This document shows positions 1 through 64,000 of a stretch of DNA of 64,000 nucleotides, in pieces. Each line of letters begins with the position of its first letter. The stretch's first letter is position 1. The position numbers were made by a program, and so were the translations under genes. The DNA comes from Ectopseudomonas chengduensis (lineage in GTDB: Bacteria; Pseudomonadota; Gammaproteobacteria; Pseudomonadales; Pseudomonadaceae): the NCBI RefSeq assembly GCF_900102635.1, contig NZ_FMZQ01000002.1, positions 1 to 64,000 on the forward strand, written 5' to 3'. The notes beneath the pieces were generated by a model that was given only the letters and a program-made list of their open reading frames with translations, did not search any database and was not told the DNA's origin.

Positions 1-93
1 GCTCAAAAATTGAGCAGAAGCAGTTGAACACCTGGGTCAGTTTTCAGTCGGCAGAACAGCCTCTACTGGGTCAGTTTTCGGTCAGCGGCAACA
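1..93. mobile_element. Possible right end of an IS21-like element (cut by window edge)
   Basis: Two near-identical direct repeats beginning CTGGGTCAGTTTTC lie at about 32-53 and 66-87, 34 bp apart. Repeated GGTCAGTTTT blocks near the termini are, from memory, typical of IS21-family ends. A short open frame entering from the left edge stops at 25-27 (last residues AQKLSRSS) and could be the tail of an IstB-like gene, but eight residues identify nothing. An element end near position 93 (GGCAACA) is a guess. No transposase sequence is in the window. Confidence 0.3.
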
Positions 94-132
94 GCTGTAC
101 TTCCTGTTCAGAGCAGCGAGGGAGTTCTGGAG

Positions 133-222
133 GTGATAACCGGCACTGTTGAAGCCATGATCGACGGAGTCGTAGCAGTTATCGAAGGTATAACAAGTGC
201 GATTGCTAGCTTGTTCAGTTAG
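133..222 (+). CDS. Candidate 29-aa amphipathic small peptide
   Basis: A GTG start at 133 is preceded by a strong GAGGGAG Shine-Dalgarno sequence at 118-124 with 8-nt spacing. The frame runs 29 codons to TAG at 220-222. The product has no lysine or arginine. Its pattern of Val/Ile/Ala/Leu with Glu, Asp and Ser (for example GVVAVIEGITSAIASLFS at the C-terminus) would form one hydrophobic, amphipathic helix. I do not recognise it. It could be a membrane-active or toxin-like small peptide, or a chance frame next to a mobile-element end. An alternative internal ATG is at 157. Bases 223-304 hold no feature I can support. Confidence 0.25.
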   Translation: MITGTVEAMIDGVVAVIEGITSAIASLFS

Positions 223-304
223 AAATGGAGAGCAGCTAGTTCAAACCGGCTCGCTGGTTCCGGCTAAAGCCTGACCCTTAACCAATACGCTATTGAACCT
301 CTAA

Positions 305-910
305 ATGACCCCTCTGCCATCATCCTGGGCTCGCGCCTGGTCAGATCTCGGCCTACAGCCTCCGCCTGGTCTGTTCGAGCAGCTCGTTCGTGCCTATGAG
401 GAGCCGCAGCGGCACTATCACTCGCTGCAACACCTGCGCGAATGCCTGATGCATTTCGAGCAGGCGCGGCACCTGGCGCAGCAGCCGGGGGAGGTGGCCA
501 TCGCGCTCTGGTTCCATGACGCCATCTACGACGTGCGCGGCAAAGATAACGAGCGCCTGAGTGCAGATTGGGCCATCCGGGTGCTGGCGAGCAGTCACGC
601 CAGCCAGTTGACGTTGGCGCGGGTCGAGCAACTGATCATGGTCACCCGGCATGATGCGACGCCGAGCGAACCGGATGAGCAGTTGCTGGTGGATATCGAC
701 CTGGCCATTCTCGGCGCCACGCCGGAGCGTTTCGCCGAATACGACGCTCAGGTGCGCGCCGAGTACGCCTGGGTGCCGGGCTTTGTCTATCGCATGAAGC
801 GGCGCAGCGTTCTTCAGTCATTTCTGGCGCGCCCAACTATCTACAGCACGGATCATTTCAGGGCGCGCCATGAGGCACAGGCTCGGATCAATCTAGCTGG
901 CGTGATTTGA
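305..910 (+). CDS. HD-superfamily predicted metal-dependent phosphohydrolase
   Basis: The 201-residue soluble protein resembles the COG4339 group of predicted HD-superfamily hydrolases. Visible metal-site motifs are RHYHSLQHL at about 37-45, the HD pair inside ALWFHDAIYD (71-72) and a C-terminal Asp-rich segment LLVDIDLAILG (about 127-137). There is no signal peptide or membrane segment. The substrate is unknown; family members are assumed to cleave phosphoesters of nucleotides or related compounds. The ATG at 305 has no strong Shine-Dalgarno sequence, so the start is only moderately sure. The next gene, a diguanylate cyclase, begins 85 bp downstream in the same direction; no functional link is evident. 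Confidence 0.8.
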   Translation: MTPLPSSWARAWSDLGLQPPPGLFEQLVRAYEEPQRHYHSLQHLRECLMHFEQARHLAQQPGEVAIALWFHDAIYDVRGKDNERLSADWAIRVLASSHASQLTLARVEQLIMVTRHDATPSEPDEQLLVDIDLAILGATPERFAEYDAQVRAEYAWVPGFVYRMKRRSVLQSFLARPTIYSTDHFRARHEAQARINLAGVI

Positions 911-995
911 CAGGAGATTGAGCCAGGTCTGCATCGCATTCGCCGCGACAAGCGTTCTATGCTGTGAATAGTGGCCATTCGACAGGGGAGCGAAC

Positions 996-2093
996 GTGCC
1001 GTTGTTCAACGCCTTGCTGCGTGCGCTTGACCCTTTGCATGGAGTGCCTGAAGCGACTCGGCAGGCGTTTGAGTGCTGGTATCTGCAGGCGAAGATTCCG
1101 CAGATTCGCTACGTCGCTTTTCTGACCACGGCGCTGTATCTGATCTATGCCGCCATCGAGCAGAATGTCGAGACCGATCAGCCTTTCGCGCGGCTCATAG
1201 TCCATGCGCTGCTGGTGCCGGCAGCATTGCTGGCCATCGGGCTGCTGAGTTTCCAGCCAAGGCGGCAACCCTTGATGCTGGGGTTGCTGTCACTCGCGCC
1301 CATTATCTCGGTGCTGTCCAATCTCTACTTCAATTTCGGCTCACCGCGTTTTGCCTTTTACGCGCCGGAAATCTATCTCAACCTGATGTGGACCTTCGCT
1401 ATCTCAGGGCTGGCGCTCAAGCGTGCCATGGCTACCGCATTGTTCTCACTGGCCGCGATTATGCTGGTCACGCTCGAGCACTCGCTGACGCCCGGCATGC
1501 AGCGCCTGCACCTGATCTGGATTCTTGCGTCATTCTCCTTCGGCCTGCTCAGCGCCTTTCTTCTGGAAAAGGCGCACAAACACATGTTCCTGCATCAGGA
1601 CAGCCTGGCCCTCAGCGCCAGTGTCGACAGCCTGACCGGGCTGTGGAATCGTTCGCGCACGCTGCATTTTCTGATCGAGGAAGTCGCGCGGGCCAATCGC
1701 TACGGCACGCCGTTCTCGGTGGTGCTGATCGACATCGACCACTTCAAGAGCGTCAACGATACTCATGGCCATGCGGTGGGGGACAGTGTGCTGCGCCAGT
1801 TCGCCGGGCTGCTGCGCGACGGCGTGCGAGTGATGGACAAGGTCGGGCGGCTTGGCGGCGAGGAGTTTCTCATCATCCTGCCGGAGATCGATGCTGCCCA
1901 CGCAGAGCAGGCGGTGCAGACCCTGCAAAAACGTATCAACGGCTTTTCCTTCGACCGGGTGCAACGCAAAAGCGCCAGTTTCGGCATTGCCGAATATCGT
2001 CCTGGCGAAAGCCTGGATTGCCTGATGGAGCGTGCGGATCAGGCGATGTACCGCGCCAAGGCCAATGGCCGTGACCGTATCGAGATACTGTGA
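996..2093 (+). CDS. Membrane-anchored GGDEF diguanylate cyclase
   Basis: The 365-residue protein is predicted to make cyclic di-GMP from two GTP at the inner membrane. Residues about 39-190 carry about six hydrophobic segments forming a membrane sensor region of no named family that I can assign. The GGDEF domain follows: DSLTGLWNR at 211-219 marks its start, and the active-site loop reads GGEEF at 287-291. The inhibitory I-site RxxD is present as RVMD at 278-281, exactly five residues before GGEEF, so product feedback inhibition is expected. No EAL domain is fused. The start is GTG, chosen for the AGGGGAG sequence just upstream. The signal sensed is unknown. Confidence 0.9.
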   Translation: MPLFNALLRALDPLHGVPEATRQAFECWYLQAKIPQIRYVAFLTTALYLIYAAIEQNVETDQPFARLIVHALLVPAALLAIGLLSFQPRRQPLMLGLLSLAPIISVLSNLYFNFGSPRFAFYAPEIYLNLMWTFAISGLALKRAMATALFSLAAIMLVTLEHSLTPGMQRLHLIWILASFSFGLLSAFLLEKAHKHMFLHQDSLALSASVDSLTGLWNRSRTLHFLIEEVARANRYGTPFSVVLIDIDHFKSVNDTHGHAVGDSVLRQFAGLLRDGVRVMDKVGRLGGEEFLIILPEIDAAHAEQAVQTLQKRINGFSFDRVQRKSASFGIAEYRPGESLDCLMERADQAMYRAKANGRDRIEIL

Positions 2094-2163
2094 GTGCTTG
2101 GGCCTGAACCGCTCATGTGCGGCTCTGGTCGAAACCGCTGCAACCCTTCCCTTGGAGACCACC

Positions 2164-2529
2164 ATGCACAGAACTGCGCACTTTCTTCTCGCGGCTGCGG
2201 CCGTTCCCCTGCTGCTTGCCGGCTGCGCCAGGTCGTCCGGTGAGCAGGATGCCAGAGTGACCGAGCAATGGTTGGGGCGCTGGAACGGGCCCGAGGGTAC
2301 CTACCTGGATATCAGTGGCACGCCGGCCGACTACCGCCTGACCATCGCCAACCTCGACGGCCCGCGTCGCTTCGTCGGCCGTGCGCAGGGTGCGAAGATC
2401 GTCTTCGTGCGCGATGGCGTGGTGGAGAGCATCAGCGCCACCGACGGCGAAGCTACCGGCATGAAATGGCTGTTGGATAAACAGAACTGCCTGACCGTGC
2501 GCAGCGGTGAGGGTTATTGCCGCGACTGA
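2164..2529 (+). CDS. Small putative lipoprotein
   Basis: The 121-residue protein begins with a short charged N-terminus, a hydrophobic run and the lipobox LLAGC, so it should be processed by signal peptidase II and lipid-anchored. The ATG at 2164 is preferred over in-frame upstream codons because a GGAG sequence lies just before it and the lipobox then falls at the right distance. The mature part has a WLGRWNGPEGTY segment and ends with two cysteines (KQNCLTV and GYCRD) that could form a disulfide. I do not recognise a named family. It sits 54 bp upstream of sbcC. Confidence 0.7.
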   Translation: MHRTAHFLLAAAAVPLLLAGCARSSGEQDARVTEQWLGRWNGPEGTYLDISGTPADYRLTIANLDGPRRFVGRAQGAKIVFVRDGVVESISATDGEATGMKWLLDKQNCLTVRSGEGYCRD

Positions 2530-2582
2530 ATCGTTACCGGGATATGCCAGAATGACGGCCTTCAACGGCTTACGACCTGTGC

Positions 2583-5500
2583 ATGAAAATCCTCAGCCTG
2601 CGCCTCAAGAACCTCAATTCCCTCAAGGGCGAGTGGAAGATCGACTTCGCTGCCGAGCCTTTCGCCGGTAGCGGCCTGTTCGCCATCACCGGGCCGACCG
2701 GTGCGGGCAAGACCACCTTGCTCGACGCCATTTGCCTGGCCCTGTACCACCGCACGCCGCGCATGAGCACGCTGTCGGCCAGTGGCAACGAGCTGATGAC
2801 GCGGCATACCGCCGACTGCCTGGCCGAGGTCGAGTTCGAGGTCAAGGGGCAGGGCTACCGCGCCTTCTGGAGCCAGCGCCGCGCGCGGGACAAGGTCGAC
2901 GGTGCGTTGCAGGCGCCCAAGGTCGAGCTGGCGCATATCGCCGATGGTGAAATTCTCACCGACAAGATTCGCGAGAAGGAAAGTCTCACCGCCGAGCTGA
3001 CCGGCCTCGATTTCGAGCGCTTCACCAAGTCCATGCTGCTGGCCCAGGGCGGCTTTGCGGCGTTTCTCGAAGCCAATGCCAACCAGCGCGCGGAGCTGCT
3101 GGAGGAACTGACCGGCACTGAGGTGTATGGGCAGATATCCCAACAGGTCTACGAGCGTACCAAGGCTGCCGAACAGGCACTCAATCTGCTGAAAAGCCGC
3201 GCCCAGGGCATGGAGTTGCTCGACGAAGCGCAGCGCGCCGAGCTGCAGGCCGAGCAGCAGCGTCTGAGCTTGGAGGAGTCGCCGCTGCTGGCCCGGCAGC
3301 AAGCTCTGCAAAGCCAGCGCCGTTGGCGTGAGGCGCTACAGCAGGCCGAGCAGCAACGGGAGCAGGCGCGACTCGGACTGGAGCAGGCCCAGCTGGCTCG
3401 TAACGAGGCAGCCGGTGAACTGCAGCGCCTGGCCGCCAGTGAGCCGGCAGCTCGATTGCAGCCGCTGTATCTGGCCTGGCAGCAGGCGCAGCAGGACAGG
3501 CAGCAGGCACAGCAGGTGCTGGATGACCTGCATCAGCAGCAACGCCACAGCACCGAGCGCGAGCACCAGCAACTCTGGCTGGCCAGCCGCTATGCCCAGC
3601 AAAGCCTGAGCCTGCGTCACGCGGAGCTGCAGCGTCTGGCCGGGCAGCGTGAAACGCTGCACGCACGCATGAGCGCTGCGCCGCAACGGGAACGCCTGGG
3701 CGAGCTTCTGGGTAGTTGGCGTGTGCAGTTCGATCAGCGCGGGCAACTGCTCAAGGAGCAACAGGCACTGCACGCACGCATGGCGCAGGAGGGTGAACAG
3801 CTCGCCGCCTTGCAGCAGCAGCGTGATCAGCTCGGTGTGCAGCAGGCCGACGCGCTGAAGCGGCTGGAGGATGCGCGCGCCAGCGAGGCCAGACAGCAGA
3901 GCGAGCTGCAGGCCCTGCTGGGCGAGGGCGACGAGGCTGGACTGCGCCAGCGTTGGCAGCGACTGCAAGTGCAAGGGCGCGTATTGGATCGTCTGGAGCA
4001 GCTGGCGCAGAGCCGCGAGCAAACGGCTGCACAGATAGCCGAGTTGACCCCGCGTCTGGCTCAGTTGCAGCAACAGCACACCCGCAAGAACGATGAAATC
4101 ACCGGCCTGCGCGAGCGCTACAAGGCGCTCAAGCAACAGCAGGCCGACAAGGAAAAGCTGCTGGAGCAGGAGCAGCGCATTCAGGATCTGGAAGCCTACC
4201 GCGCCCAGCTGCAGCCGGGCGAAGCCTGCCCGTTGTGTGGTTCGCTCGAGCATCCGGCGGTCAGTCAGTACCAGGCGCTCAACGTCTCTGCCACGCGCCA
4301 GGCGCTGGAGCAGTGCCGCAACGAACTGGCGCAACTGGAAAGCCAGGGCGGCATTCTGCGTGACGAGCTGACCCGGCTGGTCACGCAGATCGCTCAGGTT
4401 CAGCAGCAACTGGAGCAGGCGAGCCAGCAGGCCGCCCAGCAGGACGCGCAATGGCAGCAGCAACTGACCGAGCAGGCCTTGCAGCTTTCTGACGGTGCCG
4501 CTTTGTGCGAATTGCAGCGCCAGCATGAGCAGAGTCTGACGCATCTGCAGACGCGACTCGCCTCGGTCGAGGCCGGGCAGGCGCAACTGGCACAGGCGCG
4601 TGGTGCGCGTGAAGTGGCCGAGCGGGCGTTGACTGATGCGCAGCAGCGCCAGGCGCTACTGGCGCGTGATGAGGAGAACCTGCAGGCGCGACAAGCCGAG
4701 CAGGGCCAGGACCTGCAGCGTTTGCAGCAGGCGCTTCGGCATCACGAGCAAGTGCTGCTGAGCAGTCTTGAGGGCTTTGCTGTTGAGTTGCCATCGGACG
4801 CTGGCCTCTGGCTTGACGAGCAGGAGCAGGCCTGGCGCGACTGGCAGCAGGCCCAGGCGCAGGATCAGCAACTGCAGGAGCAGCAGCGCGAGGCGCAGCG
4901 CCTGCTCGCCGACGCCGAGACACAGGCCGGGCACTGGCAACAGCGCTGGCAGGACGAAGGTGCGCTGACGCTGGCTGAACCCGAGCCATCGGCACAGCCG
5001 CAACTGGCGTTGAATGAAGCCGCCAACAGCCTGGCCAGTGCCCAGCGCGAAAGCGATGCGTTGCGCGGCCGCGTGCAGAGTCAGCAGACCTTGTTGCTGC
5101 AGCTGCAGCAACGCTCGAGCGAAGCCGAGCAGCACTGGCTGACGGCTCTGACGGCCAGTCCTTTCAGCGATCTTGCGGCGTTTCTCGCCGCGCTGCTGGA
5201 AGAGGGCGAGCGAGAGCGTCTGGCGGCTTTGCAGGCACGTGTGGAGCGTGCCTTGACCGAGGCTTCGACACTGTTGGCTGCCGCCGACGCGCAGCTGCAG
5301 CAGCTCAGCGCCACGCCGCAGACAGAGCTGGCGCTTGGTGAACTGGATGAGCAGTTGCAGGTACTGCAGAGCGAATTGCGTGCACTGAGCCAGCGCCAGG
5401 GCGAGCTGCGTGCGCAGTTGCAGGCCGACGAGACGCGGCGCAGCAGCCAGCAGGCGCTGTTCGCCGAAATCAGTGCGCAGGAGAGTGAGCAGCGCCTGTG

Positions 5501-6017
5501 GCAACAGCTCAACGGCCTGATCGGCTCGGCCGACGGCGCCAAGTTCCGCAAGTTCGCCCAGGGCCTGACCCTCGATCACCTGATCCATCTGGCCAATCGC
5601 CAACTGACGCGCCTGCACGGCCGCTACCAGTTGGCGCGCAAGGGTAGCGGCGAACTCGAGCTGGAGGTGTGCGACACCTGGCAGGCTGATGTGGCGCGCG
5701 ACTGCCGTACGCTGTCCGGTGGCGAGAGTTTCCTGGTCAGCCTGGCGCTGGCCTTGGCGCTGTCCGATCTGGTCAGCCACAAGACCAGCATCGACTCGCT
5801 GTTTCTCGATGAGGGGTTCGGCACCCTGGACGGCGAGACGCTGGAGGTGGCCCTGGATGCGCTGGACAACCTCAATGCCAGCGGCAAGACCATCGGTGTG
5901 ATCAGCCATGTCGAGGCGATGAAGGAGCGTATTCCCGTGCAGTTGCGGGTGCACAAGGGCGTCGGCCTGGGCTACAGCCGACTCGATGCGCATTTTGCAG
6001 TGAAGGAAGGAGCATAG
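2583..6017 (+). CDS. sbcC: SbcC-type nuclease ATPase subunit (Rad50 homologue)
   Basis: The 1144-residue SMC-like ATPase would, with SbcD, form the nuclease that opens hairpins and processes DNA ends and palindromes. Visible parts in order: N-terminal Walker A GPTGAGKTT (37-45); long Gln/Glu/Ala-rich coiled coil (about 180-950); zinc-hook motif CPLC at about 549-552; the ABC signature LSGGESF (about 1044); and Walker B SLFLDEGFGTLD (about 1072-1083). Length fits the family. The nuclease partner sbcD normally lies directly upstream; here the upstream neighbours are a lipoprotein and a diguanylate cyclase, so SbcD must be encoded elsewhere or be missing. The TAG stop shares its last base with the GTG of the next gene. 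Confidence 0.93.
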   Translation: MKILSLRLKNLNSLKGEWKIDFAAEPFAGSGLFAITGPTGAGKTTLLDAICLALYHRTPRMSTLSASGNELMTRHTADCLAEVEFEVKGQGYRAFWSQRRARDKVDGALQAPKVELAHIADGEILTDKIREKESLTAELTGLDFERFTKSMLLAQGGFAAFLEANANQRAELLEELTGTEVYGQISQQVYERTKAAEQALNLLKSRAQGMELLDEAQRAELQAEQQRLSLEESPLLARQQALQSQRRWREALQQAEQQREQARLGLEQAQLARNEAAGELQRLAASEPAARLQPLYLAWQQAQQDRQQAQQVLDDLHQQQRHSTEREHQQLWLASRYAQQSLSLRHAELQRLAGQRETLHARMSAAPQRERLGELLGSWRVQFDQRGQLLKEQQALHARMAQEGEQLAALQQQRDQLGVQQADALKRLEDARASEARQQSELQALLGEGDEAGLRQRWQRLQVQGRVLDRLEQLAQSREQTAAQIAELTPRLAQLQQQHTRKNDEITGLRERYKALKQQQADKEKLLEQEQRIQDLEAYRAQLQPGEACPLCGSLEHPAVSQYQALNVSATRQALEQCRNELAQLESQGGILRDELTRLVTQIAQVQQQLEQASQQAAQQDAQWQQQLTEQALQLSDGAALCELQRQHEQSLTHLQTRLASVEAGQAQLAQARGAREVAERALTDAQQRQALLARDEENLQARQAEQGQDLQRLQQALRHHEQVLLSSLEGFAVELPSDAGLWLDEQEQAWRDWQQAQAQDQQLQEQQREAQRLLADAETQAGHWQQRWQDEGALTLAEPEPSAQPQLALNEAANSLASAQRESDALRGRVQSQQTLLLQLQQRSSEAEQHWLTALTASPFSDLAAFLAALLEEGERERLAALQARVERALTEASTLLAAADAQLQQLSATPQTELALGELDEQLQVLQSELRALSQRQGELRAQLQADETRRSSQQALFAEISAQESEQRLWQQLNGLIGSADGAKFRKFAQGLTLDHLIHLANRQLTRLHGRYQLARKGSGELELEVCDTWQADVARDCRTLSGGESFLVSLALALALSDLVSHKTSIDSLFLDEGFGTLDGETLEVALDALDNLNASGKTIGVISHVEAMKERIPVQLRVHKGVGLGYSRLDAHFAVKEGA

Positions 6018-6562
6018 TGATGCTGATGCGAGCGAAGGATTCCACCCTGCTGTTGATCGATCTGCAGGAGCGGCTGCTGCCGGCCATCGACGGTGGCGCG
6101 GCGGTGATCGAGCAGGCCTCGTGGCTGGTGCGTGTGGCGCAGCGCCTGCACGTGCCGGTGATCGCTACCGAACAGTATCCCAAGGGCCTGGGCTATACCG
6201 AGGCAGGCCTGCATGAGCTGCTGCCGGGCGAGGGGCTAAGGGAGAAGATTCATTTCTCGGCGACCGCAGGAGAAGGGGTATTTGACTTACCGGGTGGTGA
6301 ACGCAAGCAGTTCATCGTCTGTGGCACGGAAACTCATGTCTGCGTGCTGCAGACGGTAATGGGCCTGCTGGCGGCCGGGCGTGAAGTGTTCGTGGTTGAC
6401 GAGGCAGTGGGATCGCGTCGGCCGCGTGACAAGGCACTGGGCCTGGCGCGCATGGAAGGTGCCGGGGCGGTGATCGTATCGCGTGAGATGGTCGCCTTCG
6501 AGTGGCTGGAGCGGGCCGGTACCGAGCTGTTTCGCGAGATCAGCAGCGGTTTTATTCGCTGA
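6017..6562 (+). CDS. Isochorismatase-family cysteine hydrolase
   Basis: The 181-residue protein has the isochorismatase-like hydrolase fold with the expected triad: Asp15 in LLIDLQE, Lys77 in REKIHFS and Cys109 in GTETHVCVLQT. The family contains nicotinamidases, isochorismatases and many uncharacterised amidases; the sequence resembles the small YcaC-like group and the substrate cannot be read. The start is GTG at 6017, overlapping the sbcC stop by one base, with GAAGGAAGGA just upstream; an ATG at 6020 is equally usable. The overlap implies translational coupling with sbcC, although no shared function is known. A palindromic repeat follows directly. Confidence 0.85.
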   Translation: MMLMRAKDSTLLLIDLQERLLPAIDGGAAVIEQASWLVRVAQRLHVPVIATEQYPKGLGYTEAGLHELLPGEGLREKIHFSATAGEGVFDLPGGERKQFIVCGTETHVCVLQTVMGLLAAGREVFVVDEAVGSRRPRDKALGLARMEGAGAVIVSREMVAFEWLERAGTELFREISSGFIR

Positions 6563-6564
6563 TT

Positions 6565-6626
6565 CGTAGCCCGGATGCAATCCGGGAATCTCTGCTAGCG
6601 CTGCCCCGGATTGCATCCGGGCTACG
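6565..6626. repeat. Dispersed palindrome, GTAGCCCGGATG type
   Basis: Two 22-bp arms (6565-6586 and 6605-6626) are near-perfect inverted copies around an 18-bp spacer, with outer ends CGTAGCCCGG and CCGGGCTACG. The element lies between two convergent genes and may act as a transcript end. Half-copies of related sequence occur at 53179-53201 and 53340-53361. The right arm supplies the stop codon of the minus-strand gene ending at 6622. Confidence 0.8.
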
Positions 6627-7410
6627 GGCTGGCCTGCTCCGGCACGGGCTGGTAGTGGCCGGCCTGTAGGGCGTCGAAGTACTGCTGGTAGCGGCCATCC
6701 TGGCGAAACTGCTGCAGCCGTGCGTCGAAGCGCTCGCGTAGTGTTTCACTCTGCGTCAGGCGTTTGGGCAGCATCAGATAGCTGAGGTTGACCAGCAGCG
6801 GTTTGGGGTGATGGGTGATGCGCTCGGCGTCCTCCCTGGAAAACTCGTTACGCAGCGCGGCGTAGCCGACGTTGAGCTCCTGCGGGTAGAGCACCACACG
6901 CTCCTTGAGCAGTTTCTCGAAGTTCTGCCGGTCACTGGAGACGCGTTCGATGCGCACTTTTTCCTTGGCGAGAAAGGCATCGAACGCCGGCCCATAGCTG
7001 TATTCCAGGCCGCCGCCGAGGGTCATGCCGCTGAGATCATCGAAGTGCCGCCAGTCGAAGGGCTGCGTTTTCAGGTGGAAGAACACGAACTGTTCATCGA
7101 GCAGTGGGGCGCTGAAGAGAAAGTCTGCCTCACGCTCGGTCTTGTGCATCCACACCGCCGTGGCGTCGTAACGGCCGGCGGCGGCTTCGGCGTAGGCGCG
7201 TGGCCAGGGCAGGAAGGTGAACTCGACGCGATAGCCTTCCTCGGCCAGCAGGTCGCTGATCAGATGAGCCACCGGCCCCTGGCGTTCGACCCTGGCGGAC
7301 AGATAGGGCGGCCATTCCCCGGCGCTGATACGTAGCAAAGGTGTCTCGACGGCCTCGAGAGGGCCGCAGCAGAACAGGCTAAACAGCACAATCAGCAGGC
7401 CGTGGCGCAT
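6622..7410 (-). CDS. Orphan periplasmic solute-binding protein (SBP_bac_3-like)
   Basis: The 262-residue protein has a signal peptide (about 20 residues, ending near PLEA) and a mature part starting with LRISAGEWPPYL, the usual opening of amino-acid-type extracellular binding proteins. The paired WPRAYAEAAAGRYDATAVW segment is also typical. The start at 7410 is chosen because a GAGG sequence precedes it and it places the signal peptide at the N-terminus; upstream in-frame codons would add 27 charged residues. No permease or ATPase gene is adjacent, so it may be a sensor-like or accessory binding protein. Its TAG stop lies inside the outer end of the palindrome. A similar gene lies divergently about 270 bp away. 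Confidence 0.82.
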   Translation of the reverse strand: MRHGLLIVLFSLFCCGPLEAVETPLLRISAGEWPPYLSARVERQGPVAHLISDLLAEEGYRVEFTFLPWPRAYAEAAAGRYDATAVWMHKTEREADFLFSAPLLDEQFVFFHLKTQPFDWRHFDDLSGMTLGGGLEYSYGPAFDAFLAKEKVRIERVSSDRQNFEKLLKERVVLYPQELNVGYAALRNEFSREDAERITHHPKPLLVNLSYLMLPKRLTQSETLRERFDARLQQFRQDGRYQQYFDALQAGHYQPVPEQASP

Positions 7411-7684
7411 CTGTAGTCCTCGACAGCTCGGGCAACAGGATGATGGCACTTTAATCGTTTTGCCCTGTTGATCCCAGTCATGCTCCCGCATACGAGGCAG
7501 TGGAATGATTCAAGCCTAGCGTCTGGCTTCGCTCTGTGCCGGGGAGTCGTTTGCCAGGTGGCGCCTCCAGGTGCTGCAGACGGCTTTGGGCGAATATGCC
7601 TATGCTTGGAGCAGGACAAGAAGTCGGTGGCAAACCGCGGATCGAATGCCCATCGTCAGGCATTCCGGTGATGGAGTCTGTTTT

Positions 7685-8464
7685 TTGCACAAAGCGCTGC
7701 ATTACTGCCTGCTCTGGCTGCTGGCCGGCACCTGTTATGGCAGCCAGCCAACCTTGACGTTCTGTCATGAGGATCAGAACGCCTACCCTTGGGTGATGAC
7801 CGATGGCACAGGACTCAATCTGGAGTTGCTCGACCTGGTACAGCAGGCGCTAAAACTGCAGGTGGTATACGTGGCGGTGCCCTGGAGGCGCTGTCTTTCA
7901 GGCATGCAGCAGGGGCTCTACGACGGTGCCTTCGCCGCCAGCTTCAAACTCGAGCGCCAGCAGATGGGCCGGTACCCCACCGATGCTGGTGGCCGCCCGG
8001 ATGCGCTCAGGCGGTTGCACACTTCGCGTTATACCCTGTATCGCCGCATCGGCAGCGCGGTGTCCTGGGATGGCCAGCGTTTCACTCATGTGACTGGCCG
8101 CGTCGGCTCGCTCAGCGGTTTTTCCATTCGCGATCTGCTGCTGGCCCACGGGCTGGAGGTGGACGAGTCAAGCCGCGACCCACTGGCATTGTTGCAGATG
8201 CTGGTGCACGGCCGAGTCGATGCTGTCGCCCTGCAGACCATGCGCGGTGATTTCGTCTTGCAAGCCAACCCGCAACTGGCTCAGCAGGTGGAAAAATTGC
8301 CGCAGCTGCTCGAGGAAAAGCCCTATTACCTGATGCTGTCCAACGCGCTGCTGATGCGCGACCCCAAGTTGGCCGAGCGGATCTGGAGCGAGGTTCAGCG
8401 TCAGCGTGAATCAGCGACCTATCAGGCTCGCGTAGAGGCTTACCTGGCGCAGCCCGGCCATTGA
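7685..8464 (+). CDS. Orphan periplasmic solute-binding protein
   Basis: This is a second protein of the extracellular solute-binding type, about 259 residues. A hydrophobic signal peptide (HYCLLWLLAGTCYG) precedes a mature part starting LTFCHEDQNAYPW, and PWRRCLSGMQQGLYDGAFAA corresponds to the family's first lobe. I favour the TTG at 7685 because GGAG at 7673-7676 lies 8 nt upstream and the signal peptide then starts at once; an ATG at 7646 in the same frame would add 13 residues. It is divergent from the binding protein at 6622-7410, and the roughly 270 bp between them hold no gene. No transport partners are nearby, so its ligand is unknown. Confidence 0.75.
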   Translation: MHKALHYCLLWLLAGTCYGSQPTLTFCHEDQNAYPWVMTDGTGLNLELLDLVQQALKLQVVYVAVPWRRCLSGMQQGLYDGAFAASFKLERQQMGRYPTDAGGRPDALRRLHTSRYTLYRRIGSAVSWDGQRFTHVTGRVGSLSGFSIRDLLLAHGLEVDESSRDPLALLQMLVHGRVDAVALQTMRGDFVLQANPQLAQQVEKLPQLLEEKPYYLMLSNALLMRDPKLAERIWSEVQRQRESATYQARVEAYLAQPGH

Positions 8465-8551
8465 GGAAAATTTGCCCGGGCTATTCCCGCGCCGCCTCGG
8501 CATCGCTAGAGTCCGCTCCTTCTCACATGCATCCGTTCGGGTGAATCGCGC

Positions 8552-9796
8552 ATGACCTTCGCTGCCTGGCTGACCATCGGCCTGTTCGTTCTCACCTACC
8601 TGGGCATGGCTGCCGGCGGTGTTCGCGGCCTGCGCATCGACCGCAGCTGGATCGCCTGCTGCGCGGCAGTGCTGTTGCTGGTCAGCGGTGCGCTGAGCAT
8701 GGAGGATGCGGCCCATCATCTCGACCCTGGTGCGTTGTTGCTGCTGTTGGCGTTGATGCTGATCTCGGCGCAGTTCGATTTTTCCGGGGTGTATGCCTGG
8801 CTCAACCGCTACCTGACCGAGCATGCCGAGCGCCCGGCTGTGCTGCTGATGGGCGTGGTGCTACTGGGTGGCTTGCTCTCGGCGGTGCTGGTCAACGATA
8901 TCGTCGCCTTCGCCCTGACTCCGCTGTTGTGTCGCAGCCTGCATCTGCGCGGGCTGGAGCCGCGGCCGTTTCTGTTGGCGCTGGCGTTGTCGTGCAACGC
9001 CGGCTCGGCAGCGAGCCTGATCGGCAACCCGCAGAACATTCTCATTGGGCAGGCCGGCAGTCTGGATTTCTGGGGTTATGTGGCCGTGGCCGGGCCACCC
9101 GCCGTGATCGCGATGGCCATCGTTTACGCAGTGATCTGGCTGCAGTGGCGTCATCGCTGGGGCGAAGCGAGGCCGCTGACCGCGGACGATACGCCGGTCG
9201 AGCATATCTACGGCGCGCACAGCTATCTCAAGCCGCTGCTGGCCAGCCTGGCGCTGCTGGCGCTGTTCGCCACGGCGCTGCCGCGCGAGCTATCGGCGCT
9301 GTTGATCGCGGTGCTGGTGATGATGTCGCGGCGGGTGGACAGCCGCGACTACGTGAACAAGGTGGACTGGAACCTGCTGTTGCTGTTCGTGGGCTTGTTC
9401 CTGGTCAGCGGCGCCGCGCTGCAGTTGCCACAGCTGGCGCATGGTGCGGCCTGGCTGGCCGAGCACGGGTTGTTGCCGCAGGGCGTTATATCGCTTGCTA
9501 CCTCGTCGCTGCTGGCGAGCAACTTGATCGGCAATGTGCCCTTCGTGGTGTTGCTGCTGGGCTTGATGCCGGAGCTGTCGCACTCGGTACTGATCGGCCT
9601 GGCAGTGATGTCGACGCTGGCCGGCAACCTGCTATTGATCGGCAGCGTGGTCAACCTGATCGTCGCCGAAGGGGCGAAACGTCAGGGCGTCAGGCTTGGC
9701 TTCGTCGATTATGCGCGCAGCGGCGTGCCGGTGACATTGCTGAGCATGACGGTGGCCGGGCTGTGGCTGGCGCTGGGCGGCTGGTTGCCCTGGTAA
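8552..9796 (+). CDS. SLC13/ion-transporter-superfamily permease
   Basis: The 414-residue protein has about 10-11 hydrophobic segments and no soluble domain. Two re-entrant-type motifs of the ion transporter superfamily are visible: VLVNDIVAFALTPLL (about 112-126) and NAGSAASLIGNPQNILIG (about 149-166). The fold is shared by arsenite, dicarboxylate, citrate and sulfate carriers, so the substrate is not assignable; a cation-coupled anion or carboxylate transporter is likely. It is transcribed alone in this direction and is the first of four related permeases in an 8-kb stretch. The ATG at 8552 lacks a clear Shine-Dalgarno sequence but puts the first helix at the N-terminus. Confidence 0.82.
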   Translation: MTFAAWLTIGLFVLTYLGMAAGGVRGLRIDRSWIACCAAVLLLVSGALSMEDAAHHLDPGALLLLLALMLISAQFDFSGVYAWLNRYLTEHAERPAVLLMGVVLLGGLLSAVLVNDIVAFALTPLLCRSLHLRGLEPRPFLLALALSCNAGSAASLIGNPQNILIGQAGSLDFWGYVAVAGPPAVIAMAIVYAVIWLQWRHRWGEARPLTADDTPVEHIYGAHSYLKPLLASLALLALFATALPRELSALLIAVLVMMSRRVDSRDYVNKVDWNLLLLFVGLFLVSGAALQLPQLAHGAAWLAEHGLLPQGVISLATSSLLASNLIGNVPFVVLLLGLMPELSHSVLIGLAVMSTLAGNLLLIGSVVNLIVAEGAKRQGVRLGFVDYARSGVPVTLLSMTVAGLWLALGGWLPW

Positions 9797-9804
9797 CGGC
9801 GCCG

Positions 9805-9926
9805 TAGGGCGGACTCCGAGCGTAGGCGGACTCAGGAGCCTAAGCGAACAGTCCGCCATTGGCGGTGGCTGGCGGGTTGCGTCGGCGTACTGCTGCGCGA
9901 ACGGAGCGCCGCCCGGTACACCCTAC
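9805..9926. repeat. Degenerate dispersed repeat, GTAGGGCGGAC type
   Basis: The stretch starts GTAGGGCGGACT and ends with ACACCCTAC. It contains a GTCCGCC block complementary to the GGCGGAC at its start. It resembles the GTAGGGCGG class of palindromes seen at 19431 and 51844 but is imperfect. It separates the SLC13 gene from the convergent rlmF. Confidence 0.35.
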
Positions 9927-9944
9927 CTGGCTGAATTGGCCGGC

Positions 9945-10946
9945 TCAGCGCCAGCGGTTGTTGCGCCAGGCGCTGCGCTCTTCGGCATCCTTGAACGTCC
10001 AGGCCACTAGGCGGCTCTGCTTCTGCCCCTGGGACATGCCGAGGATGCGTACCTCGGCTGCGCCTGCCTTTGCCAGCCAGCCCTGCAGCAGTTCGACGTT
10101 GCTGCCCTTGGATACCAGGCTGCTGAACCACAACACCTGCTCGGCTACCTGTGCGCTTTCGCTGGCCATGCGCTTGAGAAAGGCGGCCTCGCCACCCGGG
10201 CACCACAGCTCGGCCGCCTGGCCACCGAAGTTGAGCACCGGCAGCTTGCGCTTGGGGTCGAGCTTGCCCAGGTTGCGCCATTTGCGCGTGCTACCGCTGG
10301 TGGCCTCGGCGGCGCTGGAGTGGAAGGGTGGATTGCACAGGCTCAGATCGACATACTCCTGCGCCTGCAGCAGGCCGAGGAAGATGTGTTCGGCATTGGC
10401 CTGTTGGCGCAGCTCGACGCCGCCGGCCAGTTGCGGGTTGGCAGCGACGATGGCACGTGCCGATGCCAGTGCTTCGCTGGCAATGTCGGTACCCATGAAC
10501 TGCCAGTCATATTCGCAGCGACCAATCAGTGGATAGATGCAGTTGGCACCGACGCCGATATCCAGGGCTCGCACCTTCTCGCCATGGGGAATCTGACCGT
10601 CGTTGTCGCTCGCCAGCAGGTCGGCAAGGTTGTGCAGGTAATCGGCGCGGCCCGGGATCGGTGGGCACAGGTAGCCGTCGGGAATATCCCAGTGGCGGAT
10701 GCCGTAGTACTGCGCCAGCAGCGCACGGTTGAACACTTTGACCGCTGCCGGGTTGGCGAAGTCGATGCTCGGCTTGCCATAGGGATTGCTGATGACGAAG
10801 TCGCCCAGCTCGGGACTTGCCTTGATCAGCGCGGGAAAATCGTAGCGCCCCTGGTGACGGTTGCGAGGGTGCAGCTCGCCCTTGCTCGGCGCGGTTTTCA
10901 CGGCGGCGGGAGCGGGCTTGCGCGGGCGTTTCGGCGGCTGGGGCAT
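9945..10946 (-). CDS. rlmF: 23S rRNA (adenine(1618)-N6)-methyltransferase
   Basis: The protein methylates A1618 of 23S rRNA using S-adenosylmethionine. Recognition rests on family-specific blocks: [13 protein letters not shown] near the N-terminus, [13 protein letters not shown], the SAM-binding segment [16 protein letters not shown] and the catalytic LCNPPFHSS. With the ATG at 10946 it has 333 residues, slightly more than the E. coli enzyme of 308 because of a Lys/Pro-rich N-terminal extension. The start is uncertain; there is no strong Shine-Dalgarno sequence, and a start further upstream at 11003 is open. It is a housekeeping gene placed between two transporter genes, convergent with the SLC13 gene at 8552. 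Confidence 0.9.
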
Positions 10947-11057
10947 GAACGGGCATCTAGCGATTGGGGCGCGGATTTTCCCATAGTCGGGCTGGGCACG
11001 CACTGCATTCGGGACAAGGGAAGCTGGTGCGCGCGGCGCACCCTAGGTCTCTGCTCT

Positions 11058-11120
11058 TGTAGGAGCCCGCTTGCGGGCGATCAGCGGTAGCTGATGATCG
11101 CTGGCAAGCCAGCTCCTACA
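11058..11120. repeat. Dispersed palindrome, TGTAGGAGC type
   Basis: The outer ends TGTAGGAGC and GCTCCTACA are inverted, with inner arms CTTGCGGGCGATCA and TGATCGCTGGCAAG. This is the commonest REP class of Pseudomonas. It overlaps the 3' end of the minus-strand permease gene and provides its stop codon. Related copies are at 20478-20538, 53230-53303 and 61847-61903. Confidence 0.85.
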
Positions 11121-12945
11121 GCGGAAAGATCAGCGGCACCAGCAGCACGCTGACCATCATCACCAGCAGGGTGAAGGGCACGCCGATGCGCACGAAGTCG
11201 CCGAAGCGGTACTGCCCGGGTCCCAGCACCAGGGTGTTTACCGGCGAGGAGATCGGCGTCATGAAGGCGGCCGAGGCAGCCAGGGCCACGGTCATGGCGA
11301 AGGGCAGGGGCGACACATCCAGCGCCTGCGCCGTGGCGATGGCCACCGGGGCCATCAGTACCGCCGTGGCGGTGTTGGAGATGAACAGGCCGATCACCGC
11401 GGTGAGGGCGAACAGGCTGGCCAGGATTAGATGCGGCCCGGCATCGCCCAGGCCGCCGACCAGGCCCTGCACGGCCAGCTCGACGCCACCAGTCTGCTGC
11501 AGCGCCTGGGCGAAGGGCAGCATGCCGACGATGAGAATCAGCGTCGGCCAGTGAATGGCGCGGTAGGCGCTATCGAGGTCGATGCAGCGAAACGCGCCCA
11601 TCAGCAGGCAGGCGATCAATGCGGCCTGCACGTTGGGTACCAGGCCGCTGACCATCAGCAGCACCATTACCGCCAGGCTGAGCAATGCGTAGGGCGCCTT
11701 GCGTGCGGCAGGTGCAACTTCGGCCACTTCCGCCGGTAGGCTGAGCACCAGGAAATCGCGGCTCAGCCCCTGCAGGCGGTGAATGTCGCGCCAGGATCCG
11801 CCCACCAGCAGGGTATCGGAGGCCTTGAGTTTCTCGTCCACCAGCACGCCCTCCAGCGCCTGGCCCTGGCGGCGCAGGCCGACCACGTTGAGTTTGTGCT
11901 GCGAACGAAAGCCCAGTTCCTGGATGGTCTTGCCCGGCAGTTGCGACTCCGGCGGCAGCGCCACTTCGGCAAGGCCCAGTTCATGGGCGTGCAGGCTGAA
12001 ATACGAATGCGGCAGCGGCATGGGCTCGAGGCCCAGGGCCTGGTAACTGCCGAGCAGGCCGATGGTGGGGCTGGCGATATCCACCAGCAGCACGTCGCCC
12101 GGTTCCAGCAGGGTATTGCCGTTGGCCATCAGCAACAGGGTGCGCAGGCGCTGGCGGCGCTCGATGGCGATGACGTTGATGCCATGATCACGACGCAGTT
12201 GCAGTTCGTTGAGTACCTGATTGGCCAGGGGCGAGTCGGCGCGTACCTGCAGGCGCCGTTCGCGCTCGCTCAGGCTATAGCGCTCGGCCAGATCGGCCAG
12301 GGTCAGGCGTGGCGGCTCGCCTCCTTCACCAGCGTCCATGCGTACCAGCCAACGCCGGGCGATCAGCATGTAGCCGATGCCGAGCAGCAGCACCGCCAGG
12401 CCAATGGGGGTGAGATCAAAAAAGCCAAAACCATCCAGGCCGGCGCGGCGCAGTTCGGCATGCACCACCAGGTTTGGTGGTGTGGCGACCAGCGTCAGCA
12501 TGCCGCTGATCAGGCCGGCGAAGGCCAGTGGCATCATCAGTCGCGCCGGGGCGATGCGCAGGCGCGCAGCTACACCGAGCACCACGGGGATGAAGATCGC
12601 CACTACACCGGTTGAACTCATCACCGAGCCCAGGCCGGCCACCGCCAGCATCAGCAGAATCAGCAGGCGCGTCTCGCTGCTACCGGCCTTGGTCACCAGC
12701 CAGTCGCCCAGGCGGTAGGCGATGCCAGTGCGCACCAGGCCGTCGCCGATGACGAACAACGCGGCAATGAGGATGACGTTGGCGTCGCTGAAACCGGCCA
12801 GGGTCTGTTGCAGGTCGAGTACGCCGCTCAGCGGCAGGGCGACCAGCACCAGCAGGGCGACCACGTCCATGCGTGGCTTGCCGATGACGAAAAGAGTGAC
12901 GGCGCCGGCCAGCAGGCCCAGCACCCAGAGCAGATCCGGATTCAT
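11116..12945 (-). CDS. SLC13-family permease with two RCK_C (TrkA_C) domains
   Basis: The 609-residue protein has N-terminal membrane segments (about 1-190), a cytosolic insert with two TrkA_C-like regions (about 205-290 and 305-385, with features such as LEPGDVLLVDIAS and SDTLLVGGSWRDIH), then a second membrane half (about 400-609). This layout is that of Na+/sulfate or dicarboxylate symporters in which the RCK_C domains are thought to regulate transport. Motifs of the ion transporter fold are SSTGVVAIFIPV and ISNTATAVLMAP. The substrate is not assignable. It begins 30 bp after the winged-helix gene upstream and probably shares its transcript. Its TAG stop is formed by the outer end of the REP at 11058-11120. 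Confidence 0.85.
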   Translation of the reverse strand: MNPDLLWVLGLLAGAVTLFVIGKPRMDVVALLVLVALPLSGVLDLQQTLAGFSDANVILIAALFVIGDGLVRTGIAYRLGDWLVTKAGSSETRLLILLMLAVAGLGSVMSSTGVVAIFIPVVLGVAARLRIAPARLMMPLAFAGLISGMLTLVATPPNLVVHAELRRAGLDGFGFFDLTPIGLAVLLLGIGYMLIARRWLVRMDAGEGGEPPRLTLADLAERYSLSERERRLQVRADSPLANQVLNELQLRRDHGINVIAIERRQRLRTLLLMANGNTLLEPGDVLLVDIASPTIGLLGSYQALGLEPMPLPHSYFSLHAHELGLAEVALPPESQLPGKTIQELGFRSQHKLNVVGLRRQGQALEGVLVDEKLKASDTLLVGGSWRDIHRLQGLSRDFLVLSLPAEVAEVAPAARKAPYALLSLAVMVLLMVSGLVPNVQAALIACLLMGAFRCIDLDSAYRAIHWPTLILIVGMLPFAQALQQTGGVELAVQGLVGGLGDAGPHLILASLFALTAVIGLFISNTATAVLMAPVAIATAQALDVSPLPFAMTVALAASAAFMTPISSPVNTLVLGPGQYRFGDFVRIGVPFTLLVMMVSVLLVPLIFPL

Positions 12946-12975
12946 CGCAGCTCCAAGAGGTGTGGAGCGATTATT

Positions 12976-13272
12976 TCAGGGATAACCGAGCGTGGTTTTG
13001 ATCTGCTGCAGGTTGGCGGCGATCCAGCGTTTGTCGATCGGGCCCCAGTCGCGAATCTGGTAGTGGCCGGCGTTGTTGCGTTCACCCTCGCTCTGCTCGA
13101 ACTGGCAGTCGATATCCAGCTCGGCCAGTGCGGCAAGGGTGTCCTGCGCGGTACGTCGAGGCATGCCGGTGGCGTCCATCAGCGCCGGCACGCTGACGGC
13201 CTGGCCGCTGTCGATCAGCCAGGCGACGTAGAGGCGGCGGTAGAAACTGGTGCGGGTCTTGCTCGTCTGCAT
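12976..13272 (-). CDS. Small winged helix-turn-helix protein
   Basis: The 98-residue protein contains a helix-turn-helix segment, SVPALMDATGMPRRTAQDTLAALAE by composition (about 27-51), followed by a wing-like stretch ending in GHYQIRDWGPIDKRW. It is probably a DNA-binding regulator of the small YfeC/FaeA-like type. I recall uncharacterised Pseudomonas homologues but no function. It lies between nhaD (37 bp upstream) and the SLC13-RCK gene (30 bp downstream), all on the minus strand, so a role in controlling this transporter operon is a fair inference. No inducer-binding domain is present. Confidence 0.75.
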   Translation of the reverse strand: MQTSKTRTSFYRRLYVAWLIDSGQAVSVPALMDATGMPRRTAQDTLAALAELDIDCQFEQSEGERNNAGHYQIRDWGPIDKRWIAANLQQIKTTLGYP

Positions 13273-13309
13273 GCTGACTCCCTGTACGTATCCGGGCGCC
13301 GCACCGGGA

Positions 13310-14686
13310 TCAGGCGGCGAACATCAGCATATAGGTGACGGCCCCGGCCAGGTAGCCGATGAAGGCCAGGCCGCTGATCTTCTTCAGGTACCAGATGAAG
13401 TTGATCTTCTCCATGCCCATGGCGGCCACGCCAGCGGCCGAGCCGATGATCAGGCAACTGCCGCCGGTGCCGGCGCAGTAGGCGAGCATTTCCCAGAAGT
13501 TGCCGTCGACCACGAAATTGCGCAGCCATGGCAGCTCGTCAGCCGCCGCCGTGGCCAGGGCTTCGGGGCTGACCAGCGGATACATCTTCATGGCGCCGGC
13601 GACCATTGGCACGTTGTCCACCACGGCCGAGAGCATGCCGATGGAAATGGCGATGCTGTAGATGTTGCCCAGGCTGTCCTTGAGCAGCGTCGCCACCTGG
13701 ATCAGGTGACCGGCGCTGGACAGCGCGGAAACCGCAAGCAGGATGCCGAGGAAGAACAGCACGCTGGTGATGTCGATGCGACGCAATACGCCAACCACCG
13801 ACAGAGGGTCCTTCTCTTCGCTGTTCTTGCTGCGGTGAATGATCTCGGTGGTGATCCACAGCAGGCTCAGGCCAAAGAGGATGCCCATGTAAGGCGGCAG
13901 ATGGGTGATGGTCTTGAACACCGGCACGAAGATCAGTACACCCAGGCCCAGGCCGAACACCAGGTTGCGTTCGAAGGGGGTGGTCGGGTCGCGGCGGCTT
14001 TCGGCGCTTTCCTTGATGCGCGGTTCGGTCACCTCACCCTTGAGGCGAAAGCTCATGATCAGCAGCGGCACCAGCAGGCAGATCAGGCTGGGCAGGAACA
14101 GCTTGGTGATGATGCCGGTGGCGGTGACCTGATTGCCGATCCACAGCATGGTGGTGGTGACGTCACCGATCGGCGACCAGGCGCCGCCGGCATTGGCGGC
14201 GATGACCACGATACCTGCATAGAACCAGCGCTCGTGCAGGTCGGCGATCAGCTTGCGCAGCAGCGAGATCATCACGATGGTCGTGGCCAGGTTGTCCAGT
14301 GCAGAGGACAGGAAGAAGGTGATCAGCCCGATCAACCACAGCAGGTGCACACGCTTGTGGGTACGGATGCGATCGGTGATGACCTTGAAACCTTCATGGG
14401 CATCGATCAGCTCGACGATGGTCATCGCACCCATGAGGAAGAACAGAATCTCGGAGATTTCACCCAGGTGGTGACGCAGTTCCTCGACCACGTGATGGCT
14501 GTTGGTGCTGGCGCCAGCCGTACCGCTGCCGAGCAATGGCAGGATGCTGTCGGCGCCGAGAACCAGCAGGGTCCAGGCGATCACGGCCGTGAGCAGTGCA
14601 GACGCTGCCTTGTCGATCTTTAACGGGTGCTCGAGTGCAATGCACAGGTAGCCGAGGACGAAGACGAGTGCCATCAACGCATACAT
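13310..14686 (-). CDS. nhaD: Na+/H+ antiporter NhaD
   Basis: The 458-residue inner-membrane protein should expel Na+ (or Li+) in exchange for protons, supporting growth in salt or alkaline medium. Family features are the N-terminal YLCIALEHPLKIDK, SSALDNLATTIVMISLL, NAGGAWSPIGDVTTTMLWIG and VVDNVPMVAGAMKMYP, matching the conserved Asp/Asn/Thr regions of NhaD. About twelve hydrophobic segments are visible and the length is normal. The ATG at 14686 has a GCGGAA upstream. It appears to be the first gene of nhaD, winged-helix gene and SLC13-RCK gene. The 180 bp upstream contain an AT-rich TATAAA stretch on the minus strand, but I cannot assign a -35 box. Confidence 0.9.
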   Translation of the reverse strand: MYALMALVFVLGYLCIALEHPLKIDKAASALLTAVIAWTLLVLGADSILPLLGSGTAGASTNSHHVVEELRHHLGEISEILFFLMGAMTIVELIDAHEGFKVITDRIRTHKRVHLLWLIGLITFFLSSALDNLATTIVMISLLRKLIADLHERWFYAGIVVIAANAGGAWSPIGDVTTTMLWIGNQVTATGIITKLFLPSLICLLVPLLIMSFRLKGEVTEPRIKESAESRRDPTTPFERNLVFGLGLGVLIFVPVFKTITHLPPYMGILFGLSLLWITTEIIHRSKNSEEKDPLSVVGVLRRIDITSVLFFLGILLAVSALSSAGHLIQVATLLKDSLGNIYSIAISIGMLSAVVDNVPMVAGAMKMYPLVSPEALATAAADELPWLRNFVVDGNFWEMLAYCAGTGGSCLIIGSAAGVAAMGMEKINFIWYLKKISGLAFIGYLAGAVTYMLMFAA

Positions 14687-14867
14687 GTTCGGAGTTCCGC
14701 TCTGATTCTTATTGGTTGGGACGTGCCGGAGGGGTGCTGCCAGGCGGGTGAAGATGCCTGAAACAATTGGAAAAAGGGAAGGTTTTTATAGCGAAAAGAG
14801 CAAAGAGATGAGCGCTTTGCTACCTAATGAGGAGTTCGAGCCGGTGCACTGGCCGGCCCGAAACGGA

Positions 14868-16298
14868 TCACGCGGCAGTCTGCGGCTTAGGTGGCAGCAG
14901 GTAGGCGAGGGCGATGGCCAGCACCGGCATGATCAGGTTGAAGAAGCAGTACGGCAGGTAGCTCAGCGTCGCCACGCCGAGAGTTGCGGCCATATAGGCG
15001 CCGCAGGTGTTCCACGGCACCAGCACCGAGGTCAGGGTGCCGCCGTCTTCCAGCGCGCGAGACAGGCTGGTCGGCGCCAGGCCACGTTTCTCGTATTCGG
15101 CACGGTACATGCGTCCGGGCAGCACCAGGGCGATGTACTGGTCGGCGGTGATGACGTTGGTGCCGATGGTGGTGGTGATGGTGCTGGCGACCAGGCCGCT
15201 GTCGCTGCGTACCAGGCGTAGCGCGCTTTGTAGCAGGCGTTGCAGCAGGCCAAGGCGCTCCAGCACGCCACCGAAGCACATGGCGCAGATGATCAGCCAT
15301 ACGGTGGTGAGCATGCTGGCCATGCCGCCCTTGGACAGCAGGCCGTCCAGCTCGGCGTTGCCGCTGGCCGACTCGTAGCCGGCGAACAGCGCGCTCCATA
15401 CCGTCTTCAGCGGCGCCAGGACACCGGCCGCCGGATCGGCCAGGCGGCTCATCACGTCGGGCTGGAACAGCACGGCGAACAGCGCGCCGAGCAGGGCGGC
15501 GAGAAATACCGCAGGGAAGGCCGCCCACTGGCGCACGGCGAGCAGCAGCAGGAAGGCTACCGGTAGCAGCAGGTGCCAGCCGAGGTTGAACTGTGCCTCC
15601 AGCGCGGTCAGCACCTCGGCGATACGGCTGGTGTCATGTTCGGCGCTGGCCTGCTGGCCGAGGGCGAAGAAGATCACCAGGGCGATCAGCAGCGCCGGCA
15701 CAGTGGTACGCAGCATGTTGCGGATATGCGCGAACAGATCGGCGCCGGCAGCGGCCGGGGCCAGGTTGGTGGTGTCCGACAATGGCGACAGCTTGTCGCC
15801 GAAGTAGGCGCCGGAAATGATCGCTCCGGCGGTGATCGCCGGGTCTAGACCCAACCCGGCCGCCACGCCCATCAGGCCGATGCCGAGGGTGCCGGCCACC
15901 GTCCAGGAGCTGCCGATGGACAGCGCGGTGAGCGCGCAGATCAGGCAACTGGTGAGGTAGAAGTACTCGGCGCTGATCAGCTTCAGGCCCAGCCAGATCA
16001 TGGTCGGCACCGTGCCGGCGAGAATCCAGGTGCCGATCAGCGCACCGACCGCCAGCAGAATCAGGTTGGCCTTCATCGCCATATGGATGCCAGCGAGTAT
16101 GCCTTCCTCTATCTCGGCCCAGCGCAGGCCGTTCTTCAGGCCGACCAGGCCGGCGACGAAGGCGGCGCTCATCAGTGCGATCTGGTTCGGGCCGCTGGAG
16201 GAGCTGTCGCCGAACAGGTAAACGGAGAGGCTGAGCAGCACGACGAGCACGCCAATTGGCAGCAAGGCGTCGAGCAGGGAAGGGGGGCGGGCAGTCAT
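14868..16298 (-). CDS. nhaC: Na+/H+ antiporter NhaC
   Basis: With the ATG at 16298 the protein has 476 residues and about eleven to twelve membrane segments. The diagnostic NhaC block GDKLSPLSDTTNLAPAAAG is present (about 187-205), as are SIGSSWTVAGTLGIGLMG and LVPWNTCGAYMAATLG. NhaC exchanges external protons for internal Na+; some relatives exchange malate/lactate or other organic anions, so the ion role is the likeliest but not proven. The start is chosen over a codon nine residues upstream because it has a TTGGAA sequence at proper distance and begins the family's usual N-terminus. It is upstream of nhaD on the same strand, with a 180-bp gap. Confidence 0.87.
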   Translation of the reverse strand: MTARPPSLLDALLPIGVLVVLLSLSVYLFGDSSSSGPNQIALMSAAFVAGLVGLKNGLRWAEIEEGILAGIHMAMKANLILLAVGALIGTWILAGTVPTMIWLGLKLISAEYFYLTSCLICALTALSIGSSWTVAGTLGIGLMGVAAGLGLDPAITAGAIISGAYFGDKLSPLSDTTNLAPAAAGADLFAHIRNMLRTTVPALLIALVIFFALGQQASAEHDTSRIAEVLTALEAQFNLGWHLLLPVAFLLLLAVRQWAAFPAVFLAALLGALFAVLFQPDVMSRLADPAAGVLAPLKTVWSALFAGYESASGNAELDGLLSKGGMASMLTTVWLIICAMCFGGVLERLGLLQRLLQSALRLVRSDSGLVASTITTTIGTNVITADQYIALVLPGRMYRAEYEKRGLAPTSLSRALEDGGTLTSVLVPWNTCGAYMAATLGVATLSYLPYCFFNLIMPVLAIALAYLLPPKPQTAA

Positions 16299-16419
16299 GG
16301 GTGTTCCAAGTGATCGATCAAACAAGAGGTAAAAGCCGGGAAGGCGCTCTTATGAAAAGGCCAAGCCTGTTGTTGGACGGGCTTTGCGAGGGCGGCTCAG
16401 TTGAGGCGCAGTACCGATT

Positions 16420-16440
16420 GTGGGCTGAAGCCCACCCTAC
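16420..16440. repeat. Half-copy of a GTAGGGTGGGC dispersed repeat
   Basis: On the minus strand this reads GTAGGGTGGGCTTCAGCCCA, with an internal TGGGCTTCAGCCCA hairpin. It is of the same general class as the other palindromes in this window, but no matching opposite arm is present. The surrounding bases 16299-16461 hold no gene. Confidence 0.3.
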
Positions 16441-16461
16441 GAGTTGGGCTGATGCCCTTCC

Positions 16462-16497
16462 CACAAAAAACAAACCCGCGCCGGTTGGGGCGCGGGT
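16462..16497 (-). terminator. Rho-independent terminator of valS
   Basis: On the minus strand a 9-bp perfect GC-rich stem ACCCGCGCC/GGCGCGGGT (16474-16482 with 16489-16497) with a 6-nt loop is followed by TTGTTTTTTGT. It lies 20 bp beyond the valS stop codon. Confidence 0.88.
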
Positions 16498-16517
16498 CTG
16501 TGGGTGTCGCGCGGTGA

Positions 16518-19349
16518 TCAGAGTGCGGCGATCTTGCCGCGCTGCTCGACCATCTTGGCCAGGGCCTGTTCGGCCTCGGCCAGCTTGGCGCGCTCCTTCT
16601 CCAGCACTTCTGCCGGGGCCTTGGCGACGAAGCCCTGGTTGCTCAGCTTGCCGCCGACGCGCTGCACTTCGCCTTGCAGACGACCGATTTCCTTGTCCAG
16701 GCGCGCCAGTTCGGCGTCCTTGTCGATCAGCCCGGCCATCGGCACCAGCACTTCCATCTCGCCGACCAGGGTGGTGGCGGACATCGGTGCTTCTTCACCG
16801 GCAGCCAGCACGCGCACCGAGTCCAGCTTGGCCAGCTTGCTCAGCAGCGGCTCGAAGTCGGCCAGGCGGCGCAGGTCTTCGGCACTGGCGTTGGCGACGA
16901 TGATGTCGATGCGCTTGGCCATGGAGATTTTCATCTCGCCACGGATCTGGCGCACGCCGAGCATCAGTTGCTTGACCCACTCGATGTCACCTTCGGCGGC
17001 GGCGTCGATGCGGCTTTCGTTGGCCACCGGCCAGGGTTGCAGCATCAAGGTTTCGCCCTGCACGCCGGCCTGGGCCTTGATGCGCTGCCAGATTTCTTCG
17101 GTGATGAAGGGCATGAACGGGTGGGCCAGGCGCAGGATCACTTCCAGCACGCGCACCAGGGTGCGGCGGGTACCGCGCTGGCGCTCGATGGGGGCGTTCT
17201 CGTCCCACAGCACCGGCTTGACCAGCTCCAGATACCAGGCGCAGTACTCGTCCCAGATGAACTCGTACAGGGTTTGCGCGGCCAAGTCGAAGCGGAAGGC
17301 GTCGAGGTGGCGGGTCACGTCAGCCTCGGTGCGCTGCAGGGCGGAGATGATCCAGCGGTCTACCGGGGACAGCTCGACCGCCTCGCCGTTGATGCCGGTG
17401 TCCTTGTCATCGGTGTTCTCGATAACGAAGTTGGCGGCGTTCCACAGCTTGTTGCAGAAGTTGCGGTAACCCTCGACGCGGCCCATGTCGAACTTGATGT
17501 CGCGACCAGTGGACGCCAGCGCCAGGTTGGTGAAGCGCAGGGCGTCGGTGCCGTAGGCGGCGATGCCCTCAGGGAATTCGGCGCGGGTCTGCTTGGCGAT
17601 CTTCTCGGCCAGCTTGGGCTGCATCATGCCGCTGGTACGCTTGGCTACCAGGGATTCGAGGTCGATGCCATCGACGATATCCAGCGGGTCGAGCACGTTG
17701 CCCTTGGACTTGGACATCTTCTGGCCTTGACCGTCACGTACCAGACCGTGAACGTAGACGGTCTTGAACGGAATCTGCCCGGTCAGGTGGGTCGACAGCA
17801 TGATCATCCGGGCGACCCAGAAGAAGATGATGTCGAAGCCAGTGACCAGCACGTCGGTGGGGTGGAAGGTCTTGAGGTAATCGGTCTGCTGCGGCCAGCC
17901 AAGGGTGGAGAAGGTCCACAGGCCGGAGCTGAACCAGGTGTCGAGCACGTCTTCGTCTTGGCGCAGGTTGGCATCGCCGAGGTTGTGCTTGGCGCGGACT
18001 TCCGCTTCGTCGAGGCCAACGTAGACGTTGCCGGCATCGTCGTACCAGGCCGGAATGCGGTGGCCCCACCACAGCTGACGGCTGATGCACCAGTCCTGGA
18101 TGTCACGCATCCAGCTGAAGTACATGTTCTCGTACTGCTTGGGCACGAACTGGATTTCACCGCTCTCGACCACGGCGATGGCTTTCTCGGCCAGCGGCTT
18201 GGTGGAGACGTACCACTGGTCGGTCAGCCAGGGTTCGATGACGGTGCCGGAGCGATCGCCTTTCGGTACTTTCAGGGCGTGGTCTTCGATCTTCTCCAGC
18301 AGGCCGGCAGCCTCGAAGGCTGCGACGATCTGCTCGCGTGCGACGAAGCGGTCGAGGCCGGCGTATTCGGCCGGCAGGCTGCCGTCGATCTCGGCATTGA
18401 CGCTGCCGTCGATGTTGAACACCTGGGCCTGAGCCAGCACCGCGGCGTTCTTGTCGAAGATATTGATCAGCGGCAGGTTGTGGCGCTTGCCGACTTCATA
18501 GTCGTTGAAGTCGTGAGCCGGGGTGATCTTCACGCAGCCGGTGCCGAACTCGGGGTCGCAGTAGTCATCGGCGATGATCGGGATGCGGCGGCCCAGCAGC
18601 GGCAGTTCGACGAAGCTGCCGATCAGCGCCTTGTAGCGCTCGTCTTCCGGATGCACGGCCACGGCGCTGTCGCCGAGCATGGTTTCCGGGCGGGTGGTGG
18701 CGACGATCAGGTAGTCATTGCCCTCGGCGGTCTTCTTGCCGTCGGCCAGCGGGTAGCGCAGGTTCCACAGCGAGCCTTTCTCGTCGTGGTTTTCCACTTC
18801 CAGGTCGGAGATGGCGGTGTGGAACTTGGTGTCCCAGTTGACCAAGCGCTTGCCGCGATAGATCAGACCGTCTTCATGCAGGCGCACGAAGGCTTCTTTC
18901 ACGGCTTCGGACAGGCCGTCGTCCATGGTGAAGCGCTCGCGCGACCAGTCCACCGAGCTGCCCAGGCGGCGAATCTGACGGGTGATGGTGCCGCCGGACT
19001 GCTCCTTCCACTCCCAGACTTTCTCCAGGAATTTCTCGCGGCCCAGGTCGTGGCGGCCAATACCCTCGGCGGCCAGCTGACGCTCGACCACCATCTGCGT
19101 GGCGATGCCCGCGTGGTCGGTGCCCGGCTGCCACAGGGTATTGCGGCCCTGCATGCGGCGGAAGCGGATCAGCGCATCCATGATCGAGTTGTTGAAACCG
19201 TGGCCCATGTGCAGGCTGCCGGTGACGTTCGGCGGCGGGATCATGATGGTGTACGGCTCGCCCGAGCCTTGCGGGGCGAAGTAACCCTTGGCTTCCCAGT
19301 TCTGGTACAGGGCAGTTTCAATGGCGTGCGGCTGGTAGGTCTTGTCCAT
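16518..19349 (-). CDS. valS: Valyl-tRNA synthetase
   Basis: The class I synthetase of 943 residues charges tRNA-Val with valine and edits misactivated threonine. Motifs are [13 protein letters not shown] (HIGH signature at 47-50), the editing (CP1) region in the middle, [10 protein letters not shown], and KMSKSKGN (about 544). The C-terminal segment is the expected coiled coil ([19 protein letters not shown]). The start at 19349 is the conserved [11 protein letters not shown]; in-frame codons upstream are unsupported. A TATACT -10 box lies about 40 bp upstream (19391-19396, minus strand) with only a weak -35. The terminator is at 16462-16497. Confidence 0.97.
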
Positions 19350-19430
19350 GCGCGGCGGGACCCTTTGACGGCTGATCGGAAAAGCCGACAAGTATACCGC
19401 TTCTGAACGCCAAGCCATAAGCCTTGAGCT

Positions 19431-19483
19431 GTAGGGCGGGTGCAACCCGCCATCCGTGGTGTGGCGGGTTGCACCCGCCCTAC
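19431..19483. repeat. Dispersed palindrome, GTAGGGCGGGTGC type
   Basis: Perfect 22-bp inverted arms (19431-19452 and 19462-19483), GTAGGGCGGGTGCAACCCGC and its complement, flank a 9-bp spacer. It lies between the valS promoter region and the proline-rich gene. Another copy is at 51844-51896. Confidence 0.85.
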
Positions 19484-19524
19484 GGGAAATGGCAGACCCG
19501 CGTTCAGTTGGGTGGCGGCTTCGT

Positions 19525-19953
19525 CTACTTGCGTGGCGGCAGCAGGCGCGGCAGGCGGGCTTCGAGGCGGCGCTTGAGTTCGGCCTCGATCTGCGGCACG
19601 AAATCGTCGATCACGTCCTGCAGGATCAACTGGGCGGCCGCGCGCAGCTCGGCATTGAGGTGTTGCAGATCGCGGGCGCTGTCATGCAGGCGTGGCTCGA
19701 TGCGCTCGCGCAGCACGCTTGGCGCAGGCGCAGGCTGCGGGGCTGGTGTCGGTTTGGGCGTCGGCGTTGCATGGAAGGGCGGCGGCGGGCCAGGCGGCGC
19801 GCTGACGATATCGGACAGCACCGGAATGCTGTCCGGGTCCAGCGAGTCGATCAGCAGCGGTGGTTCACTGCCGTTATCGCCCAGCAGCTCGCGAATCGAC
19901 TCCAGGTCGTGCAGCAGTTGAGCAGGTTTTTGCGGAGGCTTGGGGGTGTCCAT
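19525..19953 (-). CDS. Conserved proline-rich protein of unknown function
   Basis: The 142-residue protein has three parts: an acidic N-terminal third ([15 protein letters not shown]), a proline/alanine linker (about 52-80, with runs such as [18 protein letters not shown]), and a helical C-terminus ([19 protein letters not shown] onwards) ending in arginines. It sits between valS and holC, the position of an uncharacterised gene in P. aeruginosa as I recall, so it is conserved in the genus. No catalytic motif, signal peptide or membrane segment is seen. A link to the DNA polymerase III chi subunit or to ValRS is suggested only by position. A second ATG two codons upstream (19959) is possible. 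Confidence 0.65.
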
Positions 19954-20013
19954 GATCATCGGTGCAGCGAGAAAAAGGGCTGGAGTTACTTGTGTTGTGA
20001 GCGTGCACGGACA

Positions 20014-20433
20014 CTAAAGTTCGACGCGTTGCGGATCATACCCGCGCTGGCGATAGGTACGGAAATTCTCGCGACAGGCGTTGAGCAGTTCAGGCTGCTG
20101 ATTGACGATCTCGATGATGCGGGAAAAGCGCTCGACATGCGGCGACAGGCTGCTGCCGAGGTTGATCAGCACGCCTTGCTCGGCACTGGGCACTTCGTCG
20201 ATGCCCAGCACCACGGGCGACAGCGGCGCATCGCGATGCAGATCATGAGGCACGAAACGTTCGGCTTTGAACGTCCACAGCAGTTCGTCGAGTTCACCGC
20301 ACTGCGCCTCGTCGCTGCCGCGAACGAACACCGGCAGGCCGGCGCTCCAGGCCTTGAGCGCCAGTTGGCAGGCGGCGCGCAGGCGACCCACGGCGTCGTT
20401 GGAGGAGAGAACGTAGAACTCGATTCTGGGCAT
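20014..20433 (-). CDS. holC: DNA polymerase III subunit chi
   Basis: The 139-residue protein matches the chi subunit of the clamp loader, which binds psi and the C-terminus of single-strand binding protein. Diagnostic stretches are RIEFYVLSSND at the N-terminus, ACQLALKAWSAGLPVFVR, WTFKAERFVPHDL and the C-terminal YRQRGYDPQ. Length is normal. It follows pepA on the same strand (124 bp after, with a REP between) and precedes the proline-rich gene and valS, the usual Pseudomonas order. Confidence 0.93.
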   Translation of the reverse strand: MPRIEFYVLSSNDAVGRLRAACQLALKAWSAGLPVFVRGSDEAQCGELDELLWTFKAERFVPHDLHRDAPLSPVVLGIDEVPSAEQGVLINLGSSLSPHVERFSRIIEIVNQQPELLNACRENFRTYRQRGYDPQRVEL

Positions 20434-20477
20434 CTGGGGCTTCGACGATAAAAGGCGAATGGCGGTGTATCGGATTC

Positions 20478-20538
20478 TGTAGGAGCGGGTTCATCCGCGA
20501 TAATTCGCGATGAAATCGCGGATGAATCCGCTCCTACA
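20478..20538. repeat. Dispersed palindrome, TGTAGGAGC type
   Basis: Near-perfect inverted arms of about 26 bp, TGTAGGAGCGGGTTCATCCG and its complement, are joined by a short AT-rich loop. It lies between pepA and holC and may separate their transcription. Confidence 0.88.
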
Positions 20539-20560
20539 AGGGTATGGCCCGGATGCTGGA

Positions 20561-23308
<2,748 letters not shown>

Positions 23309-23316
<8 letters not shown>

Positions 23317-24373
23317 GTTGGATCGCTACATCGGCACCCAGGTGTTCTTCGCCATTCTGGCGGTGCTGGGGATCATTCTCGGCCTGGCACTGCTGTTCGC
23401 CTTCATCGACGAATTGGGTGATCTGAACAAGGGCGATTACGGTCTTGGTCAGGCGCTCTGGTACGTATTGCTGACCGCCCCGCGTCGTGCCTACGAGATG
23501 TTGCCGATGGCAGCACTGATCGGTTGCCTGATCGGTCTCGGCACGCTGGCCAGCAACAGCGAACTGACCATCATGCGTGCGGCGGGTGTCTCCATCGGGC
23601 GCATCGTCTGGGCGGTGATGAAACCCATGCTGGTGCTGATGCTGGCCGGCATTCTGATCGGCGAATACGTCGCGCCGCTGACCGAGAACCAGGCTCAGGC
23701 GGATCGCGCGCTGGCCCAAGGTGGCGGTGCGGCGCAGAGCTCCAAGCGCGGCATGTGGCACCGTCAGGGGCAGGAATACGTGCATATCAACGCCGTACAA
23801 CCCAATGGCATTCTGCTAGGGGTGACGCGTTATCGCTTCGATGACGAGCGTCGCCTGCTTTCCTCCAGCTTCGCCCGTCGCGCCGAATATCGTGACAACC
23901 ACTGGATGCTGCGCAACGTGCAGACCACCGTGCTGCATGAGGACCGTTCCGAGGTGATCAACCAGCCGGAAGAGCGTTGGAAGATCGAGCTCAATCCCGA
24001 GCTGCTCGGCACGGTGGTGATGGAGCCTGAGGCGCTGTCGGTCACCGGGCTGTGGCAGTACATCCATTACCTGGCAGAGCAGGGCCTGAACAATGCCCGC
24101 TACTGGCTGGCATTCTGGACCAAGGTCCTGCAGCCGCTGGTAACCGGCGCGCTGGTCTTGATGGCGATTTCCTTCATCTTCGGCCCGCTGCGCTCGGTGA
24201 CCCTGGGGCAACGTGTATTCACCGGTGTGCTGGTGGGCTTCATCTTCCGTATTGCCCAGGACCTGCTCGGCCCATCGAGCCTGGTATTTGGTTTCTCGCC
24301 GCTGCTGGCGGTGCTGGTGCCGGCCGGTATCTGTGCGCTGGCTGGGGTGTGGCTGCTGCGTCGGGCTGGCTGA
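23309..24373 (+). CDS. lptG: LPS export ABC transporter permease LptG
   Basis: The 354-residue partner permease of LptF begins MAKLDRYIGTQVFFAIL at an ATG inside the last codons of lptF, the usual overlapping arrangement. Six membrane segments and the periplasmic domain are visible; MRAAGVSIGRIVW near residue 90 lies in the cytosolic coupling-helix region that contacts LptB. Earlier in-frame codons (23285) lack ribosome-site support. A strong terminator follows 17 bp after the stop. Confidence 0.96.
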
Positions 24374-24389
24374 GTCGATCAGGGGCATG

Positions 24390-24420
24390 AAAAAGCCGGT
24401 TCAATGAACCGGCTTTTTTG
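24390..24420 (+). terminator. Terminator after lptG
   Basis: The stem AGCCGGTTC/GAACCGGCT (24394-24402 with 24406-24414), loop AAT, is followed by TTTTTT. An A-run on the other side lets it also serve the convergent RDD gene on the minus strand. Confidence 0.9.
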
Positions 24421-24433
24421 CATCTGCGCTGGG

Positions 24434-24931
24434 CTACTTCTTGTGAATATTCTTCGGCAGTTGCACCACACGACTGTCGGAATAGATGTCGTGCCAGGTG
24501 CGCCCCTGCTTGTCCCACAGCAGCCAGAGGAACCCCAGGCCAGCGAACAGCCAGGAGCCGATGGCGACCACGAAGCGCAGCAAGGCCTGCCACAGGTCGA
24601 TAGCGCTACCGTCGGCGTTCTGGATGCGCAGCCCCCAGGCCTGCATGCCCAGTGTCTGGCCATTGTGCGTCCAGAACTTGGCGAAGAAGGCGAACAGCGA
24701 CAGCAGCACCAGGCTGGCAAGAATCGGGTCATGATCCAGAGCGCCGGCCTCGGACATGGCCATCAGTGCATCGCCGCCGTGAATCAGGCGCAGGATGCCC
24801 TGCTGGTAGATCAGGGTGACGACCATGATCAGTGCCACGCAGAGCAGAAAATCGTAGAAGAGGGCCGCCAGGCGACGAATCAGCCCGGCAGTGGGGAAGT
24901 CTCCCTGCGGACGTAATTGGTGTTTCGGCAT
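24434..24931 (-). CDS. RDD-family membrane protein
   Basis: The 165-residue protein has the family features: AGLIRRLAALFYDFLLC at the start (the RxxA...YD signature), a second hydrophobic segment (about 80-100) and TLGMQAWGLRIQNADGS, followed by a final segment. RDD proteins are small membrane proteins of uncertain role; some are linked to ion exchange. It is convergent with lptG and uses the same terminator region. A conserved protein at this place is, from memory, usual in Pseudomonas. Confidence 0.85.
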   Translation of the reverse strand: MPKHQLRPQGDFPTAGLIRRLAALFYDFLLCVALIMVVTLIYQQGILRLIHGGDALMAMSEAGALDHDPILASLVLLSLFAFFAKFWTHNGQTLGMQAWGLRIQNADGSAIDLWQALLRFVVAIGSWLFAGLGFLWLLWDKQGRTWHDIYSDSRVVQLPKNIHKK

Positions 24932-25041
24932 GATGGGCTCGCTGAGACGAAAGTGCGCGCCATTCTAACCGCGACTTCGCTGTCGATATAAAGATGCGCG
25001 CGGGCTATCTGTAACCTGGCGCTGCGACGGGAATGACAGGC

Positions 25042-25070
25042 AAAAAAAACCCCTGACAGATATCAGGGGT
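25042..25070 (-). terminator. Terminator of the cold-shock gene
   Basis: On the minus strand the stem ACCCCTGA/TCAGGGGT (25063-25070 with 25049-25056) is followed by a run of eight T. It lies 19 bp beyond the csp stop. Confidence 0.9.
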
Positions 25071-25088
25071 TCTTCAAAGCAGCGGCGA

Positions 25089-25301
25089 TTAGCCCAGGAC
25101 TTGAACCTGGTCAGCCTGCATGCCTTTTTGACCTTGCACAGCTACGAAGCTGACTTTCTGGCCTTCTTTCAGGCTCTTGAAGCCGTTACCTTCGATCGCG
25201 CGGAAGTGCACGAACAGATCCGGACCGCTTTCGGGAGTGATAAAACCAAAACCTTTCTCGTCGTTAAACCACTTGACGGTACCGTTCTGACGATTCGACA
25301 T
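25089..25301 (-). CDS. Cold-shock domain RNA-binding protein
   Basis: The 70-residue single-domain OB-fold protein has RNP1 KGFGFI and RNP2 DLFVHF, and binds single-stranded RNA or DNA as an RNA chaperone. It begins [17 protein letters not shown], typical of the Pseudomonas CspA/CapB group; which paralogue it is cannot be fixed. The ATG at 25301 has AAGGA 8 nt upstream. The likely promoter gives a leader of only about 30 nt, much shorter than the long regulatory leader of E. coli cspA, so leader-based cold induction is less likely. Confidence 0.93.
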
Positions 25302-25339
25302 GTCTTTTTCCTTGAAACTAGAGTTGATGACAGCCTCCA

Positions 25340-25366
25340 AGTATAGAGGGCTGAGACTGGTTGCAA
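25340..25366 (-). promoter_or_regulatory. Putative promoter of the cold-shock gene
   Basis: On the minus strand a TATACT -10 box (25340-25345) lies about 15 bp from a TTGCAA -35-like hexamer (25361-25366). The spacer is short for sigma-70, so the -35 assignment is weak. Bases 25367-25596 upstream hold no gene I can support. Confidence 0.45.
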
Positions 25367-25596
25367 GGAGTAATAGAAGTCGAGCGGGATGTAGCGGATC
25401 TAGATGATCTGCTGCACCAGAGTCACGATTCACAGCGACCCATGCAAACAGTTGCTTCACTCTACGCTAACTTTTGCGCAATTGCCAACCCCCGCCAGCA
25501 AGGTCGCCGGCCAGGTTTTGCGGGGCTTGTCGAGGTGCCGAAAAAGTTCATCGGCAACATGCTTGCAACAATTGTCTGAGTTGTTTGTGCAGATAC

Positions 25597-25630
25597 GAAA
25601 AAGCCCGCAAGACCAATGTCTTGCGGGCTT
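25597..25630 (-). terminator. Terminator of tRNA-Leu
   Basis: On the minus strand the stem AAGCCCGCAAGA/TCTTGCGGGCTT with a 7-nt loop is followed by a T-run. It starts 8 bp after the tRNA 3' end. Confidence 0.9.
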
Positions 25631-25637
25631 CGAATCG

Positions 25638-25722
25638 TGGTGCCCCGGGGGAGACTCGAACTCCCACTCCTTTCGAAAACGGATTTTGAATCCGCCGCGT
25701 CTACCGATTCCGCCACCGGGGC
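25638..25722 (-). tRNA. tRNA-Leu (anticodon CAA)
   Basis: The 85-nt gene is on the minus strand. The acceptor stem GCCCCGG pairs with CCGGGGC, followed by discriminator A and an encoded CCA. The anticodon stem GCGGA/TCCGT encloses the loop TTCAAAA, giving anticodon CAA, which reads UUG. A long variable arm and the T-loop GTTCGAGTC are present, as expected for a class II leucine tRNA. A strong promoter and a terminator flank it, so it is a single-gene transcript. Confidence 0.97.
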
Positions 25723-25735
25723 ACGATGGCGGCGC

Positions 25736-25764
25736 AGTATAGGGACGCACCTTGCTTCGGTCAA
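25736..25764 (-). promoter_or_regulatory. Sigma-70 promoter of tRNA-Leu
   Basis: On the minus strand TTGACC (25759-25764), a 17-bp spacer and TATACT (25736-25741) form a near-consensus promoter. Transcription should start about seven bases before the tRNA 5' end. Confidence 0.88.
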
Positions 25765-25911
25765 TCGGCGTTAGCGCAGTGATTGGTTGATCTACTAACG
25801 GCAATGGCGCGGCTAGTGGCATACGGCTTTTATTGCGTGGTTACCGCTAGTATCGTCCGTTGTCATCAAGAGCGCTGAGCGCGACGTGCATAGAGTGTCC
25901 GGGGCAGACCA

Positions 25912-26700
25912 ATGTTGGGAGGGGGAGTGATCAACGTCTTGTGCGGAGCACTTGTTGCCGGTCTGCTATTTACGTCCGTTGTTCAGGCCAAGACGCTGAC
26001 CTACGCCGTGACCGATGAGAGCTGGGTGCCGTACTGGATTGTCGATGAGCAACGGGTCAGTGGAATTCTCCACGAGTTCATGCTCGCGCTGGATGAGCGA
26101 TTGCCAGAGGAGCTGCAAGCCAGTCACCCGCTGCCGCCTCTGCGGACGCAGAAGCTGTTCCGTGAAGGGCAAGTGCAGATCGAATGTTGCGTGAGCAAAA
26201 GCTGGCGTAGCGATGGCGATCAGGAGTCGGTGTCGTTATGGACGGTGCCGGTGCTGGAAACCGAAGAAATGTTGATCTTCGCGCCGGGCAGACGTTTTCC
26301 CTACCAGCATCTGCAGGATTTGCAGGGACGCTCGATCGCAACGGTACGCGGTTATGGTTATGCCGGCAGTGAGTATTTTCAGCGCAACGATGGCGCCGAT
26401 GCCCGAGCGCTGATCTATCTGGTGGCTCAGGGGCGTAGTGACGCCGGTATTCTGGATCGCCTGGAGTGGCGCTATCTTCAGCATGAAGATGCGCAGTTGC
26501 AGGCACCACGTTGGCAGGTAGAAGAAGGGCCGACGATCAATCGCTCTCAGCTGCGCCTGCGCCTGCATCGACAGTTGGCCGGGCGGCTTGAGGTATTCAA
26601 TGCTGCCATTCGTTCTCTGCAAGTCGATGGCACCCTGGCGCGTATCGTCGCTAGGTACGCGCCTAAGGCTCACGTGGTCGGCCTGGTGGAAATCCGGTAA
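25912..26700 (+). CDS. Orphan periplasmic solute-binding protein
   Basis: The 262-residue secreted protein has a signal peptide ending near SVVQA and a mature part opening [19 protein letters not shown], as in amino-acid-type extracellular binding proteins. The second-lobe segment [17 protein letters not shown] and the [13 protein letters not shown] stretch fit the fold. A CC pair (IECCVSK, about residues 87-88) is unusual. No permease or ATPase is adjacent; upstream is tRNA-Leu and downstream queA, 35 bp away. ATG 25912 is used; a GTG at 25927 in the same frame follows a purine-rich AG stretch and is an alternative. It is the third such orphan in the window. Confidence 0.8.
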
Positions 26701-26735
26701 GCTTTGCCACCCTGCAGAAATACCCCCTCCGAATC

Positions 26736-28915
<2,180 letters not shown>

Positions 28916-28955
28916 TTCCCGAACGATTCAAGATCTTTTCCATTAGGAGTGATAC

Positions 28956-29285
28956 ATGAGCTTTTTCATCCCCGCCGCTTACGCTGACACCGCGGCTGCT
29001 GGCCCTGCCGGCAGCGGTTTCGAGTGGGTTTTCCTGATCGGCTTTCTGGTCATCTTCTATCTGATGATCTGGCGTCCGCAGGCCAAACGCGCCAAGGAAC
29101 ACAAGAACCTGCTCGGCAGCCTGCAGAAGGGCGACGAAGTGGTCACCAGCGGCGGTATCGCTGGCAAGGTGTCCAAGGTTGCTGACGATTTCGTGGTGAT
29201 CGAGGTGTCTGACACCGTCGAGCTGAAATTCCAGAAGCAGGCCATCGCTGCCACCCTGCCCAAGGGCACGCTGAAAGCCATCTGA
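28956..29285 (+). CDS. yajC: Sec translocase accessory subunit YajC
   Basis: The 109-residue inner-membrane protein has a single membrane segment (WVFLIGFLVIFYLMIW, about 24-39) followed by the family motif RPQAKRAKEHKNLL and a soluble C-terminal domain (VVTSGGIAGKV). It associates with SecDF in the holotranslocon. An AGGAG ribosome site is 7 nt upstream. In most relatives secD follows closely; here 225 bp including a MITE-like insertion separate the two. Confidence 0.95.
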   Translation: MSFFIPAAYADTAAAGPAGSGFEWVFLIGFLVIFYLMIWRPQAKRAKEHKNLLGSLQKGDEVVTSGGIAGKVSKVADDFVVIEVSDTVELKFQKQAIAATLPKGTLKAI

Positions 29286-29315
29286 TTCGGTTCTTAGTTT
29301 CCATTCGACGGGGCG

Positions 29316-29479
29316 CTTTAGGGCACTTCTAAAAACGTAGGCGAGGCAGCCAGCGCAAGGCAAAAACAGGCGAAAAACGGCCGGGGTCGCGACCGACTTT
29401 ACGAGCGGTTTTCGAGCATTTTGAGCCTGTTTTTAACGCAGCGATGGCAACGCAGGTAGTTTTTAGAGGTGCACTTTAG
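29316..29479. mobile_element. MITE-like insertion flanked by CTTTAG repeats
   Basis: About 152 bp (29322-29473) have terminal inverted repeats ending CTTCTAAAAAC on the left and GTTTTTAGAGGTGC on the right, with internal inverted CAAAAACAGGC/GCCTGTTTTTA. The element is bounded by a direct repeat CTTTAG (29316-29321 and 29474-29479), as expected for a target duplication. It carries no ORF. I recall similar dispersed elements with ends near GGGCACTTCTAAAAAC in other Pseudomonas genomes. It lies between yajC and secD. Removing it joins GGGGCGCT and AGCGCCCC into a hairpin. Confidence 0.75.
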
Positions 29480-29510
29480 CGCCCCGCGTCATAAAGCGGG
29501 CGGCTCGTTC

Positions 29511-31379
29511 ATGCTCAATAAATACCCTCTGTGGAAGTACCTGCTGATTTTGTCCGTTCTGGCAATCGGCCTGGTGTACTCCATTCCCAACCTTTATCCA
29601 GACGATCCTGCCGTACAGATCAGTGGCGCCAGCTCGGCGCTGAGCATCGAGCAGGCGGATGTCGACCGTGCCAGCAAAGCGCTGCAGGACGCCGGTATTG
29701 CCGTCAAGGCTGCCAGCATCGACGAGCGTGGCCGTGGTGGTCTGATTCGTCTGACCAGGCAGGATGACCAGTTGCCGGCCAAGGACATCGTCCGCCGTGC
29801 GCTGGGCGATGATTACGTCGTGGCGCTGAACCTGGCGCAAACCACCCCCGACTGGCTGCGTAGCCTGGGTGCGAGCCCGATGAAGCTCGGCCTGGACCTG
29901 TCTGGTGGTGTGCACTTCCTGCTGGAAGTCGACATGGACAAGGCGCTGGATGTGCGCCGCAAGGTCTATGAAGGTGAGATCAAGAGCCTGCTGCGCAAGG
30001 AGCGCATTCGCTACCGCAGCATGCCGGAAAGCAATGGTCGGATTCAGCTCGGCTTCGCCGACAGCGACACGCTGGACAAGGCGCAGCGCCTGATCCGCAA
30101 GGATTACAGCGATTTCGAATTGACCACTGTCGAGCGCAGCGGCCAGCAGATTCTGCAGTTGGGTCTGACTCAGGCGAAGATCGCTGAGATTCGTGAGTAC
30201 TCCATTCGCCAGAACCTCACCACTGTACGCAATCGCGTCAATGAACTGGGTGTGGCCGAGCCGCTGGTGCAGCGCCAGGGCGCCAACCGCATCGTGGTGG
30301 AGCTGCCGGGCGTGCAGGACACTGCCGAGGCCAAGCGTATTCTCGGCAAGACCGCCAACCTGGAGTTCCGTCTGCAGGCCGACCCCAATGCGCCGCGTGG
30401 CGCCACCGAGTCCTTCGGCTTCCGTGAGGAAGGTCGTCCGCCGGTACAGCTGGAGCGTGAGCTGATCATCACTGGCGATCAGGTGACCGACGCCCAGGCC
30501 AGTTTTGACGAGAACGGTCGCCCGCAGGTGAACATTCGCCTCGATGGTCACGGCGGCGAGCTGATGAACCGCGCCACCCGTAACAATGTCGGCCGCAGCA
30601 TGGCGGTGATCTTCATCGAGCAGAAGCCGGTCACCCGCTACGTACGTCAGACTATCGACGGCGTCGAGCAGGAAGTTGCCATTTCTTCCTTCGTGGAAGA
30701 GAAGAAGATCATCAGCCTGGCGACCATCCAGTCGGCACTGGGCAGCCAGTTCCGCATCACCGGCCTGAACGGCCAGGGCGAGTCGTCCGAGCTGGCGCTG
30801 CTGCTGCGTGCCGGTGGTCTGGCGGCACCGATGTACTTCGCTGAAGAGCGCACCATTGGCCCGAGCCTGGGTGCCGAGAACATTGCCAAGGGTATTGCTT
30901 CCACCGAGTGGGCGATGATCTTCGTGGCTATCTTCATCATTGCCATCTATCGCTTCTTCGGTGTGCTGGCGACCGTTGCCCTGGCGTTCAACCTGGTGCT
31001 GCTGGTCGGTCTGATGTCGGCCATTGGCGCGACTCTGACCCTGCCGGGTATCGCCGGTATCGTGCTGACCCTGGGGATGGCGGTTGACGCCAACGTGCTG
31101 ATTTTCTCGCGGATACGCGAGGAACTGGCCAATGGGCTGCCGGTGCAGCGTGCCCTGCATGAGGGCTTCGATCGTGCCTATTCGGCGATTCTGGACAGTA
31201 ACCTGACCACCTTGTTGGTGGGCGGCATCCTGTTCGCGATGGGGACCGGTCCGGTGAAAGGCTTCGCGGTAACGCTGTCGCTGGGCATCCTTACGTCGAT
31301 GTTCACCGCCATCATGTTCACCCGTGGTCTGGTCAACCTGATCTTCGGTGGCCGTAACTTCAAGAAGCTGTGGATCTGA
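29511..31379 (+). CDS. secD: Protein translocase subunit SecD
   Basis: The 622-residue inner-membrane protein of the RND-like SecDF complex uses the proton motive force to pull exported proteins through the periplasm. It has an N-terminal membrane segment (YLLILSVLAIGLVYSIPN), a large periplasmic P1 domain (about 35-440) and five C-terminal membrane segments, with GMAVDANVLIFSRIREEL carrying the conserved Asp. ATG 29511 (MLNKYPLWKYL) is chosen; the upstream in-frame extension runs into the inserted element. The ribosome site is weak (GCGGGCGG), so translation may have been tuned by the insertion or depend on coupling lost by it. Confidence 0.95.
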   Translation: MLNKYPLWKYLLILSVLAIGLVYSIPNLYPDDPAVQISGASSALSIEQADVDRASKALQDAGIAVKAASIDERGRGGLIRLTRQDDQLPAKDIVRRALGDDYVVALNLAQTTPDWLRSLGASPMKLGLDLSGGVHFLLEVDMDKALDVRRKVYEGEIKSLLRKERIRYRSMPESNGRIQLGFADSDTLDKAQRLIRKDYSDFELTTVERSGQQILQLGLTQAKIAEIREYSIRQNLTTVRNRVNELGVAEPLVQRQGANRIVVELPGVQDTAEAKRILGKTANLEFRLQADPNAPRGATESFGFREEGRPPVQLERELIITGDQVTDAQASFDENGRPQVNIRLDGHGGELMNRATRNNVGRSMAVIFIEQKPVTRYVRQTIDGVEQEVAISSFVEEKKIISLATIQSALGSQFRITGLNGQGESSELALLLRAGGLAAPMYFAEERTIGPSLGAENIAKGIASTEWAMIFVAIFIIAIYRFFGVLATVALAFNLVLLVGLMSAIGATLTLPGIAGIVLTLGMAVDANVLIFSRIREELANGLPVQRALHEGFDRAYSAILDSNLTTLLVGGILFAMGTGPVKGFAVTLSLGILTSMFTAIMFTRGLVNLIFGGRNFKKLWI

Positions 31380-31388
31380 GGTGCAGCC

Positions 31389-32306
31389 ATGATCAAGTCA
31401 ACCATTCGTTTCATGGCGATCCGCAATATCGCCTTCTCCATTACGGTCGTGCTGACGCTGATCGGTCTCGGCGCGCTGTTTGCCAAAGGGCTGAATTTTG
31501 GCCTGGATTTCACCGGTGGCACCCTGATCGAACTGCAGTATGAGCAGCCGGCCAATCTCGATCTGATCAAGAGCGAGTTGGGCCAGGCAGGCTATGCCGA
31601 TGCTGTGGTGCAGAGCTTCGGTGCCAGTACCGATGTGCTGGTGCGTCTGGCTGGCGATTCCCCTGATCTGGGTAATGAGGTCGCGGCTGCGCTGCGCAAG
31701 GTCGACGAGGCGGCGCGCTTCGAGGTCAAGCGCGTCGAGTTCGTCGGCCCACAGGTGGGTGAGGAGCTGCGTGACCAGGGCGGTATCGCCATGCTCCTGG
31801 CGCTCGGCGGGATCATGCTCTACCTGGCTTTCCGCTTTCAGTGGAAGTTTGGTGTTGGTGCGATCGCTTCGCTGGTGCACGACGTGGTGATCACCCTGGG
31901 TGTGCTGGCGTTCTTCCAGATTCCATTCGACCTGACGGTGCTGGCGGCGGTGCTGGCGATGATCGGTTACTCGCTCAACGACACCATCATCATCTACGAC
32001 CGGATTCGTGAGAACTTCCGTGTACTGCGCAAGACCTCGCTGATCGAGAACATCGACGTTTCGATCACTCAGACCCTTCTGCGTACCATCGCCACCTCGC
32101 TGTCCACTGCACTGGCCTTGTTGGCACTGCTGTTTTTCGGCGGTGACGTACTGGCGGCCTTCGCGCTGACCCTGTTGGTCGGTGTGGTGGTGGGGACCTA
32201 CTCGTCGGTCTACATCGGCGCCACGGTGCTGGTGTGGTTGAAGCTCAGCGTGGAGGATCTGATTCCTCCTGTGGCCGAGGCCGAGGCAGACGACGGTCGT
32301 CCATGA
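31389..32306 (+). CDS. secF: Protein translocase subunit SecF
   Basis: The 305-residue partner of SecD has one N-terminal membrane segment, a periplasmic domain (about 40-130) with the family block GLDFTGGTLIEL, and five C-terminal segments, with IGYSLNDTIIIYDRIRENFR holding the conserved Asp/Arg region. It starts 9 bp after secD with GAGG upstream. A strong terminator follows. Confidence 0.96.
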   Translation: MIKSTIRFMAIRNIAFSITVVLTLIGLGALFAKGLNFGLDFTGGTLIELQYEQPANLDLIKSELGQAGYADAVVQSFGASTDVLVRLAGDSPDLGNEVAAALRKVDEAARFEVKRVEFVGPQVGEELRDQGGIAMLLALGGIMLYLAFRFQWKFGVGAIASLVHDVVITLGVLAFFQIPFDLTVLAAVLAMIGYSLNDTIIIYDRIRENFRVLRKTSLIENIDVSITQTLLRTIATSLSTALALLALLFFGGDVLAAFALTLLVGVVVGTYSSVYIGATVLVWLKLSVEDLIPPVAEAEADDGRP

Positions 32307-32335
32307 TGTTGTGACGCGCTTCATGAAAGTCAGCG

Positions 32336-32370
32336 AAAGCCGCGGCAAGTCGAACTTGTCGCGGCTTTTT
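32336..32370 (+). terminator. Terminator of the queA-tgt-yajC-secDF operon
   Basis: The stem AAAGCCGCGGCAAGT/ACTTGTCGCGGCTTT (one G-T pair) is followed by a T-run. It lies 30 bp after secF. Confidence 0.9.
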
Positions 32371-32423
32371 GCTGTCCTAGGCAGGGAGAAGGGCGCGAGT
32401 CGCCGAGCCTAGGAGACACAAAA

Positions 32424-32966
32424 ATGAATAAATCAATGTTGGTAGGTGCCGTACTGGGTGCTGTGGGTGTGACCGCTGGTGGGGCCGTCGCCACCTACAG
32501 TCTGGTTGATCGTGGCCCGGACTATGCCGAGGTGCTGGCCGTAACCCCGATCAATGAAACCGTGAAAACGCCGCGGGAAGTGTGCAAGGACGTGGCTGTC
32601 ACCCGTCAACGTCCTGTGCAGGACCAGCACCAGATCGCTGGCACCGCTATCGGCGCCATTGCTGGTGGCCTGCTGGGTAATCAGGTCGGTGGCGGTACTG
32701 GCAAGAAGATTGCCACCGTGGCAGGTGCGGTCGGCGGTGGTTACGCCGGCAACAAGATTCAGGAAGGCATGCAGCAGCGAGATACCTATACCACCACCGA
32801 AACCCGCTGCAATACCGTGACCGACACCAGCGAGAAGCTGGTGGGCTATGACGTGAAGTATCAGTTGGGCGAGAAGGTCGGTACCGTGCGCATGGATCGT
32901 GATCCGGGCAGCCGTATTCCGGTCAACAAGCAAGGTGAGCTGGTGCTGGTGCAGCAGGCTCAGTAA
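32424..32966 (+). CDS. Glycine-zipper 2TM-domain protein
   Basis: The 180-residue envelope protein has an N-terminal hydrophobic anchor rich in glycine (LVGAVLGAVGVTAGGAVA) and a central glycine-zipper hairpin: GTAIGAIAGGLLGN (about 74-87) and VAGAVGGGYAGNKIQ (about 97-111). This domain is shared with SlyB/Rickettsia 17-kDa-type surface proteins; here there is no lipobox cysteine, so it is anchored by its N-terminal segment or inserted by the zipper. The C-terminal part has two cysteines (VCKDVAV, RCNTVTD) that could be disulfide bonded. The function is unknown. A homologue stands here in P. aeruginosa as I recall. GGAG is upstream. Confidence 0.8.
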   Translation: MNKSMLVGAVLGAVGVTAGGAVATYSLVDRGPDYAEVLAVTPINETVKTPREVCKDVAVTRQRPVQDQHQIAGTAIGAIAGGLLGNQVGGGTGKKIATVAGAVGGGYAGNKIQEGMQQRDTYTTTETRCNTVTDTSEKLVGYDVKYQLGEKVGTVRMDRDPGSRIPVNKQGELVLVQQAQ

Positions 32967-32980
32967 GAATCTAAAGCAAT

Positions 32981-33008
32981 AAAAAAACGCCCCTCGGGGC
33001 GTTTTTTT
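32981..33008. terminator. Bidirectional terminator
   Basis: The stem ACGCCCC/GGGGCGT is flanked by A7 and T7. It serves the glycine-zipper gene on plus and suhB on minus. Confidence 0.92.
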
Positions 33009-33023
33009 ATTGTTCGATGGAAC

Positions 33024-33839
33024 TCAGCGTTTCATCGAGGGTGCCAGATGTGGCTGGATCGCGGTCAGCACGGCCTTGAAGCATTTGGTGTTGCCGGCAA
33101 CGATCTGGCCTTTCTCAAGGAATTCGTGACCACCAGTAAAGTCGCTGACCAGGCCGCCTGCCTCCTGGATCAGCAGGGCGCCGGCTGCCATGTCCCACTC
33201 GGACAAGCCGAATTCCCAGAAGGCGTCGTAGCGGCCGGCTGCGACATAAGCCAGGTCCAGGCTGGCTGCGCCGGCACGGCGAATGCCGGCGGTCTGGCCG
33301 GTCAGGCTGCGGAACATGTTCAGGTAGTTGTCCAGGTGATCGAGCTGGCCGTCACGGAACGGGAAGCCGGTGCCGAGCAGGGCGCCGTCGAGGCTCTTGC
33401 GGTTGCTGACACGCAGGCGGCGACCGTTGAGGGCGGCGCCACGGCCGCGGCTGGCGGTGAATTCTTCCTGGCGCACCGGGTCGAGGACGATGGCGTGCTC
33501 AAGGCGGCCGCGGTATTTGCAGGCGATGCTGATGGCGAAGTGCGGTACGCCGCGAACGAAGTTGGTGGTGCCGTCCAGCGGGTCGATGATCCACTGGTAG
33601 TCGGCGCCGTCGCCACTGCCTTCCAGCACGCCGCCTTCCTCGCCCAGGAAGCTGTGGGTCGGGTAGGCCTTGCGGATGGCCTGGACGATCATCAGCTCAG
33701 CGGCTTTGTCGACCTCGGTGACGTAATCCTTGGCGTCCTTCTCGTCGACCGAGATGACATCCAGGCGCTCGATGGAGCGAAAGATCATTTCACCGGCGCT
33801 GCGAGCGGCGCGCAGGGCGATATTCAGCATGGGCTGCAT
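33024..33839 (-). CDS. suhB: Inositol-1-monophosphatase / antitermination factor SuhB
   Basis: The 271-residue protein of the inositol monophosphatase family has metal-binding GEEGG, the signature DPLDGTTNF (about 84-92) and WDMAAGALLIQEAGG. In E. coli SuhB is also a subunit of the rRNA transcription antitermination complex, and in P. aeruginosa it affects virulence gene expression; the enzymatic role alone can be read from sequence. It is divergent from trmJ, as in P. aeruginosa. Confidence 0.95.
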   Translation of the reverse strand: MQPMLNIALRAARSAGEMIFRSIERLDVISVDEKDAKDYVTEVDKAAELMIVQAIRKAYPTHSFLGEEGGVLEGSGDGADYQWIIDPLDGTTNFVRGVPHFAISIACKYRGRLEHAIVLDPVRQEEFTASRGRGAALNGRRLRVSNRKSLDGALLGTGFPFRDGQLDHLDNYLNMFRSLTGQTAGIRRAGAASLDLAYVAAGRYDAFWEFGLSEWDMAAGALLIQEAGGLVSDFTGGHEFLEKGQIVAGNTKCFKAVLTAIQPHLAPSMKR

Positions 33840-33988
33840 GGGCGGTTCACCTGGGGCGTTAAAGAAAGCCGGCCATGTTAGCAGAAAACCGTTGCCGATG
33901 AAGCGCCGTCTGTACGCTGCATGGCATTAATCGAAGGGCTTGGGTAAGATCATCGCCCCCCCCCTTGAGATTTCTGAGAGCGTCTGCG

Positions 33989-34768
33989 TTGCTGGACAAT
34001 ATTCGCGTGGTTTTGGTGGGCACCAGTCATCCGGGCAATATCGGCGGTGCCGCGCGGGCGATGAAAAACATGGGGCTGTCGCGTCTGGTATTGGTGGCTC
34101 CCGAAGATTTCCCCAGTGGCGAGGCTGTCGCGCGCGCGTCCGGTGCGACCGATGTGCTGGATGCTGCGCAGGTGGTCGATACCCTGGAGGAAGCGCTGGT
34201 GGGCTGCACCCTGGTGGTCGGCACCAGTGCGCGCGATCGACGCATCCCCTGGCCGCTGCTCGATCCGCGCGAATGTGCTGTGGCCAGCTGTGAGCAGGCT
34301 GCTGCAGGTGGTGAGGTGGCGTTGGTGTTCGGTCGTGAATATGCCGGCCTGACCAACGAAGAGTTGCAGCGATGTCAGTACCACGTGCATATCCCGTCCA
34401 ACCCGGAATTCAGCTCGCTGAATCTGGCGGCGGCCGTTCAGGTGCTGGCCTATGAAGTGCGCATGGCCTGGCTGACGGCCTCGAGTCTGCCGACCAAGGT
34501 AGAGAAGCTGGAGTCGACGGCGATGCTCAATGCTCAGGCGGCGACCGCCGACGAGCTTGAGTCCTTCTACGGTCATCTGCGGCGCGTGCTGGTGATGATC
34601 GGTTTTCTCGATCCGCAGAAGCCGCGGCACCTGATGACGCGTCTGCGCCGACTGTATGGGCGCAGTGCGGTGAGCAAGTTGGAAATGAATATCCTGCGCG
34701 GCATCCTGACCGAGACGGAGAAGGCCGTGCGTGGAGAGTCTCACAAGCAGGGGAAGTCTGATGTTTGA
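33989..34768 (+). CDS. trmJ: tRNA (cytidine/uridine-32-2'-O)-methyltransferase TrmJ
   Basis: The SPOUT-class enzyme methylates the ribose of position 32 in several tRNAs. Visible blocks are [36 protein letters not shown] and [15 protein letters not shown], which form the knotted SAM site. I place the start at TTG 33989, which begins the conserved LDNIRVVLV core with GAGAG 8 nt upstream and gives 259 residues, close to the roughly 257 of P. aeruginosa; an earlier TTG at 33965 follows a run of C and adds eight residues. The stop overlaps the cysE start by 8 bp. Confidence 0.93.
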
Positions 34769-35546
34769 GCGCATGCGAGAAGATATCCAGAGCGTTTTTC
34801 ACCGTGATCCGGCGGCGCGCAATGCGTTCGAGGTGGTGACCTGCTATCCCGGGCTGCACGCTGTCTGGCTGCATCGCGTGGCGCACGCGCTGTGGCGTTC
34901 GGGCTGGAAGTGGCTGGCGCGCGTGGTCTCCAACTTCGGGCGCTGGATGACCGGTATCGAAATTCATCCGGGGGCGAAGATCGGTCGGCGTTTCTTCATC
35001 GATCACGGCATGGGCATCGTCATTGGTGAAACCGCCGAGATCGGTAACGACGTGACCCTTTACCAGGGGGTCACCCTCGGTGGCACCAGTTGGAACAAGG
35101 GCAAGCGTCACCCGACTCTGGAAGATGGGGTGGTGGTGGGGGCTGGTGCCAAGGTGCTGGGGCCGTTCACTGTCGGGGCTGGTGCCAAGATCGGCTCCAA
35201 CGCGGTGGTGACCAAGGCGGTGCCGGCCGGGGCGACGGCAGTTGGCATTCCCGGCAAGATCATCGTCAAGTCTGATAACGAGCAGGAAGCCAAGCGTCAG
35301 GCCATGGCTGAGAAGATCGGCTTCGACGCCTACGGCGTGGGTCAGGATATGCCGGACCCGGTTGCCCGTGCCATCGGCCAGTTGCTCGATCACCTGCATG
35401 TGGTCGATGGTCGTCTGGAGGGGATGTGCAAGGCGCTGACGGCGCTCGGCAGTGATTATTGCGCTAAGGATCTGCCGACCCTGCGCGACGAGGACTTCGC
35501 CGACGTGTGCAAGGATCAACAGCAGGGCGACAAGCCGGCTGCCTGA
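34761..35546 (+). CDS. cysE: Serine O-acetyltransferase
   Basis: The 261-residue hexapeptide-repeat enzyme acetylates L-serine, the first step to cysteine. The left-handed beta-helix repeats run from [11 protein letters not shown] to [15 protein letters not shown] and [21 protein letters not shown]; the His/Asp active-site region is [15 protein letters not shown]. The start is ATG 34761 inside the end of trmJ, with GGGGA upstream. Its place directly before iscR puts cysteine supply beside the desulfurase IscS that consumes it. The C-terminal tail, which in other species binds CysK, does not end in the usual isoleucine. Confidence 0.94.
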
Positions 35547-35618
35547 TGCAGCAGGAGGCGGGCTTTGCTATGATGCTGCCTTCTTTTGTGCGCAAGCCTG
35601 AGTAAATCAATAGGTCTT

Positions 35619-35651
35619 ATAGTTGACTTAAATACTCGGGAATCGCATACT
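35619..35651 (+). promoter_or_regulatory. isc promoter overlapped by an IscR type 1 operator
   Basis: TTGACT (35623-35628), a 17-bp spacer and CATACT (35646-35651) form a sigma-70-type promoter 31 bp before iscR. The segment 35619-35643, starting ATAGTTGACT and ending CTCGGGAAT, matches most positions of the E. coli IscR type 1 consensus and covers the -35 box, so [2Fe-2S]-IscR should repress the operon. Confidence 0.8.
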
Positions 35652-35682
35652 TCGCGGCACTTTAGTGATTCGTGGTAGAGCC

Positions 35683-36174
35683 ATGCGACTGACCACCAAA
35701 GGCCGTTACGCCGTTACCGCCATGCTCGATCTGGCGCTGCACGCGCAGCACGGTCCCGTTTCCCTGGCCGATATTTCCGAGCGGCAGGGCATTTCCCTGT
35801 CTTATCTCGAGCAACTGTTCGCCAAGTTGCGCCGTGGCAGCCTGGTTTCCAGTGTACGCGGGCCGGGCGGTGGCTATCAGCTGTCACGCGACATGCGCGG
35901 TATTCAGGTGGCTCAGGTGATCGATGCGGTCAACGAGTCGGTGGATGCCACGCGTTGCCAGGGGCAGGGTGATTGCCATGCCGGTGACACCTGTCTGACC
36001 CACCACCTGTGGTGTGACCTCAGCCAGCAGATTCATGAATTCCTCAGTGGCATCAGCCTGGCCGACCTGGTCGCGCGCCATGAGGTGCAGGAAGTGGCCT
36101 TGCGTCAGGATCAGCGTCGCTGCTCTGGCAAGGCGCCACGCCTGGATAAGATTGAAGCGTCCGCCGTCGAATGA
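35683..36174 (+). CDS. iscR: Iron-sulfur cluster regulator IscR
   Basis: The 163-residue Rrf2-family regulator has an N-terminal winged helix ([20 protein letters not shown]) and three cluster-ligand cysteines in the segment [14 protein letters not shown] (about 92, 98, 104). It senses cluster supply and represses isc transcription when loaded with [2Fe-2S]. The start is ATG 35683; upstream in-frame codons lack support. It heads the operon iscR-iscS-iscU-iscA-hscB-hscA-fdx-iscX, and an operator is visible in its promoter. Confidence 0.96.
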
Positions 36175-36203
36175 GCGGTGCGCTTGCCGATAGGAGAAGT
36201 CTG

Positions 36204-37418
36204 ATGAAATTGCCTATTTACCTCGATTATTCCGCTACCACGCCGGTCGATCCGCGTGTGGCGCAGAAAATGAGCGAGTGCCTGCTGGTCGATGGTAACT
36301 TCGGCAACCCGGCTTCGCGCTCGCATGTGTTTGGCTGGAAGGCTGAAGAAGCGGTGGAGAATGCCCGCCGTCAGGTCGCCGAACTGGTCAATGCCGACCC
36401 GCGCGAAATTGTCTGGACCAGCGGTGCAACCGAGTCCAACAACCTGGCGATCAAGGGTGTTGCGCACTTCTACACCAGCAAGGGCAAGCACATCATCACC
36501 TCGAAGATCGAGCACAAGGCGGTGTTGGATACGACCCGCCAGCTCGAACGCGAAGGCTTCGAGGTGACCTATCTGGAGCCAGGCGAAGATGGCCTGATCA
36601 CCCCGGCCATGATCGAGGCTGCGCTGCGTGAAGACACCGTGCTGGTGTCGGTCATGCACGTCAATAATGAAATCGGCACCATCAACGACATCGCTGCCAT
36701 TGGTGAGCTGACCCGCTCACGTGGCGTGTTGCTGCACGTCGATGCCGCGCAGTCCACCGGCAAGGTGGAGATCGACCTGGAGAAGATGAAGGTCGATCTG
36801 ATGTCCTTCTCGGCGCACAAGACCTACGGCCCCAAGGGTGTCGGTGCCCTGTACGTACGCCGCAAGCCGCGTGTGCGTCTGGAAGCGCAGACCCACGGTG
36901 GTGGTCATGAGCGCGGCATGCGTTCCGGCACCCTGGCCACCCACCAGTGCGTCGGCATGGGTGAGGCCTTCCGTATTGCCAAGCAGGAGATGGCGGCGGA
37001 AAACCAGCGCATCACTGCGCTGCGTGATCGCTTCTACCGCCAGCTCGAAGGCATGGAAGAGCTGTACGTTAACGGCAGCCTGACGGCGCGTGTGCCGCAC
37101 AACCTCAACCTGAGTTTCAACTACGTCGAGGGCGAGTCGCTGATCATGGCGCTCAAGGACCTCGCCGTATCGTCCGGTTCGGCGTGCACTTCGGCTTCCC
37201 TGGAGCCGTCCTACGTGTTGCGTGCCCTGGGCCGCAACGACGAGCTGGCGCACAGCTCGATTCGCTTCACCTTCGGTCGTTTCACCACTGAAGAGGAGGT
37301 CGATTACGCTGCCGCCAAGGTTCGTGAGGCTGTGGATAAGCTGCGCGAACTGTCGCCCCTGTGGGATATGTTCAAAGAAGGTGTCGACCTTTCCACCGTG
37401 GAATGGGCAGCACACTGA
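36204..37418 (+). CDS. iscS: Cysteine desulfurase IscS
   Basis: The 404-residue pyridoxal-phosphate enzyme removes sulfur from cysteine and donates it to IscU, and to thiolated tRNA and other pathways. The PLP lysine is Lys206 in [12 protein letters not shown], and the persulfide cysteine is Cys328 in [11 protein letters not shown], numbering identical to E. coli. The start is ATG 36204 with AGGAG upstream. Confidence 0.98.
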
Positions 37419-37461
37419 TAGCTGCCTGAAGAGCGGCACCTGATGAGAGAGGAAGTACAGC

Positions 37462-37848
37462 ATGGCTTACAGTGACAAGGTCATCGACCACTACGAAAAT
37501 CCGCGCAACGTCGGCAAGCTCAATGCCGAAGATCCCGATGTCGGCACCGGTATGGTCGGCGCGCCGGCCTGCGGCGACGTGATGCGCCTGCAGATCAAGG
37601 TCAGCGAAAGTGGCGTTATCGAAGACGCCAAGTTCAAGACCTACGGCTGCGGCTCGGCTATCGCCTCCAGCTCCCTCGCGACCGAGTGGATGAAGGGCAA
37701 GACCCTCGATGAGGCCGAAAGCATCAAGAACACCCAGCTCGCCGAAGAACTGGCCCTGCCGCCAGTGAAAATTCACTGCTCTGTACTCGCTGAAGATGCC
37801 ATCAAGGCTGCTGTGCGCGACTACAAGCAGAAGAAAGGCTTGCTCTGA
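37462..37848 (+). CDS. iscU: Iron-sulfur cluster scaffold IscU
   Basis: The 128-residue scaffold has ligand cysteines 37, 63 and 106 and Asp39 (GAPACGD, TYGCGSA, KIHCSV). The LPPVK motif at 99-103 is the HscA recognition site. All match the E. coli protein in position. Confidence 0.98.
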
Positions 37849-37861
37849 TACGAGGTTTGTA

Positions 37862-38185
37862 ATGGCCATCACCATGTCTGAAGCAGCTGCCCGCCACGTG
37901 CAACGCTCTCTTGATGGGCGCGGCAAGGGCGAGGGCATTCGCCTCGGGGTGCGCACTACCGGTTGCTCCGGCCTGGCCTACGTGCTCGAGTTCGTCGATG
38001 AGCTGGCGGCAGAGGATCAGGTATTCGAGAGTCATGGCGTCAAGGTGATCATCGATCCCAAGAGCCTGGTCTATCTCGATGGCACCGAGTTGGACTTCGT
38101 CAAGGAAGGTCTCAACGAGGGCTTCAAGTTCATCAACCCTAACGTGCGCGGCGAATGCGGTTGCGGCGAAAGCTTCAACGTTTGA
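37862..38185 (+). CDS. iscA: A-type iron-sulfur carrier IscA
   Basis: The 107-residue A-type carrier accepts or passes on clusters or iron for assembly. The three conserved cysteines are Cys35 (TTGCSGLAY) and Cys99/Cys101 (GECGCGESF). The ATG at 37862 starts the family N-terminus [12 protein letters not shown]; an earlier in-frame codon lies inside iscU and is unsupported. Confidence 0.97.
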
Positions 38186-38194
38186 GGCGCTCGC

Positions 38195-38716
38195 GTGGGT
38201 AATCCTTGTCATTTCGCCCTGTTCGACCTGCAGCCGAGCTTTCGTCTCGATATGAAGCAACTGGCCGCTCGCTACCGTGAGCTGGCGCGTCAGGTTCATC
38301 CGGATCGCTTTGCCGATGCCGGTGAGCGTGAGCAGCGTTTGGCGCTGGAGCGCTCGGCCTGCCTCAACGAGGCTTATCAGGTTCTGAAAACTCCGTCTCA
38401 GCGGGCACGCTACCTGCTGGCCATGCGTGGCCCCGAGTTGCCGCTGGAAGTGACGGTGCAGGATCCCGATTTCCTCCTGCAGCAAATGCAGCTGCGCGAA
38501 GAGCTGGAGGAACTGCAGGATGATGCTGATCTGGCCGGTGTCGCGACCTTCAAGCGTCGCCTGAAAGCGGCGCAGGAGCAGCTCAACGAGCACTTCGCTG
38601 CATGCTGGGATGACGAGGCCCGCCGTGAAGAGGCCGAGCGTCTGATGCGCCGCATGCAGTTCCTCGACAAGCTCTCTCATGAAGTGCGCCAGTTAGAAGA
38701 GCGCCTCGACGATTAA
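38195..38716 (+). CDS. hscB: Co-chaperone HscB (J-domain type III)
   Basis: The 173-residue protein has an N-terminal J domain with HPD at 35-37 and a C-terminal three-helix domain that binds IscU. It stimulates the ATPase of HscA during cluster transfer. The start is GTG at 38195, nine bases after the iscA stop; ribosome-site support is weak, consistent with coupling to iscA. Confidence 0.96.
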
Positions 38717-38761
38717 CCTGTAGGTTGCCACGGCAGCCTGCCTGATGATTTCAAGAAGACC

Positions 38762-40627
38762 ATGGCCTTATTGCAGATCGCCGAGCCCGGGCAGAGCCCG
38801 CAACCGCACCAGCGTCGTCTGGCAGTGGGTATTGACCTGGGTACCACCAACTCGCTGGTCGCTGCTGTGCGCAGTGGTCTGGCAGAGCCGCTGGCTGACG
38901 ATGATGGCAAGGTCATCCTGCCGTCTGCCGTGCGTTACCACGCTGGACGCATCGAGGTTGGCGAGTCAGCCAAACTGGCGGCCGCCAGCGATCCGCTCAA
39001 TACCGTGCTGTCGGTCAAGCGCCTGATGGGGCGGGGTATCGCAGACGTGCATCAGCTCGGCGAACAAATGCCTTACCGCTTCGCTGCGGGCGAGTCGCAC
39101 ATGCCCTTCATCGAGACGGTGCAGGGGGCGAAAAGCCCGGTCGAAGTCTCGGCGGAAATTCTCAAGACCCTGCGCTTGCGCGCTGAACAGACCTTGGGCG
39201 GTGAGTTGGTCGGTGCGGTGATTACCGTTCCGGCTTATTTCGATGACGCTCAGCGTCAGGCCACCAAGGATGCTGCGCGCCTGGCTGGCCTGACTGTTCT
39301 GCGTCTGCTCAATGAGCCTACTGCCGCTGCAGTCGCCTATGGTCTGGATCAGAAAGCCGAGGGCGTGGTTGCTATTTATGACCTCGGCGGTGGCACTTTC
39401 GACATTTCCATCCTGCGCCTGACTGGCGGTGTGTTCGAGGTGCTGGCTACCGGCGGCGACAGTGCGCTGGGCGGTGACGACTTCGATCATGCCGTAGCCG
39501 ACTGGATCATCCAGCAGGCCGGTATTTCCAGTGATCTTGATCCGTCGACCCAGCGTAGCCTGCTGCAAACTGCCTGTGCGGCCAAAGAAGGGCTGACGGA
39601 TGCCGATAGCGTCGAGCTGAACCATGGTGAATGGCGTGGCTCGTTGTCGCGCACGCAGTTCGAGGCGTTGATCGAGCCGATGGTGGCGCGCAGTCTCAAG
39701 GCTTGTCGTCGTGCTGTGCGTGATTCCGGCGTCGAGTTGGAAGAGGTTGGTGCGGTCGTAATGGTTGGTGGCTCTACTCGCGTGCCGCGTGTGCGTGAGG
39801 CCGTCGGGGGGCTGTTCGGTCGGGCGCCGCTGACCAATATCGATCCGGATCAGGTGGTGGCCATTGGTGCTGCGATCCAGGCCGACGCCCTGGCGGGCAA
39901 TCAGCGTGATGACGGCGAGGAGTTGCTCCTGCTGGATGTGATCCCCCTGTCGCTCGGCCTGGAAACCATGGGCGGGCTGATGGAGAAGGTGATCCCGCGT
40001 AATACCACCATTCCGGTGGCGCGTGCGCAGGAGTTCACCACCTACAAGGATGGCCAGACGGCCATGATGATTCACGTGCTGCAGGGTGAGCGCGAACTGA
40101 TCGCTGATTGCCGCTCCCTGGCACGTTTCGAGTTGCGTGGTATTCCGCCGATGGTGGCTGGGGCTGCGAAGATCCGCGTGACCTTCCAGGTCGATGCCGA
40201 TGGCCTGCTTAGTGTCGCAGCGCGTGAGCTGAGTTCTGGGATTGAGGCGAGCATTCAGGTCAAGCCGTCTTATGGCCTGACCGATGGCGAAATTGCACGC
40301 ATGCTGCAGGACTCTTTCCAGAATGCTGGAGGCGACAAGGCTGCCCGCGTGCTGCGTGAGCAGCAGGTCGATGGTCAGCGCCTGATCGAGGCCGTCGAGG
40401 CGGCGCTGCAGGCCGATGGCGAGCGTTTGCTGGATGCCGAGGAGCGCGAGGTCATCGAGCTGCAGATGCAGGAATTACGCGATCTGCTGGCGGGTAATGA
40501 CGGTCTGGCGATCGAGCGGCAGACCAAGCGGCTGTCGCAGGTCACTGATGCTTTCGCGGCTCGCCGCCTGGATTCGACGGTAAAAGCCGCGCTGGCAGGG
40601 CGCAATCTGAATGAGATCGAGGAATAA
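38762..40627 (+). CDS. hscA: Chaperone HscA (specialised Hsp70)
   Basis: The 621-residue Hsp70 acts on the LPPVK motif of IscU. The ATPase domain shows [15 protein letters not shown] (about 22-36), [16 protein letters not shown] and [14 protein letters not shown]; the substrate-binding part begins after [16 protein letters not shown]. An N-terminal extension of about 20 residues before the first ATPase strand is normal for HscA. Confidence 0.97.
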
Positions 40628-40630
40628 TTG

Positions 40631-40972
40631 ATGCCGCAGGTAATTTTTCTGCCTCACGAGCGATTCTGCCCGGATGGTCTGGTGGTAGAGGCTGAGCCTG
40701 GAGTTTCCATCCTCGAGCTGGCGCACGAGCACCATATCGAGATGGAGAGCGCTTGCGGCGGTGTGTGTGCCTGCACCACCTGTCACTGCATCGTGCGCGA
40801 AGGTTTCGATTCGCTGAACGAGGCGGATGAGTTGGAAGAGGATTACCTGGACAAGGCCTGGGGGCTCGAGGCTCAGTCGCGCCTGGCCTGTCAGGCTATC
40901 GTTGGTGAGGAAGATATCACCGTCGAGATTCCAAAGTATTCGCTTAATCACGCAGCCGAAGCGCCGCACTGA
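40631..40972 (+). CDS. fdx: ISC-type [2Fe-2S] ferredoxin
   Basis: The 113-residue adrenodoxin-like ferredoxin supplies electrons for cluster assembly. Cluster ligands Cys42, Cys48, Cys51 and Cys87 are in place (SACGGVCACTTC and RLACQAI). Two extra cysteines (46 and 53) lie beside the site, as in E. coli Fdx. ATG 40631 is used; a TTG one codon before is possible. It begins four bases after hscA. Confidence 0.97.
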   Translation: MPQVIFLPHERFCPDGLVVEAEPGVSILELAHEHHIEMESACGGVCACTTCHCIVREGFDSLNEADELEEDYLDKAWGLEAQSRLACQAIVGEEDITVEIPKYSLNHAAEAPH

Positions 40973-40978
40973 CAGGCA

Positions 40979-41030
40979 GCTCCCTCATCCGGCGCTTCGC
41001 GCCACCTTCTCCCAAAGGGAGAAGGGCCCA
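40979..41030. repeat. Dispersed hairpin repeat between fdx and iscX
   Basis: Two adjacent hairpins are present: GGCGC-TTC-GCGCC (40991-41003) and CCTTCTCCC-AAA-GGGAGAAGG (41005-41025). Sequence beginning CTCCCTCATCCGGCGC and containing TTCTCCCAAAGGGAGAAGG is a widespread proteobacterial repeat that often yields spurious peptides. It separates iscX from the rest of the operon by 106 bp. Confidence 0.7.
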
Positions 41031-41078
41031 GAGGAAGTTGTCGCTACGCGACTTTCACGTTAAGCAGGAAGCATGATC

Positions 41079-41279
41079 ATGAGTCTGAAATGGGCCGATG
41101 TACTGGACATTGCCATCGAGCTGAGCGAGCAGAAGCCGGATGTCGATCCGCGTTACGTGAACTTCGTCGATCTGCACCGTTGGGTCGTGTCCTTGCCGCA
41201 GTTCTCCGATGACCCGCAACGCGGGGGGGAGAAAGTGCTGGAGGCGATACAGGCCGCCTGGATCGAAGAACTCGATTGA
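41079..41279 (+). CDS. iscX: ISC accessory protein IscX (YfhJ)
   Basis: The 66-residue acidic protein (MSLKWADVLDIAIEL to the C-terminal AIQAAWIEELD) binds IscS and iron and modulates sulfur transfer to IscU. ATG 41079 matches the family; an in-frame ATG lies two codons earlier. It is the last gene of the isc group, separated from fdx by a hairpin repeat. Confidence 0.94.
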   Translation: MSLKWADVLDIAIELSEQKPDVDPRYVNFVDLHRWVVSLPQFSDDPQRGGEKVLEAIQAAWIEELD

Positions 41280-41318
41280 AACAGGCGCTTACGGCGCCCG
41301 CCCTACGCTTTTAACCGG

Positions 41319-41341
41319 AACCCGCGTATAATTCGCGGGTT
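41319..41341 (+). promoter_or_regulatory. Hairpin holding a TATAAT box in its loop (isc end / ndk promoter)
   Basis: Perfect 8-bp arms AACCCGCG and CGCGGGTT (41319-41326, 41334-41341) enclose TATAATT, and TTAATTTTTCG follows. It could act as the terminator of the isc transcript and as the -10 box of ndk, 49 bp before the ndk start. No good -35 hexamer is visible at 16-18 bp. Confidence 0.6.
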
Positions 41342-41380
41342 TAATTTTTCGCTTTAACCCTAAAGTTTCTGGAGCTTCAC

Positions 41381-41812
41381 ATGGCTGTTCAACGTACTTT
41401 CTCCATCATCAAGCCTGACGCCGTTGCCAAGAACGTCATCGGTGAGATCACCACCCGTTTCGAAAAAGCCGGCCTGCGCGTTGTCGCTTCGAAGATGGTA
41501 CAACTGTCCGAGCGCGAAGCCGCTGGTTTCTACGCTGAGCACAGCGAGCGTGGCTTCTTCAAGGATCTGGTTGCTTTCATGACTTCCGGTCCGGTCATCG
41601 TTCAGGTTCTGGAAGGCGAAAACGCCGTTGCCAAGAACCGTGAACTGATGGGTGCCACCAACCCGAAAGAAGCAGCTGCCGGCACCATCCGTGCTGACTT
41701 CGCCGTTTCCATCGACGAAAACGCTGTTCATGGTTCGGATTCCGAAGCCTCCGCTGCTCGCGAGATCGCTTACTTCTTCTCCGCTACCGAGCAGTGCGCG
41801 CGCATTCGCTGA
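41381..41812 (+). CDS. ndk: Nucleoside diphosphate kinase
   Basis: The 143-residue enzyme equilibrates nucleoside di- and triphosphates. The phosphorylated His117 is in NAVHGSDS and Lys11 in FSIIKPDAV; both are at family positions. GGAG is 8 nt before the ATG. It is followed after 26 bp by rlmN in the same direction. Confidence 0.98.
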
Positions 41813-41838
41813 TTGGCGAATGATGCGAGGGTGAAGCC

Positions 41839-42987
41839 ATGACCAATACCACCGGCAAGATCAACCTGCTGGGCCTGACCCAGCCGGAAATGGAACAGTT
41901 CTTCGAGTCCATCGGCGAGAAGCGCTTCCGTGCCGGCCAGGTGATGAAGTGGATTCACCACTTTGGCGTCGATGATTTCGCCGCCATGACCAATGTCGGC
42001 AAGGCCTTGCGCGAGAAGCTCGAGGCCTCTGCCGAGATTCGCGGCCCGGAAGTGGTCAGCGAAAATATTTCTGCCGATGGCACGCGCAAGTGGGTGGTGC
42101 GTGTGGCGTCGGGTAGCTGTGTGGAAACCGTTTATATCCCGCAGAACGGCCGCGGCACGCTTTGTGTTTCGTCCCAGGCCGGTTGTGCCCTGGATTGCAG
42201 CTTCTGCTCCACCGGCAAGCAAGGCTTCAATAGCGACCTGACCAGCGCCGAGATCATCGGCCAGGTATGGATCGCCAACAAATCCTTCGGCAGCGTTCCG
42301 GCGAAGATTGATCGTGCCATCACCAACGTGGTGATGATGGGCATGGGCGAGCCGCTGCTGAACTTCGACAACGTCGTCTCTGCCATGCAGATCATGATGG
42401 ATGACCTCGGCTACGGCATCTCCAAGCGCAAGGTGACCCTGTCCACCTCCGGCGTGGTGCCGATGATCGACAAGCTGGCCGAAGTCATCGACGTGTCTCT
42501 GGCGCTGTCGTTGCACGCGCCCAACGACGAACTGCGTAATCAGCTGGTACCGATCAACAAGAAGTACCCGCTGGAGATGCTTCTGGCAGCGTGCAAACGC
42601 TACGTCTCCAAACTGGGCGAGAAGCGCGTGCTGACCATCGAGTACACCCTGCTCAAAGGCGTCAACGATCAGCCTGAGCACGCTGAGCAGATGATCGCAC
42701 TTCTGGCCGATGTACCTTGCAAGATCAACCTGATTCCGTTTAATCCCTTCCCCTTCTCGGGGTACGAGCGGCCGAGCAATAACGCGATTCGCCGCTTCCA
42801 GGACCTGTTGCACAAGGCTGGTCATAACGTCACGGTGCGCACGACGCGTGGTGACGATATCGATGCGGCCTGCGGCCAGTTGGTTGGCCAGGTCATGGAC
42901 CGTACTCGGCGCAGTGAGCGTTACATCGCCGTGCGTCAGCTGGGCAACGAGGCGCAAGAGCCTCGCACTGCCGCCAATCGAAATTGA
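41839..42987 (+). CDS. rlmN: Dual-specificity RNA methyltransferase RlmN
   Basis: The 382-residue radical-SAM enzyme methylates C2 of A2503 in 23S rRNA and A37 of some tRNAs. The cluster motif is CALDCSFC (Cys116, 120, 123). The other catalytic cysteine is in [11 protein letters not shown] near residue 346. It depends on iron-sulfur clusters from the isc genes just upstream. Length is normal. Confidence 0.97.
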
Positions 42988-43000
42988 AGAGAGGATGCCT

Positions 43001-43762
43001 ATGACCTTGCGCCCTACGCTGTTATTGCTCGTTGTCAGCCTGCTTGCTGGTTGTGTGACCACGGGCGATGTCGACCCCATGCGTACGGCGAAAGGGCGTG
43101 ACGAAGCACGCGATGCCTATGTGCAGCTTGGCATCGCCTACATCCAGCAGGGTGATACGCAGCGCGCCAAGGTGCCGCTGAAGAATGCACTTGATCTCGA
43201 TTCGTCGAATGCAGACGCGCATGCCGCGCTAGCTATGGCCTTCCAGCTGGAAATGGAGCCAAAGCTGGCCGATGAGCATTTTCGCAAAGCGCTGTCCCAG
43301 CGTCCGAAGGACGCCCGTCTGCTAAACAACTATGGTGGTTTCCTGTTCGAGCAGAAGCGTTATCAGGAGGCCATGAGCACCTATCTCAAAGCTGCCGAGG
43401 ACAACCTCTATCCAGAGCGTTCCCGGGTTTTCGAGAATCTGGGCATGACCGCTCTGCAGCTCGGTCAGCGTGAGCAGGCCAAAGAGTACTTCCAGCGCGC
43501 CTTGCGCCTGAGTAGTCGTCAGCCACGCGCATTGCTGGAAATGGCCGTACTGTCCTATGAGGACAAGGAGTACGTGCCAGCACGTCGTTACTACGACAGC
43601 TACAGCGAAATGGCACCGCAGAATGCGCGCAGCCTACTGCTCGGCGCACGTTTGGCCGAAGTATTCGAGGATCGTGACAAGGCCGCCAGTCTGGGCCTGC
43701 AGTTGCGTCGTCTGTATCCGGCTTCTCAGGAATATCAGCAATTTGTTTCGGGGCAACAATGA
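43001..43762 (+). CDS. pilF: Type IV pilus biogenesis pilotin PilF (PilW)
   Basis: The 253-residue outer-membrane lipoprotein (lipobox LLAGC, Cys18) is built of about six tetratricopeptide repeats, for example VQLGIAYIQQGDTQRAKVPLKNAL-like sequence and NLGMTALQLGQREQAKEYF. It is needed for assembly of the PilQ secretin. ATG 43001 is chosen because GAGAGG lies 7 nt upstream. It overlaps the next gene by four bases (ATGA). Confidence 0.94.
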   Translation: MTLRPTLLLLVVSLLAGCVTTGDVDPMRTAKGRDEARDAYVQLGIAYIQQGDTQRAKVPLKNALDLDSSNADAHAALAMAFQLEMEPKLADEHFRKALSQRPKDARLLNNYGGFLFEQKRYQEAMSTYLKAAEDNLYPERSRVFENLGMTALQLGQREQAKEYFQRALRLSSRQPRALLEMAVLSYEDKEYVPARRYYDSYSEMAPQNARSLLLGARLAEVFEDRDKAASLGLQLRRLYPASQEYQQFVSGQQ

Positions 43763-44739
43763 ACGCGGCACATAGCGAAGTGGCTCAGCCGATGCCGACC
43801 AATCCAGGTGAAAGTCTGCGTCAGGCACGGGAGATCAAAGGGTGGAGCGTCGCCGAAGTGGCGACTCAGCTCAACCTGACTCCTCAACGTCTTGCCCAGA
43901 TCGAAGCCGGTGCTTTCGACAAGCTGCCGGGCACCACCTTCGCCCGTGGTTACATTCGCGCCTATGCCAAGCTTCTCGAAATGGACCAGAACCGGCTGGT
44001 GATGGAGTTCGATCAGTTCACGGGGACAGATGCCTCTGGTAGCAGTGTGCATGCCTTGGGGCGTATCGAAGAGCCTGTGCGCTATTCGCAGAGCATCCTG
44101 CGTCTGGTCAGCTTCCTGTTGCTGCTGGCATTGATCGGCGCAGGTTTTCTCTGGTGGCAGGATCAGGGCCGTCCAGTGGCCAGCTTGGCTGATCTGGGGC
44201 TCGAGCATGTGGAGGTGGAAGGCGCCGACGGTACCACTCAGGTGCACTCGCTTGCCGAGCCGGAAGACCAGGCGGTGATCGCCGCTCAGGGCAACGTGCA
44301 GAGCAGCCCGCTGCTGCTGCCGGTCGAGCCAGGTGAAGCACCAGAAGCTGCCAGCACCGCAGAACAACCTGCTGCCGAAGCCGGCACCGCTGAAAGCGCG
44401 CAAGAGGCTCCTGTTGCTCCTGTATCGAATACGCCGGCTGCTCCTGCTCCGGCTGCACCTGCAGCCGAACCTGCAACGCCTGTGGCCGTCTCTGCTGGGC
44501 AGGGCGTGCTCAACGTGCAGTTCACCGCCGATTGCTGGACTCAGGTTACCGATGCCGATGGCAAGGTCCTGCTAAGCGCACTCAAACGCAGCGGTGAACG
44601 TATCGAACTTGCTGGCAAGGCACCGCTGGAACTGCGTCTGGGTTTTGCCCGTGGTGCCCAGGTGGCCTACAACGGCGAAAGCGTTGACGTTGCGCCGCAC
44701 ATGACTGGCGAAACCGCGCGCCTGAAATTGGGGTTGTAA
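43759..44739 (+). CDS. rodZ: RodZ-like cytoskeletal/HTH membrane protein
   Basis: The 326-residue protein has an N-terminal Cro-type helix-turn-helix (GESLRQAREIKGWSVAEVA, about 17-35), one membrane segment (LRLVSFLLLLALIGAGFLWW, about 114-133), a Pro/Ala/Glu-rich periplasmic linker (about 190-250) and a C-terminal DUF4115 domain (FTADCWTQVTDADGKVL). RodZ ties MreB to the inner membrane and sets rod shape. The gene order pilF-rodZ-ispG-hisS is conserved in gammaproteobacteria. Confidence 0.9.
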   Translation: MNAAHSEVAQPMPTNPGESLRQAREIKGWSVAEVATQLNLTPQRLAQIEAGAFDKLPGTTFARGYIRAYAKLLEMDQNRLVMEFDQFTGTDASGSSVHALGRIEEPVRYSQSILRLVSFLLLLALIGAGFLWWQDQGRPVASLADLGLEHVEVEGADGTTQVHSLAEPEDQAVIAAQGNVQSSPLLLPVEPGEAPEAASTAEQPAAEAGTAESAQEAPVAPVSNTPAAPAPAAPAAEPATPVAVSAGQGVLNVQFTADCWTQVTDADGKVLLSALKRSGERIELAGKAPLELRLGFARGAQVAYNGESVDVAPHMTGETARLKLGL

Positions 44740-44742
44740 AGC

Positions 44743-45855
44743 ATGCATTGCGAATCGCCGATCAAGCGCCGACTGTCGCGCAAGATCTGGGTTGGCTCGG
44801 TACCGGTGGGCGGCGATGCGCCGATCGCGGTACAGAGCATGACCAACACCGACACCAACGATGTAGCTGCTACCGTGGCGCAGATCCAGCGCCTGGAAAA
44901 TGCCGGCGCCGATATCGTGCGCGTTTCCGTGCCGGATATGGACGCCGCCGAGGCCTTTGGCCGCATCAAGCAGCAGGTGCGCGTACCACTGGTGGCTGAC
45001 ATCCATTTCGACTACCAGATCGCTCTGCGTGTGGCAGAGCTGGGTGTCGACTGCCTGCGCATCAACCCCGGCAACATCGGTCGTGAAGATCGCGTCAGGG
45101 CAGTGGTCGAGGCTGCGCGTGACAAGGGCATCCCGATCCGTATCGGCGTCAACGCCGGTTCCCTGGAAAAGGATCTGCAGAAGAAGTACGGCGAGCCCAC
45201 TCCTGCTGCGCTGGTGGAATCCGCGCTGCGTCATGTCGAGCACCTGGATCGCCTTAACTTCCCCGATTTCAAGGTCAGCGTGAAGGCCTCCGACGTGTTC
45301 ATGGCCGTCGAGGCTTACCGTCTGCTGGCCAAGCAGATCGAGCAACCGCTGCACCTGGGCATTACCGAAGCCGGTGGCCTGCGCTCCGGTACTGTGAAGT
45401 CGGCAGTCGGTCTGGGCATGCTGCTGGCCGAGGGGATTGGCGATACCATCCGCATCTCGCTGGCCGCCGACCCGGTGGAAGAGATCAAGGTTGGCTTCGA
45501 CATTCTCAAGTCTTTGCGTCTGCGTTCGCGTGGCATCAACTTCATCGCCTGCCCGAGCTGCTCGCGGCAGAACTTCGATGTGGTCAAGACCATGAACGAG
45601 CTGGAAGCCCGCGTCGAGGACCTGCTGGTACCGCTGGACGTGGCCGTGATCGGCTGCGTGGTCAACGGGCCCGGCGAAGCCAAGGAGGCACATATCGGCC
45701 TCACCGGCGGTAGCCCGAACAACCTGGTCTATATCGACGGCAAGCCCGCTTCGAAGCTGACCAACGAAAACCTGGTGGACGAGCTGGAAAAGCTCATCCG
45801 CGACAAGGCGGCCGAAAAGGTCGCCGCCGATGCGGCCGTGATCGTGCGCGGCTGA
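44743..45855 (+). CDS. ispG: 4-hydroxy-3-methylbut-2-enyl diphosphate synthase
   Basis: The 370-residue [4Fe-4S] enzyme carries out the penultimate step of the MEP isoprenoid pathway. Cluster cysteines are Cys270 and Cys273 (CPSC) and Cys305 ([11 protein letters not shown]). The N-terminal TIM-barrel segment starts [20 protein letters not shown]. It begins three bases after rodZ ends. It is another client of the nearby isc system. Confidence 0.97.
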
Positions 45856-45875
45856 TCCGTGCGTAAGGAATACAC

Positions 45876-47162
45876 TTGAGCAAGTCCCTGCAAGCCATTC
45901 GTGGCATGAACGACATCCTGCCGGAGCAGACGCCTGCCTGGCGCTACCTGGAAAGTACCCTGGTCAGCCTGCTCGATGGCTATGGCTACAAGGAAATCCG
46001 CCTGCCCATCGTCGAGTACACCGAGTTGTTCGCTCGCGGTATCGGTGAAGGCACCGATGTGGTCGACAAGGAGATGTATACCTTCCTTGATCGCAACGAG
46101 GAATCCCTGACCCTGCGTCCCGAAGGCACTGCCGGTTGCGTGCGTGCGGTGCTTGAGCATGGACTGTCCGGTGGCGGTCAGGTGCAGAAACTGTGGTACG
46201 CCGGCCCCATGTTCCGCTACGAGAAGCCGCAGAAAGGTCGCTATCGCCAGTTCCATCAGGTCGGCGTGGAAGCCTTCAATCTGCCGGGCCCGGACGTCGA
46301 TGCCGAGCTGATCGTGCTTACCTGGCGTTTGTGGAAAAAGCTCGGTTTGTCTGATGCCGTGACGCTGCAGCTCAACAGCCTGGGTTCCAGCGAGGCGCGA
46401 GCGGCTTATCGAGACGCACTGGTAGCCTACTTGCAGGAGCGTTTCGATCAGCTCGATGAAGACAGCCAGCGTCGCCTGACCACCAATCCGCTGCGTATCC
46501 TCGACAGCAAGAACGAGGCGACCCAGGCCGCGCTGGTAGGTGCACCGACCTTGGGCGATTACCTCGATGAGGAATCGCGCCTGCACTTCGAGGGCGTCAA
46601 GGCGCGCCTGGATGCGGCCGGCATTCGCTACCAGATCAATCACAAGCTGGTGCGCGGTCTGGATTACTACAATCGCACCGTGTTCGAGTGGGTCACCGAC
46701 AAGCTCGGCTCCCAGGGCACCGTATGCGCCGGTGGTCGTTATGATGGCCTGGTTTCCATGTTGGGTGGCAAGGCCACGCCAGGCGTTGGCTTCGCCATGG
46801 GTGTCGAGCGTCTGGTGCTGCTGCTGGAAACCCTGCAGTTGCTACCGGCTGACCTCAACCGCGCCGCCGATGTTTACATCTGTGCCTTCGGCGAGGCTGC
46901 CGAGCTGGCGGCGCTGACACTGGTCGAGCGTCTGCGTGACGAATTGCCGGGACTGCGCCTATTGCTCAACTCTGGTGGTGGCAGTTTCAAGAGCCAGTTC
47001 AAGAAGGCCGACAAGAGCGGCGCACGCTATGCGCTGATTCTGGGGGACGACGAATTGGCTGGGCGCGTGGTAGGTTGCAAACCGCTGCGCGACGACAGTG
47101 AACAACAAAGTGTTGCCTGGGATGCTCTGGCTGAGCATCTGGCTGCCTGCCAGCAGGCCTGA
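45876..47162 (+). CDS. hisS: Histidyl-tRNA synthetase
   Basis: The 428-residue class II synthetase has motif 2 around [16 protein letters not shown], the histidine-binding motif [13 protein letters not shown], and a C-terminal anticodon-binding domain. The start is TTG at 45876 ([17 protein letters not shown] after the initiator), the family N-terminus, with TAAGGA upstream; no ATG fits better. Confidence 0.97.
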
Positions 47163-47194
47163 GCAGGCTCTCGATTAGGAGTACGGGGTTAGAC

Positions 47195-47833
47195 ATGCAG
47201 ACCGAAGACGAACAGATCGCACAAATGAAGGACTGGTGGGATCGTAACGGCAAGCCTTTGCTGGCCGGCGGCGTATTGGCGCTGGTAGCTGTATTCGGCT
47301 GGCAGGGCTGGCAGAAGTATCAGGACAATCAGGCGCAAGGCGCCTCCGTGCTCTATCAGCAATTGCTGGAGACCGCCTTGGACCCTGCCGGCAAACCCGA
47401 TGCCGCGAAAGTTGCCGACCTGGCCGCTAAGCTCGACAGCGAATTTGGCGGTAGCCACTACGCCCAGTACGGCAACCTGTTCGTCGCCAAGGTCGCCGTC
47501 GAAGCCGACCGTCTCGACGATGCCGCTGCCGCGCTGCAGCGCGTGCTCGACAAGCCGGCCGACGCCACGCTCGGTGAGCTGGCGCGTCAGCGTCTGGCCC
47601 GTGTTCTGGCAGCCCAGGAAAAAACTGATGATGCGCTGAAACTGCTCGATGCCAAGGTCGAGGACGCTTTCCTCGCCAGCCGCGAAGAACTCAAGGGCGA
47701 TCTGCTGGTACAGCTGGGTCGCAGCGATGACGCGCACGCCGCCTATCAGAAGGCCAAGGATGCGCTGGCCGAAGACGCCGCTGTTGGCGGTCTGCAGATG
47801 AAGCTGGACGACCTGGCAAAAGGGGATGCGTGA
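47195..47833 (+). CDS. YfgM-like TPR membrane protein
   Basis: The 212-residue inner-membrane protein has a cytosolic N-terminus (EDEQIAQMKDWWDRNG), one membrane segment (LLAGGVLALVAVFGWQGW, about 24-41) and a periplasmic tetratricopeptide domain. The E. coli homologue YfgM binds PpiD at the Sec translocon and assists export of outer-membrane proteins. It precedes bamB as in E. coli, with a short gap or overlap. GGAG lies upstream. Confidence 0.9.
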   Translation: MQTEDEQIAQMKDWWDRNGKPLLAGGVLALVAVFGWQGWQKYQDNQAQGASVLYQQLLETALDPAGKPDAAKVADLAAKLDSEFGGSHYAQYGNLFVAKVAVEADRLDDAAAALQRVLDKPADATLGELARQRLARVLAAQEKTDDALKLLDAKVEDAFLASREELKGDLLVQLGRSDDAHAAYQKAKDALAEDAAVGGLQMKLDDLAKGDA

Positions 47834-47837
47834 AGTG

Positions 47838-48977
47838 ATGCGTTGGAAGAATGCCGCACTGCTGGCTCTGGCCGTTCTGGCCGTGGGTTGCAGCAGCAAT
47901 AGCAAGAAGGAACTGCCGCCCGCCGAACTGACCAAGTTCGACGCCGAAGTCGAGCTGCGTACCGAGTGGAGCCGCTCCGTTGGTGATGGTCAGGGCGATA
48001 CCTTCAACATGCTGGTGCCGGCCATCGACGGGGATGTGATCTACGCCGCTGATGTCGAAGGTCTGGTCATGGCCATGGACCGCACCAGCGGCAAGGTCAT
48101 CTGGCGCAAGAAGCTTGAAATCCCGGTATCCGGCGCCATCGGTGTCGGCTACGGCCAGGTACTGTTGGGTACCCTCAAGGGTGAAGTGATCGCCCTGGAC
48201 TCCAGTGACGGTGAAGAACAATGGCGTTCGCGCGTGACCAGCGAAGTGCTTGCTGCGCCGGCTAGCAACGGCGATATCGTCGTGGTGCAGACCCAGGACG
48301 ACCGCCTGATTGCCTTCGATGCCAGCACCGGCAGCCAGCGCTGGATCGTCGAGAACACCCCGGCCGTACTGACCTTGCGCGGCACTGGCGCTCCGCTGGT
48401 GACCAACCGCCTGGTGATCGCCGGTCTGTCCAGCGGGAAAGTTATTGCGGTCGACGCCCAGCGCGGCCTGCCGGTCTGGGAGCAGCGTATCGCCATCCCG
48501 CAGGGTCGTTCCGAACTGGAGCGTGTTGTCGACATCGACGGCGGCTTGCTGCTGTCCGGCGGCACCGTCTACGCGGTGAGCTACCAGGGCCGTGTCGCGG
48601 CCATGGATCTGGAGTCCGGTCGCGTACTCTGGCAGCGCGAGGCATCCAGCTCGGTTGGCGTCGCTCAAGGTTTCGGCAACGTCTATGTCAGCATGGCCAA
48701 CGGCACCGTCGAAGGTATCGACGAGCGCAGCGCTTCGGCCCTGTGGAGCAACGATTCGATGGCGCGTCGCCAGCTGTCGGGCCCGGCAGTGTTTTCCAGC
48801 TATGTCGCCGTGGGTGACTTCGAAGGCTATCTGCACCTGCTGAGCCAGGTCGATGGTCGCTTCGTCGGCCGTACCCGCATCGACAGCGACGGCCTGCGTG
48901 CCCAGCCGTTGGTGGTGGGTGATTGGTTGTACGTCTACGGTAACAGCGGCAAGTTGGTGGCACTGACCATCAAGTAA
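47838..48977 (+). CDS. bamB: Outer-membrane protein assembly factor BamB
   Basis: The lipoprotein of the BAM complex has lipobox LAVGC and then repeated beta-propeller blades, each with a DRTSGKVIWRKKL or DSSDGEEQWRSRV type unit; eight blades are expected from the length (379 residues). I use ATG 47838, which has GGGGA at usable distance; ATG 47826 four codons before has its ribosome site immediately adjacent and is less likely. Confidence 0.95.
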   Translation: MRWKNAALLALAVLAVGCSSNSKKELPPAELTKFDAEVELRTEWSRSVGDGQGDTFNMLVPAIDGDVIYAADVEGLVMAMDRTSGKVIWRKKLEIPVSGAIGVGYGQVLLGTLKGEVIALDSSDGEEQWRSRVTSEVLAAPASNGDIVVVQTQDDRLIAFDASTGSQRWIVENTPAVLTLRGTGAPLVTNRLVIAGLSSGKVIAVDAQRGLPVWEQRIAIPQGRSELERVVDIDGGLLLSGGTVYAVSYQGRVAAMDLESGRVLWQREASSSVGVAQGFGNVYVSMANGTVEGIDERSASALWSNDSMARRQLSGPAVFSSYVAVGDFEGYLHLLSQVDGRFVGRTRIDSDGLRAQPLVVGDWLYVYGNSGKLVALTIK

Positions 48978-49018
48978 CACGCTATGCTGCCGGTACACCC
49001 GACAGCATGAGACGCCCT

Positions 49019-49040
49019 GGCCGCTGCCCCTGCAGCGGCC
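49019..49040 (+). terminator. Hairpin between bamB and der
   Basis: The stem GGCCGCTGC/GCAGCGGCC (49019-49027 with 49032-49040), loop CCCT, is followed by TTTGCATTTT. The T-run is interrupted, so it is probably a weak terminator or attenuator that lets some readthrough into der. Confidence 0.55.
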
Positions 49041-49075
49041 TTTGCATTTTCTGAATTAACCGAGTGGAGAGCCTG

Positions 49076-50548
49076 ATGGTTCCCGTAATTGCCCTGGTGG
49101 GCCGGCCGAATGTCGGCAAGTCCACGCTCTTCAACCGCCTGACCCGCAGCCGCGACGCTATCGTCGGCGACCTGTCCGGTCTGACCCGCGACCGCCAGTA
49201 TGGCGAGGCGAAGTGGCAGGGGCGCACCTATATCGTGATCGACACCGGTGGTATTTCCGGTGACGAGGAAGGCATCGACGCGAAGATGGCCGAGCAGTCG
49301 CTGCAGGCCATCGAAGAGGCCGATGCCGTGCTGTTCCTGGTGGACGCGCGCGCTGGCATGACTGCCTCCGACCAGATGATCGGCGAGCACCTGCGCCGTC
49401 GTAACAAGCAGAGCTTCCTGGTGGTGAACAAGGTCGACAACCTCGATGTCGACCTGGCTCGCGCCGAATTCAGCCCCATGGGCCTGGGCGAGCCACTGGC
49501 GATTGCCGGTGCTCACGGCCGCGGTATCACCCAGATGCTGGAAGTGGTTCTCGGCGCGTTCCCCAAGGACGCCGGCGAGCCGGAGGAGGGTGCCGAAGAG
49601 GAGGAGGTGCTGGAAGGCCAGGAGGCCAAGCGCATTCCCGGCCCGAGCGAGAAGGACGGCATCAAGCTGGCCATCATCGGTCGCCCCAACGTAGGCAAGT
49701 CCACCCTGGTCAACCGCATGCTCGGCGAAGAGCGGGTCATCGTCTATGACCAGGCGGGGACCACGCGTGACAGCATCTACATTCCGTTCGAGCGTGACGA
49801 CGAGAAGTACACGCTGATCGATACCGCCGGTGTGCGTCGGCGCGGCAAGATCTTCGAGGCTGTGGAGAAATTCTCCGTGGTCAAGACGCTGCAGGCCATT
49901 CAGGACTCCAACGTCGTGGTGTTCGTCATGGACGCCCGCGAAGGCGTGGTCGATCACGACCTCAACCTGCTCGGCTTCGTGCTGGAAAGCGGCCGCGCCC
50001 TGGTCATCGCCCTGAACAAGTGGGACGGTATGGACCAGGGCCAGAAGGATTATGTGAAGACCGAGCTGGAGCGCCGGCTGTTCTTCGTCGACTTCGCCGA
50101 TATCCACTTCATTTCCGCCCTGCACGGCACTGGCGTGGGCCATCTGTACAAGTCGGTGCAGGCCTCGTTCAAGTCGGCGATCACCCGCTGGCCGACCAGC
50201 CGCCTGACGCAGATTCTCGAAGATGCCGTCAGCGACCACGCGCCGCCCTTGGTCAATGGTCGCCGCATCAAGCTGCGCTATGCCCACCTGGGTGGCGCCA
50301 ACCCGCCGCTGATCGTGATCCACGGTAACCAGGTTGACGCCGTGCCGCGTGCCTACTCTCGTTATCTGGAAAACACCTTCCGCCGTGTGCTGAAACTGGT
50401 CGGTACGCCGATCCGTATCGAGTACAAGGGCGGCGAGAACCCCTACGAGGGCAACAAGAACAAGCTCACGGATCGCCAGGTGAACAAAAAGCGCCGGCTG
50501 ATGAGCCACCACAAGAAGGCCGAGAAGAAGCGCAAGGACAAGCGCTAG
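49076..50548 (+). CDS. der: Ribosome biogenesis GTPase Der (EngA)
   Basis: The 490-residue protein with two tandem GTPase domains acts in 50S subunit assembly. P-loops GRPNVGKST occur near residues 9 and 202; G3 motifs are DTGG and DTAG; NKxD motifs are NKVD and NKWD. An acidic linker ([14 protein letters not shown]) joins the domains and a KH-like domain with a lysine-rich tail ends the protein. The start is ATG 49076 with GGAGAG upstream. Confidence 0.97.
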
Positions 50549-50566
50549 TAAGCTTTGCGCCAGGGT

Positions 50567-50594
50567 GTGCGCCGGTGATCGTCCGGCGCGCACG
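50567..50594. other. GC-rich hairpin after der
   Basis: GTGCGCCGG and CCGGCGCGCAC form an inverted pair around TGATCGT. There is no T-run, so it is only a possible transcript end between der and the aminotransferase. Confidence 0.35.
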
Positions 50595-50692
50595 GCATAA
50601 GCTTCCAACTCTTTTTCATAAGCACAGCAGGTGCCGCCTGCTGCGCCCTTCGGCTATCCTCGCGGCTTGCCTTGTTCTTCCAGGAAGTCGCG

Positions 50693-51841
50693 ATGCTCGC
50701 CAGCAAACTGCCCAACGTCGGCACCACCATCTTCACGCGCATGTCCCAGCTCGCTGCCGACGTTGGCGCGATCAACCTGTCTCAGGGCTTTCCCGACTTC
50801 GATGGGCCGCAGGAGTTGCGCGAAGCCGTGGCGCGCCACGTCATGGAAGGGCGCAACCAGTATTCGCCGATGACCGGGTTGCCCAGTCTGCGCCAGCAGG
50901 TGGCGGCGAAGATCGCCCGCAGCTATGGCGTGCAGCGTGATGCCGACAGCGAGATCACCATCACCCCCGGCGCCACCGAGGCGATCTTTTGCGCGGTACA
51001 GGCGCTGATCCGTCCGGGTGATGAAGCCATCGTCCTCGACCCTTGCTACGACAGTTACGAGCCGTCGGTGGAGCTGGCCGGCGGGCGCTGTGTGCATGTG
51101 CCGCTGGCATTGCCGGATTTCGCCGTGGACTGGCAGCGCCTGAGTGATGCCATCAGCCCGCGCACCCGGCTGATCTTCCTCAACTCCCCGCACAACCCCA
51201 GTGGTGCGCTGCTGACCCGTGCCGACCTGGACAAGCTGGCCGAGCTGATTCGTGGCCGCGATATCCATGTGATCAGCGACGAGGTCTATGAGCACCTGAT
51301 CTACGACGGCGCCCGCCATGCCAGCGTGCTGGCCCACGACGAGCTGTATCAGCGCGCCTTTGTGGTCAGCTCTTTCGGCAAGACTTATCACGTGACTGGC
51401 TGGAAGACTGGCTACGTGGTGGCGCCGCCGGCACTGACCGCGGAACTACGCAAGATCCACCAATACGTCAACTTTTGTGGCGTGACGCCGCTGCAGTTCG
51501 CACTGGCCGACTTCATGGCCGCGCACCCCGAGCATGTCGAGGAGCTGCCGGCTTTTTACCAGGCCAGGCGCGACCTGTTCTGCGATCTGCTGGCTGGCTC
51601 GCGCTTCACCTTCACCCGCGCTCCGGGTACCTATTTCCAGTTGGCCGACTATTCGGCCATTCGCCCCGATCTGGACGACGTGGCCATGGCCGAGTGGCTG
51701 ACGCGTGAGCACGGCGTGGCGGCGATCCCGGTGTCGGTGTTCTACCAGTCGGCGCCCGAGGATATGCGCCTGGTGCGCTTCTGCTTCGCCAAGCGTGAAG
51801 AAACCCTGCGCCAGGCCGCCGAGAAACTCTGTGCGGTGTGA
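50693..51841 (+). CDS. PLP-dependent aminotransferase (YbdL-like, glutamine/methionine type)
   Basis: The 382-residue fold-type I aminotransferase has NLSQGFPDFDGP at the N-terminus, TPGATEAIF, NSPHNPSGALL, SDEVYEHLIYD and the PLP lysine at about 230 in SSFGKTYHVTGWKTGY. It resembles E. coli YbdL and kynurenine/glutamine transaminases K, which use methionine, glutamine and aromatic amino acids. The next gene is an omega-amidase-like nitrilase, which fits a glutamine-transaminase pathway: the amidase would hydrolyse 2-oxoglutaramate. The start is ATG 50693. Confidence 0.88.
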   Translation: MLASKLPNVGTTIFTRMSQLAADVGAINLSQGFPDFDGPQELREAVARHVMEGRNQYSPMTGLPSLRQQVAAKIARSYGVQRDADSEITITPGATEAIFCAVQALIRPGDEAIVLDPCYDSYEPSVELAGGRCVHVPLALPDFAVDWQRLSDAISPRTRLIFLNSPHNPSGALLTRADLDKLAELIRGRDIHVISDEVYEHLIYDGARHASVLAHDELYQRAFVVSSFGKTYHVTGWKTGYVVAPPALTAELRKIHQYVNFCGVTPLQFALADFMAAHPEHVEELPAFYQARRDLFCDLLAGSRFTFTRAPGTYFQLADYSAIRPDLDDVAMAEWLTREHGVAAIPVSVFYQSAPEDMRLVRFCFAKREETLRQAAEKLCAV

Positions 51842-51843
51842 GA

Positions 51844-51896
51844 GTAGGGCGGGTGTAACCTGCCTGTAAGGAGTTGGCGGGTTTCACCCGCCCTAC
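51844..51896. repeat. Dispersed palindrome, GTAGGGCGGGTG type
   Basis: GTAGGGCGGGTGTAACCTGC and its imperfect inverse (51876-51896) flank a short spacer, starting three bases after the aminotransferase stop. Same class as 19431-19483. Confidence 0.75.
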
Positions 51897-51914
51897 GGCG
51901 AACGAGGTGCCCCG

Positions 51915-52697
51915 ATGAGCAGCAAACCCGATCTCGAACTGGCTCTGATCCAGACCACCCTGGCCTGGCATGATCCGGCGGCCAACCGTGAACACTTTCA
52001 GGCATTGCTGGAGCAGGCGCATGGCGCTGATCTGGTGATCCTGCCGGAGATGTTCAGCACAGGTTTTTCCATGGAGTCGGCCGAGCTGGCCGAGCCCGAG
52101 AATGGCCCCAGCAGCGTCTGGCTGCGCGAGCAGGCGCAGCGTATCGATGCGGTGATCTGCGGCAGCCTGATCATCCAGGCGGCCGACGGCAGCTACCGCA
52201 ATCGCCTGCTGTGGGCGCGCCCGGACGGTTCATGGGGGCATTACGACAAGCGTCATCTGTTTCGCATGGCCGGTGAGCACAAGCATTACCGCGCCGGTAG
52301 CGAGCAGGTCGTGCTGGAGCTCAAGGGCTGGCGCGTGCGCCCGCTGATCTGCTACGACCTGCGCTTCCCGGTCTGGAGTCGCGATGCGGGTGGCACCGAT
52401 CTGCTGCTGTATACCGCCAATTGGCCGGGGGCGCGTCGCCAGCACTGGAACCGCCTGCTGCCAGCGCGAGCCATCGAGAACCTGTGCTATGTCGCGGCTG
52501 TGAACCGCGTCGGCGAGGACGGTAAGGGCCACGGATATACTGGCGATTCTCAGGTACTGGATTTCCAGGGCGAGACCCTGCTGGCGGCTGGCGATGGTGA
52601 TGGTGTGTTCCGCGCCCGGCTGTCGAGCGAGGCACTGGCTGCCTACCGCGAGCGCTTCCCCGCACACCTGGATGCCGATGCCTTCACCTTGAACTGA
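51915..52697 (+). CDS. Nitrilase-superfamily omega-amidase (YafV-like)
   Basis: The 260-residue carbon-nitrogen hydrolase has catalytic triad Glu45 (VILPEMFSTGF), Lys112 (YDKRHLFRMAGEH) and Cys146 (LICYDLRFPVW). The FSTGF and HLFRMAGEH segments are typical of YafV/Nit2-type omega-amidases acting on 2-oxoglutaramate or 2-oxosuccinamate. It follows the YbdL-like transaminase gene, separated only by a palindrome, so the two likely make a closed glutamine-dependent transamination route, for example in methionine salvage. Confidence 0.88.
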   Translation: MSSKPDLELALIQTTLAWHDPAANREHFQALLEQAHGADLVILPEMFSTGFSMESAELAEPENGPSSVWLREQAQRIDAVICGSLIIQAADGSYRNRLLWARPDGSWGHYDKRHLFRMAGEHKHYRAGSEQVVLELKGWRVRPLICYDLRFPVWSRDAGGTDLLLYTANWPGARRQHWNRLLPARAIENLCYVAAVNRVGEDGKGHGYTGDSQVLDFQGETLLAAGDGDGVFRARLSSEALAAYRERFPAHLDADAFTLN

Positions 52698-52708
52698 TCA
52701 GAAGCTAC

Positions 52709-53170
52709 ATGAACATGGACGTACAGCAGAGCAATCCCTTTCAGCCTCCGCAGGCCGACCTGCAGCAGGCCACCACCAATCAGTCGCCGCTCTACAGCGT
52801 CGCGGGTGTTGGCCTGGCGACCTTCATCGGCACGCCGCTGGCTGGCGCCTGGCTGCTGGCGCATAACCTGCAACTGCTCGGCAAGGCAGATCGAGTGGCG
52901 ATGGTCTGGGGTATTGCCGTCTTGCTTCTGGTGGTTACCTTGGTCCTGGCTTTCGTCTTGCCGGAGGAGGTGCCCGCCATGCCGTTCGCCATTGCACAGT
53001 TGATGGCTATGATCATGTTTGCCAAGAGCCTCATGGAAGCCGATCTCAAGCAGCATGCAGAGGCCGGTGGTGCGTTTCTGTCCAACTGGCGGTCGGCGGG
53101 TATCGGTGTGATGTTCACCCTCGGCCTGGCCGCGCTGATGTTCGCGGTGCTGATGATTTTCGATGTCTGA
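52709..53170 (+). CDS. Small four-TM membrane protein of unknown function
   Basis: The 153-residue protein has a polar, Gln/Pro-rich N-terminus (VQQSNPFQPPQADLQQ) followed by about four hydrophobic segments (about 31-52, 63-84, 89-106 and 130-151). The NPFQPPQA type start is seen in many small bacterial membrane proteins of no known role. It lies 11 bp after the omega-amidase and probably shares its transcript. An internal ATG two codons in is an equal start candidate. Confidence 0.7.
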   Translation: MNMDVQQSNPFQPPQADLQQATTNQSPLYSVAGVGLATFIGTPLAGAWLLAHNLQLLGKADRVAMVWGIAVLLLVVTLVLAFVLPEEVPAMPFAIAQLMAMIMFAKSLMEADLKQHAEAGGAFLSNWRSAGIGVMFTLGLAALMFAVLMIFDV

Positions 53171-53178
53171 GTGTATGT

Positions 53179-53201
53179 GCCCGGATTTCATCCGAGCTAC
53201 G
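53179..53201. repeat. Half palindrome, GCCCGGATTTCATCC type
   Basis: A single arm related to the 6565-6626 repeat, ending GAGCTAC. Confidence 0.5.
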
Positions 53202-53229
53202 GACACAAGTACATGCAAAGCGGCTTTTC

Positions 53230-53303
53230 GTAGGAGCCCCGCCTCGGGGCGAAGCTTTTCGAGCCAGCGCCGCCGGTATTCGCGGCGGGGCGCCGCTCCT
53301 ACA
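53230..53303. repeat. Dispersed palindrome, GTAGGAGC type
   Basis: CGTAGGAGCCCCGCC at the left and GGCGCCGCTCCTACA at the right form inverted ends, with internal hairpins. It forms part of a 190-bp cluster of repeat fragments before the leuA terminator. Confidence 0.75.
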
Positions 53304-53339
53304 GGATGCCCGAAACGCTACTGATGTTTGCGATATCCT

Positions 53340-53361
53340 TTCCGGATTTCATCCGGGCTGC
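53340..53361. repeat. Half palindrome, TCCGGATTTCATCCGG type
   Basis: An arm related to the one at 53179-53201. Between them lies the GTAGGAGC element, so two different repeat classes are nested or adjacent. Confidence 0.5.
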
Positions 53362-53367
53362 GCATAC

Positions 53368-53397
53368 AAAAACGCCGGGCATTGCCCGGCGTTTTTT
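53368..53397. terminator. Bidirectional terminator
   Basis: The stem AACGCCGGGC/GCCCGGCGTT, loop ATT, is flanked by A5 and T6. It ends leuA on the minus strand (21 bp after its stop) and can end the plus-strand unit as well. Confidence 0.92.
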
Positions 53398-53417
53398 GTG
53401 AGTGGCGCTTAAGGACA

Positions 53418-55088
53418 TCAGGCCGCTTGCGACTCGGCCTGGCTCAGGGCTCGGTTCAGCGCGCTGAACAGGGCGCGGAAGCTCGCGGTGGTCAGGTTCT
53501 CGTCGATGCCGATGCCGTGCAGGGCGCGACCGCCGTTGACGCGTAGCTCGATGTAGGCAGCCGCCTTGGCATTGGTGCCGGCGCCGATGGCGTGCTCGCT
53601 GTAGTCCATGACTTCCACCGCGACGGGCAGGGCTGCGGCCAGGGCTTCCAGTGGGCCCTTGCCGATGCCGCGCCAGTGGTGTTTTTCAGCGCCCTCGATA
53701 ACCTCGATATCCACCGCGCTGGTGCCATTCTCTTCCTGCAGACGATGCCCTTTAAGGGTGTAGGGGCTGCGCGCTTGCAGGTATTCGGTTTCGAGCAACT
53801 GATGGATCTGCGCGGCTGTCATTTCCAGACCGAGGCGATCGGTTTCGCGCTGTACTACCTGGCTGAACTCGATCTGCATGCGCCGCGGCAGGCTGATGCC
53901 GTACTCCTGCTCGAGCAGGAAGGTGATACCGCCCTTGCCCGACTGGCTGTTCACGCGGATCACCGCCTCGTAGTCGCGGCCGATGTCGGCCGGGTCGATC
54001 GGCAGGTAGGGCACTTCCCAGAGGGCATCTTGCTTCTGCTGGGCGAAGCCCTTGCGGATGGCGTCCTGGTGCGAGCCGGAGAAGGCGGTGTGCACCAGAT
54101 CGCCGACGTACGGATGGCGCGGGTGCACCGGGATCTGGTTGCAGTCCTCGACCACCTTGCGCACGGCGTCGATGTCGGAGAAGTCCAGCTCAGGGTCTAC
54201 GCCCTGGGTGTAGAGGTTCAGCGCCAGGGTCACCAGGCAGACGTTGCCGGTGCGCTCGCCGTTACCGAACAGGCAGCCTTCGACGCGGTCGGCGCCAGCC
54301 ATGACGGCCAGCTCCGAGGCTGCGACGCCAGTGCCACGGTCATTGTGGGTGTGCACGCTGATCAGCACGCTGTCGCGGCGGTCGACGTGACGACCGAACC
54401 ACTCGATCTGGTCGGCGTAGTTGTTCGGCGTGGCGCACTCGATGGTGGCGGGCAGGTTGAGGATCAACTTGTTCGCCGGGGTCGGCTGGAACACACCGAT
54501 CACCGCGTTGCACACCTCGACGGCAAAATCGATCTCGGTGCTGCTGAACACTTCCGGCGAATACTCGAAGCCCCACTGGGTTTCCGGCGCGGCATCGGCC
54601 AGGCGCTTGATGGTGGTGCCGGCGGCTACGGCAATGGCTTTGACGCCGGCCTTGTCCTGGTTGAAGACGATCTTGCGGAAGCTCGGTGCGCAGGCGTTGT
54701 AGTAATGGACGATGGCCTTTTTGGCGCCTTTCAGCGACTCGAAGGTGCGCTCGATAAGGTCGTCACGGGCCTGGGTCAGCACCTGGATGGTGACGTCGTC
54801 GGGGATGTGGCCGCCTTCGATCAGCTCGCGGACGAAGTCGAAGTCGGTCTGAGAGGCGGACGGGAAGCCCACTTCGATTTCCTTCAGGCCCACGGCCACC
54901 AGGCACTTGAAGAAGCGCATCTTCTTCTCGGCATCCATCGGCTCGATCAGCGACTGGTTGCCGTCGCGCAGGTCGGTCGACAGCCAGATCGGCGCCTTGT
55001 CGATGATCTTGTCCGGCCAGGTGCGGTCCGGAATCTGAATCTGGGTGAACGGACGGTACTTCTGCGACGGGTCTTTGAGCATGGTCAT
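53418..55088 (-). CDS. leuA: 2-isopropylmalate synthase (long form)
   Basis: The 556-residue enzyme condenses acetyl-CoA with 2-oxoisovalerate in the first committed step of leucine synthesis. The DRE-TIM barrel shows [31 protein letters not shown] and [17 protein letters not shown]; the C-terminal regulatory domain (about 430-556) binds leucine for feedback inhibition. It belongs to the longer LeuA2 group. ATG 55088 has AGGA 7 nt upstream; a second ATG is two codons in. A short leucine-rich ORF precedes it, suggesting attenuation. Confidence 0.95.
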
Positions 55089-55097
55089 GAGAGGGTC

Positions 55098-55164
55098 CTG
55101 CGAAATGGGAGTCGAACACGAGGCCGGGCGGCCATGAAACGGGGTTTCAGGCGGGGCTTCGCAG
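55098..55164 (-). promoter_or_regulatory. Putative attenuation pairing before leuA
   Basis: On the minus strand CTGCGAA inside the leader ORF (55158-55164, the Leu-Arg codons near its end) is complementary to TTCGCAG (55098-55104), which overlaps the leuA Shine-Dalgarno AGGA (55096-55099). Pairing would hide the ribosome site; a ribosome held on the leader could open it. This is inference from complementarity only. Confidence 0.4.
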
Positions 55165-55221
55165 TCGCGGGCTGACCAGTCGCAGGCATGCGAGCTGGCG
55201 GACGAGAAAGATGTTTTTCAT
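55147..55221 (-). CDS. Putative leucine-rich leader peptide of leuA
   Basis: ATG at 55221 opens a 24-codon frame ending TGA at 55147-55149. The product starts [18 protein letters not shown] and has five leucines and four arginines. GGGTG lies just upstream as a possible ribosome site. It ends 58 bp before leuA. A short Leu-rich ORF directly ahead of the leucine biosynthesis gene is what a leader peptide for attenuation looks like. Bases 55222-55393 beyond it hold no gene; the promoter is probably there, but no clear -35/-10 pair can be chosen. Confidence 0.6.
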
Positions 55222-55393
55222 GTGGGCACCCTATCCATAGCAGGTGGATATGGCAATGCTTGCTTAAAAAACGCCGATTTATTGCTGGATAGCGTTTGCT
55301 GGCGGATTTTATTGCTTTGAAAGGTGCGTTTTCGGCGAATCGTGTTTGTGGGGGCTTGCGGCGGCTCGCCCCTGCACCTCTTATAGTCAGCCT

Positions 55394-56059
55394 TCAATCG
55401 GCGTAGTCATATGCGCCACCTTTTTCAAGGGCTCGGCGATAAGCCGGCCTGGCATGAATGCGTTGCAGAAAATCGCTCAGACGCGGGTGGTTGGTTAGCA
55501 CTCCACGGGCGGCAGCTGCTTCAAGCGGGAAGCTGAGCTGAATATCGGCAGCGCTGAAGGCATCACCGGCAAACCAGTCGTGCTCGCTCAGTTGGCTCTC
55601 CAGGTAGTCGAAATGCAGCTTCAGCTGCGGCGAGATGAACGCCTGACTTACCTTGTTCGCGATACCTCTGGCGATGGGTTTGATGAAGAACGGCATTGGC
55701 GCGCTGCGCAGCTTGTCGAAGACCAGCTTGAGCAGCAGTGGTGGCATCGCCGAGCCTTCGGCGTAATGCAGCCAGTAGCGGCAGCGCAGACTTTCCGGGC
55801 TGCCGGCGGCAGGCAGCAACCAATCGCCATAGCGCTCGGCCAGGTATTCGATGATGGCGCCCGATTCAGCCAGGGTCAGTTCGCCGTCGGTGATCAGCGG
55901 CGACTTGCCCAGAGGATGCACCTGGCGCAGCTCGGCAGGGGCGAGCATGGTCTGCGGGTCGCGCTGGTAGTGCTTGATCTGGTACTCGATACCAATCTCT
56001 TCGAGCATCCAGAGAATGCGTTGCGAGCGCGAGTTGTTCAGGTGATGCAGGGTAATCAT
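55394..56059 (-). CDS. Glutathione S-transferase family protein
   Basis: The 221-residue two-domain protein has an N-terminal thioredoxin-like domain starting MITLHHLNNSRSQRILWMLEE, with the serine of NNSRSQR as likely glutathione contact, then LGKSPLITDGELTLAESGAII (cis-Pro and ES motif), and a helical C-terminal domain (FAGDAFSAADIQLSFPLEAA). The substrate is not assignable. ATG 56059 has GGAG upstream. It follows the MscS-like gene by 68 bp. Confidence 0.9.
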   Translation of the reverse strand: MITLHHLNNSRSQRILWMLEEIGIEYQIKHYQRDPQTMLAPAELRQVHPLGKSPLITDGELTLAESGAIIEYLAERYGDWLLPAAGSPESLRCRYWLHYAEGSAMPPLLLKLVFDKLRSAPMPFFIKPIARGIANKVSQAFISPQLKLHFDYLESQLSEHDWFAGDAFSAADIQLSFPLEAAAARGVLTNHPRLSDFLQRIHARPAYRRALEKGGAYDYAD

Positions 56060-56127
56060 GGCAAGCTCCGACCGATTTTGGGACAAAGGCTCTGTAACAC
56101 GTCGTACAGGGACGCACCACTAGCGTT

Positions 56128-57390
56128 TCATTGAGCTGCCCCGTGCTGTTCGACGATGGCTGGCCGCAGTTCGCGCATGTCCGCACCGCTCGGATGCTGG
56201 AACACGCGCAGGCCGAACTCGGGGAGGATGGCCAGCAGGTGGTCGAAGATGTCCGACTGGATACCTTCGTAGGCATTCCAGGCGATGGTGTTGGTGAAGC
56301 AGTAGATTTCCAGCGGCAGGCCGTCGGCAGTCGGACTGAGCTGGCGCACCAGCAGGGTCATGTTCTGGTGGATGTTCGGGTTGTGCCGCAAGTAGTGCTC
56401 GACGTAGGCCCTGAAGCTGCCGATGTTGGTGATGCGCCGGGTGTTCACCGCTTCCTTGCCGTGCTCGGCCAGCTTGGCGTTCCAGTCCTGCAGTTCCTGG
56501 TCCTTGCGATCGAGGTACTCATCCAGAAGCATGAAGCGGCGCAGCCGTGCGATCTCCTCGTCGCTGAGGAAATGTACGCTGGTTTGATCCAAAAACAGCG
56601 CACGTTTGATCCGACGCCCACCCGACTCCTGCATGCCGCGCCAGTTCTTGAACGGGTCGGTGATGAAGCGCTTGGTTGGTATGGTGGTGATGGTCTTGTC
56701 CCAGTTCTGCACCTTGACCGTGTGCAGGGCGATATCGATCACGTCGCCGTCCGCGTTCAGCTGGGGCATTTCCACCCAGTCACCGACGCGGATGATGTCG
56801 CTGGAGGAAATCTGCACGCTGGCCACCAGCGACAGCAGGGTATCCTGAAAGATCAACATCAGCACGGCGGCCATGGCGCCGAGGCCGGACAGCAGGATCA
56901 GCGGCGAGCGGTCGATCAGCGCCGCTACCATCAGGATTGCGGCGATGGCGAAGATGGCGATCTTGATCACCTGCAAGTAGCCCTTGATCGGCTTCAGGTG
57001 TGCGTTGGGGCGACGCTGGTAGAGGGTGTTGAGGATATCCAGCAGCGCGCCAATGGCCATGGCGATAGTCAGCACCACGAAGGCGCCGCAGACGTTGCGC
57101 GTCACTTCCACCACGGCAGCGGGCATGCCCGGCACCAGAACCACGCCGCTGGACAGCACCAGCGCCGGCACGATGTTGGACAGGCGCTTGATGATGCCGC
57201 TTTCCTTGATCTGGCCATGGCGGCCCAGGGCGGTCGCGCCGACCAGGCGGTAGATGGCGCGGACCAGGATGCGTTTGACCACCCAGTTCGACAGCCAGGC
57301 GGCGACGATCAGGGCGAGGGTAGCAGTGAGGGTGAGCAGTTCTGGCTGAGTGTTCAGCCAGTCCATCCAGGTGTTGAGCTCATTCGGCAT
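56128..57390 (-). CDS. MscS-family mechanosensitive channel (YbdG-like)
   Basis: The 420-residue protein has about five membrane segments in the first 210 residues, then the MscS pore helix and beta-domain (LIFQDTLLSLVASVQISSSDIIRVGDWVEMP) and a long cytosolic C-terminus. The length and the KTITTIPTKRFITDPFKNWRGM block are typical of the YbdG/MscM miniconductance type, which responds to mild osmotic downshift. ATG 57390 has GGAG upstream. Confidence 0.9.
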   Translation of the reverse strand: MPNELNTWMDWLNTQPELLTLTATLALIVAAWLSNWVVKRILVRAIYRLVGATALGRHGQIKESGIIKRLSNIVPALVLSSGVVLVPGMPAAVVEVTRNVCGAFVVLTIAMAIGALLDILNTLYQRRPNAHLKPIKGYLQVIKIAIFAIAAILMVAALIDRSPLILLSGLGAMAAVLMLIFQDTLLSLVASVQISSSDIIRVGDWVEMPQLNADGDVIDIALHTVKVQNWDKTITTIPTKRFITDPFKNWRGMQESGGRRIKRALFLDQTSVHFLSDEEIARLRRFMLLDEYLDRKDQELQDWNAKLAEHGKEAVNTRRITNIGSFRAYVEHYLRHNPNIHQNMTLLVRQLSPTADGLPLEIYCFTNTIAWNAYEGIQSDIFDHLLAILPEFGLRVFQHPSGADMRELRPAIVEQHGAAQ

Positions 57391-57509
57391 TTCCGGCTCC
57401 GAAGCAGACAGAAGAAATGACCGACGCTGCAGGGCGGCCATCTGAGCCGCCGTACCCTAGCAAAGATACTCGATTAACCCAAACGGCGGCTGTTGCAGGC
57501 TGCGTGCGT

Positions 57510-58352
57510 TCAGGGCTTGAACGCGCCGATGAAGATCGCAGGGTCGACCCGCGCGTCGTTGAGGCTGACGTTCCAGTGCAGGTGTGGGCCGGTGGCGCGC
57601 CCGGTGGCGCCGACCTTGCCGACGTGGCCGCCTCGGGCGATTTCGTCGCCAAGCTTCACGTCGATCTCGGACAGGTGGCAGAACATGCTGATCAGCCCCT
57701 GACCGTGATCGAGGAACACCGTTTTGCCATTGAAGAAGTAGTCACCGATGAGGATCACTTTGCCGGCTGCTGGCGCCTTGATCGGTGTGCCGCGGTTGGC
57801 GGCGAAGTCCAGGCCCGAGTGCGGGTTGCGCTCCTCGCCGTTGAAGAAACGACGCAAGCCGAACGGACTGGACAGCGGGCCGTTGACTGGTCTGTCGAAC
57901 ATCAGGTTGCTCGGCTGGCGTGCGCTGAATTGCTGGTAGGCGCGGGTCTGCTCGGCCAGCTCGCGTTCGATGCGCTTGAGGTTGGCGGCGTTGGGGGTGA
58001 CCTGCTGCTGGTTCTTGATGGTGATGCGCTGCTCGGTGTAGTGCTTGGCACCCACCTGGAAATTCAGCCTCTGGCCGCCCTCGACCTCTACCTGCTGAGT
58101 GCCCGGTTTGACGCTGAGTGGGATGCCGACGATAGCGATCCAGCGCTTGCTGTCTTCATGCACGGTCAGCACCGGCTTGCCCTGATAGCGCACTTTGGGT
58201 GCCTGCGTCGGGTTGCCTAGATCGAGCACTGCCACACCGCCCGGCACCGGCTTGTTCAGCAGGCGAGTGATAAACCCCTCGGAGTAGGCGGGCAGGGTAA
58301 GACACAGAGCCAGCAGGCCGGCGAACAGTTGCGTGCGGGTAAGGCTGTACAT
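57510..58352 (-). CDS. M23-family (LytM-like) metallopeptidase
   Basis: The 280-residue exported protein has a signal peptide (ending near LPAYS), an N-terminal beta-rich domain, a short helical stretch and a C-terminal LytM domain with HSGLDFAA (HxxxD), HLSEID and GPHLHW (HxH) zinc ligands. All appear present, so it is probably an active peptidoglycan endopeptidase in the periplasm. It begins six bases after the xseA stop, so they are co-transcribed. Confidence 0.92.
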   Translation of the reverse strand: MYSLTRTQLFAGLLALCLTLPAYSEGFITRLLNKPVPGGVAVLDLGNPTQAPKVRYQGKPVLTVHEDSKRWIAIVGIPLSVKPGTQQVEVEGGQRLNFQVGAKHYTEQRITIKNQQQVTPNAANLKRIERELAEQTRAYQQFSARQPSNLMFDRPVNGPLSSPFGLRRFFNGEERNPHSGLDFAANRGTPIKAPAAGKVILIGDYFFNGKTVFLDHGQGLISMFCHLSEIDVKLGDEIARGGHVGKVGATGRATGPHLHWNVSLNDARVDPAIFIGAFKP

Positions 58353-58358
58353 CGGTTC

Positions 58359-59738
58359 TCAATCCAGGAGCGACAAGGTCGCCGGTTGTATGTGGTTGTC
58401 CTCGACGCGCACGTCCAGTTCGCCTTCGCTCAGGCGCGCCTTGAGGCGCTGGCCGGGCTGGGTCTGCGCGGCGCTGCGCACGGCCTGACCGCGTTCGTCG
58501 AGGAGGATGCTGTAGCCTCGACCGAGGGTGGCCAGGGGGCTGACGATCTGCAGTTGCGCGGCCAGTGCGCCCAGTTGCTGGCGCTGGCTGCGTAGCTGGC
58601 CTTGCATGGCGCGTGGCAGGCGCGTAGCCAGGCCATCCAGACGCTGTCGCAGCAGTGCCAGGTTGCGGCCCGGATGCTGGGCGGCGAGGCGCGCGTCGAG
58701 ACGGGCCAGGCGTTCGCGCTGATAGGCCAGGTGCTGGTTGAAGGCACGGCGCAGGCGCATGTCCAGGTCATCCAGGCGCTGGGCTTGCTGGCGCAGGCGC
58801 TCGCCGGGGTGACGCAGGCGTCTGCTCACACCTTCCAGACGCAGACGTTCGCGGGCCAGACGGCCCTGCATATGCAGCACCAAGCGTCGTTGCAGATTGT
58901 GCAGGCGCTGCACCAGCTCACTGCTGTCCGGGGCCAGCAGTTCGGCGGCGGCCGAAGGGGTTGGCGCGCGCACGTCAGCGACGAAGTCGGCGATGGAAAC
59001 GTCCGTTTCGTGGCCCACGGCGCTGACGATGGGTGTGACGCACGCAGCCACGGCACGGGCCACGGCTTCTTCGTTGAAGCACCAGAGGTCTTCCAGCGAG
59101 CCACCGCCGCGGGCCAGGATCAGCGCATCGAAACCCTGCGCATCGGCGCGTTGCAGGGCGCGCACGATCTGCGCGGTGGCTTCGCGGCCCTGCACGGCAG
59201 TGGGGATCAGGTTCAACTCCACCTGCGGCGCGCGGCGGCGAAACACGCTGATGATGTCGCGGATCACCGCGCCGGTCGGTGAGCTGACGATGCCGATGCG
59301 CTTGGGGTGCGCGGGCAGGGCGATCTTGCGTTCGGTAGAGAACAGCCCTTCGGCGCCGAGCTTTTCCTTCAGCGCCTCGAAAGCCAGGCGCAGCGCGCCG
59401 TCGCCGGCCGGCTCGACCGCATCGAGAATCAGCTGATAGTCGCCGCGCCCCTCGAACAGCGAGACCTTGCCGCGTACCTTCACCGCCAATCCGTCGCGCA
59501 GCGCCTGGCGTACGCGCGCAGCGTTCTGCCGGAACAGCGCGCAGCGCACCTGCGCCTGGCTGTCCTTCAGGGTGAAGTAGATGTGGCCGGAGGCCGGTCG
59601 GGCGAGGTTGGAGATTTCCCCCTCGACCCAGATGCCGGCGAACACGTCCTCCAGCAGCAGGCGGGCGCGATTGTTGAGCTGGCTGACGCTGAGCACCTCG
59701 CGGTCGAGGTTCAGGCGAGCAAAGGGATCATTGATCAT
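58359..59738 (-). CDS. xseA: Exodeoxyribonuclease VII large subunit
   Basis: The 459-residue subunit has an N-terminal OB-fold (VLSVSQLNNRARLLLED, IWVEGEISNLARPASGHIYFTLKD), a catalytic domain (IVSSPTGAVIRDI, ILARGGGSLEDLWCFNE, VGHETDVSIADFVADVRAPTP) and a C-terminal coiled coil. Together with XseB it degrades single-stranded DNA. The start is ATG 59738; upstream in-frame codons run into the LysR gene. xseB is not nearby. Confidence 0.96.
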   Translation of the reverse strand: MINDPFARLNLDREVLSVSQLNNRARLLLEDVFAGIWVEGEISNLARPASGHIYFTLKDSQAQVRCALFRQNAARVRQALRDGLAVKVRGKVSLFEGRGDYQLILDAVEPAGDGALRLAFEALKEKLGAEGLFSTERKIALPAHPKRIGIVSSPTGAVIRDIISVFRRRAPQVELNLIPTAVQGREATAQIVRALQRADAQGFDALILARGGGSLEDLWCFNEEAVARAVAACVTPIVSAVGHETDVSIADFVADVRAPTPSAAAELLAPDSSELVQRLHNLQRRLVLHMQGRLARERLRLEGVSRRLRHPGERLRQQAQRLDDLDMRLRRAFNQHLAYQRERLARLDARLAAQHPGRNLALLRQRLDGLATRLPRAMQGQLRSQRQQLGALAAQLQIVSPLATLGRGYSILLDERGQAVRSAAQTQPGQRLKARLSEGELDVRVEDNHIQPATLSLLD

Positions 59739-59781
59739 GGGGCGGCATGATAAGCCGAGAGGCCCGCAGGTGCGACCTTCA

Positions 59782-60660
59782 TCAGGCGTCCTGCAGCAGG
59801 CGCTCGAGCAACCAGGCCGCGACCGGGCCGAGTTCGCGCTGGCGTGACCAGATGGCGTCCACCGTGACCCGCCGTGGCCAGCCACTGCAGGGCAGTTCAT
59901 GCAGGCTACCGAAGCCGTAGGCATCGACCAGTTGTCGTGGCAGTTCGGCCCAGCCGAAGCCCAGGCGCGCCATTTCCAGCAGCATCAGGTAGTCCGGTGC
60001 GGCCCAGCAGCGTCCGCCGCTGCCGGGCAGGTCATCGGTATTGGCATCGTCATGGGCGACGCTGCTCAGGCGCAGCAAGCGCCAGCGCGACAAGTCGTCC
60101 TGACGTACCTGGGCCAGCCTGCTCAGCGGGTGATCGTTGGCCACGAACAGGCCGAACTCGCTGCTCATTTCCAGGCGGGCGTGGGCGATATGCGGCGGGT
60201 AGGTTGGTTGTGCGCCGAGTAGCCCCAACTGCGCACGGCCCTGGGTAACCAGGTCGAGCACATCGGCCTGTTCGGCGATCAAGCTCTCGAACTGCAGGTC
60301 GGGGAAGCGCTGATCCAGCTCCTGCAGACGTACCTCGTATTGTTTCGGCTGGTAGGCGTCGGACAGGGCCAGGGTCAGGCGCGCTTCCTGGCCTCTTGCC
60401 AAACCGGCCGCGTGTCGCGCCAGGCGGTCGCTGGCGCACAGGACTTCTTCGGCGTGGGCCAGCAGGCTGGCCCCGGCTTCGGTCAGTTGCAATGTGCGTG
60501 GGCCGCGCTCGAACAGCGCCACGCCCAGGTCGATTTCCAGGCGCGCGACGGCCTCGCTGATGGTCGACTGACTCTTGCCCAGGCGCCGCGCCGCAGCGCT
60601 GAGCGAGCCGCAATTGGCGGCCTGAGCGAAAGCTTGCAGCGATTCAGGTGAAATATTCAT
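59782..60660 (-). CDS. LysR-family transcriptional regulator
   Basis: The 292-residue regulator has an N-terminal winged helix (LQAFAQAANCGSLSAAARRL then KSQSTISEAVARLE, about 8-43) and a C-terminal effector-binding domain. The start is ATG 60660. It is divergent from a PACE-family efflux gene 88 bp away, an arrangement like aceR-aceI in Acinetobacter, so it probably controls that gene in response to a transported compound. A T-N11-A palindrome lies directly upstream of its start. Confidence 0.9.
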   Translation of the reverse strand: MNISPESLQAFAQAANCGSLSAAARRLGKSQSTISEAVARLEIDLGVALFERGPRTLQLTEAGASLLAHAEEVLCASDRLARHAAGLARGQEARLTLALSDAYQPKQYEVRLQELDQRFPDLQFESLIAEQADVLDLVTQGRAQLGLLGAQPTYPPHIAHARLEMSSEFGLFVANDHPLSRLAQVRQDDLSRWRLLRLSSVAHDDANTDDLPGSGGRCWAAPDYLMLLEMARLGFGWAELPRQLVDAYGFGSLHELPCSGWPRRVTVDAIWSRQRELGPVAAWLLERLLQDA

Positions 60661-60675
60661 ATCGGTTTTGCCGAT
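60661..60675. promoter_or_regulatory. Candidate LysR operator (T-N11-A palindrome)
   Basis: ATCGG-TTTTG-CCGAT is a perfect 5-bp inverted repeat containing a T-N11-A core. It sits between the divergent LysR and PACE genes, touching the LysR start codon, fitting autorepression. Confidence 0.55.
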
Positions 60676-60748
60676 GGCAGCTGCCTTTGGGTTGGCTGAT
60701 ATTCCGATGATCATAGCGCTCGTCGTCACTTATCACGAGGTTCGCTTC

Positions 60749-61216
60749 ATGACTCAGCCCCTGCCGCGCTCTCTGCGTGAGCGCATTGGTCACGCCCTGG
60801 CCTTCGAAGGTATTGCCGTGCTTATCTGTGCGCCTGCCATGGCCTGGGCAATGGACAAACCGCTACTGCACCTGGGTGTGCTGACTCTGATGTTCTCCAC
60901 CGTGGCGATGTTGTGGAACATGGTGTTCAACTACCTCTTTGACCGGGCACAGAGTCGCCTGGGTTTCGAGCGCGGGCTGTGGGCGCGGGTCAGCCATGCG
61001 CTGCTGTTCGAGGTGGGCTTGATCGTCGTGCTGGTACCGCTGGCGGCTTGGTGGTTGTCGATCGGTCTGCTCGAGGCGCTGCTCTTGGACATCGTGCTGA
61101 TCCTGTTTTTCCTGCCGTACACCATGGCGTTCAACTGGATCTACGACGTGCTGCGTGCTCGCTGGGTGGCCCGTCGTGAAGCGCAGCAGGCTGCTGTGAT
61201 CTGTCGCGGGGCTTGA
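60749..61216 (+). CDS. PACE-family (AceI-like) efflux transporter
   Basis: The 155-residue inner-membrane protein has four hydrophobic segments in two repeated halves: RIGHALAFEG and NMVFNYLFDR in the first, RVSHALLFEVG and AFNWIYDVLR in the second, the mark of the PACE family (two bacterial transmembrane pair domains). Glu20 corresponds to the essential glutamate of AceI. Members export chlorhexidine, acriflavine and short-chain diamines. ATG 60749 has GAGG upstream. Confidence 0.92.
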   Translation: MTQPLPRSLRERIGHALAFEGIAVLICAPAMAWAMDKPLLHLGVLTLMFSTVAMLWNMVFNYLFDRAQSRLGFERGLWARVSHALLFEVGLIVVLVPLAAWWLSIGLLEALLLDIVLILFFLPYTMAFNWIYDVLRARWVARREAQQAAVICRGA

Positions 61217-61272
61217 TTTGCCGGCGGTAGCGCCTAAGCTGCCGCCCTTTCCTTGCCAGCCGTTCGAACACC

Positions 61273-61827
61273 ATGACCGCGCAACTGATCCTCGTCCCAC
61301 AGATATCCACGCTTCCCGCTCACGAGCAAAAGGCCCAGGCCATGCTGCGCTGGCTGGTCAAACGGGAAATCGTCGAGGCATTGCCGACCACCTGCGGCCA
61401 GGGTGGCAACGGTATGGCCTACGCCATCGGGCCAGGCGCGCGGCGTATCGCCCAGCGTCCCGATTTGCTGCCTTATGGCCAGGCACACAACGGTCTGGAG
61501 ATCATCACCCACCGCTGCATCTATGTACCGACGCGCAGCTTTCTCGAAGAGGCGGGCTGCGCCGAATGCCGCAAGGAAGTGGGCGTGCCGCTGTTCGACA
61601 GCCTGGAGGTGTGGTGGCCAGGGGAGACCGACAACTTCACCTGCCCGGAATGCGGGCATGAAGATGACATCAACGGTTTCCTGTTCCTGCAGCCGTGCGG
61701 CTTTTCCAACCTGGGCTTCATCTTCAACGGCTGGGCTGAAGCCGGCCTGCGCCCGGCGTTCGTCGAAGAATTCGGCGAACGCCTGGGCTTTGCGGTGAGC
61801 CAGGTGCGGGTGGACGATCCGGCGTGA
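61273..61827 (+). CDS. CxxC-containing protein of unknown function
   Basis: The 184-residue soluble protein has two CxxC pairs (CAEC at about 96-99 and CPEC at about 124-127), which could form a zinc ribbon, and a further cysteine after them (LQPCGFSN). The N-terminal half starts LILVPQISTLPAHEQKAQAML. I recall Pseudomonas homologues annotated loosely as sugar ABC transporter ATPases, but no Walker A motif is present, so that name is unsupported. It lies 56 bp after the PACE gene in the same direction. Confidence 0.7.
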   Translation: MTAQLILVPQISTLPAHEQKAQAMLRWLVKREIVEALPTTCGQGGNGMAYAIGPGARRIAQRPDLLPYGQAHNGLEIITHRCIYVPTRSFLEEAGCAECRKEVGVPLFDSLEVWWPGETDNFTCPECGHEDDINGFLFLQPCGFSNLGFIFNGWAEAGLRPAFVEEFGERLGFAVSQVRVDDPA

Positions 61828-61846
61828 ACCACGTTCTGGCGTTGTT

Positions 61847-61903
61847 GGAGGGGCTTTAGCCGCGATGTTCTCGAATCCCTTCGCGGTTGAAGTCGCTCCT
61901 ACA
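61847..61903. repeat. Degenerate palindrome, GTAGGAGC type
   Basis: GGGGCTTTAGCCGCGA and TCGCGGTTGAAGTCGCTCCT are inverted halves, with GCTCCTACA at the right end. It lies between convergent genes. Confidence 0.7.
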
Positions 61904-61911
61904 AAGGCTTT

Positions 61912-64000
61912 TTAGAACTCGACACTGGCCGACAGGCGCAGCTCGCGCGGTTCGCCCACGGCAACGCGTAGATTGCCGCCGCTGGAGGGGTAGTAGCGCT
62001 CGTTGAACAGGTTACGTACGTTCAGTTGCAGGCGCGTCTTCTCTCCAAGCAATTGGCTGTCCCAAGTGACGAAGGCATCGGCCACGGTGTAGCTATCCAG
62101 CCAGAATGTGTTGGCGTTGTCGCCAGCACGCTCGCCGACATAGCGGGCGCCACCACCCAGTTTCCACTGACCCAGCTCCTGGGGTAAATGCAGGTGATGG
62201 ACGAGGTAGAGACTGCCGACATTGCGTGCGGCGTTGACCAGCTCGTTGCCTTCGTTGCTCGGGTCATCGAGGATTTCCGTATCGGTGTAGGCATAGCTGC
62301 CAAGCAGCTCCCAGTGCTCGCTCAGGCGGCCGCTGATATCCAGTTCCACGCCGCGCGAACCGACCTTGCCTGCTGCTTCCGATACGGAGTTGTTGGTGAC
62401 CACGACGTTTTTCTTCTCGATATCGAACAGCGCCAGGCTGGCGCCGATGCCTTGAGGCAAATCGAATTTCACCCCCAGCTCGTAGCTGCGGCCTTCTTCG
62501 GGGTCGAATGCCTGGCCAGTATTGGTATCCGAGGCATTGGGCACGAAAGAGCGGCTGTAGTTGCCATAGAACGCCACCTGGTCGCTCAGCTGGAATACCA
62601 GGCCGCCGAAGGGCAGGAAGGTGGTATCGGTACGGTCGGTGGTGCGGGTATAGGTTGCGCCGCGGCCTTGTTCCACGAGTTGCTCGAAACGCTGGTAGCG
62701 ACCGCCAAGCACCACGATCCACTGGTCGTTCAGGTGCCAGTTGTCCTTCGCGTAGATCGAACGTGAGTGCAGCTCGTCGCTGCGATCACTTTGCGCCGGA
62801 TTGAGTAACGAAGGCGCCGCGAGATTGCCGTATATCGGGTTGTAGATGTTGAAGCCACCCACTGCTGGGCCGCGCCAGGTATCGCCACGGAAATTGTCGA
62901 CGCGCTCTGTATCTGCGCCTATCAGCAGATCATGTCGTTGGCTAAAAAGGCTGGCGTTGCCGATCCAGTCCCAGGCCAGATATTGGGTCTGGTTGTCATG
63001 CTCACTACCGTCAGAACGGCGGCTGAGCGCGCCTGTAGTGGCATTCAGCGCGTTGGGGCGAGCTTCGGCATAGTCGTAGCGCTCGTTGTTCCAGCCATAG
63101 GTGAGGCGGGTCGACCAGTCGTCGCTGAGCTGATATTCGGCGGTGGCGGTGAGCAGTTCATCGATGCCTTCGGCCTTCGACCAGCTTTCACCGAAGCGGT
63201 CGTTATAGGACACCTTCGCCGGTTTGCCGTTGATGATCACCGTGCCACGATCCACCGGAGTGCTGTATTCCTTGTATTCGTAGGCGATGTTCAGGCGCAG
63301 GCGTTCGCCTTCCCAGCTAAGTGAGGGGGCGATCAAACTGTGTTCTTCCTCGCCGAAATTGCGCCAGTAGTCTTCGTGCTGGCGCTCGGCAACAAGACGG
63401 AAGGCCAGGCCGCTGTCGGCAATGGGGCCGGTAACGTCGACTGCCAGGCTGCCACCGCCGAAGCTGGAGCTGTCTGCGTTCAGTCGCGTATTCCACTGAT
63501 ACTGTGGTTTCTTGCTGATGACGTTGATCAGGCCGCCCGACTCCAGCGCGCCATATAGCAGCGAGGCCGGCCCTTTGAGCACTTCCACGCGCTCGGTGGT
63601 GGCGCTGAAGTTGCGCGACAGGCTGGATCGAATGCCGTCGCGCAGGATGGAGCCATCGGCGTTGCTACCAAAACCGCGTTTGACGAAGCCATCCTGCGTG
63701 CCAGCCAGGGTGTTGCTCTGGGTCATGCCACTGACGAACTTCATTGCATCGTCCAGCGATCTGACCTGAAAGTCCTCGATGGTCTGTGGCGTTACCACCT
63801 GTACCGACTGTGCTTCATCCTTGAGTGCCACTGAAGATTTGCTCGCCGTACTGGCGCGCTTGGCCTGGTAGCCATTCTCGTCAGCCACGGGCGCCGCGAC
63901 GACTTCCTGGCTGGGCAGCTCCAGCTCCTGAGCCAGCAGGTGGCCCGCTGGAAGCAGGCAAAAAGTGAGAAGGGCGGCGCCTTGGCTACTCAAGGAAAAG
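61912..64000 (-). CDS. TonB-dependent siderophore receptor (5' end beyond window)
   Basis: The reading frame is open to the right edge, so the first residues are outside. About 695 residues are visible: the end of a signal peptide (LLPAGHLLAQE), a plug domain (DEAQSVQVVTPQTIEDF, GFVKRGFG, VEVLKGPASLLYGALESGGLINVI) and a 22-strand barrel ending in Phe (RLSASVEF). The plug and barrel resemble the ferrichrome/hydroxamate receptor group. There is no room for an N-terminal signalling domain between signal peptide and plug, so it should not drive an ECF sigma/anti-sigma relay. The ligand is not assignable. Confidence 0.92.
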   Translation of the reverse strand, partial: FSLSSQGAALLTFCLLPAGHLLAQELELPSQEVVAAPVADENGYQAKRASTASKSSVALKDEAQSVQVVTPQTIEDFQVRSLDDAMKFVSGMTQSNTLAGTQDGFVKRGFGSNADGSILRDGIRSSLSRNFSATTERVEVLKGPASLLYGALESGGLINVISKKPQYQWNTRLNADSSSFGGGSLAVDVTGPIADSGLAFRLVAERQHEDYWRNFGEEEHSLIAPSLSWEGERLRLNIAYEYKEYSTPVDRGTVIINGKPAKVSYNDRFGESWSKAEGIDELLTATAEYQLSDDWSTRLTYGWNNERYDYAEARPNALNATTGALSRRSDGSEHDNQTQYLAWDWIGNASLFSQRHDLLIGADTERVDNFRGDTWRGPAVGGFNIYNPIYGNLAAPSLLNPAQSDRSDELHSRSIYAKDNWHLNDQWIVVLGGRYQRFEQLVEQGRGATYTRTTDRTDTTFLPFGGLVFQLSDQVAFYGNYSRSFVPNASDTNTGQAFDPEEGRSYELGVKFDLPQGIGASLALFDIEKKNVVVTNNSVSEAAGKVGSRGVELDISGRLSEHWELLGSYAYTDTEILDDPSNEGNELVNAARNVGSLYLVHHLHLPQELGQWKLGGGARYVGERAGDNANTFWLDSYTVADAFVTWDSQLLGEKTRLQLNVRNLFNERYYPSSGGNLRVAVGEPRELRLSASVEF

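Follow-up and report, generated by a model that had tools for sequence, protein, structure and literature searches.

Sequence comparison points to a real leucine leader peptide directly upstream of leuA in Ectopseudomonas chengduensis, one that occurs family-wide and is probably leaderless. We think it rather probable that this peptide serves leucine-sensing attenuation, with the ribosome parked on the last leucine codon beside a possible Rho-entry region. The locus lies on the minus strand of the window, by which we mean the whole 64,000-nucleotide stretch of DNA analysed. A preliminary description had proposed a 24-codon frame running from 55221 to 55147 and holding five leucine codons; it was found exactly there (CTC CTC CTG CTG CTG), its stop codon 58 bp before the ATG (55088) of an ORF that we take to be leuA, the gene for 2-isopropylmalate synthase. 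At the gathering threshold Rfam gave no match in the leader/leuA region of the window. The sole Rfam match in the window at that threshold was a tRNA gene (25641-25722, minus strand). The features of the locus, in order of position, are these:

53418 to 55088, minus strand: leuA, 2-isopropylmalate synthase, 556 aa (best matches in relatives 97-100% identical)
55089 to 55146, minus strand: spacer of 58 nt, C-rich and G-poor (C 43%, G 21%), a possible Rho-entry region
55096 to 55099, minus strand: leuA ribosome site AGGA
55098 to 55104, minus strand: heptamer TTCGCAG in the spacer, present, its proposed role unsupported
55147 to 55221, minus strand: 24-codon leader-peptide ORF, predicted leaderless, opening with ATG at 55221 and closing with a TGA that ends at 55147
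55158 to 55164, minus strand: heptamer CTGCGAA in the leader end, present, its proposed role unsupported
55162 to 55167, minus strand: CGA-CTG, the rare arginine codon and the last leucine codon, near-invariant
55228 to 55233, minus strand: -10 element TAGGGT, 6 nt before the leader ATG
55251 to 55256, minus strand: -35 element TTGCCA, 17 nt before the -10 element (TTGnnn here in 63 of 63 clusters)

Judged from the collected sequences, the ORF is conserved far above chance, and very strongly so. A homologous leader stands 5′ of leuA in 169 of 191 upstream regions, which fall into 63 sequence clusters; its consensus is M(K/N)TxHTLILLRQHxxLxLVSxRLxG. The 191 regions comprise 80 named records, 30 places from the genus search, 80 further genus genomes and the window again; they count the window twice (L001 and L002) and include near-duplicate genomes, and tests were run on one representative per k-mer cluster, 63 clusters in all. 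Where 60 or 61 clusters are given, short spacers were left out (below 40 nt in the pairing and access tests, below 50 nt in the composition test) and, in the access simulation, one further cluster in which the ribosome-site match was missing. A profile search with 16 leaders gave a single match per genome (E ≤ 1e-6) in 239 of the 249 genus genomes, with a leuA match in 246 of them. The earlier reading of the ORF as a leader peptide is thus strongly supported by the conservation of its ATG, leucine codons and stop across Pseudomonas, and with so many genus genomes positive a leader is very likely present in P. putida as well. At the level of the family, by our own count, 88 of the 148 genomes, belonging to 11 of 19 genera, match the profile at E ≤ 4e-9, and a twelfth genus carries a diverged leader (L235, MNISQALFLPKQHLRLQHLVSSRLRN) with a profile score of only 0.023. 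A search of 185 genomes of the class turned up no convincing leader beyond that of the window's own genome; 28 genomes, the window's own included, gave a match at E ≤ 0.1, and the best match outside the genus (E = 0.0017) lies inside a 322-codon open frame and was taken as chance. The four leaders searched against Pfam and NCBIfam matched no model there, in a method whose HMMER filters can drop weak matches.

No leader was recognisable in 22 of the 191 regions. In nine it has been altered by indels (L013, L016, L050, L052, L056, L114, L115, L117 and L121), and in 13 loci, among them Stutzerimonas, Azotobacter and one of two P. fluvialis loci, none is present. A hairpin-rich repeat lies inside the leader ORF of L117 (positions 183-287) and also of L013, L052, L056, L114 and L115; it is in frame in L117, whose leader has 58 residues, and in L056, and shifts the frame in L013 and L115. 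The L117 element is a dispersed repeat, since genome G180 has 26 matches to it at E ≤ 1e-5. In L238 (genome G046) the leader is one base shorter than in close relatives and is frameshifted, with the leuA frame open, a disruption that is either natural or due to misassembly. L247 (genome G255, contig C7) is a second leuA-like gene, 51% identical, beside the leader-bearing leuA of the same genome, and the same pattern search found no leader upstream of it.

As would be expected of an attenuator, a short ORF lies between the promoter and the first gene and is conserved as a translated frame. Among the 63 cluster representatives omega was 0.27 in the leader frame compared with 0.96 and 1.87 in the other two, and pN was 0.164 and pS 0.449 over 18 codons. 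Part of this constraint acts on the peptide, because the arginine and glutamine of the RQ pair are kept (in 62 and 63 of 63 clusters, respectively) with varying codons, four CGN codons and AGG being used for the former and both codons for the latter, and because the relative L241 (genome G260), whose upstream region is AT-rich, retains the peptide MKTYQTLILYRQYCCLNLVAQRLSQFC despite heavily changed codons. Another part acts on nucleotides, because valine is biased to GTC (90% in the leader against 37% in leuA genes) and because the arginine before the last core leucine codon is encoded by CGA in 168 of 169 sequences (62 of 63 clusters); CGA makes up 0.4% of the arginine codons in 91 leuA genes. 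L241 likewise has CGA at this place. The strong conservation of non-leucine residues (RQ, V and R) is more than leucine sensing alone accounts for, a point against the mechanism proposed below.

The leaders also combine a content of the pathway's product with non-preferred codons for it, as amino-acid attenuators do. Each holds four to eight leucines (mean 22%, 63 clusters), and the codons CTG, CTC, CTT and CTA account for 48, 32, 9 and 5% of leucine codons in the leaders compared with 74.5, 17, 1.6 and 0.4% in leuA genes. A long run of leucine codons is a feature of classical attenuators; the leaders have none. From the last core leucine codon to the stop there are two codons in 55 of the 63 clusters, one in three, four in two (the window's cluster among them) and 8-17 in three, and because this codon stands so near the stop a waiting ribosome would, in most clusters, shield the first part of the spacer.

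In all 63 clusters a promoter of the form TTGnnn-17-TAnnnT stands upstream of the leader, its last base 6-7 nt from the ATG. The pattern was picked after inspection of the sequences, and in a slightly looser form it matched none of 1172 random upstream anchors. The usual distance from a -10 element to the transcription start puts the start of the message at the ATG or one base earlier. On the strength of this distance and of the fixed promoter-to-ATG geometry, we predict that the leuA message begins at the leader ATG or one base before it and is leaderless, a feature that the preliminary description did not name. A reading of TAGGGT as a Shine-Dalgarno site was rejected in favour of a -10 box because the variants TAGAAT, TAAAGT, TAACGT and TAGCTT lose AGGG yet keep TAnnnT. 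The promoter can persist where the peptide is missing, since 10 of the 13 relatives without a leader have a similar pattern (spacing 16-18) at 60-72 nt before leuA; several leader-less relatives have ATA where the leader ATG would stand. L097, L098, L102, L104, L105 and L233 keep the leuA promoter pattern without a leader, with ATA in the place of its ATG.

At the level of sequence, the comparison shows a conserved ORF with its promoter geometry and codon bias, a fixed CGA-Leu near the stop, a C-rich spacer and no intrinsic terminator, and the mechanism that we propose is as follows. The sensor would be the ribosome translating the leader at the predicted message start. Under a shortage of leucyl-tRNA it would slow at leucine codons, chiefly at the last one after the rare CGA. 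With enough leucine the ribosome would finish and leave, and Rho acting on the naked spacer would end transcription before leuA or early within it; with scarce leucine, a ribosome parked at the leader end would mask the adjoining part of the spacer, so that leuA would be made. The putative Rho step is the weak one, and the main alternative for the final step is a purely translational effect on leuA. C-rich, G-poor sequence suits Rho. The difference between C and G content in the spacer averages 0.198 with a leader (61 clusters) compared with 0.119 in the 13 relatives without one (p = 1.3e-4, relatedness not corrected), and 0.035 upstream of 34 mechanically chosen window ORFs, leuA included, three of which exceed leuA. 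We regard the C-richness as only suggestive of Rho entry. The spacer of L241, which has a leader, is AT-rich (6 C and 6 G among its 63 bases), and this tells against C-rich DNA being strictly required. The short spacers of two clusters, 30 and 12 nt, are a further point against the Rho step.

The preliminary description had instead envisaged translational attenuation, in which CTGCGAA at the leader end pairs with TTCGCAG over the leuA ribosome site. Both heptamers are present, TTCGCAG sharing two bases with AGGA, but their pairing as a switch was not supported, and we consider this model, whether with these heptamers or in a clade-specific form, to be improbable. Conserved or covarying pairing over the leuA ribosome site, which would mark a translational attenuator, was not found among the clusters: the heptamer segment showed no covariation (longest complement of the leader's last codons with the spacer, cognate 4.66 compared with swapped 4.55 bases, p = 0.195, 61 clusters), and complements of at least 7 bases occurred in 5 of 61 cognate pairs against about 2.7 of 61 expected from swapped pairs. 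The complement is present in 11 of 11 sequences of the window's cluster, a number that counts the window twice, and because both heptamers are identical in all of them there is no compensatory change. With the heptamer picked post hoc, the window's 7-base complement is hardly above chance. The energies of whole duplexes between leader end and spacer do lean weakly toward some cognate pairing (-21.1 compared with -20.5 kcal/mol for swapped pairs, p = 0.035, 63 clusters), and different complements occur in some of the remaining clusters, for instance CTGCCGG/CCGGCAG in two, although CCGGCAG stops 38-39 nt short of leuA and is off the ribosome site. The sign of the effect is awkward too: a stall on an early leucine codon would leave the heptamer available for pairing across the leuA site and so repress leuA in starvation, and the sign is correct only for a stall on the last leucine codon, with which the heptamer begins. 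Simulated access to the window's leuA ribosome site was 0.31 for free RNA, 0.31 in an early stall and 0.25 in a late stall, which is to say no rise in the late stall over the free RNA; it was 0.43 when the ribosome stood at the stop. Across 60 clusters an early stall raised access by +0.071 over free RNA (p = 1.3e-4), but this is not a cognate switch, since swapped leaders behave much alike (+0.047; cognate versus swapped p = 0.45). Alignment folds, made after removal of duplicate sequences and of a single region whose spacer was below 20 nt, and leaving aside a five-sequence short-spacer clade, showed no generally conserved structure: they were better than column-shuffled controls in one clade (z -2.26) and near them in the five others (z +0.92, -1.46, -0.61, -0.19 and -0.45); folded as a single sequence, the window's leader region gave z -1.21.

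Three further explanations have to be weighed. Classical transcription attenuation of the E. coli leuL kind, which works through an intrinsic terminator, concerns the same gene and a similar type of leader peptide, and is nevertheless very unlikely here. Terminator-like sites occurred in 3 of 63 clusters compared with 2.05 in dinucleotide shuffles, an intrinsic terminator with a competing antiterminator of the leuL type was not found before leuA in these regions, and two clusters have short spacers, of 30 and 12 nt, which give little room. Between 54900 and 55700 the window has one terminator-like site on the plus strand and none on the minus strand of leuA, which bears out the earlier remark that no strong terminator hairpin is seen. 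As a general means of control, an intrinsic terminator is unlikely on these sequences. Nascent-peptide arrest would have RQH..L.LVS.RL act in the exit tunnel in a stall that depends on the peptide, possibly together with leucine or a metabolite of the pathway, and not solely on empty leucine codons. The near-invariance of R, Q, L, V, R and L with variable third bases at R and Q, the many residues retained by the strongly diverged L241 and a fixed length (25 residues, shared by 54 of the 63 clusters) all speak for such an effect. Set against this, the conservation is partly at the nucleotide level (GTC and CGA CTG), and repeat inserts lengthen the leaders of L056 and L117 by net 17 and 33 codons, respectively, in frame, which disfavours an arrest motif spanning both halves; taken by itself we find arrest unlikely. 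It is possible, if rather unlikely, that a family-wide arrest peptide on a leaderless message joins RQHxxLxLVSxRL to the CGA-Leu pause, giving a peptide- and leucine-dependent hold in which the ribosome, in place of an RNA hairpin, would block Rho and license leuA. Action of the released peptide in trans, as proposed for Sinorhizobium meliloti peTrpL, would suit both the peptide-level conservation beyond leucine and the predicted leaderless ATG, which would match that of trpL in the available text of PMC7298713. It is highly improbable, however, for a peptide that has no known partner and one copy per genome (E ≤ 1e-6), beside leuA in all 169 regions, these having been fetched through leuA.

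Leucine-sensing attenuation by a leaderless leader, the mechanism that we favour, has partial counterparts elsewhere. Leader-peptide attenuation of leucine genes is established in enterics. As there, in leuL of the E. coli and Salmonella leuABCD genes, a short leucine-containing leader stands before leuA and leucyl-tRNA is the presumed signal (in part from the available text of PMC6123439). Compared with leuL, taken by description only, the Pseudomonas leader is predicted to be leaderless, lacks an intrinsic terminator and has a peptide conserved family-wide, and in the window the ORFs 3′ of leuA lie on the opposite strand. At E. coli tnaC a stalled ribosome occupies the last part of a short leader that adjoins a Rho-entry region. 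The geometry that we propose is alike, with a held ribosome at the leader end and a Rho-entry region adjoining, and it has the right sign, leuA being on in starvation; tnaC differs in sensing free tryptophan through an arrest peptide, whereas the Pseudomonas signal is probably leucyl-tRNA shortage. TnaC stalling is the subject of PMC8429421. In the accessible portions of the respective papers, the S. meliloti trpL leader has its ATG at the first base of the RNA (PMC7298713) and the Corynebacterium glutamicum ilvBNC leader is reported to lack a ribosome binding site (a title cited in PMC4046766), each controlling an amino-acid operon. Both, compared by description, concern other amino acids in other classes or phyla, and are described there as transcription attenuators. 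The same text on C. glutamicum gives a putative leuA leader with four consecutive leucine codons (PMC4046766). The toiL uORF of E. coli topAI resembles our proposal in that ribosome stalling, translation and Rho are all involved, and differs in sensing antibiotics and in having its ribosome site covered by a defined RNA structure (PMC12121999, available text); no conserved structure of this sort was found before Pseudomonas leuA. No description of a Pseudomonas leuA leader was among the literature matches listed, most of the lists being capped; an earlier mention is possible, most likely in the comparative survey of Vitreschak et al. 2004. A literature search with four leader peptide strings returned no paper. 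The main text of PMC8297930 has no mention of leuA, leucine or PA3792, and leuA is absent from the available text of PMC12572303, PMC2864571 and PMC10219788.

The preliminary description also supposed that leucine-dependent ribosome position controls leuA. As a signal this remains plausible, with indirect support from the leucine content and codon bias of the leader and from the behaviour of a P. putida truA mutant; it is a switch by pairing of the heptamers that is not supported. In that mutant the LeuA protein rises 4.2-fold, according to the main text of PMC7822408, which names LeuA twice without explanation and states that TruA pseudouridines aid ribosome selection of leucine tRNAs in Salmonella. 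This rise fits leucyl-tRNA sensing. It may have another cause, because HisC and HisD are also up and the authors, who discuss his leader peptides, found none (PMC7822408, available text), so any link to the leader is tentative. Pseudomonas his genes may, on the same HisC and HisD data, hide a similar short leader. The leuA leader offers an explanation, as a proposal, for the 4.2-fold rise in LeuA. If the mechanism is true, it would be a leucine-control element of a much-studied genus that has no match in Rfam, Pfam or NCBIfam, and would represent leader-peptide control without a conserved hairpin.
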